Source: Branchiostoma lanceolatum (Eukaryota; Chordata; Leptocardii; Amphioxiformes; Branchiostomatidae). From it: a stretch of DNA of 64,000 bases. The notes beneath the pieces were generated by a model. It saw nothing but the letters and a program-made list of their open reading frames with translations, had not been told where the DNA came from and did no database searches. The stretch is taken from the NCBI RefSeq assembly GCF_035083965.1, contig NC_089722.1, positions 29,472,642 to 29,536,641 of the forward strand. Reading direction: 5' to 3'. Positions 1 to 64,000 of the stretch are shown piece after piece. Every line of letters begins with the position of its first letter. Positions within the stretch are counted from its first letter, which is position 1. Position numbers and translations under genes: made by a program.

Positions 1-1010
1 TTTCAAATGTGAGGTTGAAAACGCGTCATATCCAGGATCTAGGACAACTGTCTTGGAAGTAGTGTTTGGAACTGTCATACGACGGGCACTACAACCTCTT
101 CTCTTGCCTCTCATATAGAGGAACGATCACAAACAATCGCAAAGACATGAACACAAAAACAAAGCAAGCATATGCTGGACATCAAATGATAAATGCAATG
201 GAAAAGAGAAAGTAATGAAGAAACTAGTCCACCCTAGATTCTACGTCTCCTGTATAACGTATGATACATCAAGTCGTTTCTATCGTTATTCGACGGGCGT
301 TGCGCTATACACACATCTGGGATAGTGGTACATCATCCTTGGGTTTGTAACCATCTCTTAAAATACTCTATGGAGTATCGCTTATTGCAATACAAAGCAC
401 CAGTGTCTGAAGTGACTACCCATGGAATATCACGTAAGAAGCTTAAGTAATCATCCAAACCTTTTTGGTGCCAAGACGAGTGGTAAAGCCCCTGTCACAC
501 TTGTGCGTATAGACAAGTCCGCATGAGTTGGGTATTAACATGTTTTTGGTTTAGGTTAAGTTTGCAGCCGAATAAGTGATTTCTTAGGCTCGATCACTAA
601 GCCGCACAACGGTGGGTCAAAGTAGAAAACATCTTTTTCCCCAAAACCTTACTTAAACCAAAAAAATCGTTAATGCGCAACTCACGCGCACTTGAATATA
701 TGCACAAGTGTGACAGAGCCCTAATGTAGAATGGAATGCCATATTTGTGAATACGAGAGGTTTGACTGCGCACGTTACTGGTACGGTGTATTCAATTGCA
801 CACGCTTTACTTGACAGGTAACGTTACGTACAGTGTGTCAGAGGAAATACTAGTAACATGGGGGTCTATCACAGAACAGACTGTATTTTGTTTCGAACGC
901 TCCATTACTGATTTCATGCAAAAATCTTAGAAGCAAGACTGAATCAAATTGGTGTGAACTTAAGTGAAGACTTATTTGTTTTGCTTACAGTCCCTGAAAT
1001 TCTCAACAAG
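1..1010. other. Upstream flank of the NLR gene
   Basis: No coding exon is recognised here. The stretch holds one inverted-repeat MITE (487-722). A possible splice acceptor at about 986-987 (pyrimidine-rich, ending TTACAG) sits just before the presumed NLR start exon, so a 5' untranslated exon may lie upstream. The remainder shows nothing I can name. Confidence 0.5.
487..722. mobile_element. MITE with inverted termini
   Basis: The left end reads AGCCCCTGTCACACTTGTGC and the right end is its near-perfect reverse complement (GCACAAGTGTGACAGAGCCC). The 236-bp body is AT-rich and has no reading frame. It is a non-autonomous DNA element; the superfamily cannot be decided because no clear target duplication was found. 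Confidence 0.6.
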
Positions 1011-4000
1011 ATGGGTCAGAATGCGTCATCAAAGGCAGCAATACCGAGTGAGGCTGCCAAAGGACAAGAAAGGGAAAGCGAAGAGCAAGGTCAGTCAGAA
1101 ATGAACATAATGACGGCCAATTTGAGCACAGCACTGAGTGAAAGATATGATACTTCGATGACGTCAGTTCATAAAAAGACGGCGCAAGAACCTCAAGCGG
1201 AATTCAAAACTACTGTATTTGTGTAGAGAAAAACATCAATGAAAGTAGATTATGTTAGTTACAACAGTATTCTTATCATCAATGAGACAAGATAAAGTTG
1301 TACATTTTTCACAGAGATATGAGGTTTTCAAACTCTTGTGCATGCAGGCCAGTAGATACCATTCTATCATAGGCCATCATTATCTGTACAATTAAATGAT
1401 CTGTCTATAGGAAACCAAGAGCCCACTCTCTTTCTGCCACACGTTTTGAGAAGAGGACCAGGCAAAAATAGGACTTATCTGGTAATTGGAATAACTAAAG
1501 CAAATGAATTATTTTCACAATGTAGCTGAGGTGTGTGTTTATGTGATATTCTAGTTGAAAGCAAATCATAATCAGTGTTTATTTCATGTTGTTTTTAGGT
1601 GTACGAAAATGCTTCTTTTTCATCAAAGAAAATGTCTGCTCAGATTGGAAGGACCTGGCCTTCTATCTTGGATTTGGACAGGCAGACATCAACAACATCG
1701 ATGGGAGAAACCGAGATGACAAGTCTCGCTGTATGGACCTGTTGGAAGAAAGCCACTTTAGGGGCCCTCATGGAGGCCCTGTCCAAGGCAAACTTAAGAA
1801 GTACTGTGGATGATTTGAAAAAGGAATATCCTGACATCCACAGTCCCGCTGACGACTTCCCGCTGGCTCAATGTCAAAATTCACTCAAGTCATATTTCAA
1901 GACAAGACTGAGTTACCTTCACCCACTAGCGTGGAATGAAGGTTTCACCATGAAGATAGAGGACATCTTCACAACTGTAGACCTCGTGACACAAACCCAG
2001 CGGGGAGGAAACATCGAACGGCAAGCCCTCCCCTCTACTGTCGACGCCTTGACTGCCAGGCCCGATTGTCCCCAGCCCCGACGCATTTTGATCCAAGGTA
2101 ACGCTGGAATAGGGAAAACAACCGAGGTTTCCAAACTCGCTTTTGACTGGGCTGAGGGGCGTTCTCCAATTCTGGAAAAGTATGATCTTGTTTTCCCAAT
2201 CGCGCTGCGGAAGGTTGGCGAATCCCAGTCCCTTACAGAGTGCATCTTCGACCAACTCCTACCAGAAGATGTTCCGTTCAAGGAGTCGGATTTAGAAACG
2301 TACTTGAAGGGGAATGACCGAGTTTTGATCATTCTCGACGGCTTTGACGAGTGGGCTGGGCATGAGGGGCATGACGTCACTAAGCTTTTGACTGGTAGGA
2401 ACCTTTCTTCACTCCCTTTAAGTACATGTATTTGACTTTCTGGCTCATGAATTACAACGTTAACATGATATTGATAGGTGGCTCTATACAATGATCAAGT
2501 TAATAATATTGAACTAAAGTTTCTATGATGTTATTTTCTGCCTAGAACAGTTCTAAAAAAACATTACTGAGTAGCTACAAATCCCCGTCCTTTCAGGTAA
2601 GATTCTCCGTGACTGCTGCCTGCTCGTGACCACCAGACCTTCCCACGCCCCGCAGCTGCAGAGTCTGATGTGTCCGGACACACGGGTAGAGATCACAGGT
2701 TTCAGCCAGGACAACATCCGTACTTACGTTCACAAGTTCTTCAAGGGAGACGAGGCCAAGTGCAAGGCCTTAGTCAGCAAGATGGACTCCTCTCTAATCC
2801 CCACAGGCGTTCTGGCAACACCAATACTGCTTTTACTGACATGTATGATGTGGAACGAGAAGCAGGATTTGGTACTAGGAGGTAGAATCTGTCCTCTTTA
2901 TGATGAACTCATCTCCTTCATCATAAGGCGACATTGCGCAAGGAACAACATTGCGTCTGACCAAGGTATTCCAGAGGCACTTTTGTGTGCTGAGGCTCTT
3001 GCATTCAATGGCTTGTTGAAGAAAAGCCTTGTATTCAACCAAGAAGACATAGCCAAGTATTGTGGTGAAGACAGTTTACAAGAGCTTGTGTCGTTGGGGA
3101 TCCTTCACAGACAAGAAAGTCCCTCCAGACTCAACCCTTCTGACCAGTTTTCCTTCTCCCATAAGACGATGCAGGAGTATTTCGCAGGGTTGTATTTTGC
3201 AAAAAAACTCCAGGACGAGACAGACCAAAATCCACTTCTGAACACATACCTAAGAACTGCTCAAAATGTGCGGGACTTGGAAAATGTTGTCATCTTTGCC
3301 TGTGCAAAGTTAGGCTCTAAAGCGGGTCTTATACTGGCTCATCTTGTCAAAATCTACCAAGAGGAGGTAGAACATTTGTCTGATCCCTTCAGTGATTGGC
3401 TTCCTCACAGACACATAGAAGATGATCTTTATTCTAAATGTCGGGCTACAGGGAATGAGGAAAAGGTTCTGAGTCGTTCTGAGTTAGATTTCTTTTGCTA
3501 CCAGGCATACCTGGAGATTGCATTGTTATGCTTCTATGAGAGCAGTTGTTTCTCACAGTTTGAGAACATCTTTCTCACCAAAGGTGTTATTCAGTTTTCA
3601 AATGTGGGACCTCGTGTCTACAACGCCTTCGCACATGCTCTGAACAAGATTCCACCTCAATCCCTTAGAAATCTGAAATCCCTCTGGTTGGTCAATACCA
3701 CGCAATGCTTGGTCAATCCTGTCATTGACTACCTCAAGATGATGAATTTGTCCGAGTTGAATCTTCGTAGTGCATGTCTTGGAGGTCATGACCCCAATAC
3801 AGCACCTTGTGCCCGCCTCTCACAACAGCTGCTCTACCTGACAACTCTGAGGAAGCTTGTGTTGTCTTTTAATCATCTCGTCTGCTCGGACTTACTTGTG
3901 TTATTGCCTTCCCTGAAGACGTTGGTGAACCTTGAAGAGTTGTATCTCTCTGGCAATGAATTTGCAGGTTGTGGAAAGAACATATCTGAACTGCCATGTT

Positions 4001-4557
4001 TCTTGCGGAGTCTCAAGGTCCTGAAGGTGTATGACTGCCAACTTAGTCTGGAGGACGTTCTTCAGACAGGTAAGCAAATTGATATTCCATACCCCATTAC
4101 TTTACATCTAGACCTTTCTATCATTCATGCGATGATATGTGATAATGTCTAAAATTCAAGGAAATGCTATCATGCCCAACACCAAGTAGCCTCCAAACAA
4201 GTCATCCATGTAGCATTTGCTTTGTACAAAATTTGTGAAAATTGTTCTCTGCTTCTCAAAACTATTTGGATTGTTAGGGGTACTGAACGTATTGCAAGAA
4301 AATTCTACAGGACTTTGTATACTGTTGAAATGTCTGCCAAAAAGACTCTGTACTACATGTAGTCAATAATCTCCAATTTACACTGTACATAGGCATCTAC
4401 ACTGATCTGTTGTAAATAACAACATTGTTTTAAACCTACAGTCGCTGCAATGGTTCAGTACTGTCCAAAGATGAAAGTGTTCAACTACAGCGCCAATCGG
4501 ATAGGTCCGGGCGGTGATAAGAAAGTTGAAGATGCTCTCAAGTGCTTGGAATTATAA
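1011..4557 (+). CDS. NLR-type receptor (DEATH-NACHT-LRR), frame-disrupted
   Basis: Four exons: 1011-1089, 1599-2394, 2597-4069, 4442-4557. Exon 1 encodes a short Ser/Glu-rich leader starting MGQNASS. Exon 2 opens with a DEATH fold (SDWKDLAFYLGF...ADINNI...CMDLLEE), followed by a NACHT domain with Walker A GNAGIGKTT and Walker B LIILDGFDE. Exon 3 holds the sensor-like LLVTTRPS, the NACHT-associated helices and leucine-rich repeats (LNLRSACLGG, LRKLVLSFNHL, LEELYLSGNEF). Exon 4 is a terminal LRR unit ending at TAA. NLRs of this layout act in the cytosol as sensors that oligomerise on NTP binding. The DEATH helices are read in one frame and everything after about 1750 in another, so the gene is a pseudogene, an allele with a lesion, or misassembled here. 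The start is inferred from phase: exon 1 ends in phase 1 and joins exon 2 in the DEATH frame. Confidence 0.8.
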
Positions 4558-5925
4558 AATCCTCTCTATCAGGTATGTGGCATCATGCTATGGCTATGTA
4601 AACCAAGGACTATGAACTCAAATGACAGGATGGAGCACTCAAAACCGTTCCTTACATACATACAATCATGTATAAGATACTGGTACCTTTGAAAATACCA
4701 AGCCAAAGCTTGTGATAAAAACCTGTACATGTACAAGTCCTGTAGATGTACAAGTTACCAGTAATGCACCTGTTCACTGTGTGACAATTCTACATTTGTA
4801 TATTCTGCAGCCAAGAGTATCTGCCATAAGATAACATTTTTCAACATATTCTTTCCTCCAGGAAACCTTCTTCCTACATGTAGATCCTACACACCATTCA
4901 TCAGTCCAGAACACAACAAGCACTGATTTAGTCTTTCACCAAATGTTTTCTGGTTCCGATTAGACCATTTCCACCTATGTACAAGTGAGTTATTGACCAC
5001 CCTTACATTGCTACAGTGTCATTTCTGTATAAACAGTAGACGAGAATGCACACAAACCAGAAACAAAGACGTGTAAAGTTAACGTTCTTGCTGTAAATAA
5101 TGTTTATTGATATTAGCATCAAATGGCACCACAGACCTATTAGTTGATATTTGAGTGATCAGAGATGCACCATTTTGGAATCAAAATGTTATAAACTGAT
5201 TTCACCTTCTTCATGTTACTACTATTAGAGACCTGACCGTACCTTTTAGAATATTGAGATAAAAACTTGTTAGCTAGTCTACATAGTCACTTTATGACTA
5301 CATGTATGTAGACTTGCTGTATGACTGTGTAGACTATGTATAGTATGGGATAGAATGGGACTATTTTTTCAGACTATGTAAAGGTAAAATACCATAGTCA
5401 TGGTTGTACAGTTTGTAAAGATAACCGTTGGTACATGTAACTTTGCACTAGATATAGATGTACACGATAGCCTCCCAGCACTATGGACTTATCAAATTGA
5501 AGAAAAGTTGCATATATTTGAATCAATGTTTTATCAAGAAAGTCTTATCAAATTGTTGTGGAAAATGTTTACTGAGTTGAAAGACTTGAAAGATAAATGG
5601 ACAACTATCAGTGTACGAAAGATGATGATGATGATGATGATGATGATCAATGTACAACTAGGTGTCTGTATGCAGTTACTGTCTTTGGGAATAACATTAT
5701 GGCAGATAATCTCCTTCCATTGTATATATGCACCTTTGGAACAATTACTAATAATATAAAATATCTCAATTATAAGCAAGCCAAGGTATAATGAAAACAA
5801 CAAACTATCAAAAATGCATACATCTGTCTTGTCTAATTTTGTTCACCTTTACCTCACAATGTTATTGGTACAAAGAAAGAAGGGAAGATTTGAGATGTTG
5901 AAAATTCTTGGTTCTTTGATGAAGT
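4558..5925. other. Convergent spacer, 3' UTRs of NLR gene and ARPC3
   Basis: No coding exon. It should hold the 3' UTRs of the rightward NLR gene and the leftward ARPC3. It contains a short (GAT)n tract and a TTTATT (AATAAA on the minus strand) at 5103-5108 that could serve ARPC3. The open frames around 5400-5800 are low-complexity and show no family. Confidence 0.5.
5621..5647 (+). repeat. (GAT)9 microsatellite
   Basis: Nine perfect GAT units in the spacer downstream of ARPC3. It is not inside a supported coding exon. Confidence 0.9.
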
Positions 5926-8900
5926 TTACATGCCTGGTGCGGACAGACTCTTGTCCATGAATTTCCTCTTCACAAAACACATCCACCACTGGAAGAAATA
6001 AACAAGCAGGGTTAACTTACAGTCTCAATCTTAAAGGTGTGTGTGTAGGAGGGGGGGTAGTTCCCCTGTCTGATTATGAACTGCTCAATTGTTGGAGCTT
6101 CAACTATTGAACAAGGCAGGGAGTTTCAAGTTTCAAAAACAGTGCCTTAGCAAAAGTGAGGAATGTTACTATAGGAATTCAAGGGATGGTGTTGACAAAT
6201 CTGTACTATGAATACATTGTTGCATTTATAAAGATGTGGTCTTTTAGAAGATAACACCTGCTTCTGCTGTTCAGTATCTCGACTTTTGATGGAAAAACAA
6301 GTTACCATTACTTCCTGGCCCATATTCATCCTTGTATTTGGCTTAGTTCAACTTCTTACATTCACAACTGCCAAACGTAAGAGATGAAACATGAAAGTTT
6401 GATTTCTTACAGTATGTTTACAGGTGATTCATATATAAGACAGTGTGTAGCTCACCTTGCTGGGCCGGTCAGTGTTAGGGTCGAACACCTTCTCACACAG
6501 CCTCATGCCGGTCTCATGACGGATCTGCAGCAGGTACTGCTGCATGGAGTCTGGGGAGGGGAGGGAATCATGGCCATGAGATCAAGAAAAATTTAAAAAT
6601 AAACACATCCCATAAAGATCATAGAGCTAGACAAGAGTCTAAAAAGTTATGTACACATGAATGTCCAAGCAAAAATGAATAATCAATCAAGTCACCTTCA
6701 GCAAGCTAGCTTTCTTACTGTCAGGGTCCATAAAGAAAATCTGATCAAGCTAAAAGGATTTAAGTTAAAGGTCCCCCTCTTGTGCCAAGATATGCACTTT
6801 GTGCACTAAGTTTCCTCGCTATTTCTGTATCAACATCTGTATTTACAGAAACAAGTTGCTAGCTCTTCACTCGTACTGCTATGTCTGAATATCTCTCGCC
6901 AGTAGACGCTGGTGTCCAGATGCTGGAGATTTCTTTAAAACATGGGACCAATGACTTACATGTAGAGTAGAGCAGACTACAAACCTTCTTCCTGCTTGTC
7001 TTTAGGCTTAGCATACAGGGCATTAACAGGGAAGCCGGCCTCCCCAGGAATGGGCCACTTCCCCAGCGCTAACGTATGCATCTCCTTCTGTCCATTGTTC
7101 TTGGATGTGCACTGCGGATTTACAACATAACTTAAACTCAGAATGGTGACTCATTTTCCACATCACCTACCATATTGTTTTTCTGTATACATTTTGTTCC
7201 TTTGAAAAAGTGAAAAGAAAATTGATGAATGGTATATATAAATTATAAGTATGTTCTGATCTGATAACATAAACAATTTGAATAAAAAACATCACAGCAA
7301 ATACTGTTGTAATTCTGTACATACAAGTACACAAACACCAACAGTTTTATAACATACAATATGCTTAAGTTTTTGCTGCAAACATGAGGTTAGGCTTGGT
7401 TGTCATCATGTCACTACTCACCCTTTGAAGCTTCTTCAGACACTCAGAAATGTACAGAGTCACATATATCAACGTCCTGTCTGCTTCACCCTGAAACAGG
7501 ATACATCATCATGTATGATATAGAACTTCTGTCACCGCAATTTTTATCATCTAAGATGATTGACAATATACGAAACTACTTCATATAAAATACATCCTGA
7601 CGAGAGGAGCTTTTAAAACATGACAGAACATTATGTTTATGAATGTTGATACTACATGAACCAAAGAGTTGAAGTCTTGAAGTGGGATTTCTTCCACTTC
7701 TATAAGCTACTGCAAATCATGAAACATTTGCCATGGTTTTATGTTCACAGTTTTCATGGTACACCACAAATCCACCACCAAATACATTCCTGGCTTGCAT
7801 TACAGTCATTACTCAATGGTTTCAACCTTGAACGCCTCCTACCACGAAATCAAGTCCCGATGAACATAAAGGAATTTACAGTACCGGTACATATAGCATG
7901 ATTATGGGACTAACTAACTTCTGAACTCACCTTTATCTCATAGTTCTTGAAGAAGACATTTGCCTTGAAGAAGTGCATAGCTTCATCTATGATGTCAGAC
8001 TCTCCTGAACCAAAAAAACAGCAACATTTACTTAGATATTTGCCTTTGGTTGGTATTGACTCTAATTGTTGTGGTGACCTCTAGTGGAGAGCAATAGTAC
8101 TGCAGATGATTACTCGTACATGTATCAGGAAAATTCACTCAGAAAGTGCAAATCTCTGTCACTATGAGTAAAGAAAACTAGAAAAGCACAGATTTATCAA
8201 TCCATCAAAATAATATACAAATCATGTATAAAACAAATAAACATAAGCTTTTTGGGAGAGATACTGTACAGTGTTCTCACCAGGCCTTTTCAGCATAGGG
8301 GCCCCCTATGCTGTGATTTGGACCCCCTACTAGTATGCTGTGATCTGGACCCCTATGCTGTGTTTCAACCAGCATAGGGGTGTTTCTTTCTGGGACAAAC
8401 CTTGTGACCCTTCAGAAATCTTATAAAAAGTTCATATTTGGCTTTAGAATGAGGCTGTGACAGAGGAAAAGGTCTACTTCACAAAATTTATCCCTCAAAA
8501 TGCATGAAATAATGTCTCATTGGGTTATGAATTTACAAATTTTCCGGGGGAACATGCCAGACTCCCTACTCTGGTCATGTCTTTGGCACTCCATGCGTGA
8601 CTTGCACCGCGTAAAGTTGGCCTTCTGTACCTGACCCCTATGCTGTGAAAAAATCCTGATGAGAACACTGCTGTAGTAATGTTTTTGCACATCCCATTAC
8701 CGACACACTAGCACTGAGTTGCTAACAGTAACAGTTGCTTAAACATGATTGTCTGACTCTGAAGTCCAAACTCTGTTCGGAACCTTTCCATGACTGTACC
8801 TCTCCATGTATACATACTGGAAAGGACTTAAAACACAGTGTGCTGTTTCTTGGTTCAGACCCTTGTAGTGCCTAGTTGCACATACTAGTAGGACAGCAAG

Positions 8901-11080
8901 TTTCCTTGCTGTTTCTGTAGCCATCTATATTTTAACAGGTAGGGGTTGCGAACACAGGACCCCATTTAACATCACTTCTGAAAGACGGGTGCAGCCGAGA
9001 TTTCCCCAACCCAGGATTCAACTGGAGTCTCCCAGTTACCAACTAAATGGACCCAGGAGCTCAACTGTGAGGCTGCTACCGTTTGAGCTACAGGGACATC
9101 CAAACAGTGTGCTGTTTCCTTACCTGTTTTGGGTGCTGGTCCTTTAAACTGTGTCCTGAGTGGCAGAAGGGCCATGTTCCCCAGGGACTGGGTGGACTGC
9201 AGGGAGGAATGGTAGGCCTGTGGATAGAATCATTTATACATTATCATTCAATATCGATTATAATGAGCCCACAAAATAGGGCTGCCTCCAGCTTTAAAAT
9301 TGTTTCCGTCCCACTCATTATTTGGGACTCCCATTCCCAACAAGCAAATTTCTGTCCCAGGAAGGAGGGACAGGTCCTGGAGACAGCCCTGCCACAACAA
9401 TACATCTTTTCTACACATTCTCAAAATGTTTCTGTAGTGCATGACATCTTTACATGCTTATATTGTTAGTAAATGCAATGTCAACCTTGAAATGAAGTAA
9501 TTTCATCCTCCTACATTGAAATGTCAAACTACATTTCAATATGTTACATACACAACTGGCTTCTTCAATTCCAGGTCACACATTTGTTTCAATATACATG
9601 TACAGTGTAATAAATATGACTTGCATGTATGCATGATTCTGTTTAACTTCCCACACACTACTAAATGTGACATTCAGATCAATTTTGAGCTGGCATTAGG
9701 TACACAAGACAAGTTCAATTTTCAAAAGTAAGAGTTAGACAATTGTCTGCATTCTCCCATCACAAAATCATAACAGCAAAGCAAATCATGTACAAATGTA
9801 CTCTAGCTATATGCTGGTTGAGAAAAGACAAGTTCTTAAGTTGTCGTCTATCTACACCTGGTCTCCCCGTCTTCTGGTATCCAGTATCTGAGTAGGGCGC
9901 TACGTCAGGTGCAGAGAAAGAACAGAAGATGAAGGAAACCAAAAGGATAAAGATACAGGAATCAAGGAATGAAGCAGCAAAAGTTTAATAAGCAAGGAAG
10001 CAATTATGACTGTGCAAGTTGCAGATAGACTGAAAAAATTGCTGATAGAATAAGCGATAAATGGTTGGAGGGATGCAGAATATAAGCAATCACTCAATAT
10101 AATGTCATGCATTATAAGTAATATAACACATGGTGTGTGAATAATTGTGAAAGCATGCACAGAAAAGCAAGTTCATAAGTAATCAAGAGATAAAAGAAAA
10201 CAGTAGGGTAACAAACTTACAAGCTGAAAAAGAATATCATTTAATTCCTGTATATCAAAGACCCCCTACATCTATGATACTAACAATGAACTATATTTGT
10301 GGGCAGATATAAGACTTAAATTTATCAATTATTAATATGGTAATTTCAGTGGGGTATTTCCCTAAGAATCTAGGACCAGTGCTGAAGTATTAGAAATCAT
10401 TTTAAAAGAACTAGATAGGAAAGCACAACAATAACAGCTCTCTTTTTATTAACTAAGGGTATCAAATTTCCACAACTGAACAAACATACGTCTACAAATA
10501 GGGCAAATGAGTCCATAATTTGATGGGTAAACCATCCACACACAGGCTCTTTATCACTTGATGCACCTGTTAGGCCCAGGCCCAATAATGGATAACCAGT
10601 TTTTCTCCTTTCTTTTTAATTCATAATACATGTAAAAGTAAGCATTGGTTGGTTGGTTGGTTGGTTGGTTGGTTGGTTGGTTAGATCTTCAGTTTTTCAC
10701 ATGAGCCAATAAAATCAAGTCAGCTATACCTACCCCCCCCCCCCCCCCCCTTAACAAATTATTAGCCCTATGACTTTATGAGGTAACGGTAGATCTCTGT
10801 ATACACGGAATGGTGACAACTACAAAATGAATCTGCTTAATGTTGTCAACTTTGAACGGGACATAAATGGTTTAGACAAGTAATCTTTTTTAACCAATTA
10901 TCGATCAACTACAGACAGAAGGCTGGAAAACGCACTTCCTTCCCAAATCCCAGAGCTCTCGCCTGTTTCTGAGTTGCTCATTAAAATTAGCGGGAAGCAG
11001 CTAACGTTACAATTTTACTTGTTGGTTAATCTTTAGGAATTATAGAACACGAAGACAAAGGAGTGGTTCCTTACCGGCAT
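5926..11080 (-). CDS. ARPC3: Arp2/3 complex subunit 3 (ARPC3/p21)
   Basis: Seven exons in transcription order: 11080-11075, 9217-9124, 8004-7931, 7490-7422, 7111-6985, 6550-6456, 5988-5926. They total 528 nt, or 175 aa plus stop, against 178 aa in human. Exon 1 codes only Met-Pro. Recognisable blocks are [85 protein letters not shown] and [11 protein letters not shown], spanning the whole family. Phases join without conflict. The protein is a structural subunit of the Arp2/3 complex, which nucleates branched actin filaments in the cytoplasm. It lies head-to-head with GPN3. Intron 1 (9218-11074) and intron 2 (8005-9123) are rich in transposon debris. Confidence 0.95.
8269..8670. mobile_element. 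CAG-ended DNA element, 5-bp target duplication
   Basis: This 402-bp element starts CAGTGTTCTCACCAGG and ends with the inverted counterpart CCTGATGAGAACACTG. It is flanked on both sides by CTGTA (8264-8268 and 8671-8675). Internally a short unit containing CCCCTATGCTGTG recurs several times in both orientations. There is no transposase frame. The ends and the 5-bp duplication suggest a hAT-like (5-bp type) non-autonomous element in ARPC3 intron 2. Confidence 0.7.
8936..9105 (-). mobile_element. tRNA-derived SINE
   Basis: On the minus strand the head reads as a degenerate tRNA: an A-box-like TAGCTCAAACGGTAGCAG followed by a B-box-like CCAGTTGAATCC. The surroundings do not fold into a usable tRNA, so I call it a SINE head rather than a tRNA gene. 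It lies in ARPC3 intron 2. Confidence 0.55.
9277..9391. mobile_element. Small inverted-repeat MITE
   Basis: The ends AGGGCTGCCTCCAG and CTGGAGACAGCCCTG are inverted copies about 115 bp apart, in ARPC3 intron 1. A related fragment with the same inner motif (GGAGACAGCCCC) occurs near 13170 in a GPN3 intron. It has no coding capacity. Confidence 0.5.
10645..10682 (+). repeat. (TTGG)n microsatellite
   Basis: About nine and a half perfect TTGG units in ARPC3 intron 1. Confidence 0.9.
10733..10750 (+). repeat. Poly-C tract of 18
   Basis: An uninterrupted run of 18 C in ARPC3 intron 1. It is a likely site of length error in sequencing. Confidence 0.9.
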
Positions 11081-11755
11081 GGCTGCGGTGATTTTTTTAA
11101 GGACAAAATGAAGGAAATCTTCGGGACAGATTCACAGATTCACGCCCAGGAGGCGGAAGTAGGTCATATGACTCTCTGATCCCAGAATCCCTAAGACTAT
11201 TTCATTATTTTGTAGGGTAGTATTGTAAACCATTTAAAAGAATCTATTGTTATTCTTAAGAGCCTTTGAACAAGATGGTAACTTATATAGGGTAGATATC
11301 ATTTGTATTAAAAAAAATCAAGGTTTTATTACGGAAATACTTTTAATATCTTTAAATCTATTATGTCAAAAGCACCCCCTAAATTAGTAATGTGCTGGCC
11401 TTATATGTCATGTGGTTCAAGATGGCCGCGCCGGGATAAAAACAAAGCGTTTTTGGTTATAATTTCTAGATTTTCATATCTTTATCCTGTGTTTTGAATA
11501 TGCCCCATTGTGGGCTTTGATCACAATACTCTGGGGGCAAAGATACGTTTAATTTGCCAGAATCTGTAGACTGACAAAGGTAGGCTTCTTTCGCTTGGAC
11601 TTCCGAAACGTGCATCGACGTTCCAGTAACCACATGTGTGTACATGTAGATCGACCAATCAAATTCTGATATATATTTGTTCACTCTTGAATTCCCAGGA
11701 AGACATCTGTGAGAAGGAGTTACTAGTTCTTTAGGCGTTGGACTTCAGCAGCAGG
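11081..11755. promoter_or_regulatory. Divergent promoter region, ARPC3 / GPN3
   Basis: A 675-bp spacer separates the two start codons, which face away from each other. A YY1-like element, CAAGATGGCCGCG, starts at 11418, and a second CAAGATGG occurs at about 11269. No TATA box stands out at a sensible distance. Shared control of the pair is inferred from the spacing; transcription start sites are not visible. Confidence 0.55.
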
Positions 11756-14700
11756 ATGCGGTACGCCCAGCTTGTGATGGGTCCTGCGGGCAGTGGGAAG
11801 GTTCGACTTTTTTTGGGAGTCTTCATTATCACCATCATAATCATCTTTATCATAATCGACTATTTTGCCAAAATTTGACCAAGACGTTGCATGGGATTTT
11901 ATGTATTCAAAAGACAAAAAAAATGCAAAACTTTTTCAGAGCACCTACTGCAGTACCATAGTGAAGCACTGTGAGGCGCTGAGGAGAAGCGTACGAGTTG
12001 TAAACCTGGACCCTGCAGCTGAGTATTTTGATTACCCCGTCATGACAGGTAAAAAAACAAAGATTACAAATCCACATTTTAGTATCCATATAGAATTTTT
12101 TCGCATACTTTCAAATCAGTCATTACAAGTGTGTCTGAAGTTATCTCTGAATTGAAAAAACTGTCTGTGTTCATTTTATCATGGATTTTTGTTGTTCAAG
12201 TTTCTTATAACCAAACTCTTTCTTTTGTTCAGATATCCGTGAACTGATCAGTGTGGATGATGTCATGGAAGACGACTCACTCAGATTCGGCCCAAACGGG
12301 GGCCTCGTCTTCTGCATGGAGTAAGTTGGACCCAATATTTAACCTTAATTGATGATACCTTATGCAAATTTGCATGTTTTGGATGCCCAACAAAATGCAT
12401 ATATTACCAGAATCACTTCTATTGTCCTTAATACTGCAAGGGTCAAATGCTTCCCATACTTTTTCTGGCTGTCCCTTAACCTTAACCTTATGCCTGGGAA
12501 TGGTTATTGTATGAAAACATGTACATGGTTTCAATTGCCATTTCTATTTGACCAGGTAACACTGTAACAGATGAGTAGGGCTAGCCTGGAATCCAAACCT
12601 ATTACATGTTGTATAGCTCTGGAGTCTCTCTCCGCAGAGCTATAATAGGTTTGGATTCCAGGCTAGAGTAGGGCATCAACAATGTTGTTCATTCTAATCT
12701 TCTATGCTCTGGTCTCTTCTTTCCAGATATTTCATCCAAAACTTTGATTGGTTAGAAGAGGAGCTGGGTGAAGGGGAGGATGATTACTATCTATTTGATT
12801 GTCCAGGTAAGGCCGCTCACTATCATCATCCAGAAACACTACACAAACATGTAACTACATGTAGTTACTATAGATACCTAGGCTCATAACTGACACTGTG
12901 TTGCAGTCTAATGATGGAGTTTTTTGTGGTATCAGTAAGACAGCCAGGGCAATGCCGTCACAATCTCTGTTACTAGTAGTGTTCATGAATATCAACTCCT
13001 CTAGTTCTGGGCTGAACGCTGATCACTACCGTGTCAAGATCCTGTACTAACCCTTGGATTAAACTAGAGAAAACAATCTTGCTGGCTCAATCTAAATCTC
13101 TACTAGAGGACCAAGAAACATACCATTGTTGGCAGGGTGACAGTGGGATGGACAAAAATCAAAAGCTGGAGACAGCCCCCCTGACAAGCCATGAGTACTC
13201 TAATCCTGGTTCAACTCCCACTGTGTTGTTGCAGGTCAGATTGAGCTGTACACACACATCCCTGTGATGAGACAGTTAGTGGACACGCTGCAGCACTGGA
13301 ACTTCAGGGTGTGTGGTGTGTTCCTCATCGACTCACAGTTCATGGTCGGTAGGTACAAGTTTCTAAACATTGTAGTTTGAGTTGGTGTCTTTGTATCACT
13401 CCTGGGCTTTTTCCATGCTTTATGTAACCTTGTAGTCCATACAAATTTTGTGCCAAAAGGCTACCTCAACAGGAAAAAGGCTATTGTAATAGCCAACAGC
13501 CAATACCTGATGTGGAGGACTCTGCCTTTCAACAATACTTGCAATGATGATCTGCCTTGTTGTGCCTATGAAGACCAAGATAGCATTTCAGGAGTCACAA
13601 TGAAATGTGTTTAAATGGATGTAGCTTTTCTTGTTCATTTGCATCAGTGGCTACAGTGTACGAATCTTCCTGCCAACCTCCAAGTGTATAATTCATATTC
13701 TTCAAAGGAATTCTCATCCCTGTTGAACTTCTCCAGATCCCTCCAAGTTCCTGTCGGGTGCGTTGTCTGCCCTGTCAGCGATGGTGACCTTGGAGGTTCC
13801 ACACATCAATGTCATGACCAAGATGGATCTCCTCAGCAAGAAGGCAAAAAAAGAGATCGAAAGGTACATGGTACAGGGTTTTACACAGTGAACACAGTTT
13901 CTGTTCCATCCATTCAGAATATTTCAAGCATATTACACTCACATACACACAATATCCAGTTTATTCATTTGTCTGTTGTACCCGGTCATGTGAGGTGTCA
14001 GACATGCTTGCACATAGCTGTGGTACCTTGATGGCAAACTGCCTCTGTAGTTTGAGGAGGTAAAATTCTTCCCTTATGCCTGTGCATACAAATGTTTGGG
14101 CCAGTCATTTTGTAACACAGTATAGTGGGGTACTGATAAAATACACTTTTTGTGAAGCCATCAGTCACTCTACATATACTCAAGAAATGTATTGCGTCCT
14201 TACAGATATCTTGATCCAGACATCAGAGGTATTCTCGCTGATGGCAGAGAGGGATACTTTGACCAAAAATTCCAGAAGCTGACAAAGGCATTGGGAACAG
14301 TGGTAAGAACTTCTGATTGTCATGGATACAATCACAATGTACCTGATCTTTTGTAGCATCCTACTGATTCCTCCATGTATAATGTTCCTATGACAAAGCT
14401 TTTGCTGTACTTTATGAGATACTTAGAATGCAGGAACTGTAGTATTCAAAGTATTGTACATGTCCATGTAGCAATTGCATCGGTTTGAAACACATACTTT
14501 TGCCATCTGTGATAATATAAAGAAATTCCTAAGACCGTACAGGGTCCCTTGCTGTTCAATTTCACCAATTCTGTTTTTGTTTTCAGGTGGATGACTTCAG
14601 CCTGGTACAGTTCCTGCCCTTAAACAGATCAGATGAGGACTCCATAAACATAGTCCTGAACACCATCGACAGTGCCATTCAGTATGGGGAGGACCTGGAG

Positions 14701-15427
14701 CCCAGGGAAGTGCCGGTATGTCATCATTCTTCCAGACCCACATCACTTTTTTTACCAGAAGATTGTGTGAAAAAAACAAAACAATCAACTCTTGTAGGCC
14801 TAAATTGTAGGATTGCCATACTGTATTCACAGCATATACCCAGAACATATCCCGAACCTATTCTAGCTGCTGAGTCTCTGTTGTTCTCTTTTGTTATTGC
14901 ATTGGATTGATGTGTTCAAAAATTCGTATTTCCCGAGAACCATTATAGAATGGAACTCATTGTCATCAAATACAGTAGGAGCATCTTCACTAAATAGCTT
15001 TAAAAAACGGTTGCAGTCAGATGTGCAAAAGTGACAGGCCTTTCAGTGTAATATGACGAGCTGCTGCAACGCCGCGTGCCTGCGAAGCTGGTGTGTCACG
15101 CCAAAGGGCGGTTATACCGGCTATACAGATCAGAGTAACAGCCATTTATAGTAAGATATGTCTTTGGACACAACTATATGAACCTGTAGTGACTTGCTCC
15201 TATTCACAATTTCCTACCAACATAACAATGGAATGCCAGCTTCCAGGCAAGTCAAATGGTTTCTTTAGAAATGACATTGTCATATCTACAGTATATTTTC
15301 CATGTTGTAGTTACCCTACACCACAGTCTGAGTGTATCATGATCATCTCTTCTTCACACAATCACAGGAGCTGCCTGATGATGATGATGATGCAAGAGAC
15401 AGTGGATTCCCTGGGGAGGAGAGCTGA
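11756..15427 (+). CDS. GPN3: GPN-loop GTPase 3
   Basis: Nine exons: 11756-11800, 11940-12048, 12233-12320, 12727-12806, 13235-13348, 13737-13863, 14206-14302, 14587-14715, 15368-15427. They total 849 nt, or 282 aa (human 284). The P-loop GPAGSGKST spans the exon 1/2 junction. Also present are NLDPAAEYF, the family-defining GPN insertion FGPNGGL, the G3 motif [11 protein letters not shown] and the G4 motif [15 protein letters not shown]. The C-terminus is acidic, with five Asp in a row (LPDDDDDA), and is shorter than in vertebrates. GPN3 works with GPN1 in cytoplasmic assembly and nuclear import of RNA polymerase II. Intron 3 carries a hairpin MITE and intron 8 a LINE tail. An AATAAA lies 370 bp past the stop. 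Confidence 0.95.
12581..12665. mobile_element. Hairpin MITE with 8-bp target duplication
   Basis: Arms at 12581-12604 and 12643-12666 are perfect inverted copies beginning CTAGCCTGGAATCC, with a short spacer. The sequence GAGTAGGG flanks both sides (12573-12580 and 12666-12673). The 8-bp duplication fits the hAT type. It lies in GPN3 intron 3, and an RNA copy would fold into a near-perfect hairpin. Confidence 0.8.
14915..15034 (+). pseudogene. LINE ORF2 C-terminal fragment
   Basis: In frame, this reads [20 protein letters not shown], then LNSFKKRLQ and a stop. That is the typical end of a non-LTR retrotransposon ORF2 (an R.I.EWN.L...V.A.SL..FK..L pattern). The 3' tail probably runs to about 15130. 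It is a 5'-truncated copy in GPN3 intron 8. Confidence 0.75.
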
Positions 15428-16241
15428 TCAATATCCTGGGACCAAGATTACCTGGACTTGTGCTTACCCAACATTCTATGGAGGAAATTGGTACAATATA
15501 TCTCCTTTTGCCATTATTATTTGGACAGAGAGAGCTTTTGAAAGGACAAGAATACTACTGTCATGAGATTCAATCATCAAATGACAAGTGAGACTTCATA
15601 AGAGATCATGTATTTATAAAGTAGAAGAAAGTGTCACAGTGAACAACCAAATCTCCATACGAAGTACCTAAATATTGTACAGTACATGTGACGTTAGGTT
15701 GAAGTCTGTGTTCTATTAGGATGTTTGGACACTGTTAGATGGAAAAATGTTCCTTTTTGTCACATTTTCAGAATACAATATTAAGAATACTAACATGACA
15801 ATAAAGATGTCCAACATTATATGGTCATATCATTTTTTTCTGAATGGGATTCGTCTTACCATTTCAAAATAGACTTTACTACAATAAGAAAGAATTAAAT
15901 TAGCTACACCTTACAGTTATAAAATTCTTTTTATATAACAATATCATGATCATAGACTAATTAGTCTGGAAGCGGTGTTCACACTGAAATTTGATACCCT
16001 GAAATGTAGCCAAAATATCTCAACTTTTAAAACAAGGGATAATAGGATAAATAATGACTTACTTCATCAAACAAAGTCTAATATAGTTGATAACATTTAC
16101 AGAAAATTTTCATAAGTTTCAACTGTAAGAGTCAAATAAAGATCCAAATAATTCAACAAACAAGTGCTTCTTGTAGTGTCACAAATTTGCAACAATTACA
16201 ACAACAGCAAAAGATAACGTCATTACATCAAATATTCTGTA
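15428..16241. other. Convergent spacer GPN3 / MYBBP1A
   Basis: 3' UTR sequence of both genes. No coding exon or repeat is recognised apart from the polyadenylation signal listed separately. Confidence 0.6.
15800..15805 (+). promoter_or_regulatory. Polyadenylation signal of GPN3
   Basis: AATAAA about 370 bp after the GPN3 stop, followed by T-rich sequence. Confidence 0.6.
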
Positions 16242-19200
16242 TCAGTTACCAGACACACTTTGGGGCTTCTTCTTTACTTTTGTAAATTTCTGCTTTTTCT
16301 TAGATGCTTTGCTCTCTAAAACTTGCCCTATCTTAGAAACTGCAAGAGTTTGCTGTGCAATCTTGATACTTTCCTTAGACTTATTGTCCAACTGATCATG
16401 TTTTCTTTTAGGTTTCTTTGGCTTCATTGCCTCAGTCTCTTCATGTCCATTGTTGTTGACAGTGATAGAAAGATTGGCTTTGGCAGGTGCAATTGGCTCC
16501 ATCTGCTTGTAGTTCTTAGTCTTCTTGCTAGGGGTCTCTTCTGACTGGTCTTCAGGGGCCTCTCTGTCTGATGATGTTTTCCTTTTCTTCGCTTTCTTGC
16601 CAGTTGGTAGATTTGTGCTGGGAAATAACAAATCAAACCAGTTAAAACTAAGAAACAACTAAGTTATACTTGTCCATAATTTGTTTGATAAAAGTAGTGG
16701 AAAAGGAAAAAGAAAAAATGTAAAGTTGTGAGATTTGCCCCTACCTGTGCCCCATCAGTTTGAGACAGTTCTTGCAGAGTCCAGTGATCACACTAGACCG
16801 AGTGGCCACCTCCTGTTGGCTGAAGTGTTCTACAGCGTCCACCAGTTGATCATTCAGCATCTGGGGAAACAAGGCGCATTGCAATCATGATGTTGAATTC
16901 TTAACAGATATTGAAATCAAATTCTGAAGACTGAATACAGTCTACAAAGCAACAGCAGTTTAGAGCAAAAATGTGACAAAGTCTAAGGAAAATGTTTCAC
17001 CCCTGATAGCTCAACAGACTGATAAGGATTATATCAGAGTTTTAGAAATGGGGCCCTCACCTTACAGTCGCCCTCCACAGCCTTAATCAGTGCCTGAAGG
17101 GTCCTCAACACTTCCTGCAGGAATTTGGGCTTGGCCTCGGTGACCCCCTGGCTGACCCCATGTAGGACCTCGCCTACTTTCTCAGACAGACCTGAGACAA
17201 ACGTGGCCCACACCTGGGGGTCGGACGGCTTCTTATGAGTGTTCATCAGCCTGAGAAGGAGATGGCAGGCCTGCGTGCGGCGGTAGATCTGGAAAAGGAT
17301 CACACCAAGGATCTAAGATTTCAACTTGAATATTTTGGAATGGACTCTATCACAATCAAGAACTAGACAAGATTGAATGGTGCAAAAAAGGAAGGAATTA
17401 AAGATCAAACTGAGTGCATTAAAAAAAAAAAGTTACACCAAAACTGCTGTACATGTATATTCTGTATATGTTATGTTCCTGTGTGTGATGTAATTTTGTC
17501 CAGTTACATTTTGTTTGTTTGTTGATATGGACCACAGGAAGAGTAGCTGTAATGTACTTGTACATTGTGTGGATCTGAATAAACTCAAACATGCAGAAAT
17601 AATACTTTCCCCAGTCCTATAAATTGCTACCGTTGTTCTGTGATTTCCCAAATGTCCAACATTTTGCAAGTAATGCATTTTCTACTAGCCTCTAACAGGC
17701 TGTACGTGGCAAACTGTATCTATCGGCTGGCCAACTCCTCTGGTGTGTTATCTTTCTATTTGGCCAATTTCTACTCCTTCCAGCCACATCTGGAGCCTGG
17801 TAGAGGCTATTCCCTACAAGTTTAAGACAAACGGTACCTGTACTCCTGTGGTGATGTACCCGGTGAGTGGCTGTGCGAGCTGCCAGCCCAGCACAGGGAA
17901 GTGCTGTACCAGGTCCTCAAACAGCACCGCGTGGATGTGGCTGTCCCGCCGAGTCATGAAGTTCTCCAGAGCACTCCTGTACAGCTCCACTACCTTCTGT
18001 ACATCGATGTGGCCTACATGATATGAAAAAGACCCTAGTTGGAGGTTACTGACATTTAAGAATGCAAATAGTAGTGGACAAGCTCAAGTCAACCATACAC
18101 ACGTCACATCTTCAGAAAATACGCTCCAGAGCACTCGTGTACAGCTCCACTACCTTCTGTACATCAATATGGCCTACATGATACGAAGAAGACCCTGGTT
18201 AGATGATACTGACATCTAAGAATTATTCAAAATGTACAGACATTACAAAGGTTCTGGGGTAAAAATGCAGCGGCCAAGAGCAAAAAACAACAGAAGTCAG
18301 AGGGATCTCATGCCTTTTAAATATTTAGGGTTTCTCGTATGACCTACACCACATGAAGAAGACCGTCACCCTCGTTGGAGGTTACCGACATCGAAGAATG
18401 CAAATAGTGGAGAACCTCAAGTCAACCATACACACGCCACATCTTCAGAAATGACGCTGTAGCTGCATAGTTTCCATTTAGAACTTTATTCACGTCAACA
18501 TCCAGGCTAATTTTGCCTTGTGTATGGCTTTCTCAATGGTTTAGAGCTCGAATGAGCACAAGTACAACGTGTCCTGTCTTATACAGACCAGGTGCAAAGT
18601 GTCAGATATCTAATAATGATTTGAAATTCATAGACAGCTCAAAGGTTCTGGAGATGCCGCTGTCATGGCCAGAAAACAACATCAACGAGTTATGCCACCA
18701 ACAAACAAACTGACAAACACAAAAGGTCCACTACAGCACCAAAGGAACCCTCAAGAAGACTCATCTTCGAACTTGACCTTCGTCTTCCCAACAGAAACCT
18801 ACCTAATAAAAATCACCAACGTCCGTTCATGGCATCAAGAGTTATATCGCCAACACCATTTATCCACAAATCCTGACCAAAAATATACCATGCTGCCTGC
18901 GGCGAAGGCAAAAGTCACAAGTGGGTGCACAGTTTTCAACTTAGTGTAAACCTTGAAACTTTTGTGGTGATTTTATTTTCACAGTTTTTGCAGCGACCTC
19001 TCCATCATAAATTCATGACACCATGAATATACTTTTCCGATGTATTACTATTGTATGCAGAATTATATCAACCGCACTCTTAAAACACAGCAAAAACTTC
19101 CATTTCCCTCCTACTGTGAAATAAAACCACCGCAAAAGTATGTGTATTTGTAGTAACACTTATCCCTCACCAGTTTTTAAGTCCAGGTCCTCTGGACCTG

Positions 19201-22200
19201 ACGTCTTGTCCTCTGCCTGTTTTTCCTTCTTCCTTTTGGACCTAGTCTTCACAGGCGACGGCTCAGCAAGTGACGTCTTCCCTCGCAACACTCTCAACAG
19301 AAACACACAGCCAGCTAAACAAGGAAAAAAACACATCAAAACATAAGGGACAAATCAAGTACTAGTACACAAATATTTATGAATACAAAATGACAACCAC
19401 AATGCCTCATAAAAGAAACATTAAAGAAAATATTTCCATTTCAAAAAGATAGGGAGGAAGGCAAAATTTTATGGCCCCTCCCTTTTTAACTGAAATCACT
19501 CTTTTAACATCATTTACTAGACTACCTTACCAATAACAAATATAATATGATATAGCCTGCTACATATTTTAATAGCATTTTAATTAAGTAGTAGTTTAAA
19601 GAATCTGTCATATCTGGTCAAATTCTTTTTCTTTCAATTATAGGACATTATCTCTCTCAAATAACAAAACTTTGCTTTTCTCACCTGACACTAGTGACAC
19701 CAGGTACACTGATGGAGCCATGTATGCCACCTGTACAATGTTACTCAACACTGCGTGCAGTCCTTCACTCTCAGGTTTCTCCAACACGGGGTAGTCCTTA
19801 ATCTTACACAGCTTGTTCCGGTAGAGACCCGCTACCTTCTCCGCAAGACTGTGTTCCTCGCTCTTCCGCAAGGAGTCTCGGACGATCCTCAGCAGAGGCT
19901 CCAGAAGTTCCAGCACGAGAGGGTTGGACGGCTGCTTACGGAGGAAGATGTCCAGGAGGTCGGTGACCCTCTGTTTAAAGTCCGTCATCAGTCGCTTGGC
20001 CTCCTTCTTGGTGGCTTTGGCGGACTTTTCATGAGTGCGGAAAATCTTGGAGAGGGATTCGTCGAGCTTCATCATGGTGGAGTCGCTGAGATCACTTTGA
20101 TCGCTGGCGGTGGAAGACGCATCATCATCGTCGTCATCATTTGGTGCGGCAGCTTTCCCAAGCGCCTCCTATTGGGGTGAGAAGGAAGTACATGTACATA
20201 GTGAAAATAAAGCTTACAAAAGGCCACTGATACTACCTCAGTCTTCAGGCATGCAGAAATGCATATCTGTAAATGCATTTAAGTTCGCGTGGTTTTTACT
20301 TCGCGGTAGAGGTAACATTAAGTTTTGGCAGTGTTTTAAGTTCACGTTTGAAACAATAGTGGCGCTACAGTCATAGGTGGGCAAAATGTTTTGCTGAGAT
20401 GTTCACCGCAAAAACCGCGAACACAAAACCACTGCGAACATTTCTGCATTTACAGTATCTTGTATGCAGTGCATCTTTTGTTTGCTAGATATCAGCAAGT
20501 ACAAATCAATGCATCAATGACATGATAACAACATTGATATTACTGTATAGAGTACAAACCTTAATCTTGGCTTTAAACTCTTCGTCAACATCATGAACCT
20601 CCTCTTCCCCCTCCTCCTCCTCCTCCTCATCATCATCACTGTCTGACTCATCTTCACTCCCCACGTCTCCGTTGGGCTTCAGCTCTTTCTTCTCTCCATC
20701 TCCTTCATCTTCTTCTTCATCCTCATCTTCATCAAAGTCCTAGATCATAGAATACATGCAAATCTTTTTGATTACATTGAGGAATGTAAGAATGCAAATA
20801 CAAAGATACAGTAGAAGCCACTTAATTGCACCTCGGATAAACGCACCTTCCGTTTAATTGCACCAAATCCCAAAATCCCAAACCAGTTCCCATTCACTGC
20901 ATTGTTAGTGACTCCGCATAACTGCACCGCGCATTGTCACCAATTTCGGATAACTGCACCAATTTTTTTCAAAAATCCTCGAAAAGTTAACTAAAAAGGT
21001 GCGCTAAAAATCGGCAAACGTGGTACAAATGAGCCGATACCTGCCGATGTAAAGGCGCAATACCGCCAATATGTTTAAAACTGTTTTTGAGTAACAAAAG
21101 AAGGCGGTCTCCATTGACAATCACGTTGATAGGAATCGTATGGGAGGTCCAGGGCGTGTCGGCACCATCAAGAGACGCACGCCTACCAAAGGCGGCATTG
21201 CGCTTTGGCAGACAGCATGCTGTACTCAATAAAGACTGGTCTCTACCTGTACTACTATCTTATTACTGTGAATGCATTCAAGTTCGCGTGGATTTGATTT
21301 CGCGTTAAGGATGGCATGGGGTGTTGTCGGTGGTTTGAGGTTTGCGGCAGCGCTACATACTGCTGCCGATAATAAAAGACCGGCGTCTTTACGTACATCT
21401 AGTCGGAAACAATAGAGGCTCGGCAAGGGCTACAGACGTGTAGGCGGACATAACAGTTGCTTTTGGCGGTGCGGTGCTAACGTGATCATCTGGCTGAATC
21501 CGCGTCCTAGAAACTTCCTGCATTCACCGGAACGAGGTGTACGCGGGTTAGGCTCTGATACTGTATAAGGAGAATGATCTGTCTTTGATCTGAGTCATCT
21601 AACCATATCTGCCCACTAGATACGCTGTACATTTTGTTCCTTATTTGGAATTTTGACGACGGAGTTTTTCAGTGTAATTCCTGACACAAGTTGTAATTAA
21701 GAAGGTAATCTCTGCCAAACATACCGCTATCTTAACTTAGAATTGTCAGACCTAAGTCACCAAAGTCATCATTTTTAGAAATACAGTACAGGCGGAGTTG
21801 TGTTTGTTCGATTAGATCGTCCTTGTGCTTTTACGCTATCGGCGCATTTTTATCCTTTGTTTGCGCATTCATCAACACAAGTGTGAAACTTTCGATGTAA
21901 TTTGTTGACCCAAGTTGTAGATACGGTGTCAAGTTTGTCTTAGTCATACCTACCGCCATTTAAACTAGCAAATTGTGAGACCAAAGTCATTATTCTAGAC
22001 ATAACGTTACAGTCGGAGTTGTTTACTTTGCTGTGCGAATCAAGCATATGTTTCTCTTTCTACACGTGTACAGTACCTAGCTTCACTGATTTAAACATCT
22101 GTGAGGAAGCAAAAGAAATATTAAGTTTAATCTGTACAGTATCATGGTAAACTTTACAAGATTTTTGTACAGTACATGTCTTTGAATACGTAAATAAAGT

Positions 22201-25200
22201 TAATAACTGCATAATTTTGTCCATTTTCTTTGTGCTAGTGTTTCTGACTAACAATAAACCGCCCCGCCCATGGTGGTACGGTCCAGCTGGACATTTCGCA
22301 TAATTGCACCAGCCGGATAATTGCACCAAAAACGCTGGCAAATGCGTGGTGCAGTTAAGCGGAGTCTACTGTAGCATCAAATTTTCACATATCATCAAGA
22401 TCCATCTACAACTTCTGGAGTTTTAACTTTTATTCAGAAGACAAACACACGCACACATGAAAACAAGATGAAGGTAACGAAGCTGTACATACGTCCACCT
22501 TGACATGGCCCTCTTCAGCATCATCGCTCCCTGGCTCCAGCACGTCTAGGATCAGCTGAAGCCCCTTCCTGGTCAGCTGGGGGCAGACCACGCGGAACAC
22601 GTTATCCACGACCGTACGCAGAAGGTGCGACGGACGCGACAGCAGACTCAGCAGGATCTCCACAACAACCTCCACCCAGTGGGGCTCATCTGTAATGAGA
22701 TAACAAACTTGTTTGTTATAAAACCACTTGCATTACTTTTAGACTCCCCCTTGTACAGTCAAAACTACCCAAGATGATCAATCAGGAGACTGAGAAAATC
22801 TGGTCTATGTGGACAAACGGTCACTTTAGACAGGGTTCTTAATGCTTGCGTCCTTGAGAAAAATTATCTAAGGGACCATCAAAAGGTGGCTACATTGGCC
22901 AGGTGGTCCTTATATATAAGTAGAAGTGGTCACTTGTACAGGTTTGACTGTACATCATAATGAAACAACAACACTAATGATGACTTAGAACTGGGAGCGA
23001 TTCAAATATCAAACATCATATCAACATTCAAATATCGTAGACTAGACTAAGAGTCATAGTTATCTCCATGAAAAAAGGCTTTTTCATGAGATACTGTTTT
23101 GCTTGCGTTTGGTGTCTGTGTGTATGTTTGTGTCACCGGACGCTTAAAATCGCCATAACTGTAGAACCTGTACATGGAGTGTAATGATTTTTGGTATGTG
23201 GGTGGGTGTTAGGTGGAGGAAGGTCAAGGTCGATTTTGGGCTTCCTGGCATGTGTGACTGGAACTGCAATGGCGTATTTGTTAAAATCTTAAATGTAGAA
23301 GAACTGAAGAGTGGATCGACAGATCGTCATGTTCTTTGGTACACAGGTAGGCTAGACCAAGTTGTACACACTTAAGTGCAAACTATGCAAATGAGACCGA
23401 ATTTGCATAAGTTAGGAGGTAAATCGTTTGCATGTGTGTCGTCGGATGCTTAAAGTCAGCATAACTGTAGAACGTGTAGATGGATTGTAATGATATTTGG
23501 TATGTGGGTATGCGCTGGGAGGAGAATGGTCAAGGTCGATTTTGGGCCCCCTGGTTTGTGTCCCTGGAACTGCAGTGGCCTATTTGTAAATATGTTCCAA
23601 AGGGGTTTAACTGAAGAGAGGAACAACAGATTTTCATGTTATTTGGTACGCTGGTAGGTTGGACGGAGATGTACACACTGAAGTGCAAATCATGCGAAGT
23701 TATTGTGTTTGTGTGTGTGTGCGCGTGTGTGTATGTTTGTGTCACCGTGTTTGTATGTATGTGTCACCGGACGCTTAAAATCAGCATAACTGAAGAACGT
23801 GTGGATGGATTGAAATGATATTTGGTATGTGGGTAGGTGTGGGGAGGAGAAAGGTCAAGGTCGATTTTGGGCCCTCTGGTATGTGTCACTGGAACTGTAA
23901 TGGCGTATTTGTCAAAATCTTCAAAGGAGAATAACTGAAGAAAGGAGCGACAGATTTTCATGTTATTTACTGGGCAGGTAGCTTAGAGAGGGATGTATAC
24001 AATGAAGTGCAAATTATGCAAATTGGACTTAATTTGCCTAAGTAATGGGAAAATCTATATTTGCATTGTTGGCCATACTGGCACTTCTAACAGCTGTTAG
24101 TGTTGATAGCGAAAGTAGGTCACTGTGGAACCTGAGCCCCCGACAGCTGCAGGTGGCCGGGGGTCATACCATTGAGCGATATAGAATGGGGGGAACTGGT
24201 TTAATACAAAAAAAAGTTTCATGGAGATTTTGGGTCCTAAGACTCTTGTTTGTATTTTTCATAATCGTCATGCAATTAAGTTCATTCATATATCAATGTC
24301 AAAGGTGGTAGAAAGTTTAAGATGATTTCGAATACACTTTTGTCAAATACGCTACAATCACATGTTTGGGTAGAATGTTATATACCTTCTTCTCCTTTCT
24401 TGCTAGCAGTCGTCGGCCCACAGTAACCACTGCTGCAACACGCTTCTTTCTTGAGTGACTTTCTCCTCTTCTCGGTGGCCTTCTCATAGCAAGTCTGCAG
24501 TTCTGACAGAACCTCTTCCACCTGCTCCGCGTCCGTGAACATCTGAATCCCCAAGTTTAAGGTCAGCAGCTGGAAGCTCTCCGACACTTTGCACCCCTTT
24601 GCCGTCTTCTTCCTCATGGCTTCGACGTTTCTCAACATTTCGTTCCAGGATTCCATCATGTCTTCAGGGAACTGTATGAGAGGTTCGAAATGATCCTGGT
24701 CATTGAGAAGACTGTCGGCAAACTGGACCAGACTGTAGACCCAGAAGTCGCCGTTAGACCGCGTACCAGGGAGAGTGTGTTTGGCTCCCTCCTGCTTAAA
24801 ACTAGGCATAGTCCCGAGGGTAGACAGGACACTGTTGAAGTGCTGTGCTGCGAGCTTGCAGCTTTCTTGCGACAGCTCGAAAGCCGGGGATCTCTCGCAA
24901 ACCGTGTCGCCCGCTATTGGCTTCCTTATCTTGAAGAACGCGTGAAGAAACAGAAACTTTGTCGTGTCTAACAGCCACTGCTCAGTTCTGTTTAGCGCAG
25001 GATTCTTTACAACGTGAACCAGCTGGTTACTCGCCCATCTCCTGTGAGATTCGATACTCCCTTCTTTGAACTCTTCATCTGAATCTGTTCCTGTCAGAAA
25101 CACCTTCTTAAGCCACGTGGTGTATCTTAGTATAGCCTCAGCATTCAGTCCGCCTACAATGGAAGCCACGGTCTGAGTCTTGGTCACGCTATCGAAGTGG

Positions 25201-28200
25201 ATTGTACCGGGTTTGTGCAGCAGAGCCATCAACACTGCCAGCTGCCTGTCAGCCTCTGAGCACGACTTAACAAACCTTGCCAGGTACTGACAAAGCTGTT
25301 TAGCCGCCGCGGAGTGAAAACTGTCCGAATACACCAGGTTGTTTATGAGCATCTTCAACAGACTCGGAGATATGGTGCGAGAAATCTGCTCGGCGTCAAG
25401 CAGGGGAAGGGCGTGTTCTAAGAACTTGAAGGCGAGCAGCTTTCGCTCGTGGGTGGCCGAGCAGAGGATCTTGTCTACGATCTTGTCCCAGAAGACGGGA
25501 AAATAAACCTTGTCTTTACACACACTTGTCAGGATCAGGACACAGACAGCGTGGGTGTTGGGATGTGCTGTTGCAGAGGCCATTATGACCTGAAAGGAAA
25601 CAAGTTTAATCGTTAAACTTTCAAAAACTAAAACTTTGAATGCTTCTTTTTGTAAAATCTAAACTTGAAATTCATCACAGCAGGCCAGCAAACTTGCTTG
25701 TACCTTTGGATGTTTTCATTTCTAATATGTCAAAGTACCAAACTCCAAAAGACTGAAATTTCCTTTAACCTTTAGCACATTAACCTATTAGTTAGGCAGC
25801 AGGGAGACGGTTAAATGCTTGATGTACAACTACAAGACCTCTCACTGCATTTAAGCACATCTTCCTTACCTGTCCCAAAGCCTCAAGATTTTCCTTGCGG
25901 AAGATGTCCTTGTGTCCCCAGTGTTTCTTCAAGAAAGTCTTGTCCAAGACCCCAGGGAAGTTCTGCTGTACTTTCAGCAGAAGAAACAGTGTTTCAGGTG
26001 TACAGGTGTTCCATCCCTTCTGCAGCTCATCCCTGATGAGGGGGTACAGGTGCTGCCTGAAGGTCTCTTCTGACACCTGCTCGAACATCTGTGCTATGGC
26101 CTGTTGGAAAATTCACATCAGAGAAAATCTAAATACAGTAGAACAAAAGGCAAAATCTAAATCTTTAAATGGGAATTTTTTAATTACTCTTAATCAGTAT
26201 CCTAGAAAGTCAAGGACAACTTTGCATTTTTAATTCTACTGTAGTATTATGAAGCCTTTGTAGAGTCAGGAACATACCAGTAAAGCTATAAGTTCTCTAC
26301 ATTTATGTTTGTTTTATTACAGTAAAGATGGCTATGTTGGTCCATAATTTATGTAATACAATTTTTGTTTCTTTTGCATACCCGGGAAACGGTGGGTTCT
26401 TAAACATGTTGGAGTTGTGGCTGTCCTCAAACACAGGACCAATGCTTTACTTCCCTTCAGAGTGGACGACTGGACGTCCCTGCCAGTAGCTAGATTACTC
26501 ATTTTTATCTGAGTTGAGTGAAGAAATACACCATGTAGGTGCAAACTGTAAAGTGGCTTTCCAAAGGGCACAACATTGAGGCCTGCTAGGAATTTGAACC
26601 AAGAACCTTTAGATTCTAAGTCAACAACCCTAACCACAAGACCATCTTGCCACCTTAGTTCAGTATCTATAGCTTCTTCTCCTTTTCATTCTGACGGACG
26701 ATCAGTTAACATCGATGGACTCGTCCGTGTGCGGCGAGTGCAGTTTTACTCTTGCAGTGTTTGCCACTACTAGCAGCGCAGGTGAAGGCTTTTGTTTAGA
26801 ATGTTGTGTCTCTTTTAGTATCTATAGCACATAGCTCATTACACAACATACCTGAACACCAATGTGTTGCAAATAAGGTTTGTGAGTCCTCAGACTGTGC
26901 AGTGATTTGAACACAGACACCACAGTCTCCGCTGGGCAGTCCGCCAGCCTTCCACTCTGCACCACGGCAAGGTAACCAAACAGCTGGGATGGAGGGGAAA
27001 ATGTAGGTAAGTCTGGATTTAGTCATAACTACCATGAGTTAGTGCTTAAATATGTGAACATATAGCTAAAAAGCTCTTCAATATTTCTCTTCTATACAAA
27101 TTTTATTTTGAACCTTTCAACAAATCTTGCACAATGTAAACGATTACCACAGTTGTGGCAATACTTTATCATGAATACTAGTAGACTAACATCCTTCTAA
27201 GTAAGTGTTGTATAGAATATGTATTGTTGTGTGTGGCGCATGATACTAGCAATCGCTGCCCAGTGCTCCTCACTGCTTTGTGTTGTTTCATTCAAAACAA
27301 ATTCCAAGTCAACTGAACTATCCGAACATCCAACATCTTTCTATAACCACTTCACTCTTGTGGACAAAAACCCTTAAAGGTATATAATGTACCTCTCCAA
27401 ACATAGCTCCTCTCTCCTCCCTGACGACCTGGAGGTCTTTCTTTATGAGCTGAAGTGCATCATCCACAGGGATGGCCGTCACTTCCCGTAACAGCTCACA
27501 CAAGGCTGTTGAGAAGCCCTGCCTGGCCGCCTTGCGACTGGAGGCGAGGCCGTGGACTAGGCGGGACAGAGCGTAGCCGACCTCTGGACTGTACGGTGGA
27601 ACACTCTGGAAGAGAAAAGATACAATATTTAAATATGACTCCTTTTTTTCTTCATAACTTAGCATGGATTTTTTGGGTGGCATACTTGAAGTTTTTGCAG
27701 CAGATTTCATGATCATCTGTACATGTATTTCATTTTGTGCTCTTCAGTCAGCGTAATCACCTTTGACGTACAAGTTTTGCCGGTAGCCTGTGTTACAACT
27801 TACAACATCTCTTGATGTCAGGGGCTGATTGGGTCAGGCCATTTTCCAGGCTAGGCTAGTGGTGGCAGCTGGTTATATCAAAGTACAATGTAAATGAATT
27901 GTCCAGTCATGTTTCTAGATATTATGATTGGCCAAAAACTGGACAACTGTTAGGTGTGACAGAAAAACTTTTCCTCATCAGATCGTTTTGTGCCACATGC
28001 CAGTTGCAACACGAAATCCTCAAGTGTTGGAGAAAGGGCATATATGTGAGAGCTACATTTAGCTATTTAGAATGCTTGGTCGACCTGATGGCAACCATAA
28101 ACTTTGCATCATCATTCTACCTTATTTCTAAGGCTTGATAACTGTCATCAGAACTATGAATTTTAGCTGTATGACAACTATAGTTCACTGTAGAGCAAGT

Positions 28201-28614
28201 AATATCTTTGAGATCTACGAGGATAAAATACCATGCCTGACTCGGGGTCTATTTTCGTGGCTTTTTGTAAGTACTACTCCTGATAACTACTATCTCTTTT
28301 CTATCTACCATCCTCAAAAGCATTTGTTAGCGTGTATCACCATATTTTGTAAAGGCGCGAAAGTAGCATGTACAAGTATGGACATCCCTGTACGCACCCC
28401 CACCGGTCACCCCATGACAACCACCCACCTTCCCACTAGCACTGTGCTCATCCTGAGTTTTCTTCAGTTCTCCGATTATCCCCTTCACTGCCTCCAACCT
28501 CCTCCTGTCCTGATGCTCTGCTATCTCCCAGAATAGATCTAAAATCTCCTTGCGAATCGGTCTGCGAAGTTCGGATCCCGAGGAATCAGCCATGTGCTCA
28601 TCCACGGAAGCCAT
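16242..28614 (-). CDS. MYBBP1A: MYB-binding protein 1A (Pol5 family)
   Basis: Thirteen exons in transcription order: 28614-28429, 27605-27393, 26983-26852, 26100-25870, 25589-24386, 22689-22493, 20739-20560, 20168-19685, 19314-19171, 18013-17838, 17288-17061, 16860-16745, 16617-16242. They total 3867 nt, or 1288 aa (human about 1330). Phases agree at every junction. Early blocks ILDLFWEIAEHQD...AVKGIIGEL and VGYALSRLVHGLASSRKAAR are typical of the Pol5/MYBBP1A HEAT-like repeats. Exon 7 is a long Glu/Asp tract, followed by LDESLSKIFRTHEK. The C-terminus is Lys-rich with nuclear/nucleolar signals (KKAKKRK, KPKKPKRK). The protein acts in the nucleolus in rRNA transcription and processing. It is head-to-head with EIF4H. 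Introns hold a Tigger-like element, other MITEs, a SINE and a partial exon copy. Confidence 0.94.
17963..18458 (-). repeat. Degenerate three-copy duplication including exon 10 start
   Basis: A segment spanning the 5' part of MYBBP1A exon 10 and its upstream intron (17963-18120) is repeated at 18121-18221 and, without the exon part, at 18341-18458. Shared motifs include the sequence read on the plus strand as GAAGAAGACC, GGAGGTTAC and CAAGTCAACCATACACACG. The middle copy keeps the acceptor and about 50 nt of exon (18123-18173) but no donor. Confidence 0.75.
18957..19139. mobile_element. Inverted-repeat MITE
   Basis: The left arm, AACTTTTGTGGTGATTTTAT, is mirrored by a right arm ending AAAACCACCGCAAAAGT. 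It lies in MYBBP1A intron 9. Related degraded copies appear near 33300-33430 and 35520-35610 in EIF4H introns. Confidence 0.55.
20267..20455. mobile_element. CTGTAAATGCA-ended MITE
   Basis: Starts CTGTAAATGCATTTAAG and ends TTTCTGCATTTACAG, its inverted counterpart. A clearer relative with TA duplications lies at 46429-46601, and a fragment starts near 59979. It lies in MYBBP1A intron 7. Confidence 0.6.
20809..22371. mobile_element. Tigger/pogo-like element, non-autonomous
   Basis: The left end CAGTAGAAGCCACTTAATTG is mirrored by a right end whose inverse reads CAGTAGACTCCGCTTAACTG, with TA on both sides (20807-20808, 22372-22373). The terminal regions contain several degenerate repeats of a GGATAATTGCACC-like unit. 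No transposase frame is seen across the 1.56-kb interior. The TA target and CAGTAGA ends match pogo/Tigger Tc1-mariner elements. It lies in MYBBP1A intron 6. Confidence 0.7.
22756..22950. mobile_element. TA-flanked MITE
   Basis: Starts CAGTCAAAACTACC and ends GGTTTGACTG, inverted, with TA on both sides. It is 195 bp without a reading frame, in MYBBP1A intron 5, and is Tc1-mariner-like from its ends. Confidence 0.65.
23100..24050. repeat. Three tandem copies of a ~310-bp unit
   Basis: Units start near 23131, 23437 and 23761. Each carries GGATGCTTAAA or GGACGCTTAAA, CATAACTG, ATTTGGTATGTGGGT, AAGGTCAAGGTCGATTTTGG and a GCAAATTATGCAAAT-like tail. Copies are diverged by point changes. They lie in MYBBP1A intron 5. 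Origin unknown; a dispersed tandem satellite or transposon body is possible. Confidence 0.75.
26381..26654 (-). mobile_element. tRNA-derived SINE
   Basis: On the minus strand a tRNA-like head carries an A box (TGGTCTTGTGGTTAGGG) and B box (TTGGTTCAAATTCC). The body, ending near the GGTGGGTTCTTAAACATGTT motif (plus strand), is shared with copies at 35885 and 61190. It lies in MYBBP1A intron 3. Confidence 0.7.
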
Positions 28615-28918
28615 GTTTTAATTTGGGGCCTCGTGGGATAAGGCAGTCTAAAGTATACAGTGCCTTTTTATATACAATTTAAATCTACATGTTGCTTTTA
28701 AAACATATAAAAGTAATAGAATTGAATGCTTTTTATTTTACCAATATTGTAAGATAAATATGTGTATTCAATTGGTATATTGGGGATTTCTATAGCATTT
28801 ATAAGTGTATATATTAAGGCAGTTTTTAGAGGACAGCTAATTTAAAAGGTTAAAGGTGAGGATCAGCTGGAGCCTCTGTTTGGTGTCTGCAGCTGCGCAC
28901 TGCCTCTTCCCCCCTATC
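28615..28918. promoter_or_regulatory. Divergent promoter region, MYBBP1A / EIF4H
   Basis: Only 304 bp separate the two opposed start codons, so both 5' UTRs and both promoters must fit here unless a first non-coding exon exists. There is no TATA box at an obvious position. The EIF4H start context (ATCATGGCGGAC) itself resembles a YY1 site. Co-regulation is an inference from spacing. Confidence 0.6.
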
Positions 28919-31900
28919 ATGGCGGACTACGACTTCGATAATTACGACGGCGGCAATTCTCGTGGAAGCTACGGCCGCCGTTCGGACAATAGAGGGTAGG
29001 TACCCCCAGATAACACAACTTTACAAACTTCTCTTTCTAGGGATGCTTTTGGTGACGTTATTTGAGGTAATCCGTGGCGAGAAATCGCCGGTAAAAAATG
29101 ACGGTGTCGCCGGGATTTGTCCAATCCCACGCGCACGTTGTTTGATGGGAGGGAGAGATTTTTGCGCTGTTTGTTCATCGTTTATAAATTTGGGCGTGTG
29201 TGAATCTTGGACAAGAAAACAAAATAACAGTAAAATAGAGCAGACACAAACCGATCTATAGCCCATCAAAAAATCCGTTTTCTGTACGGTGTGAAGACGG
29301 TTGTTGTCAGAAATTCTCAGAATCAAAGAACGCTTTTGAAACATAATTTTATTTTGCACAATTGTCTGTCGTTGTCTGTTGGATCGCATCGAACTTGCGG
29401 CTTTGATTCAGAACTGTCAAACAATGAAACTCTGCGGTCCGTTTACTATTGTTTCAGTCGTGAAACCAAGACACAGGCTATAAATTTTATTAAAAACATT
29501 TAATGGCTGCACATTATAAGTTAGATGTTTTGTTAAAGGCTTATCGCACTGTTTGGACCCATGAATATTAGGTCATAACTTGACGCCTTGTATAGTATAC
29601 TATTTCCCTTTGAATGAATAAGATGGAAGAGAGTTGATTAAACTATGCAAATCTGAAGCAGAAACACCTAGAGATTTTCCATAACGAATTGCCACTAAGG
29701 TCCAGTCAAGATGTCTATTTGAAAGATTTGGCATTCATTATTGTTTGAAAATTTGATAGCGCTGTTTCAGAAAAAGAATTAAAAAAACTTAAAAAGAGAC
29801 TGATCTGGAAATGCTTATGTTCATTTTTTTCGTTTACTATCGCAGTAGTATTCTCAACACACTTCGGCATTAGATATCCATTCTAATAATGATGATTTTT
29901 TTCCACACAATTTTACCCACTTCTGTATTTAATTTCAATGATCATGATTATGAAAGGTAGAAAATATATTGTAGAGTATATAATCGTCAAGCATATGGTG
30001 GGATGTAAAATCATTTTCAATCTGTCATATTTTTCTGTTTCTTTGGGGGGGGGGGGTACATGTTTGTTTGTTTGCCTGTTCTGCATAATCAGTGGCGCCT
30101 TTGCTTTAGGCATAACACACCAGTAAGTACAAGCTGCATAAGACCGGACTGTAACATTTAATCCACTCACTCTGGGCTGGATCCCTCCTCTTTTCGATAA
30201 GTGTGGTGGGTTCTTTAACATGCTGAAAGTCATGTCAGAACATGTTTTGTATAGGAAGTACAACCTGCATAAGACTGCACTGTAAGGTTTGATTCACACA
30301 CAGGGATGGACCCATACTCTTTCAGGGCTCGAAATTCATCTTTGGGAATAGGTGCACTGGTGCACCCAACTCAAAAAATTGGGTGCACAGAAAGAATTTT
30401 GGGTGCACCAGATAAAATAAAGTTGAATGTTCTTCAGAACATAATTACAAAGTCTAATGCTGCTGCCTTTCTTAAGAACTTCAATCTGTAATTCTATAGC
30501 TAACTTTAAAATTTCAAACAAATAATATATTAAATAAAGTACAGCAAAAAGTTATCATGTTGTTTTTTATACTTACATTTCAAGAATATTCTGTATACTT
30601 GTGTACAATAGTACCTTAACCCTATAGCCTACAAAAATATCTAGGTGCACCAGTGCACCCACAGTCAAAAATTAGGTGCACAGCTCCAATTTTGGGTGCA
30701 CTGGGTGCACATGCACCCACTATTTCGAGCCCTGTCTTTTCTATAAGTGTGGTGGGTTCTTTAGTTGAAGTTAGTTGAACATGCATGAGACATCAGTTGT
30801 GCCTTCTGCTTTGAGATAGATAAGTAGTGCAGACGTTTATGTGAGATGTACTTGTACTGCACTCTTTCAGAAGGGACATAAGATGGGGGTCCTATGTTTG
30901 CCCCCATCACGTTAAAGGACAAGGGTTCGCAACCCCTGCCTGTACAGACATACTCTGCAGTACTACTGAATTGGAAACAGCAAGGAAACTTGCTGACCTA
31001 CATTGCACTTGCCACTTGCCACTTTTATGTGGCTGATTCGTGTTTCCACATCAGGTACGGAGGAGGCAGAGGGGGAGGAGGAGGTTACAGACAAGGCGGC
31101 GGTGGGGGTTATGGCGGCGGAGGCGGTGGTTATGGTGGCGACCGCCGCGGAGGTGGTGGCGGCGGTCGCTCCGGCGGACCCAGGCCCATCCCCACAGAGG
31201 CACCGTACACGGCATTCGTTGGCAACCTCCCATTCGAAACGGTTCAAGGAGACCTGGATCAAATCTTCAAAGGTTTAAAAGTAAGTTGGAAAGATATCAC
31301 TCACTTTTATGTTGTCATGATGACGTCGTCTCCCTCTGTTAGTTAATTACACAGTCCTGCAGGGGTTTTTCTAGAAAAATTGAATAAGAGGGAGCACACA
31401 CAGGCAAGGGAGCGAATTCTACGTATTTTTGAAAGAATTGATTGCTGAGTGAAGGCTGTATGCTGGATATTAAGCTAAAATCTGAATTCGACAAGGGGGT
31501 GCTTGGCTGACACAAGAGGGCGCAGCGCCCCTTTTTCCTGATTTAGGTGAACCCCTGCAGTCCTGTCATCAGTTATATCAGCCTGACCGGCACCAAATAC
31601 AGTGTGATACATGGCAGGGGTTTTTCTAGAAAATAATGACAAGAGGGAGCACACTGTGTCGAGGGAGCGAAGCGACCGAGTGGGGGATGGTGTGGAAGGG
31701 GGGGGTGCCCCCCCTTCCACGGTGTGAAGCCTTTGAAAAATTGCAGCTTAAATGGGACATTCTGAGGCTATCTGAGAGAGAAATTTTAGCTCATGAAACT
31801 TCAGAAATCGTAGAGTTAGTTCAAGGTTAGTTGTTCAAAATAGAAGAAAAAATAATAATTCCAGATTAAAATTGTGAAAAAAAATTTTTCCACTGCAAAA

Positions 31901-34900
31901 TCAATTTTTTTGAAAGGAAACCAATAAATATAAAATTAGATTTTTGTTAAGTTTGAGTCCAACACAAATCACATTAAATTTTAGACCATGAAAAAAAAAT
32001 TAAAAAAAAGAAATACTTTAACTTCTCCCTGGTGGCCTTTTTTGCTCATACTGCTTTTCCATTGAAGTTTTGGCATTGTGGCAAGCATACTAGTATGTCT
32101 GTCCCTTCATGATCTGAACAAGCACCTGGCATGCCTGGTCTTCATTAGCGGCAGGTCCGCGACGCTGATATGTACAGCGGGGTCCTTTTCAGCTTTTGGG
32201 ACACCCGAATCCCTCAGCTGAAACATTAGAGTATTATATAAACATTGCCACGATCTAGCCATCTTTATCCAATTTGTGGCAGAAAAAAAGTCATCTCATT
32301 TCTGCAATGGATAGACTCCTTTGCCTTTTTCCGTTTTATGCTGTGGGATGATATCTTTAGATGCTCAAATGTCAACAAAAACAGCTCGTAATCTCTCTAA
32401 ACTGTCCGTGCAAGTTCCCGGCGGCTGTGAGTGAAAGGTCACGAAGTCTCGGGAAGTCTCACTATCTAGGTCAGCTGACCTTGCATGTAAGCCATATCAA
32501 GTCTCGCGAGAGTAGCTGACAGCAAAACAAGATGGCGCCTCGGTTGGAAAAATGTTATTTCGATCGTGTTTTGCACCGTCTAAACGGTGCATCTACCGCA
32601 ATAGGAATATTTTGGACTAATTATAACATGTTTTATGATCTGATACATTGTTTTGTGGTGGTGCTGGGATATTTTTAAGGAGGAAAGATCGTTTTCGGGA
32701 AAGATTGCATGTTGTACGGCAGCATGTTGTTGGAGAGAAAGAACATCGCCCAAGTGCGACCAGGGTTCAATCGGCATTTTGACAAGAGGGCGCAGGCCGG
32801 GAACAAGAGGGCGCGCCGCCCCTGTTTCCCGGTTTAGAAGAAACTCTGCATGGAATCTCTAGAACTTCTATTCTGTTTCTCTAGTATTCTGGAATGATTG
32901 CACAAAACTTGACAATTTATGGGAAAAATGTTTGCAATGTCGGTAATAAGGTTGTTAAAAGTGACCAGTGCTGACATAAAAGAGGGACAAGGGGATTTTA
33001 AAAAACATGTCCTCCCCTTTAAATTACAGTGGAAGATCCCCAAGTTCTAGGGACATGTTGGGAGAAAATACACTTTTTGATGTGTTTGGAAAGACACATA
33101 ATTTATTGTTTTTCTGCATCCATGACAATAAATGTGATTTATCTATTAACAGGTAAAAAGTGTCCGTTTAGTGCGGGACAGGGAAACGGACAAGTTCAAA
33201 GGTAAGATAGATAGTTTTTACAAGTTAGTTACAATGTAGAGACAGTCCTAAGTCACAGCTTATATGACATGTAATGCGGGTATACTATAAGGTAGATCTT
33301 GAAATGTTCATGGTGGTTTTAATTCCACAGTTTTCACAGTGGCCTCTCCAACGTGGAACCATGACGCAGTAAATTTGTGTTTCCATTGTTTTGATGGTGA
33401 AAACCCTTCCCTGCTAAATTAAGTTCCTGCTAAAATAGATATATATATACAGTAGACACAGTGGTTATGCAAATGCACAATAGGCAAAAAGTGTAATTAT
33501 GCTAATGCATAAGAGGCGTAAACAGTGAGTGAGCCAATAGAATATAGTCAAAATACATCAGACCAGTGTATGTCGCTCGTTCATCAGCTGTTTGACTTGT
33601 GGTGTGTTACGTGTGTACATAGAAGCCAGGAAATATGTCGGCATCCAAGGTTTCACAGACAGTGGGGCACAAATAGTTCTGGTATGTTAACTGTCTGTAT
33701 GTATAGATGGAGGGAACCATCTTTTGTTGCTAAGTGTCAGTTTTATGAGTAGGGCTCAAAATATAGTTTGGGGAATTGGTCCACTGAGGCACCTAACCTA
33801 AACATTGGACTGCACAGAAGAAATTAGGGCTTGGGGTATAATATAAGATAAAGTAGATTTTCAGCAAAACTTGCATTACAAGCGCTTGAATCTGATATTC
33901 TATCTCTAACTTCAAATTTTTCACCAAGTAATTCAACATAGGTTTGATTTTTTTTTTGACACTCAAACGTCAAGAATTTGCATAATAATGATACAACTAT
34001 GGTTAGCGTTACCAGTTGTATCTATTTCAGGGTGTTTAATGAAAGCCGTTCCTAACTACGGCTATCAATTATGAAGCTATGTCTGGCACCTCAAACATGT
34101 TCTCCTGCATTAACATCTTTATCTCCACCCTACAGGCTTCTGCTATGTGGAATTTGAAGATGTGGAGTCCTTAAAAGAGGCTCTGTCCTACGACGGAGCT
34201 GTAAGTATAGGAATGTTATGTTATTAAAGTTGTCCTTATATGATTTCAACTAGAAACTGAGATGATATACATGTATGTATTGTTATTTGATTTGGTTGAT
34301 ATCTTGAATCATCATAAACCACACAACTAGATCTATCATTTATTAAACTAGAAACTAATTAGATGAATTAACTCGGGTGTCACAAGATAATCATAGACAT
34401 ATCTGCATTATAGCTTAGACAAAACAAATTTCTGTTATCAAATCTTTTTGTCTACTTCATCTATTTATAGCTTCCCACCCAAAATATCCATTGACTAAAA
34501 GAAACAGAAATTTGAAAACCTTTTATTTTTCAAATTCTTTGATTTGCCTCATTATTTTACAATTATTGTTGTTGTAGGTGGGATAATTTGTATTTGACTC
34601 TTGACTTGTGTTTATTACTGTTCGCTGATAGAAATTATATATTTGAAGTTAACAACATTCTTTAACAATGTTGGCCTATTGATCCAGAAACTACTGTCTT
34701 CCTAACATATAACTCAGGGTGCGAAATACTTTTTTGAGCCAGGTTGCCCATGTTGCAACCAAGGGCAAATGCTAGGTTGCACATCCAAATTTCAGGTTGC
34801 TCCAGCAACATTCACCGATTTCTTCAAATCAAGCTCGTATGTAGCGTATAATACTACTAACATTTCAAAATATATATTAGATAGTATTGTGTTCCCATTG

Positions 34901-37900
34901 ACCTAACAACATCTTGTTTAGCTGAGGGCAGTGTGTTTTTGTCTTTTTCAGCTCAAATTCCACGATCTATGAAGGGTTTTGGTCTTTGGATGGTTTCTTT
35001 ATTTCAATTGAAGATTTACCGAATTTTATGAGAGTGACACTGTGTTTTTGTGAGCTTCCAGGGCTCCGATTGAAATCTTTGGCTCAAAATATAAGGTTGC
35101 ACACTGCACTACCTGGGTTTGGAATTAACTTGCACCAACCGAAATCTTGTTGCACTGTGCAACGTGCAACCAGGTATTTCGCACCCTGTAACTTAACATA
35201 GGATATTTTAATTTCTAAATATAGTGTGGTTATCAATGTCTCCATGGAGAAAGTATGTTGATCCCCATGGGCTTCACGAGGTTAGGCCAAACGTCACATC
35301 TGGCAGCCTTCCCACCAATGCTGTTTGTACTCGGATGGACTTTGAGTTAGTTCCTGTTCAGGACAGGAAGCCACAATATCAGACTTTATGTCATACCTGG
35401 GCCGTAATAACATTTGATACGGGTGTATTGGACTGGTCTGTATCCTACAGTATCACATGGGCTTCTACTTGTATCTCACGCGTTTCCAACTAATAATTTG
35501 AGCGCACTTTGTGTGTGGTGCTGTCGAAATTTTGAAATTGAAGAAAACACAGTCACTGCGAAACCTCCTTTTCCCTACTACCGCAAAATAAAAACACAGT
35601 GAAACTAAATGAATCTACAGGACATATATTAAGAATGAAACTAAGAAAATACATTTTATAGGTATACTTTTAATGACATGCAGCTCAGATAGGGTCCAAG
35701 TACAATACAAGGAAACTCTCAACATTTCTTTCAACAGTATTGGGCCAGAGTACCCCAAGAAAGTGAAAAACGATGTAACGATGGCGTTTTGTTCGTATTT
35801 CATACGGGGTAAACCACCTCATGGCGTAACACACCAGGTTTATACTAAAGAGTACAAGTTGCATATCTATACAGATTTATTTGATCCACTCACACGGGGA
35901 AGGACCCCTACTCCTTTCCAATAAGTGTAACTTGCTCCAGCTGTGGCTCTCCTCAAACAGGGGACTTATCCAAGGGACATCCCTAATCGAAGCTAGGTAT
36001 TCATTCTCACCTGTGTCAAGTGCCTTTCCCAGGGGCACAACATCAACAAGGCAAGACAGGAAATTTGAACCCAAGACCTTTGGGTTCTGGGCCAAGCACT
36101 CTGCCATTACACCACACTGACGCCACCTTTAATTTGTACTGTATATTATTATTGACAAACACATTGATGTGTCGATTCCCAGCTCTTCGAAGACCGCAAC
36201 CTGCGCGTAGACGTTGCAGAGTCTCGCCAAAAGGACAAAGACGGCGGTCGTGGCAGGGGAGGCCGTGGCGGCGGATTCGGCAGTAGCCGCGGCGGCGGTG
36301 GTCCCCCCAGGGGAGGGGGAGGGTATTCCTTCGGCGATCGCGGCGGCGGCGGCCAACAATATGGCGGATCAGGTGGGGATAGACGAGGTACTTTTGTAAA
36401 CATGTATTTTGTTTATTTATTTCATCCATCTTTAGGGTAGTCCTTTCAGTTAACTGAGTAACTGATTAACAAGGGAATTACTTCTTCCAAAGTCATAACA
36501 TATCAGGATACAAAACAAGGATAACATATAAATTGAATTTTTTGGAATAACCGTACATACCTGTGCATGTGCACTTTTGTGCACTCAAAATTGGAGCTGT
36601 GCACCTAATTTTTGTCTGTGGGTGCTCCTAGATTTCTTTAGGCAGTAAGGTTTGCAATTAGATTATGCTTGCACTCTACATTCTTTTATGTTTAAGGTTA
36701 CTAGTAGGTGTTTGACCACGTTGTGTTTTGACCCCCCCCGCCCCCAGATTACGGAAGAGATGGGGGGAGAGGCGGTTACGACGACAGGCCCGGTGGAATG
36801 GACCGCGGGCAGAGGTACGGCGGCGGCGGAGGGAATTTCCGCGGAGGCCGTGGCGGCGGAAGAGGCCCTGGAGACGATTTCAGAGAACCAACAGAAGGTG
36901 AATATTTCATTTTTATTTTTCTATCAATGTAAAATGAGCTATATTTCATGACCTGAGAATTCACTCACTGTCTTGAATTTTGTGGATATTTGGAGTTTTG
37001 AAAACGCATGGACACTGGATTGGTAGGCTGTAAAATAAAGTATCAGGAAAATGCAGTCAGAGAAAAAGAATTACATTTTTTCCTCTGCTTTATGATTCAA
37101 TAAGAAAGCAACGATATAAAGCTATAATAATCGTTGATAAAATGCATTTGTTGTTTGGGCCAAAAACTTGTTGGCCTCTTTTACTATACAGTCCAAAGTT
37201 TTCTAAAATGGATCAGTATACTCAACTTATTATAATTCACTGGTCATGAAACGTAGCTTTTCTGTTACAAATATTAATTTAAGAATGTGTTGTAGTTGTG
37301 TCAAAGTATATCTGACAGTGTACATTACACAATGTATTTCTTAATGCATTCATTCTTTCAAATTTCATACCTTGCTGTTTGTAGAATTTCTTTGTATCGT
37401 AGGAGGGTTTTCATGTTTTGAAGTTGAGATGAAAAAGAAGTCAAACTACACAAACTGCATGGTGTTTACGCCAAAAATAGTTACTCAAGCAACTGGATAA
37501 AATTTTGAAACAGTCAGACGTTTCAGACAGCATCTGCTGTCTTTCCTCAGAGACTAAAAAAGGTTTTGGAATAAAAACAAGGTTTTGGTATAAAACCTAG
37601 TTCTACCATATCCTTCTTTAAGTCACTGACGAAAGACGGCGGATGCTGTCTGAAACGTCTGGCTGTTTCAAAATTTTATCCAGTTGCTTGGGTAACTATT
37701 TTTGGCGTATCTTATTACCTGGATGTCTAACATTCATCAACGTGCATGATGTTTATTTTGACACAACTTCTTCACTTCTCTTTGAGGTGTTGTTTTGGAA
37801 AATTAAACCTTTTGCAGGTAAGCTAAGCTAAGGGATGCTGAGGTCAAAAACTATAAGTATCACTGTATGTGTTAACTATTGTAACCTAGTGCAAAGACCT

Positions 37901-40020
37901 TTTGTAAGATTCCCTCAGAGACAACAAAACAATTATTGATTGGTGGTCTAGATGGCTCTTTCCATGTTCCATGAAAGCCAGCCTTACCCCAGACCCTGTT
38001 CTTGACGATTGTAACAATCTAAAATGCCCTGACCTTCTATCCTTCTCAGAACTAAGGGAGCCAACTGAAGGTGGGTGTCAAGGATGACATCATTTCATTG
38101 ACAGCGGGAGAGCGCGGGAAAGTAGAAGTTACTTACGAATTCTTCTCTGAATCACCATCTGACAACCATAGAGAATCCGTTAAAGAAAGCACCCAGTCCA
38201 GAAGCACACTTCCTCGTCATGTGATTGATATGCCAGTGATGTGTATTGTATCATGTCGCAGTAGAGATTGGGATTCAGAACAATTGGGGATTGTTTTAGG
38301 ACAGATTGGACTCAGAGTCTCTCCTAGGACGGATTGGAATAGGATCAGCCCTAGGACAACATGATTGTTCTAGTATAGATTGAGTGAGTAGAGTTAGGTT
38401 AACCCTAACACTAACCCAATCTGTACTAGTAGAATTGTGATTGGTCCTAGGACAGATCCCACTCACAACCAAATTGAAAAGATCCTATCCGTGAATAGTT
38501 TCATCAGGTTGGTAAGTCACTGAATAAAAAGACTCTTTTTGCACAACCAAGAGATTTATTCCACCAACGTTTCGGTGACCATCTGTCGCCTTCTTCAAGG
38601 CAATTCTGACTGGTTCACATAGCAATGCAGCACAGGTGTTGCTGCTTATACATAATGAGATGCATTCCCAAATGCAAAATATTTACATATGTACAATCAC
38701 AGGAAATGACATCACTATGCGGTCCTTGATGTACGGAAGTGTAACACATACACAACTATTGATCAAAAAACAATGCAACGATTATTATCTATTTCTTAAG
38801 GATGCGGTCCCAAACGTGAAAAGATTCTAGTTTGTCCAAGGAAAAATTGCAATCGCAATCTGTACTAGTAGAATTGCAGTCAGATTGTCCAATCTCTGAT
38901 TGTCCTGAATCCTAATCTATACTGTGACATTTTACATGATATTTCAGCATTATTCTATAGCTGATCAAGAACAACATTTGGAAAGGAAAATATTTTGCAG
39001 CAAAACGAAACATGAACTGCTGCTATGTTCACATGCGTAGATAAAAATTAATGGACTTCTTTGAAGACAGAAAATCAAGTAGTGGGGGTCGGAGTTGTCT
39101 ATAAAAACCACTTGTTTCCTTCTAGCAAACTGACAATAATTCAGGGACAATCATGAAGAAAAACAGCACCTAGAATATTTGCCATCAAGGGTTGATCTTT
39201 GCTCTTGGCGGGAGCCAAAATTCTGGGGATGTTGAAGACAAATTGGATATTCAGAGTGCCCAGTTCTTTGAAGAGAGTATGAGCAGGATAAAGCCTCTAA
39301 ATGACACAGACATTGTATGCTAAGTAAATCTTTTGTCTTCATCCCCTTAATCTTAAAGGCATCCAGAGCATTTCATGAGGCTTGAAACTTGAATAAAAAA
39401 CCTCCAATGTGGTAGACAGTGGCATTAAATGTCAATTTCATAAAGATTACAGCAACTAGAATATTTCCAGTTTTCAAGCCTCATAAAATACTCTGGGTGC
39501 CTTTAAGCACCCAAGTCCTCACTTGGTTCACCCAGAGGATGCTAGGGGTTTAACTTAGAGAGATGATGATGAAAGACAATCTCCAAGCAGAGGAATGTCT
39601 CGGCTGGTTTTTGACGTGTTGTTCGGCATTTTTGCCAGGCTTTCTATTTTGTAATTTTCTTCATGTCGCCAAAAACGGGACAAAATAGAAAGCCGTCTTA
39701 AAACATGTCAGTCAAAAACTAGCCAGAGCCATTCCTCTGCTTGGAGAGTAGATGAAAGAACCCAGTCCATTGCTGCGCCTGTTCCTGTAGTACAGAACGG
39801 CTCTCACCTGGCATCTTTCCTTGTTACAGAGGAGCGGGCAGCACGACCCAGACTGAAGCTGGCGCCTCGCACCGTGGGCAAACCCATCAACGCGGTGGCC
39901 AATCCCCAGTCATCGATCTTCGGTGGCGCCAAGCCACGCGATGAGAAAGAGTACGAGGAACGCAGGGACAAGGAGCGCTCACGTACAACTAGCGAGAGTA
40001 GCCAAAAGAGCGAGTCCTAA
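28919..40020 (+). CDS. EIF4H: Eukaryotic translation initiation factor 4H
   Basis: Eight exons: 28919-28995, 31055-31280, 33153-33201, 34136-34200, 36183-36387, 36748-36897, 38050-38070, 39830-40020. They encode 327 aa, or 320 without the 21-nt exon 7. One RRM spans exons 2-5, with RNP2 AFVGNLPF and RNP1 GFCYVEFE and [22 protein letters not shown] and [11 protein letters not shown] between. The tail [20 protein letters not shown]...[10 protein letters not shown] matches EIF4H C-termini. It is longer than human EIF4H (248 aa) because of Gly/Arg-rich stretches before and after the RRM ([17 protein letters not shown] and similar). EIF4H stimulates eIF4A helicase during cap-dependent initiation. 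An AATAAA at 41061 suggests a 3' UTR of about 1 kb. Confidence 0.94.
30045..30056 (+). repeat. Poly-G tract of 12
   Basis: Twelve G in EIF4H intron 1. Otherwise 28996-30300 of this intron shows nothing recognisable. Confidence 0.85.
30323..30734. mobile_element. CAG-ended DNA element, 5-bp target duplication
   Basis: Starts CAGGGCTCGAAAT and ends ATTTCGAGCCCTG, a perfect 13-bp inversion, flanked by TCTTT on both sides (30318-30322, 30735-30739). The interior repeats a GGGTGCAC/GTGCACC motif many times near both ends. It has no transposase. A fragment of the same family lies at 36565-36640. It lies in EIF4H intron 1. Confidence 0.75.
31360..31557. mobile_element. hAT-like MITE, 8-bp target duplication
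   Basis: Starts CAGGGGTTTTTCTAG and ends with its inverse (TTAGGTGAACCCCTG). CAGTCCTG flanks both sides (31352-31359, 31558-31565). It contains AAGAGGGAGCAC and AAGAGGGCGCAGCGCC, shared with the larger element 50 bp downstream. It lies in EIF4H intron 2. Confidence 0.75.
31615..32848. mobile_element. 1.2-kb DNA element carrying a promoter-like module
   Basis: Begins CAGGGGTTTTTCTAG and ends GGTTTAGAAGAAACTCTG, a diverged inversion, with CATGG on both sides (31610-31614, 32849-32853). The termini share AAGAGGGAGCACAC and AAGAGGGCGC motifs with the neighbouring 198-bp element. The interior contains TCTCGCGAGA and CAAGATGGC (separate entry). No transposase frame is seen. It lies in EIF4H intron 2. 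Confidence 0.65.
32502..32537 (+). promoter_or_regulatory. TCTCGCGAGA + CAAGATGGC module inside transposon
   Basis: TCTCGCGAGA (32502-32511) is followed 16 nt later by CAAGATGGC (32528-32536). These are the CGCG palindrome and the YY1-type motif of many animal housekeeping promoters. The same order and strand occur upstream of DDX51 with a 13-nt gap. Promoter activity is unproven. Confidence 0.45.
34715..35188. mobile_element. CAG-ended DNA element, 5-bp target duplication
   Basis: Starts CAGGGTGCGAAATAC and ends GTATTTCGCACCCTG, perfectly inverted, between TAACT direct repeats (34710-34714, 35189-35193). The sub-terminal regions repeat a GGTTGCAC/GTGCAACC motif. No transposase. It lies in EIF4H intron 4. 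Confidence 0.75.
35885..36124 (-). mobile_element. tRNA-derived SINE
   Basis: The minus strand shows a tRNA head with A box TGGTGTAATGGCAGAGTG and B box GGGTTCAAATTTCC. The body is shared with the copies at 26381 and 61190. It lies in EIF4H intron 4, with its head about 60 bp before exon 5. Confidence 0.75.
37512..37555 (-). ncRNA. Hammerhead ribozyme motif, type I (left arm)
   Basis: On the minus strand: AGTCT, the core CTGAGGA, one extra A, a 7-bp stem II (AGACAGC / GCTGTCT) closing a 4-nt loop, then GAAA, CGTC and TGACT, which pairs four of five with the first five bases. The expected cut is after GTC. Stem III would be the self-complementary ACGT. Confidence 0.55.
37621..37664 (+). ncRNA. 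Hammerhead ribozyme motif, type I (right arm)
   Basis: AGTCA (37621-37625), core CTGACGA (37626-37632), one extra A, stem II AGACGGC/GCTGTCT with a GGAT loop, GAAA (37652-37655), CGTC, then TGGCT, which pairs with AGTCA with one G-U. GTC is a canonical cleavage triplet, predicting a cut after 37659. The extra A between core and stem II is a departure from the consensus and may lower activity. Confidence 0.6.
38050..38070 (+). other. EIF4H: EIF4H microexon 7 (21 nt)
   Basis: A pyrimidine-rich tract ending TTCTCAG, 21 nt coding ELREPTE in the phase of its neighbours, then a GTGGGT donor. Entry and exit phases are equal, so it can be skipped without a frame change. Its peptide repeats the REPTE that ends exon 6. 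It is supported by splice signals, phase and the coding match, not by transcripts. Confidence 0.7.
38253..38930. mobile_element. Inverted-repeat element with nested insertion
   Basis: The left terminus (from 38253, containing GTAGAGATTGGGATTCAG) and the right terminus (to 38930, containing CTGAATCCTAATCTATAC) are inverted copies of about 35-40 nt. The middle (about 38500-38840) looks like an inserted fragment with a degenerate hammerhead. It lies in EIF4H intron 7. Confidence 0.6.
38561..38603 (-). ncRNA. Degenerate hammerhead-like motif
   Basis: On the minus strand the core is TTGAAGA instead of CTGANGA. It is followed by an imperfect stem II (GGCGAC...GGTCACC) and an intact GAAACGTT, with weakly pairing flanks. 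The changed first core base suggests an inactive relic. Confidence 0.4.
39353..39506. mobile_element. TTAA-flanked hairpin MITE
   Basis: The ends are TTAAAGGCATCCAGAG and CTCTGGGTGCCTTTAA, with inner arms that continue the inversion (CATGAGGCTTGAAA / TTTTCAAGCCTCATAA). TTAA at both edges suggests a piggyBac- or Kolobok-like target. It lies in EIF4H intron 7. Confidence 0.65.
39580..39747. mobile_element. Hairpin MITE
   Basis: TCTCCAAGCAGAGGAATG at the left is mirrored by CATTCCTCTGCTTGGAGA at the right, and the inversion continues inward through GGCTGGTTTTTGAC. It lies in EIF4H intron 7, about 80 bp before the last exon. Confidence 0.7.
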
Positions 40021-41805
40021 ACTCACTAGACTTCAACCCCCTTCTAGGGCTAGCTCTGGTCCTGATAGAAATGGCAGTGTACATGTAGATAGGGTTCTAG
40101 GCTGACAATACTAAATGTACTACATGCTGTCTTAGTAGCTTTGGATTGGATTTTGTATAAATTCCTCTGATTGGTTAGGGCTTTGTGTATGGAGCTTTCT
40201 GATTCGATGAGGCTGTCTGCAGAGCCTTCTGATTGGTTGAAGTTCTGTGTATAGAGCCTTATGATTGGTTGAGGTTCTGTACTATACAATGGATTGTAGT
40301 GTCATTGATAAGATACAGAGGATAGCAAAGGAAACTTGGGAGTTTTGTACACAACCGTAACAAAAGTAAATATAAGCAAATAGATGGTACAAGCTGTACT
40401 ATTCTTCAAACTTCCTCAATTTTGCCTTCTAACAGTCTCTAGGTCAAGTACGTGCACAAGAATTGCCTGTCAAACTTTTTGTTGCTTGGACAAAACATTT
40501 CTGGGTAGTCGAATTTGTGTGTTGTCATGTTGTTCATTGCATATATTAGTAACTTGTACAGAACAAGGGCAGGTATACAAATGTGCTTGTATATTGCGGC
40601 CGTATGTACAACGGTACTTCCATGCAGTCCTAGTCAATGTTTGGTGTAATGTGAGTAATATGCGTCTCAGTGCAGCAAAATACATGTTGTCTGAGATACA
40701 GTATTTTAAGACATGTTGTCCAAACTATATAGTGCAAGAGTGTTCATTTTTTTTCCTTACTGGCAAAGGAAAGTATCATAAATAAGCTGAGGAAAAAAAG
40801 TTTGACTAATGTGAGGAAAATAGAGGCCATTTTAGTTAAAAGTTACAGTGTATATCCCGAAGATTGGTGCCTTAGCACTGGAAGGCACCACGAATGTTAG
40901 GAGACTTATTAACTGCACAGCCAAGGGGGTTGACTGTGTTTTGTGTGAAGGAAGTCATTTTGTTTAACTTTACTTTAGGCATGACTGTGTACACATGAGT
41001 ACACACGTCAGCAGTTGATTGCCACCTACAGCATCTGAGTAGCAAGTGACTTGCCGACTCAATAAAATTTCCTTTTTTCGTTAAAACTTTGTTGTTTCAT
41101 CTCTTATAGAACTTGCAACAGGATAATTGTGAGCTAGAATTGACGGTGGAGAATAAGAGTCAACAAAAAGACACTTTTACTTGTCAGTTTGTTATACATT
41201 GTATTGACAAAGTTGACATGACATCATCGTTCATCGTCATGTAAATTGCAGTATAAAATTTACAGAAATCACATTTGAGTCTATAGTTTCACATGATTGA
41301 CCATAAGTTGAAAAGGAGTTATACATTAACACAGGTTATTAAAAATCCTCTATGAACATTCATCCACAGTAACCACAATGTTTTAATTGGACATAGAAGG
41401 AAATTTAAAACAATATTTCCCATGCATGATTACATTATTCCCCATGCATGATTACATAACCTCTTTGCAAAAGAATGAACTTCAAGGTTCATTCCACTTA
41501 CATCCTCTATCAGATCAGATTGCCTGATACACAAGAGACCTTGTAACATATAACCTAGTGATACAGTGAGTTTTACTAAAGCTGCATTAAGAATTGTGTC
41601 AAATTATAAAGGGCAATTGAATGCAGTATAAAATGCAGACCACGTTTATAAAACGTTTTACTATGAAAACCATTACAAAATTCTATAGTACTTTATCAAG
41701 GAGCTTACAAAATCTTTGAAAACTAAACTAGAATAACCAATTAGTTGAGTCATTTGAAAATCAGGTAAATGTACATGAAAATAGACTGCAGTAAGTTTTC
41801 TTGCA
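40021..41805. other. Convergent spacer EIF4H / DDX51
   Basis: 3' UTRs of the two converging genes. A threefold GATTGGTT-type repeat occurs at about 40150-40270 just after the EIF4H stop. No coding exon is recognised. Confidence 0.55.
41061..41066 (+). promoter_or_regulatory. Polyadenylation signal of EIF4H
   Basis: AATAAA followed within 30 nt by GT-rich sequence (TTTGTTGTTT), about 1.04 kb past the EIF4H stop. Confidence 0.65.
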
Positions 41806-44800
41806 TCACTTGCTTTTTGCCTCAACCTAGGAGAAAGAAGAGAGGTTCACAGTAAAGGGAAACAGTAACAATTTTCTGTCCTTACACAAAAGGTAGCCTG
41901 ATTAAATTGCACTTGTAGCGGCCTACCCAACATCTGCTTGGCCCTCCTACAGCATAGGACAGCAGAGCTTGCGTTACACAGACTACACAAAAGGATATGA
42001 CTTTAATATTCAACAGCATCAATTCTTTAACATATTCCACCAAACAATTTGTACACTGACACTTAACAGCACTGGATCCATTTGGTCATTTATCATTACA
42101 TAGAAGACAGCTAAGTTGAACGTACCTTGAGTTTTTTCTGCAGCCTCTGTAGTGTTTTCTGGTACCTGGGCACCAGAGGTTGAAAGTCTGTCCCTGTTAG
42201 TGACCACGGCTGGGGTTCAGCCTTTCCTGCTTTTTTCAACATCCGACGGAATCCCTTCTCCTGAAAGAGTTATGCCAGAAGCTCAGTAATTTTCATAAAC
42301 TAACAACAAATCTAGAGTGACATATTTCTAGTGATTTTGATACTTACCAAATTACGTGCTAGAAAATAAAATGGCTAAATTTTCTTGTAAAGCAACATGA
42401 TAGAGTCAATTCCACATTACCGAGAGGGTGTTTGTTGCCTTTTGTTCTAACATTTACAAAACCTTTGTAACAATCTATGTGAGATAAGTAACTGTTAAGA
42501 ACAATTTCCAACATTTATTTGATGTTCTAAATATTTTCTGCTGTGTTCCAACAGGTTAAAAAAATTTCCAACATTGAACACAATATTTGAATTAGTTTCT
42601 AAACTGTTGCAACATAGATTGATCATTTGTTTGAACATGTTCCAACATTCTACAAATATGATATAACTGGGTCAGTGGGCTGGGAACAGGGCAATTCACA
42701 CATCCCTTCAAAGTATAGGGGATTAGGCCTAGGTGCCATGTGTAGACACCTAAAGACAAAAGAGTTGCCAGTGTCCAGACATGAAATCTAAAAATATACA
42801 GAGGCAGACAATAGAGCGTGATTAGCACCTACTTTTATGGGGGCAATAACCCAAATCTACCATTTTGAGAATGATGCAAAATGTTGGAACATGTTCCAAC
42901 AGTAGAACAATCACACAGATGTTTGAAAATTGTTCTAAATAAAGAGATATTTGCGCAACTACTTTCATAATATTTCCAAAATATATAGATGAGTTCAAAC
43001 ATGTTCAAACTTTCATTTCTAATTGTTTGAACGGTCTGGAATTATTTTGACTGAAATAGTCTTTTCTCTAAAATTGTTCAAACTTATTAGCAATATCATC
43101 TGAAAACCCTCTCGGTGACATGGAATTGACTCTATCACTTCTTTATAACAACTTAGTGGCTAGGCTAGCGGATACGAGATTTGATTTCTGGCAATATGTT
43201 TTGTCCTAGGGGAAGTTACATTCCTCACTCCACACAGGTGTAAAATTGGGTACCTGACTTCAGTTGGGGAGGTAAAAGTGGTGGAAGGAGAGGGATGGGC
43301 TCCACCTTCCAATACCGTACCCTAGACAATGGATAATAATCCACTGCCCCTACGGCCTCAAAAACGCAATGGGACTACCTTTAGAAGCACTTAATGACAA
43401 CAAATATTAAACAAATATGTATTAATAATAAGTTTTTAAATCCACCTCGTCCTGTAGCACCAATGAGAATGCCTTTCCTTCCTTTCCCGCACGTGCTGTC
43501 CGCCCGACCCTGTGGATGTAGGTCTTCACGTACGGTGGGACGTCGTACGATATCACAACTTCTACACCCTCCACATCCATGCCACGAGCCATGGCATCTG
43601 AACAGACAATACTGGGAACAAACAAGAAAAATGTTAGAGTACTTTGTCTACAGTTCAAAGTTTGCACCTAACTTCTTTGTAAGATAATCAAATATAGCCT
43701 TGCTTTGGCAGATATTCTGAATGAGCATAGAATTATAAAATGTGCCAAGAAACACAAAACAAAAATCTGTTTGTAGAGGATCTATGTTTGAGAGAGATGA
43801 GACACATTATATTCTTGTAGTCGTTTGTCCATCCAATAACACATTTTTCAGGTCTATTCCTAAACTGCTGACTATCACTCTGTATAGATACTTACAGCTG
43901 GATCTTGCCCGTTCTGAATTTGGTGAGGATTTTAGTTCTTCTCTCGGGAGGTAGGTTTGAAGAAAACTCTGCCACCGTCACACCACCGAACAGCTTAGCA
44001 AGCAGGTACAGTCTGTGGTGATGTTTGGAAACATGTTAACATATATTGTAACTTTTATAAATGCTATGTGTTAGACCATTCTTAGTAGACAAGACAAGCA
44101 CATCCGTGCCTGTAGGTAGGATTTTGATTGGCAGGTTCTTTTGTAGATTTTTTTGACAAGCGAGTGCCATACTCTCATCTCCCAAATAAACGTACCGGTA
44201 CGTCTATTTTTTTCAGCCTAAAAATCCACCCAGTACGTTCTTATTTTGGACGGTACGTTTATTGTTTTTTTGAAAATCCATCGGGGCTTTGCTTACCAGA
44301 GATCCCCCTTATATCAAAAGTTTAGTTTTCTTTCCATAATTCCCCGATATTTTTGCTCCTAATTCGCTATTTTTCGACCAAATGACGTGGATTTCCCCGC
44401 CGCTACAATGACCCGGCATTTGTGAAATACTGGCGGTACTAACATATCGGTCAATCTCGCTACAAAGTAAACGTTGTAATAAGGAGAAAATAAGACGGCA
44501 CACTGAAGTTTTGAAATGTATCTTTCATATAAACAACTTTGAAAGTCTCTGTTTACATCGTAAACCAAAGCACGCTGATCAGAAAGCAAATTACATGTAT
44601 ATGCCAGAGGCACACGGTGTTTCAAGTAACGTTACACAATGTAAAATTACTTACGTGAGATAACAGCCTTTCCCAAAAACTTTGAAAATCTAAAAACAAC
44701 ACCACGTAAAAATTGTGTCTTAGCATTAGAAACTGTTTATTAATCACTTTCAAAATGTACCAAAACGCTTCAATCCTACCACAAACATGAACATTTAGTC

Positions 44801-47800
44801 CTTCGAAAATCGCCACAGTAAAGACGCATGGCAGTGATAGTCCGTGGGAAAGGCTCTCATGCATGGAAGAGCTCACCTCGAAGAAGGGGAAACAATTTTT
44901 TTGATCTATAAATAAAACCCATTTGCCTTAGTCAGAAATGTGCATGGTAATTTAACAAAAAGAATTTTATATAGTAAAGTCTAAACACAAAATTAGATTG
45001 CAATCTAGTCACCGTTATTATCACATAAAAATGCTTTAAAAAAGATCACTCCTCTACAGAAAGAATGCCGGAGCTTTCCAAGAAATTTGCGTGTAAGCCC
45101 CGCCCCTTACTGTGTTGGTGCCGCTACCATGACTACTGTCTGGCTCACCCTTTCAAAGGCCCTTTGATGTGTAACATGAGAACCCTGTGGTTTGTTGCCA
45201 ACAAACCTCCATGTTGCAACATTGTACAAGCCTGAGGCATCTAAATAACAAATTTGTTGACAATTTAGTCTCTCAAAATGAAAGTTTTTTTCTACATACA
45301 AGGGTAATTTTTGGATTTGAAATTGTTTGGATTGCAACAACACTGAACCAAGGACAATATACATGTATGATAATATCCTTAACATTATATAATAATGTGA
45401 TTTTGTTTTATATGCAATGCATAACACGATAAATGGCAAGTTCATCCTTTTCTATATGGCTTTTGCAAATAAGTAATACTTTCACTGAGCATATATTCAG
45501 GATATTGTAATTTCTGTTCAAGTTCTAGATGTTGATACATATATGAAAAAAGAGTAGACGTGTGAAAGAGTGAAGGTGTGAAGTGAACTGAGAAGTCTGG
45601 CGACTTAACTTGTGGTTGATGATGTCAATTTATACAATTTTCCTTGATCACTTGCTTTAAGTTCCAAGTAGAAAATGCATGTATCATGAACATTTTCACT
45701 TGTTGAATTTGAAGCACCGTTGGCCCCCGGTTAGGGGTCATAGCGGGGAACCTATGCCCAATTTTTGCAAAAAATTGTGGATACTATACATTAAAGTGTT
45801 ACAAAGAGTAGGGGTCCTTCCCAGTGTGAGTGGATCAAACCTTACAGTCTGGTCAGGGTTGACATCTTGAAACGTGATAGTCACCTGTTATGTCAATCTT
45901 TCCACAAATGTGGTAAATCTCAAAAAGTAAATCAGGCTTAAACGAATAAAAAGAACCTACCTGCTTATCATCTCCTTTCCCTAGGACAGAAGTAGCATAG
46001 ACACAGATTATGTGTCAATTTGGTCATTTTCCGGGGGGTATGTTTATTCCGGGGGGTACGTTTATTAGATTTTGAAGATTTGTCCGGGGGGTATGTTTAT
46101 TCCGGGGGGTATGTTTATTTGGGAGATGAGAGTAGGAGCGAGCTTTCTAGGAGGATTTGGGGACATTCCCCCTGGAAAATTGTGAAAATTCAACCTTCTG
46201 AAATGGCATTTCCTGAATTTTTAGCAGATTTTAAAGTAGATATTGAAGACTGTTGATAACAGCACTGTCAAGAGAGCATTGGTCATTCTTTTTGGGTACC
46301 TCTGAACCTACGAGAATGACATACTTTATCATTTTGTAACAAAATTGTTTTTCTGTTTATTTCTTATATTGTACTTTTCCATTTCAACATAAAATGCAGA
46401 TAATGAAATATTCTATTGTGAGAGCATACTGTAAATGCATTTAAATTTGCATGGTTTTTATTTTGCGCTATGGCAAAAATTTGAGCGTTTGCGGTGGTTT
46501 TGAGTCCGCAGCAGCGCTATAGTCACATACTGCTACAGTATTGGACACAAATGTTTGCGGTGGCTTTAAGTAAGTTCACAAGAACATTTCTGTATTTACA
46601 GTACTGCACGTACCTGTGTGTAGATTCCAGGGAACCAGTGAAACACAGAACATGCTGGAACTTCTGGTTCAGGAGGAGGTGCAGAACAACCAGGGGCTTG
46701 TCTGCTGCCGTACAGCTCACTGTGTATTCCTGCAAAATAACATTTCTACTGATTCATACAAACACTTGCAAAATTGTAGGAGGACAAGCTTTTGAACGGC
46801 AAATGTAGTAAACCTACATAGTACTAACAAACAACTTTCTATTTAAAACTAAATACAAATAAGCCTGGGTACCATGTTCCATAGTAACTGCTGGCTCAGT
46901 TTTTTGGCTTGCCAAAGCCCTCGTCACAAATAAGAAATTCAGCTCAGCCGACGTGTTGGCGAGCTTCAAATGTGCATTTCGGCCGAAGTATGGCCGACGT
47001 CCTGTAGATTACGCGGGCTTCGGGCGATTTTCAGAAATCAAAGTTGATCCAAATATTGGCCTTTTACCAGGTTAGTCGATTCTGACTTTGTCCATGTCCA
47101 AGAGATGGTACCATCTCATGGGGGATTTTTAGTTTTTAGTTCGATGGACGTCACCCGAGATTTTCCTTGGAAAATTTGGTCGACGCTCGGGCAATTTTGA
47201 CATTTAGCGAGCTACGGGCAATCTACAAATTCGGCAGACGCTCGCATGAATTGTGACGCCGGCTTAACCACATCCTCTTTTCAAAAAGATTGAGCTAGCG
47301 GTTAATACGGAGGATAGCACCCAGGCTAAATACAAATACATGTAGGCTGATAACTAAACACAATTTTAAATTTTCATGAAATCTACATCTGTAGTTGCAT
47401 CAGAAGAGATTAGATGTAACATGTCACAGAGTGATCAATGATAAGAGGACTTCTATGCTACCAATTACTACTTTTTTAATAATGCTTCAAGTGCTAACAG
47501 TCATCAACAATGTGACTGTGGGTCTTAAGACAATCACACATTTGCTTATTTTTCAATTTTGACATCTAAATGTTACCTGAAGTCCAGCAGGAGTGGTGAA
47601 TTTGCCCACAAATGTTCCCTTCTCCTGCGAGGCCCCAGCTGAGGCCGTCTCCTGTTTCCGCTGCTTGTGCCTGACTACAGAAGTGAAGAGTCTCGGGTGG
47701 AACAAGTTCAGCTGCTGCAGCTTCTCTGGGTTCTGAGACAGGGTGGCTGAGAAAAGCAGCTTCTGCAGCTAGAAAATACAAATAAATGCCAATACAGAAA

Positions 47801-50800
47801 TAACATTACTAACTTCTACATACATGTAGGTAAACTTCATGTAAACAGTATCTACCTAAAGAAGGATCATATCAACACCACAAATTTTCAAGCTCTATGT
47901 CATGATCGCAGTGCCTGGCGACAGCTGATCCACAACAGCATTTCAACATTTGAAACTGAAAGAGAAGGCAGCTGCCGAGGCAAAGAGAAGGGCCTGCAAG
48001 AAAGCCCGCCAACAAAAGAACTGACGGCACTACTAGACTCGCCCTAATCTATGGAGTGGCTGTCAACACATCTACCAAAACTGGAGACAGAAGATATAGA
48101 ATGATGTACAGCTGGTGAAGATTCTTACCGGTTGCTGCATCCTGGCAGCATTAGCAGCCGTCAGGGCCCCTGGCTCTGTCCTCCCTCCAAGTACACCTGC
48201 CCAGAGGATCATGGGAACACCAGGCTTCTCCTCTGACCCTTGACCTTCATACACGGCCCTGGTGACCTTGGCAAGCCAGTCCTGTTTGATGTGGTCCAGC
48301 ATCCTGTCTGCTTCATCTATCACCTGACAGAGGAAAAGAGAACACTTTTCTTGTAAGCTCTTACTAGTCTTAGATATATCTTAATTGCACAGATGTTCAA
48401 CATCAAAATGTTTAAAAGTTTGTCGTGGAAGACCACACAAGACATACATCAAAAAACTTGAAGCCGACAGCAGTATGAACGGTTTCAAGATTTTTCCCCC
48501 CCAGGACGATTCCCCCCCTGGGGGGGAAACGTCTTGGTGAAGACGATTCCCCCCCAGGTCGATTCCCCCCCAGTCGTTTCCCCCCCAGGTCGATTCCCCC
48601 CCAGTCGTTTCCCCCCCAGGTCGATTCCCCCCCAGTCGTTTCCCCCCCAGGTCGATTCCCCCCCAGTCGTTTCCCCCCCAGGTCGATTCCCCCCCAGTCG
48701 TTTCCCCCCCTGTCTAGCTGTAAACCAGGTTACGTTTACCAAATGACTACCACGTTAGATTCTAAATATACTAGATGCACAATTTATTTTCACATTATTC
48801 TATAAGTACTGTATAACGTTCTAAACTTTACGAGTTTAGCTGCATGCCGCTAAACTCCCCTGCGCTAGCGGGCAGCGCGGCGATTTCCAAGTCCTCACGT
48901 CCGTCATGACCAAGCCCACTGCGCCTGCCGTCACTCAGAAATGTCGGGCGATCCCAAATTATGATTGCCCTCAGTTATAGGATTAGAAATATATATAGAT
49001 TTAAATCATTGTTTAACAGACGTAACATTTTGGTGATTTCTATGCGTTTCCTAACTTAAAAAGGAGATTTAATGGAGCAGTAAACTTTGCTTATTCGTTC
49101 ACAAACCGGACCGGAATTGTATGCTGTTTGACTAGCTACGCACTAGTACATTAATTCCGACTGCCTCATCTTGATATATAAACAGTACTGTCAGAAATAG
49201 AATAAAAATGCTTACTAACAGATTACTATATGCTGAAAAATGACACAAAACTGCTAGCTATGCTGTTAGTTTCTAATCCTGTAAATCATTGTGACGTTCA
49301 TGGGACTACAGCGGGCGGAGTGGGCCTGGTCAGGCGCAGCGGGCGGACTTGACAATCGCCGGCGCCGGCTTGCACAGTCGGGTTATGATGGCGCGTAGCT
49401 CAGCACCTGCTCGAAAAGTATATATAACGTTATATATGATATAACAGTTACTGATTTTATCCAGCATAAAGGTGTGTGTATTCGGTGTATGTAGATGGTA
49501 CATTTTAGCAATCGTAGCAACTACCATTAGTCAGGTACATTTTGTACAGACAGGGGGGGAAACGACTGGGGGGGAATCGACCCGGGGGGGAAACGACTGG
49601 GGGGGAATCGACCTGGGGGGGAAACGATTGGGGGGGAATCGACCTGGGGGGGAAACGACTGGGGGGGAATCGACCTGGGGGGGAAATGTCTTCAACAGGG
49701 GGGGAAACGTCTAGGGGGGGAAACGTCCTGGGGGGGAAAAGACCTGATACCGACTTTCATACCTACACTAACTGTATGCCTGCAGCGATGGAAGACAGAG
49801 TTATGGAGACAACTAGTCATGGGAAGATTCCGAGCGAGCTTGACAGAAGACAAGACAAAAAAGACAAGAAAAGTACTTGTAAAATACAAAAGAAAAGCTG
49901 CACTGCATAAGTAGTAAGCAAAGTAGAGTCATCTAAATCTGACTTTTCCAAAGAACAGGAACAAACGTACCAGGTAGCGGAGGTGCCTGAGGTTGAAGCC
50001 TGCCGTCTTTTCAACATGGTCCACCAGTCGTCCAGGTGTGGCCACCACAATGTCTGCCAGACTCTGATACACACCGCGACTACAGGATAAACACACACCT
50101 CAACATTAGTGCAAGCACACAATGTACTCAATATCATGAATATTATAAGACTTTTTGAATGGTTTGAAAAACACACAACTACATAACACATCTACATAAC
50201 ATTATCATTGGTTAATAAATTATAATCTTAAGATACATTTCAAGCAAGTACTATGAAAGTGACACAAACTTCAACTATTGTATTGATTGTACCATTATCA
50301 TGTCAGTAATAAGATCTATGCATGACAAGTAATGTATATTCTTTCCTTTGCTAGATGAAACTTACAATACAACCATTTTTCTTCAAACAATATTATGTTT
50401 ACCTCTCTTTAACCAGTGCGTTTTTCTCAACAGCTAGACTCTTCTGTCCAGAACAGTTGGCCACTTTGAGTCTTGAGCCGCTGGTGTAGTGGTTGAAGAC
50501 TTTGTAAATCTGCACAGCCAGGTCTTTGGTTGGTAAGACAACCAATGCTCGAACTTCACACACCACTCTTTGTAACAAGGCCTAGGAGTAGAAAACATCA
50601 TTGTCAAAAACATTAGAGAGAGAGAAGCGTGATTGTAACCAGCATGATTAAAAAACATGGTTGCAAATTTTACTGAACTTCTTCTTTGTGGGTGTTTTGC
50701 TTGAATTTTAGTATGTTACATTAGCAACCTATATATACATATAGCCCCTAAATCTATATTGCAAAGTTACTAAGAAGCTAACAAAGTGGTATGTGTTTTA

Positions 50801-52780
50801 GACAAGTTTTGCATTCCAGCTTGTTTATGTTTTTTTCGTTTGTAGTGTTTCTAACATGTCTTGTTTACTAAACTATTGACCTCGTAAGATTTTCAACTTG
50901 AATTCAAGAGACATTGTCTTCATAAACTATAACGTATGACTACATAAGAAATGCGACAGTCACAGTTCAAAAGCTAGTTACTGACAAGAATGTACATACT
51001 TGGACTACAGGTATGACGAAGGCTAAGGTTTTGCCACTGCCGGTCGGTGCTGACACACAGATGTCACTCGGCCGGAAGCCTGCCCTCCCCATGATGGTCC
51101 CATCCTGCGCATCCTCCAGTATAGCTGGAATAACCTGGTGCTGCACTGGGAACAAATTCTCCACACCGTTTTCCTTCAATTTGTTTTTGAGAAATTCCCC
51201 AACATGGGGGGTGTCTTCAACAGGGACGAGATTTGATTGGATGTCATTCTCTATGACTGATGGGTCAGCCAGCCAATCAGGGAGCTTCCTGTGGACCTTA
51301 GCTGTCTTGTTTTTCTGCACTTCTCCAAGAACTTGGAAAGCTTCTTCCTGATCTCCCTGGTTCTTTTGCTTCTTGTTAGGGGTTTTATCATCTTTCTGCC
51401 TGTCTTGTGGCAACTCCTCAGATACCTGTTCAACAGAATCACTTTCCTGTTTGGAGTAATCCATATCCTCTGTGATGATAGCTTCTACATCATCCTCTGA
51501 TTCCTCTTCTACACTATTGTCAAACTTTGCTTTCTTATTTTGTTTGCTGATGGTTCCAGTATCAGCTTTGGTTGACTTTTCCTTACTCTTTGCCTTTTTA
51601 GCTCTACTTTTGTTCAACTTAGGTGTTTCATCTGTTTTATCAACTTTTTCAGATTTTATCTTTTTCTTCTTGACCACTGCGATGTCTTTAAAACTTGTTT
51701 GTGATAAGTTTACTTCCATACTAGCAATCTCTTCAATCTGCTTGGGCTTCTTCTTTCTCTTCTGTCCCTCTGCAGTTTTGGCCTTGCCTGATTTCTTTTT
51801 CTGTCCATTGACTGTTGTTGAATCATTTTTCATACCCATAGGTTCAGAACTGGGTGACTCATTTCCTTCAGCCATACTAGTTATCTTCTTACAATCCTTG
51901 TTTGGTTTCTTTGATGTAGACATCTCTATGGACTTTGGCACTGATGTTTTCTTTTTCCCTTTGCTCTTCTTTTTGCTTGAAACTTGGGAGTTTTCTTCTA
52001 ATTTTGACAACTCCTCAGTTTCATTGCTGTTCGTTTCTTTAGCTACTTTTCCATTTGGCTTGAATTTCTTTTTGCTTGGAGACGACTCCTGCACTTCTTG
52101 TTTCCTCTTTTTTAACTTCTGTGACACTATTCCATCATTTTTGTCAACAGGCATCACAGGAAGTTCTTCATTTGACACACTCTTTCTTCCTGCTTTCTTT
52201 ACATGTTCTTTCTTCATTTTCTTTTGTCCTTTGTGGGACACTTCTGCAGACTTATCCTTTGGTCTGTCTTTCTCAGCTAACATGTCTACAGTTGTGTGAG
52301 TTGAAGATTGTGGTGTCTCTGGGATATGTTGTTGGGACTTCATCTGACGTTCTTTGGCATCTCTGTGGAGTTTTGCCAGGATGTCATTGGCTGTTTGGTT
52401 GCCATGGAGACCTCTACTGCTATTGTAGGTGGCAACATCCTCCTCGTCACCAAGGTATCTATGAAATTGAAAAGAATATACAGCACAATGTAAATTGGTT
52501 TGTATATCATCATATTTGAAGATGTATACATCATCATACCCCTACAAAAAAATGTAACGTTATCCAAAAAAATTATGTCTTCTGTAGAATCAAATAGAGT
52601 GGAAACAAAGATATTTAGTTAATTGTTGCATTTAAAAGTTACCTTTTTGTATGTTGTTCAAGTAGTAAATATAAAATTACAACTTTGTACCCTTTCAACA
52701 ATCTTTACGTTTATTTGTTTCGCATTTAATCGAATCATCAAAATTACTCCCTCTCACCTGTTGACCGAAAATAGTGCCAT
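41806..52780 (-). CDS. DDX51: ATP-dependent RNA helicase DDX51 (Dbp6 family)
   Basis: Eleven exons in transcription order: 52780-52758, 52458-51000, 50581-50403, 50079-49971, 48323-48129, 47768-47577, 46729-46614, 44012-43896, 43611-43446, 42260-42126, 41826-41806. They total 2712 nt, or 903 aa, with all phases consistent. The start [15 protein letters not shown] matches the vertebrate MALFYVARYPG. Helicase motifs include APTGSGKT (about residue 478), [24 protein letters not shown] (about 593), FSATL (about 661), MARGMD and HRVGRTAR (about 830). Exon 2 carries about 350 residues of Lys/Glu/Ser-rich low-complexity sequence, which makes the protein about 235 residues longer than human. DDX51 is a nucleolar helicase needed for large-subunit rRNA maturation. 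Introns are full of mobile elements. Confidence 0.96.
42399..43136. mobile_element. Inverted-terminus element built from short repeats
   Basis: The ends GATAGAGTCAATTCCACATT and AATTGACTCTATC are inverted, with ACCGAGAGGGT / ACCCTCTCGGT just inside. The interior repeats a TTCCAACAT/TTCAAACAT-like unit dozens of times in both orientations with little else. No reading frame. It fills most of DDX51 intron 9. Confidence 0.7.
44172..46132. mobile_element. TA-flanked DNA element with long inverted ends
   Basis: The first 20 bases, CTCTCATCTCCCAAATAAAC, are matched exactly in inverse at the right end, with TA on both sides. Near the right end a GGGGGGTATGTTTATTCC unit repeats four times (46031-46120). 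The 1.96-kb interior includes a short fragment resembling the window's SINE body (about 45808-45850) but no transposase I can identify. It lies in DDX51 intron 7. Confidence 0.65.
46429..46601. mobile_element. CTGTAAATGCA-ended MITE
   Basis: Starts CTGTAAATGCATTTAAAT and ends TCTGTATTTACAG, with TA on both sides. Same family as 20267-20455. The right end lies 12 bp from DDX51 exon 7 and so sits beside its splice donor. Confidence 0.7.
46862..47327. mobile_element. Inverted-end element with 11-bp flanking repeats
   Basis: Starts AGCCTGGGTACCAT and ends ATAGCACCCAGGCT. AAATACAAATA flanks both sides (46851-46861, 47328-47338). Inner sequence repeats GCGAGCTTC- and GGGCGATTTT-like pieces. No coding capacity. 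It lies in DDX51 intron 6. Confidence 0.65.
47865..48024 (+). pseudogene. LINE ORF2 C-terminal fragment
   Basis: Reads [20 protein letters not shown] then [14 protein letters not shown]. After a one-base shift it reads [18 protein letters not shown] and a stop. A DRSxWR...basic tail is usual at the end of non-LTR retrotransposon ORF2. Frameshifted and 5' truncated, it lies in DDX51 intron 5. Confidence 0.6.
48481..49751. mobile_element. Foldback-like element with repeat-array arms
   Basis: The left arm (48481-48738) and right arm (49520-49751) are inverted to each other. Each is largely an array of a 31-bp unit made of GGTCGATTCCCCCCCA plus GTCGTTTCCCCCCCA (left-arm strand). The outermost parts (GGTTTCAAGATTTTT / inverse GGTATCAGGTCTTTT) and the inner edges (CCCCTGTCT) also match in inverse. 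The 0.8-kb centre is unique and has no recognised gene. Inverted termini made of internal direct repeats are the hallmark of foldback elements. It lies in DDX51 intron 4. Confidence 0.7.
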
Positions 52781-53383
52781 TGTTGAACCTCGCAAAGCCT
52801 ATCTCTCAGTGAAGTGGTGGCTGTCCAATGTAGAATTCGTGGTAGAGTGTGCACGAGACAAACTGTGATGGGGAGGGGGGCAATGCCACTTATAATACTT
52901 CGGTTGCTCAGCCTGTAATACAACACGATGGTCTATGAAACATGATCTTTCTATACCCACTGATACGTTATTAGTAAGCATAATGCTAAATAAGAGTTCG
53001 AAATGTCCTATAAAACGAACAACTCACGATCAAACAAGTTTCTAGCAGCAGACGGATTTTCTTCAGATGGGCGCAGCCATCTTGAAACCTGATTGACTCT
53101 CGCGAGATTTCCTGACCAATCAAAATTTGCCAACTGGGAATTTCGGTGCTCCCATTATATGTTGGGGGATTTTAGTATTCTAATCATAAATATTTGGTCG
53201 AAATTGTCGCTAAAAGTGTGCTTTCATACTGTTATACTGTTTGAATACTAAAAATGATATTTGTTGTAATTTATTGCTCAAAATATTGTGTTTACGGAGC
53301 AGGAAGATTTAAAATACTTCCCTTCGATAAAACACCCCTACATGAGAAAGTTTTGGTAGTGGCCATAACGATGTTGCAACAAC
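52781..53383. promoter_or_regulatory. Divergent promoter region, DDX51 / FICD
   Basis: 603 bp separate the opposed start codons. TCTCGCGAGA at 53098-53107 is followed, on the DDX51 strand, by CAAGATGGC at 53084-53076. These are typical housekeeping core-promoter motifs, and a DDX51 start site near 53070 would fit. No TATA box is evident. Confidence 0.6.
53098..53107. promoter_or_regulatory. TCTCGCGAGA palindromic promoter element
   Basis: A perfect 10-bp CGCG palindrome in the DDX51/FICD spacer, 14 nt from a YY1-type site on the minus strand. Being palindromic it could serve both genes. Confidence 0.6.
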
Positions 53384-53400
53384 ATGGAGTCCGAAGGTAA
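53371..53400 (+). promoter_or_regulatory. Short upstream ORF overlapping the FICD start
   Basis: An ATG 13 nt before the FICD ATG opens a nine-codon frame in another phase that ends TAA at 53400, inside FICD. If included in the mRNA it could lower FICD initiation, which would suit stress-controlled translation. The mRNA start is unknown. Confidence 0.4.
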
Positions 53401-56400
53401 ATGTGGCAAAAAGGTCAACCTTCTGGCCATTTCAGCCTTACTACAGAAAGATCCGGACGATAAACAACCTGACGACATCATGTGGTCGAGACTAAGCGTC
53501 ATCTTGATTTTCTTATGCGGTTTTGTCGTCGCGTTTTTCATCACAACTATTCCTGGACCGCATTTTCTTTGGCTGACGTTTCGGAGGATCCCTCTTGTCG
53601 GTAGTTTGAACTTAGGCGAAGACGGAAGTTTCCAGTCTGTTGTGCCGACTTTACCCACAGAACACGGGAAGGCGAGAGCGGACTATCCACTCACACTACC
53701 CGCACAGCTGCAGTCTAAACCCACCCAGAAAACAGGTAGGAACTTTGTATATAACGAACGTTTGAAGGGGGGGGGGGTTAAGTGACAGCTGTCATAATTT
53801 CCACACCACGCCCATCTAGTTGTCTATCTTTCTTTTCCGCTACGTGTGACTTCGGGACGCAAGTAGATGTGCACATAAGGGATCAAGTCATTGAAGCAGG
53901 ACTAGACCCCAAGCTTAAGCGCAAGTTCCTAGAGAGAGGTGGAAACCTAGAGCTAACAACCATGTTAGACATAGCAAGGGCACACGAGTCTGTGGGAAGG
54001 CAACTGCTTGAAATGACTGGGCAAGTAAACGCACTGTCAGTTGGACAGGGTAAGAAAGACACTAGCAGAACAACCCAGAGGGGGCCCCACAGCACATTCC
54101 AAGGAAGGCCAAGAGACAGGCCTAGAGACGCCTGGACCACAAGGAAACCCGAGCCGAGGGCAGGGAAGAGCTGTTACAGCTGTGGCAGACAGGGTCATAT
54201 CTCCAAGGATACGGCCTGCCCGGCTAGAGGAAAAACATGCAGCCAGTGTGGGAAAATGAATCACTTCAAGGCAGTGTGTAGGGGCAAGAGAGGTCAGACA
54301 CAGAGGAAGTCAAACACAAACCAGGTGGAGCAGTCTGCAGATTATGTTTTCGGTGTACAGAAAGGAAGACAAGGGGACGGTACAGTAACCCTGAAGGTAG
54401 GAGGAGTGATCTTACAAGAGGTGTTGATCGACTCAGGGGCTACCTGTAATATCTTAAGCAAAGATACATGGGAGAGCATGAAGAACCAGCAAGTAAAAGT
54501 CTGGGACCAACATAAGAACTGTCGGAAACTCTATCCGTATGGAAGCAACACGGCACTACCAACGTTAGGCACGTTCACCACAAGCGTACTGTGTCCCAGC
54601 AACGGGGTCAGTACAGAAGGAGTCTTCGTCGTATTAGATGGCCCAGGGAGAGACCTGTTAGGGAAGAAGACGGCCGAGAAGCTGATGGTTCTGCAAGTTG
54701 GACCAATGCAGAAGGACCGGGTGAACAACTTACAAGAGGGCCTAACTCCAAACGAACGTAACAAGTACAAGGACGCATTTACAGGAGTAGGACTCCTAAA
54801 GGGACATGAAGTAACCCTGCACATCGACGAGACGGTGAGACCTGTTGCGCAATCACTGAGACGTGTCCCGTACGGACTGAGAGACAAGGTGGATGAGAAG
54901 CTGGACCAGTTATTGGAGCTAGACATCATCGAAGCCGTACCTGAAGAACCGACAGGTTGGGTTTCACCACTGGTGGTGGTACCGAAGGCAGACGGAGACA
55001 TTCGCATATGCGTGGATATGCGACGTGCAAATGAAGCCATCGTGCGGGAGAGACAGCCGATACCGACGGTAGAAGATATCCTGCACGACCTCAGCGGGAG
55101 TACAGTGTTTTCCAAGCTGGATTTGAAGTGGGGTTTCCATCAGGTGCCGTTAAAGGAGGAAAGCCGCCACATTACGACGTTCGTGACGCACCGAGGCCTG
55201 TATCGGTACAAGCGGCTGATGTTTGGGATCTCATCAGCTCCGGAGAAATACCAGCAATTGGTCAAAGAAGTACTCCGCGGATGTGAGGGAGTCAAGAACA
55301 TCGCAGACGACGTCATCGTCCACGGGAGAGGTGATGAAGAGCACGACAAGAGGCTACATCACGCGCTGGACAAGATACAGCAAGCCGGTTTAACGGTAAA
55401 CCCTGGCAAGTGCCTGTTCCGAGTGCCAAAGCTAACGTTCTTCGGACACGTAGTGACTCCAGACGGTGTCAATCCGAGCGAGGAGAAGATAGCAGCCATC
55501 AGAGAGGCAGAAGCACCAAAGACGGTCGGAGAAGTAAGATCGTTCTTAGGCTTAGTCCATTACGTGGCCAAGTTCATACCTAACCTCGCGACCATGACCG
55601 AGCCGTTGCAGAAGTTAACGCGCAAGGGAGTCGAGTTCAAGTGGAGCTCAGAGCAGCAGAAGAGTTTCGAGAAGCTGAAAGAGCTGATAACGAGTACGGA
55701 GACGTTGGCGTACTTCAGCCCCACAGGGAAGACGCGCATCGTAGCAGACGCGTCGCCTGTAGGATTGGGAGCTGTGCTGTTACAGCTGCAAGGCGAGAGA
55801 TGGCGAGTGATCGCATATGCATCTCGACAACTGTCGGAAGTCGAGCGACGGTACAGCCAAACAGAGAAAGAGGCCTTAGCACTTGTGTGGGCGTGCGAAC
55901 AGTTTCATCTGTATACGTTTGGCCGGGAGTTCGAGTTGGAGACGGATCACCGTCCACTGGAACACATATACGCAACTAAGTCGAAGCCATCATTTCGCGT
56001 GGAAAGGTGGGTGCTGAGACTACAGGCTTACCCATATAAAGTCGTTTATCGTCCCGGAAAGACCAACATCGCTGACGCGCTATCGCGGCTCAACAACAGC
56101 AAGTCAAGGGACAAGTCAAGTGAGAACTATGACTATGTCAGAAGCGTTGTGGAGGCGAGCACGCCAGTCAGTCTAACGCCACGCGAGATAGAACGGGCAT
56201 CGGGAGAAGACCCTGAGCTGAGACAGGTCAGGAGGTGTATCCAAACAGGACAGTGGGACGAATGTCAAGTGATGTCCTACCGTCATGTGAAGACAGAACT
56301 GAGCACATATGGGCAGCTCATACTACGCGGGACGAGAATCGTTATTCCGAAGGTTTTGAGGAAGACCGTCGTGCAGTTAGCGCACGAAGGGCACCAGGGC

Positions 56401-59400
56401 ATCCAGAAAACGAAGAACCGACTGAGGACCAAAGTTTGGTGGCCCAAAATGGAAGCAGATGCAGAGGCAGTGTGCAAACGCTGTCACGGGTGCCAGGTAG
56501 TCAGCGAACAGACACCGCCAGAACCAATGGCACGAGTAATGCCGCCAACAGGCGCATGGCAAGCCTGTGGAGCAGATCTGTTGGGACCGCTACCAACGGG
56601 GGAGACTATCTTAGTCGTCGTGGATTACTACAGTCGCTTTTACGAGATTGCCATCATGAAGTCAACGTCAAGCCGAAAGGTCATCGAAGCATTGGAGGTT
56701 ATCTTCGCAAGATTTGGAAATCCATGCTCTCTACGTACTGACAACGGTCCACAGTTCGTTAGCGCAGAGTTCGCCGAGTTTCTACGAGAGCAGGGGATAC
56801 AGCATCAACGAACAACGCCGCTGTGGCCGCAAGCCAACGGCGAAGTCGAGAGACAGAACCGTACACTGATGAAGGCGATCAAAGTGTCGAGAGTGGAAGG
56901 GAAAGACTGGAGGCGAGAGATTCTTAAACATATCCAAGCCTACAGGTCCACTCCGCAAGCAACTACGGGAGAAACTCCATACAAGCTGATGTTTGGGAGA
57001 GAGATGAGATCTAAACTGCCAGAATTGCCAAGAGAACCAAAGCTGGTAAACGAAGAAGTGCGAGACCGAGACTTTGAGAGGAAAACCGCAGGGAAGGACT
57101 ACGCTGATGCGAAAAGACAAGCGAAGGAAAGTACTCTACAGCCGGGCGATCGTGTGTTGGTGAAGCAGGAGAAGAGAGACAAATTCTCCACGCAATACGA
57201 AGCAACTCCATATGAAGTGATCGAACGAGACAGAGGGGAAGTCACAGTTCGAGACCCGGACGGGAAAGTGAAAAAGAGAAACGTTTCCTTTATGAAGAAA
57301 TACGTAGCGGAAGAGGCAGCGACAACGACAACGGGTGAAGAAACAACCTGTGAAGAAACTACGTGTGAGGGAACTTCGACAACACCAGACAAGGAAGCAG
57401 AGACTGAAACAAAGACAGGCAGTTACGTAACGCGATCGGGGCGAGTTGTAAAACCACCCGAGAGACTGAACTTATAATGAGTAGAAGGAACGAAATAAAC
57501 TCCACGATCCAGGAAAAGAATACGGACAATGAATACGGAAATGGACTGTCTAGTATAAAGCTTAAGTTTGAAGCATAGTTGATAATGCATGGAATTAACA
57601 AGTAGCAGTAATTGAGTAATGCATGGGTTTGATAGTTTATATACCTTGTATAATGCATGTCTGAGGAAAGGAGGGATGTAGTGATGTGAAACATGTGATA
57701 CTTTATATTGGCCACTCTAATCCTAGTAACTCTACACCGGATGCAGTCAAACCCTCCTACCAGATGTAGACGCAGTTGGCAACAGAATACACTAGTGAGC
57801 AGACGTGCTTGTGTGTGTGTGCTCCTTGGGAAGCTTACATCGGTAGTTCTGTTTTCTGACGATGTGTCCTTTAGTGTGAATTTGTGGTGTGGTCAACTTA
57901 AGAAAATCTGCTTTATCTATCATGTATTATGCATGATATGATGATATCATAGATTATAAAGATAATTACAACTTTTATCTTGTGTAAACTTACCTCAAGG
58001 TTCTCAAGAAATTTAAGGTATCCTATGCAAGTCTGAAATCTTTTTTGACTCGTACAGCATATTGTCAAATTTTCCAAATTATATTATTTACGTAACATAT
58101 GTTGCAGTGTTTACAGCTGACATATGTTCTTGGCTTGTATAGACTGAACTGAAAGAGACCAAGACTGCCTTGTGCTGATGATGAATATGCCATTGGAAAA
58201 ATAAGGCTTTTGAACCAAAGATGTGAAAAGTCTAATAGTATACCATTTTTCCATTTCACTGTTTAAGATCACAGTGGAGAAGTGGCCGCATCACTCCACC
58301 TAGCGAAGGAGATGAGACTGCATGGGAAGCGGGACAAGGCCACCAAGCTGTACCAACATGCGCTGGCTCTGGAGCCGCACAACGTGGAGGTACTGACGGA
58401 GTACGGGGAGTTTCTAGAAGAGGAGCACAACTACATGGAAGCAGACCACATGTACACTAAAGCCCTTACAGTGCACCCTGGACACACACAGGTAATGTAG
58501 CCAGGCTCCATTACAACTTTTACTAAGCTTTATAGTGGCCTCAGTTTACTTCTAGCAATGAAATGATACATTAAGGCTAGTACTATATTAGTCATGCCAA
58601 TAAACAGTTACTAGTAGTCAAACAGCTGGATCAAATTTTCGAACAGTCAGACGTTTCAGACAGCATCCGCTGTCTTTCATCAGTGACTAAAGGGAAGAAA
58701 CATTTGACTGTTTCAAAATTTCATCCAGTTGCTTGAGTAAGGTTTTTTTGGCATATTTTTTACCTAGATGTCTAACCTTTATCAATGTACTAGTCAGTTG
58801 TCAAAATCATAAGCAGTTTTTTGTTGTTTATAGGTTAATCTTAATGTGCAAAAATCAGTGTAGAATAGTGGATTTAATAGACATCTAGTCTCAAATAAAT
58901 GAGTGTTTTATAAACTGTATGCTTTTCTTTTTTGAGTGCAGGCTCTAACCAATCGCCTGCGTACACTGCCCCAAGTCATGGAATACGAGAGACGATATTT
59001 CACAGCCATCGACAAGAAGAGGGACCTTCTCATCCAAGTCCCCCTCAACAACGCCGCTCTCCGACGCATCAAACAGGAGTCTTACTACTTCTACATCTAC
59101 CACACCAATGCCATCGAGGGAAACACTCTGTCCCTCGGGCAGACTAGGGCCATTCTTGAAACAAGGATGGCGGTTGGTGGAAAGAGCATCGTGGAGCACA
59201 ACGAGGTCATTGGTATGGACGAAGCCATGAAATACATCAACAACACCCTGATGGACCGGATCGGCGCGATCAGGATAGAGGACATCATGGAGATCCATCG
59301 GCGAGTGTTGGGACACTGTAGTCCGCTGGACGCGGGGCATTACCGTAGGACGCAGGTGTACGTTGGCAGACACATCCCACCGCATCCTATCGAAGTAGAG

Positions 59401-59787
59401 AACAAGATGGTGGAGTTTAACGAGTGGCTGAACTCGGAAGAAGCTCTAAGCTTACACCCGATCCAGTACGCTGCCATTGCTCATTACAAGCTCGTGTTTA
59501 TACATCCGTTTGTGGACGGCAACGGTAGGACAGCACGGTTACTCATGAACCTCATTCTCATGCAGGCTGGGTTTCCCCCGGTTACGATAAAGCTGGAGGA
59601 GAGACACGAGTACTACGAAGCTCTGGTCAAAGCCAACGAGGGGGACGTCCGACCATTCGTACAGTTCGTGGCCAAATGCACGGAGAGGACATTAGACGAG
59701 TACCTATACGCTGTGGAAGAAAACCCCACCAAAGATTGGCCTCATCTACCAAGTCTTGATAGCGGAAAAGTCATCATTATAGACTGA
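53384..59787 (+). CDS. FICD: FICD / HYPE, Fic-domain protein adenylyltransferase
   Basis: Three exons: 53384-53735, 58268-58491, 58942-59787. They total 1422 nt, or 473 aa (human 458). Residues about 36-56 form one membrane span ([20 protein letters not shown]), giving a type II ER protein. Exon 2 codes the TPR pair ([20 protein letters not shown]...[22 protein letters not shown]). Exon 3 holds the inhibitory helix TNAIEGN, with its regulatory Glu near residue 251, and the Fic motif [12 protein letters not shown] at about 380-391, with the catalytic His. The enzyme AMPylates and de-AMPylates the ER chaperone BiP. Intron 1 contains the gypsy element; intron 2 a hammerhead-bearing repeat. The exon 2 acceptor (GTTTAAG) is weak. 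Confidence 0.96.
53782..57477 (+). CDS. Ty3/gypsy Gag-Pol polyprotein (5' part of Gag missing)
   Basis: One open frame, without internal stops. Recognisable sequence begins near 53850 with a Gag remnant. Then come two CCHC zinc knuckles (CYSCGRQGH and [10 protein letters not shown], about 54170-54280) and a retropepsin motif LIDSGAT (about 54430). Reverse transcriptase follows, with its active site in the form IADDVIV (about 55300), then RNase H ([11 protein letters not shown], about 55740) and an integrase with HHCC zinc region (about 56380-56500) and DDE core (TDNGPQF, about 56740). Pol order PR-RT-RH-IN is that of Ty3/gypsy. The first codons are probably flanking DNA rather than element sequence. 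It lies in FICD intron 1 in the gene's own orientation. Confidence 0.93.
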   Translation: MTAVIISTPRPSSCLSFFSATCDFGTQVDVHIRDQVIEAGLDPKLKRKFLERGGNLELTTMLDIARAHESVGRQLLEMTGQVNALSVGQGKKDTSRTTQRGPHSTFQGRPRDRPRDAWTTRKPEPRAGKSCYSCGRQGHISKDTACPARGKTCSQCGKMNHFKAVCRGKRGQTQRKSNTNQVEQSADYVFGVQKGRQGDGTVTLKVGGVILQEVLIDSGATCNILSKDTWESMKNQQVKVWDQHKNCRKLYPYGSNTALPTLGTFTTSVLCPSNGVSTEGVFVVLDGPGRDLLGKKTAEKLMVLQVGPMQKDRVNNLQEGLTPNERNKYKDAFTGVGLLKGHEVTLHIDETVRPVAQSLRRVPYGLRDKVDEKLDQLLELDIIEAVPEEPTGWVSPLVVVPKADGDIRICVDMRRANEAIVRERQPIPTVEDILHDLSGSTVFSKLDLKWGFHQVPLKEESRHITTFVTHRGLYRYKRLMFGISSAPEKYQQLVKEVLRGCEGVKNIADDVIVHGRGDEEHDKRLHHALDKIQQAGLTVNPGKCLFRVPKLTFFGHVVTPDGVNPSEEKIAAIREAEAPKTVGEVRSFLGLVHYVAKFIPNLATMTEPLQKLTRKGVEFKWSSEQQKSFEKLKELITSTETLAYFSPTGKTRIVADASPVGLGAVLLQLQGERWRVIAYASRQLSEVERRYSQTEKEALALVWACEQFHLYTFGREFELETDHRPLEHIYATKSKPSFRVERWVLRLQAYPYKVVYRPGKTNIADALSRLNNSKSRDKSSENYDYVRSVVEASTPVSLTPREIERASGEDPELRQVRRCIQTGQWDECQVMSYRHVKTELSTYGQLILRGTRIVIPKVLRKTVVQLAHEGHQGIQKTKNRLRTKVWWPKMEADAEAVCKRCHGCQVVSEQTPPEPMARVMPPTGAWQACGADLLGPLPTGETILVVVDYYSRFYEIAIMKSTSSRKVIEALEVIFARFGNPCSLRTDNGPQFVSAEFAEFLREQGIQHQRTTPLWPQANGEVERQNRTLMKAIKVSRVEGKDWRREILKHIQAYRSTPQATTGETPYKLMFGREMRSKLPELPREPKLVNEEVRDRDFERKTAGKDYADAKRQAKESTLQPGDRVLVKQEKRDKFSTQYEATPYEVIERDRGEVTVRDPDGKVKKRNVSFMKKYVAEEAATTTTGEETTCEETTCEGTSTTPDKEAETETKTGSYVTRSGRVVKPPERLNL
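53840..57990 (+). mobile_element. 5'-truncated Ty3/gypsy LTR retrotransposon
   Basis: The body is the Gag-Pol frame. A purine tract (GAGGAAAGGAGGGA) precedes TGTAGTG at 57677, the likely start of the 3' LTR. The LTR end is not defined, and the right edge given is approximate. There is no 5' LTR, primer-binding site or Gag N-terminus, because FICD exon 1 ends only about 100 bp upstream. The left edge is also approximate. Confidence 0.8.
58645..58688 (-). ncRNA. Hammerhead ribozyme motif, type I
   Basis: On the minus strand: AGTCA, the full consensus core CTGATGA, one extra A, stem II AGACAGC/GCTGTCT with a GGAT loop, GAAA, CGTC, TGACT. AGTCA and TGACT pair perfectly as stem I, GTC is the cleavage triplet, and ACGT gives a palindromic short stem III. 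It lies in FICD intron 2, antisense to the gene. Confidence 0.65.
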
Positions 59788-60888
59788 GTACTCCATCTGA
59801 GCATGAAAAATCATTCTTGCCATTTTCGGTGGTAGCAAACTCAATAGACTTTTTCATTTGACAATTGATCTACTGTAGAATCTTTCACTTGTGTTTGAAA
59901 AATATTTTAGTGCCAAATATTTAAAGCATACTTTTTGTAACTTCTACTTCTCTATCTTTTACCAGGTGATTACTACTGTAAATGCATGTACTTTCTCAGT
60001 GGTTTAATTTCATGAAAACTTCTCAGTTCTTTCCTAATGCAAACCAATTTCAAATCTAGCAGCACTGACTTGATTTCCTTCCAGTGGAAATCCATGATAC
60101 AAAGAAACAACGTAAGGGCCGGTAGATTCTGGTAACATGTACACTTAACGGTAGATCAACTAGTTCTAGCATAAGGTCTTGCCTTTTGGGAATGAGTTCA
60201 TTGGATTTGCTTTCTGACTTTTGGGTAATCTGGTGTTTGACTACACTGTAGGAATAATAATGTTTAACAATGAAATCGGTATAAGGAATACCATGCAACG
60301 TAGAATCAAAGTTTTCAAAGCAACTGATTATGCTAGAGTGGGATGGCTACGATCAACAGAAAATTAGAATAGCTCCCTACACCCCACGGAAAAAAAAGCA
60401 TGCAGAGCCTGGACAAATTTTAATGGATGAACTAATAGTTTGTACTGAATACTAGGGATAGCAGTACATGTACTTGTAGATCAGCTAGACTAGACTCTAG
60501 ACATAAGCACATGTAACTATTACACCAGTCTCAGCTATTGCCATCTCTTCCCAAGGTAATTACATTCTCTAAACATTTTTAATGATGCCCTCCGGTGCTC
60601 CTGTAAAGTATCTTATATTTATCAAGTTTTGAGTTGTATGAGAATATGCAAACTCTTCATTGCGACCACTACATTACAAAATTTTATTGGTACTTGTTCT
60701 TAAGGAATATTGACAACTGTAAAAGACATTATTGTATTATTTATGAATATGAAAGTAGTATGTATATTATCTGTAATATATATATGTATAACCAACAGAT
60801 GTACATTTATTGAGAGAGTATCTATTTGTATATATAGATTTATGTTGTCTTATTTGTGTCATGCACTTACAATGGTTATGTGATGTAG

Positions 60889-60894
60889 AATAAA
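60889..60894 (+). promoter_or_regulatory. Polyadenylation signal of FICD
   Basis: AATAAA about 1.1 kb past the FICD stop. It is the best candidate in the 3' flank. Confidence 0.55.
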
Positions 60895-61189
60895 GAGCAC
60901 CATCTGTGCACTACAATGTACCCCAAGAAATGTCTGACTTTTAACTGATCGTGGGTTTTCTTCATACAAATTCATGGGAGCTGTCTTTTGGAAGGTAGTT
61001 CTAACTATTCCTTTTCAATTGGGTTTAGCTTGAGTTTGGTGAAGGCCAAAACATTTCAAACCATTCAAAACCATATGCATACATACTAATAATCTCGACT
61101 AGACTTTGCAGCAATTCATTATCAATGAATGACCTGAATTTTGTGATACCTATTTTTGCTTAACATTTTTTACACCCTTACATTGATAA

Positions 61190-61425
61190 GGCTTTTTTTA
61201 TAAGTGTGGTGGGTTCTTTAAGGTGCACGTGGTGCATGGTGTGGCTCTCTTCAAACACAGGGCCCCTATTTAACGTCCCTAACCACAGCTAGGTACTCGT
61301 TCCACCTTGATGGAGTGAGGAAATTCGTCTAAAGTGTCCTTCCCAAGGGCACAGCATTGGTGGCATGTCATGGAATTCGAACCCAGGACCTCTGGGTTAA
61401 AAACCTAACCGTTACACCAACACGG
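61190..61425 (-). mobile_element. tRNA-derived SINE
   Basis: The minus-strand head has A box TGGTGTAACGGTTAGG and B box GGGTTCGAATTCC, both close to consensus. The body ends in the TAAGTGTGGTGGGTTCTTTA motif seen at other copies. It is the best-preserved SINE head in the window. Confidence 0.78.
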
Positions 61426-61533
61426 TTTGATTTTGAAGACGTAATGATTGATGTCCATAGAATGCCGAGTACGTATGACATGTACGTACAGACACTCCCC
61501 CTTCGCGCACTTCCGCCACCTGCACACAAACTT

Positions 61534-61560
61534 TGACGTCTCCTGCTACCTTGTGACGTC
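61534..61560. promoter_or_regulatory. Paired CRE-like sites
   Basis: TGACGTC at 61534-61540 and 61554-61560, exactly 20 bp apart, about 0.8 kb before the unknown exon at 62363. Function is inferred from motif only. Confidence 0.35.
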
Positions 61561-61920
61561 TGGACTCAACCATTTCTGACAGGAGGGCATTTCGAAAAAG
61601 GGACTGATTGCTTAATAGTCGTGTGGTATATAGTATACTTCAATGCATAAATGATGTTGTATAAAGACATTGTTGTTTTTTATTGCGACAAGGGGATAAA
61701 AACGACCAGAAAACGATGTTTCCTTCAAAAAAGTGGTCCCGTCCATAAAACCACTTGTTTTGCCTGAGGGAACGTCTGTTCACAGACAATGTTTACCATA
61801 TCGCTTCATTATGCGCGTTTAAGGACAAGGTTACGCGCAAGAAAGGGGCGAACGGGAAGTGAAAAATATAGGAAAATACGAAAGGCCGCAGTTTTACTGT
61901 CAAATAATACTACTTCTGTC

Positions 61921-61948
61921 CAAGGAGGTTAAATATATAACCTCCTTG
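61921..61948. repeat. Short inverted repeat with third copy
   Basis: CAAGGAGGTTAAATATATAA with CCTCCTTG completes a near-perfect hairpin. A further direct AAGGAGGTT follows at 61961. No role is evident. Confidence 0.6.
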
Positions 61949-62362
61949 TTCTGTCATATCAAGGAGGTTTTATCTTGGTCATATAGAACGTCACGAGCAA
62001 TGCACTAAATGCTGGGGAAAATGTTGCCAGCTATTAAAGTAGGAGGGGTATTGTGCACAGTCAGAGATTATAACAAAGTCTCACCAGTGATTATCTTGGG
62101 TCGTAATTGAACACACCTAGAAGGCGCATTTTCTACACTTTGTCATCTGATAATCCTATTCAAATCCCCACGTAAACGAGCAAGACGGATGCACGTGCAA
62201 AGCATACGGAAATTTGGAAAGGTCACTGCGTCAAAGTTAAGCCAGTGACCCACCTACAATCGGACTTGTTGGACGCGTAGAGTTCAGAGTTCAAACCTTT
62301 ATACTTACAAGATTCCAACTCTTTTCTTGAGACTGCCTGCTATCGGGGGATACAGACCCAAC

Positions 62363-62687
62363 ATGAATGCCATCGTAGGGAGGATACTGCACGATTCCAA
62401 AAAGAAGAAAAGTCCTTCTACAAGTCCGAAGATTTCTCGCCGACGTCATGAAATCACCGTCCTCCACGAAACCGTGGTTCTGTCGAAGTTCAGTCCCCGG
62501 GACACAGTACCTATTCAACAAGAACCTCATCCAAAAGATACAACAGAAACGTTCGATTCTGGAGATGAGCGGGACATGGAAGACATAGAAGCGGCAGGGG
62601 CGCGATATTTGCGGCAAATGTCGGCAGCTCGGAGACCAACCGTCACAGAAATAGTCACGGGGAACGAGACTCAAGACGACGACACAG
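62363..62687 (+). CDS. First coding exon of an unrecognised gene
   Basis: ATG (MNAIVGRILHDSKKKKSP) opens 108 codons ending in ACAG before a GTATAT donor, phase 1. The peptide is basic at the start (KKKK, SRRRHE) and acidic later (FDSGDERDMEDIEAAGARY). It ends in an Asp-rich QDDDTG, with no signal peptide or membrane span. I recognise no family. No downstream exon is identifiable before the window ends, so the gene presumably continues to the right. It could be a chance frame. Confidence 0.4.
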
Positions 62688-64000
62688 GTATATAGCTGTT
62701 GATAAAATTATCCATTCTCACCTGTCAAATTAAGGATTGTTTTACTTATACTGAGAATTCAGTCCATACTTCATTGGACCCGCGGCACGTTGGCGGCTTC
62801 GCTGCGTCCTAAATTGAATTTGTGTTTCCCATGAAGTTGACTTTATAATGGGAATACCATGCATGCAAAACGCACAAGTACTTCTAAAAGACAACAAAAC
62901 ACAGAAAACGTAAAAGAATATTCGTTTTCTTTGGATGAAATTCGTTTAGCGCGGTGTCAAATCGCTCGCGGTCGCAGTCGCAGCGAGGTCGCCTACGTGC
63001 TCCGGGTCCAGGGGCTTTAGATCCTGTGTTTCAAGGTAAGTCTGGCGTTTGGCAATATTCTAATATTAATCTTCACGTGAAATGTCTGGACTCGTCAATT
63101 GACTCAGGTACCCAAGAAACATGAGATAGTGCTAAATGATTTTCAAGACAAAGTAGACTTTCGGGAACAAAAACAAAAAAAGAAGTCAGTGCTGCCATCC
63201 ACACATCCTTTCACAACCACACCTCTTTCTCTATGTTAGACTCATCCCCACCTATAATAGTTGTTTACGTGACTAAAAGAAGGAATGTGTATGATGTCAT
63301 GTAATTTAAAAGTTACTTTATATAGACTGTCCATAAAACTGAAATAATTTGTTATGTTTGATCAGATCTTGTGTACTACGAGGACTAATTTCGACATCTC
63401 AAATATGTTGTTCATCGTTCATTGTGTATAGTATATATTGTGCATATCATTTTCTTTAACGTTATAAGTATTTCAGAGGTTGTGGACATATGTGTAACAT
63501 GATTGTTACACCTCGGTGTGTTAGAAAGGGCATCTAGTCAACGCGTTCCGTAAATACTGTGCATTGAAAACAAGTGCATGCAATATTCCATCTTGGTCCT
63601 AGGTGGCGCTATTCCAGCGTTGAGTTTCCAAACTTTTGTGTCCTGTGCATTAGGAATGGAATACATGGACCATGTAATATCTTTTCGCCTAAGACTCTTA
63701 ATATCTCTCTATATATTCTCTCTATATATACATGTACAAATCAAACAACACAGATATCATGCGCCAGTAGAGATAAATACTTTCATACTACATAAATACT
63801 ACCATACAAACCCCAGAAAGATCCACCAACAATGCTGGCCAGTGAAACGTTATGTAACAAATTAACAATGCAATCGTCCAACATTGTAATGGAAAAGGAA
63901 AGAAAATAGAAAAGCATTCCAAACCTGATGCGTGCGATAGCATATGTAGGAACTGTGGAAGATAAATACGGTACTAGTATGTTACTTTGTATATAGACCC
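62688..64000. other. Right flank, presumed intron
   Basis: A GC-rich patch (62950-63030) ends in CAAG followed by a GTAAGT donor and might be an alternative first exon. No coding sequence is supported. Short frames near 63574-63865 show no family. Confidence 0.4.

Follow-up and report, generated by a model that had tools for sequence, protein, structure and literature searches.

A foldback-like imperfect palindrome with arrays of G7 boxes in an intron of an amphioxus DEAD-box helicase gene

The stretch of the Branchiostoma lanceolatum genome analysed here, referred to as the window, is 64,000 nucleotides in length and includes a DEAD-box helicase gene on its minus strand. One intron of this gene extends from a GT at 49970 to an AG at 48324, and its removal joins RYL to VIDEADRM in frame. 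The peptide encoded by the joined exons matches the Pfam DEAD family (E 9.6e-12), its best match among the chains of solved structures being DDX47 (E 2e-13); the N-terminal exon of the helicase, searched against the same solved structures, matched nothing at E 0.001. The host gene may be DDX51, a putative assignment by likeness to the human sequence; this name and the designation 'intron 4' both come from the original prediction. The greater part of this intron is occupied by the element described below (Table 1). Subtraction of the element leaves an intron of 357 bp that retains its splice borders, and both of the tandem arrays carried by the element are more than 200 bp from the intron borders.

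Table 1. Positions of the element, its component domains and its host intron in the window
Feature	Position	Strand	Basis
Host intron of the DEAD-box helicase gene, 1647 bp (1290 bp being the element)	48324..49970	-	GT/AG borders, in-frame junction
Whole element, imperfect palindrome GTATGAA...TTCATAC	48473..49762	.	Gapped half-versus-half alignment; inverted match of 11 bp at most in the flanks
Left flanking domain: terminal repeat and irregular boxes	48473..48546	+	75 of 83 columns agree with the right arm
Left array: 11 C7 runs in 31-bp dimers (AGGTCGATT-C7-AGTCGTTT-C7)	48547..48710	+	
Inner domain of the left arm, a diverged inverted repeat (strongest block 48812-48931; inner boundary approximate)	48711..49080	+	blastn and shuffles
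Short middle segment, the remainder between the inner domains; edges set by the authors, approximate	49081..49149	.	
Inner domain of the right arm (strongest block 49308-49434; inner boundary approximate)	49150..49552	-	
Right array: 9 runs of G7, shorter than the left array by a 31-bp dimer	49553..49685	-	
Right flanking domain	49686..49762	-	Arm-to-arm alignment, as for the left flanking domain
Inverted box	48520..48534	+	Counterpart at 49698-49712; no other box of the left arm has a G run on the plus strand
TA, the left copy in a putative target duplication	48474..48475	.	Right copy at 49760-49761; weak
Hairpin across the left end	48450..48496	+	Stem of 17 bp with 14 paired, loop of 13

The region between 48000 and 50300 was inspected letter by letter, and the left half of the element was aligned, with gaps, to the right half in reverse complement. 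The resulting match runs from the outer ends (48473, partnered by 49762) through to the centre, with many gaps in its inner part, such that the full 1290 bp constitute one imperfect palindrome beginning GTATGAA and ending TTCATAC. Beyond these ends, the longest inverted match in the 300-bp flanks is 11 bp. The bounds originally proposed, 48481..49751, do enclose inverted structure, but fall short of its outer edges on both sides.

Between the arrays, the original prediction envisaged a unique centre of 0.8 kb, which is incorrect. When the left half of 48711-49552 is aligned to its right half in reverse complement, the score is 139; 300 dinucleotide shuffles have a mean of 38.2 (sd 6.2) and a maximum of 65, and 144 other blocks of the window, compared in this inverted manner, have a mean of 41 and a maximum of 82. 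Furthermore, the left half of the centre scores no more than 56 against 146 other blocks of the window, and the two halves compared in forward orientation reach 68, which is above the control means but far under 139. The best conserved part is also detected by blastn, which pairs 48812-48931 with 49308-49434 on the minus strand at 69% over 130 columns (E 9e-12). Two local alignments of these inner domains end differently, at 49055/49190 and at 49081/49142. No stop-to-stop frame of at least 120 aa is present within the centre. The element is therefore a single imperfect palindrome made up of flanking, array, inner and middle parts: its long inverted arms consist partly of direct tandem repeats, and their non-tandem inner domains surround a middle segment.

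The two arrays that were described at the outset are readily recovered by TRF, which reports 5.3 copies of the 31-bp unit at 48547-48710 (100% matches, score 328) and 4.3 copies at 49553-49686 (97% matches, score 254), the arms being complementary at 97% across 145 nt. The period of 31 bp, with two runs of seven, is thus upheld; it is not the basic unit, however, but a dimer of two variants of a 15/16-bp box, GGGGGGGAAWCGWC, which contains a single G7 run and reads G7-AAWCGWC on the G strand. The starts of successive runs within the arrays are alternately 15 and 16 bp apart. Each of the 26 runs of C or G of at least 5 in the element has a length of exactly 7; there is one extra run of 4, whereas runs of at least 4 in the rest of the window vary in length from 4 to 18. 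The box is found in 22 exact copies in the element, and in 26 when up to two mismatches are allowed, since the four runs outside exact boxes fit it with 1, 1, 1 and 2 mismatches; all boxes are oriented outwards except for one that is flipped.

Nowhere else in the 64-kb window does the box occur with one mismatch or fewer. Eight box-like matches lie outside the element (one with 2 mismatches and seven with 3), and shuffles of the window contain a mean of 6.6 matches at up to three mismatches. The pattern C7-N4-CGNTT-C7, searched across the whole window with up to two mismatches, has 21 matches, every one of them inside the element, and none in 100 shuffles. Another G-rich tandem array is located about 2.4 kb away, at 46029-46119, with the unit TTCCGGGGGGTATGTTTA in 5.1 copies at 66% matches and G6 occurring four times; its unit differs from that of the element.

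The two arms are not identical. The left array is longer by one 31-bp dimer (11 runs rather than 9), there is a 3-bp indel in the terminal bases, and the sequence GGGGGGGAAACGTCT of the left flanking domain is replaced, at the matching place of the right arm in the same reading direction, by its exact reverse complement. This 15-bp inversion of a box is perfect, and gives rise to a C7-T-G7 sequence on the left. Once the inverted box is flipped and a 3-bp gap is admitted, 48473-48555 and the reverse complement of 49677-49762 agree in 75 of 83 columns. These differences bear on the concern, raised with the original prediction, that reads of one array had been joined in two orientations during assembly. 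None of the observations directly favours such a joining. Palindromes and G7 arrays are in general hard to assemble, and the numbers of units may be wrong; yet the arms differ by unit number, by the inversion, by point changes and by a strongly diverged inner domain, and so do not represent a simple mirroring of one stretch, while the intron borders on either side join in frame. The concern is largely answered by these features, and an artefact of this type appears extremely improbable.

In the flanking domains, differences between the arms affect none of the 28 columns within runs but 8 of the 55 columns within spacers (Fisher p = 0.047); an earlier and narrower version of the comparison (0 of 21 against 6 of 49) was not significant (p = 0.17), and both use an alignment that is anchored on the runs. 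There is thus a hint that the G7 runs are maintained through use, or are otherwise under constraint. Recent amplification, without selection, can explain why the arrays have diverged so little. As the arrays are 97% complementary and the best inner block 69%, the data suggest that renewal or equalisation of the arrays came later; alternatively, the same unit may have expanded recently and independently in each arm.

At the outer ends, the only direct duplication that fits the edges of the inverted repeat is TA, which lies inside the palindromic match and so perhaps occurs by chance. The same may be true of its position flanking TGAA...TTCA, which would be that of a target duplication of the Tc1/mariner type. 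No target duplication of 8-10 bp, as made by Tetris and Tm1, borders the inverted repeat. The longer candidates that come closest are matches that overlap one another and have 2 mismatches in 10-11 positions (for instance 48459-48468 with 49745-49754), the right copies of which are inside the palindrome, and a 9-10-bp duplication, TGAAGCCGAC and TGATACCGAC (8 of 10 positions), was rejected on the grounds that it would cut the terminal repeat. The end regions have four 5-mers in common (five in a slightly wider listing), where 500 shuffles average 3.57, and their longest exact match, of 5, is reached by 96% of shuffles. Hence the likeness to foldback elements originally proposed holds for the anatomy, and is stronger than was first claimed because the centre is palindromic too, but does not extend to the 8-10-bp duplication of Tetris and Tm1; as this was not found, and as the centre offers no frame of 120 aa for comparison with a Mutator or P transposase, no named superfamily is claimed and the element is termed foldback-type by its anatomy.

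A hairpin can also be drawn across the left end (Table 1), which places the terminal repeat, as an inverted copy, directly outside the palindrome. Its level of pairing, 14 of 17, was reached by none of 300 shuffles and by one of 312 other 81-bp stretches, and just 11 of 17 positions are paired at the right end.

A blastn comparison of the element with the rest of the 64-kb window found no second copy, with nothing better than E 0.24. The match with this value joins the right arm to 51202-51225, a part of a helicase exon close to a run of six, over 28 columns at 82%, and is taken for chance. Viral, phage, plasmid and genome-contig collections were also searched; they are without animal genomes and so are uninformative on the existence of a family. 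Neither the exact unit nor C7-N4-CGNTT-C7 occurs in the viral contigs, and the element has no match among phages and plasmids at E 1e-5. The pattern is found in 20 of the genome contigs, once in each and never in an array, with half of these matches (10 of 20) no more than 300 bases from the end of the stored locus; they are read as chance occurrences or edge runs.

The window contains other repetitive sequence. A short palindromic, MITE-like repeat (37467-37709 and 58615-58788) has 93-nt arms that are 92% complementary, with the related sequence 21 kb away. A 37-bp repeat is dispersed in four copies, at 20265 (ATCTGTAAATGCATTTAAGTTCGCGTGG), 21264, 46427 and 59974. On the plus strand, a stop-to-stop frame of 1231 aa at 53782-57477 has reverse transcriptase, RNase H and integrase domains; no long direct repeat flanking it was found among the 20 of 22 direct-repeat families that were listed.

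Taken together, these observations are probably best accounted for by the insertion of a non-autonomous foldback-type DNA transposon, which has been tolerated in the helicase intron. In favour of transposition are the full-length inverted repeat and its sharp ends, from which no inverted match continues into the flanks, together with the domain plan known from Tetris, the uniform length of the runs, the outward orientation of the boxes and the intact 357-bp intron that would remain without the element; against it are the absence of a second copy from the window and of a target duplication beyond TA. The latter observations would equally be expected were the structure a palindrome of this single locus that has never moved, having arisen by local inverted duplication together with expansion of a G-rich minisatellite. 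The nearby G6 array at 46029-46119 and the precedent of minisatellite-like arrays in amphioxus genes, as described in excerpts of PMC3087553, point in the same direction. However, such an origin does not predict the common terminal order of the arms, the sharp outer ends or the arrangement of flanking, array and inner domains, and the array at 46029 has another unit. This explanation is accordingly considered unlikely, if still worth entertaining.

The long hairpin originally suggested for the intron RNA is supported by folding. The predicted pre-mRNA structure comprises 210 pairs over a span of more than 600 nt, with a minimum free energy of -715.9 kcal/mol; the corresponding value for 40 shuffles is -410.8 (sd 9.8), which gives a z score of -31. 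The inner domain alone is predicted to fold at -253.5 against -212.9 (sd 7.8, 60 shuffles). The predicted hairpin may in turn influence splicing. It might be supposed that the element has been retained by the host for its RNA, the intron hairpin acting in splicing or feeding small RNAs, and the strength of the predicted fold is what this would entail. Nevertheless, such a fold is expected of any long inverted repeat, the divergence and many insertions and deletions of the inner arms do not suggest that pairing has been selected, and no Rfam family matches at its gathering score anywhere in the window. A retained role of this kind therefore seems very improbable.

With regard to quadruplexes, the G strands contain no motifs with loops of 1-7 nt. 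If loops of up to 12 are permitted, there are four non-overlapping motifs on the left and three on the right, with a G4Hunter maximum of 2.2; by motif the potential is moderate, and formation is possible. A relaxed Rfam search of 48400-49850 (1451 bases) returned 15 matches, 14 of which have E values of at least 0.38. The other is a subthreshold full-length match to RAGATH-23 at 48437-48534 on the plus strand (E 2.5e-5; 37.3 bits, the cut-off being 92.6), which we judge to be probably due to chance, its two stems being the left-end hairpin and the C7-T-G7 palindrome. No tRNA was found in 48400-49850.

If the element is indeed a foldback-type insertion, the outward-facing G7-AAWCGWC boxes may be repeated binding sites for a transposase, by analogy with Galileo, that would be supplied by an autonomous relative elsewhere. 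The presence of several sites at each end could improve recognition of the ends, and the element would be cut out and pasted, perhaps at TA. Its arrays would gain or lose 31-bp dimers, and strand switching on folded-back DNA could have flipped one box. In its current position the element would be transcribed with the intron and then spliced out along with it. A more elaborate proposal, which is distinctly doubtful, is that the ends of an undescribed foldback family are recognised through the G7 boxes as a structure, either a quadruplex or an extruded hairpin, and not only as duplex; the length of seven would then be kept as the object that is recognised, with strand switching both equalising the arrays and flipping boxes.

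Should other copies prove to have these ends, they would provide a natural test of why foldback elements bear tandem arrays: the numbers of boxes may vary between copies, and an invariant run of seven would constitute a precise hypothesis for the binding site. The inversion of a 15-bp box between homologous arms would preserve the trace of a strand switch, resolved to the base. If instead there is a single copy, the locus represents a well-preserved, long palindrome tolerated by a gene within its intron.

Searches of the open-licence part of PubMed Central, outside the scope of which are Repbase and most subscription papers, returned no paper for foldback, amphioxus and transposable element in combination. 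The excerpts of PMC5802833 contain neither 'foldback' nor 'minisatellite'. The same open-licence literature yielded no paper on foldback elements in Branchiostoma, on foldback elements with G-quadruplexes, transposons and terminal inverted repeats, on the 31-bp repeats of foldback elements, or on the TU elements of sea urchins.

The TU elements of sea urchins and the FB elements of Drosophila have inverted arms with short tandem repeats in their outer parts, of 15 bp in TU and of up to 31 bp in FB; TU also has an inner domain, and both families make target duplications of 8-9 bp. The present element resembles them in this arrangement of its arms, and differs in its ends, where no duplication of that size was found. 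More locally, the 'Mirage' minisatellites of amphioxus are, according to excerpts of PMC3087553, tandem arrays within genes that are unstable in number and duplicate an exon-intron boundary. Tandem arrays within a gene are common to both cases; in the present element, by contrast, they are over 200 bp inside the intron and no exon-intron boundary is duplicated, and inverted pairs are not described in the excerpted text on Mirage.

Among well-characterised transposons, Galileo, a member of the P superfamily in Drosophila, has long, internally repetitive TIRs, the repeats of which contain transposase binding sites (PMC3688188, in excerpt). The arms of the present element are similarly long and internally repetitive, although a target duplication matching that of Galileo was not found at its ends and the likeness is one of anatomy. 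The composite TIRs of Tm1, a Mutator/Foldback element of Meloidogyne, contain a variable number of 13-15-bp tandem motifs, unequal between the two ends (excerpts of PMC3169594). Short tandem motifs in unequal number are also what is observed here, but Tm1 has 9-bp target duplications and the motif CGATTCAGTATCCGC, without G7 runs, in the excerpted account. The foldback transposon Tetris of Drosophila virilis, as far as the excerpts of PMC4079207 describe it, is non-coding, and has long TIRs in which a flanking domain on the outside is followed by tandem repeats and then by an inner domain, with a middle segment between the two TIRs. Its repeats of about 220 bp and target duplications of 8-10 bp set it apart from the present element, with its 15/16-bp G7 boxes, single known copy and lack of any such duplication at the ends; nevertheless, the plan of flanking, tandem, inner and middle parts is the same in both, as is the lack of coding capacity (excerpts of PMC4079207).
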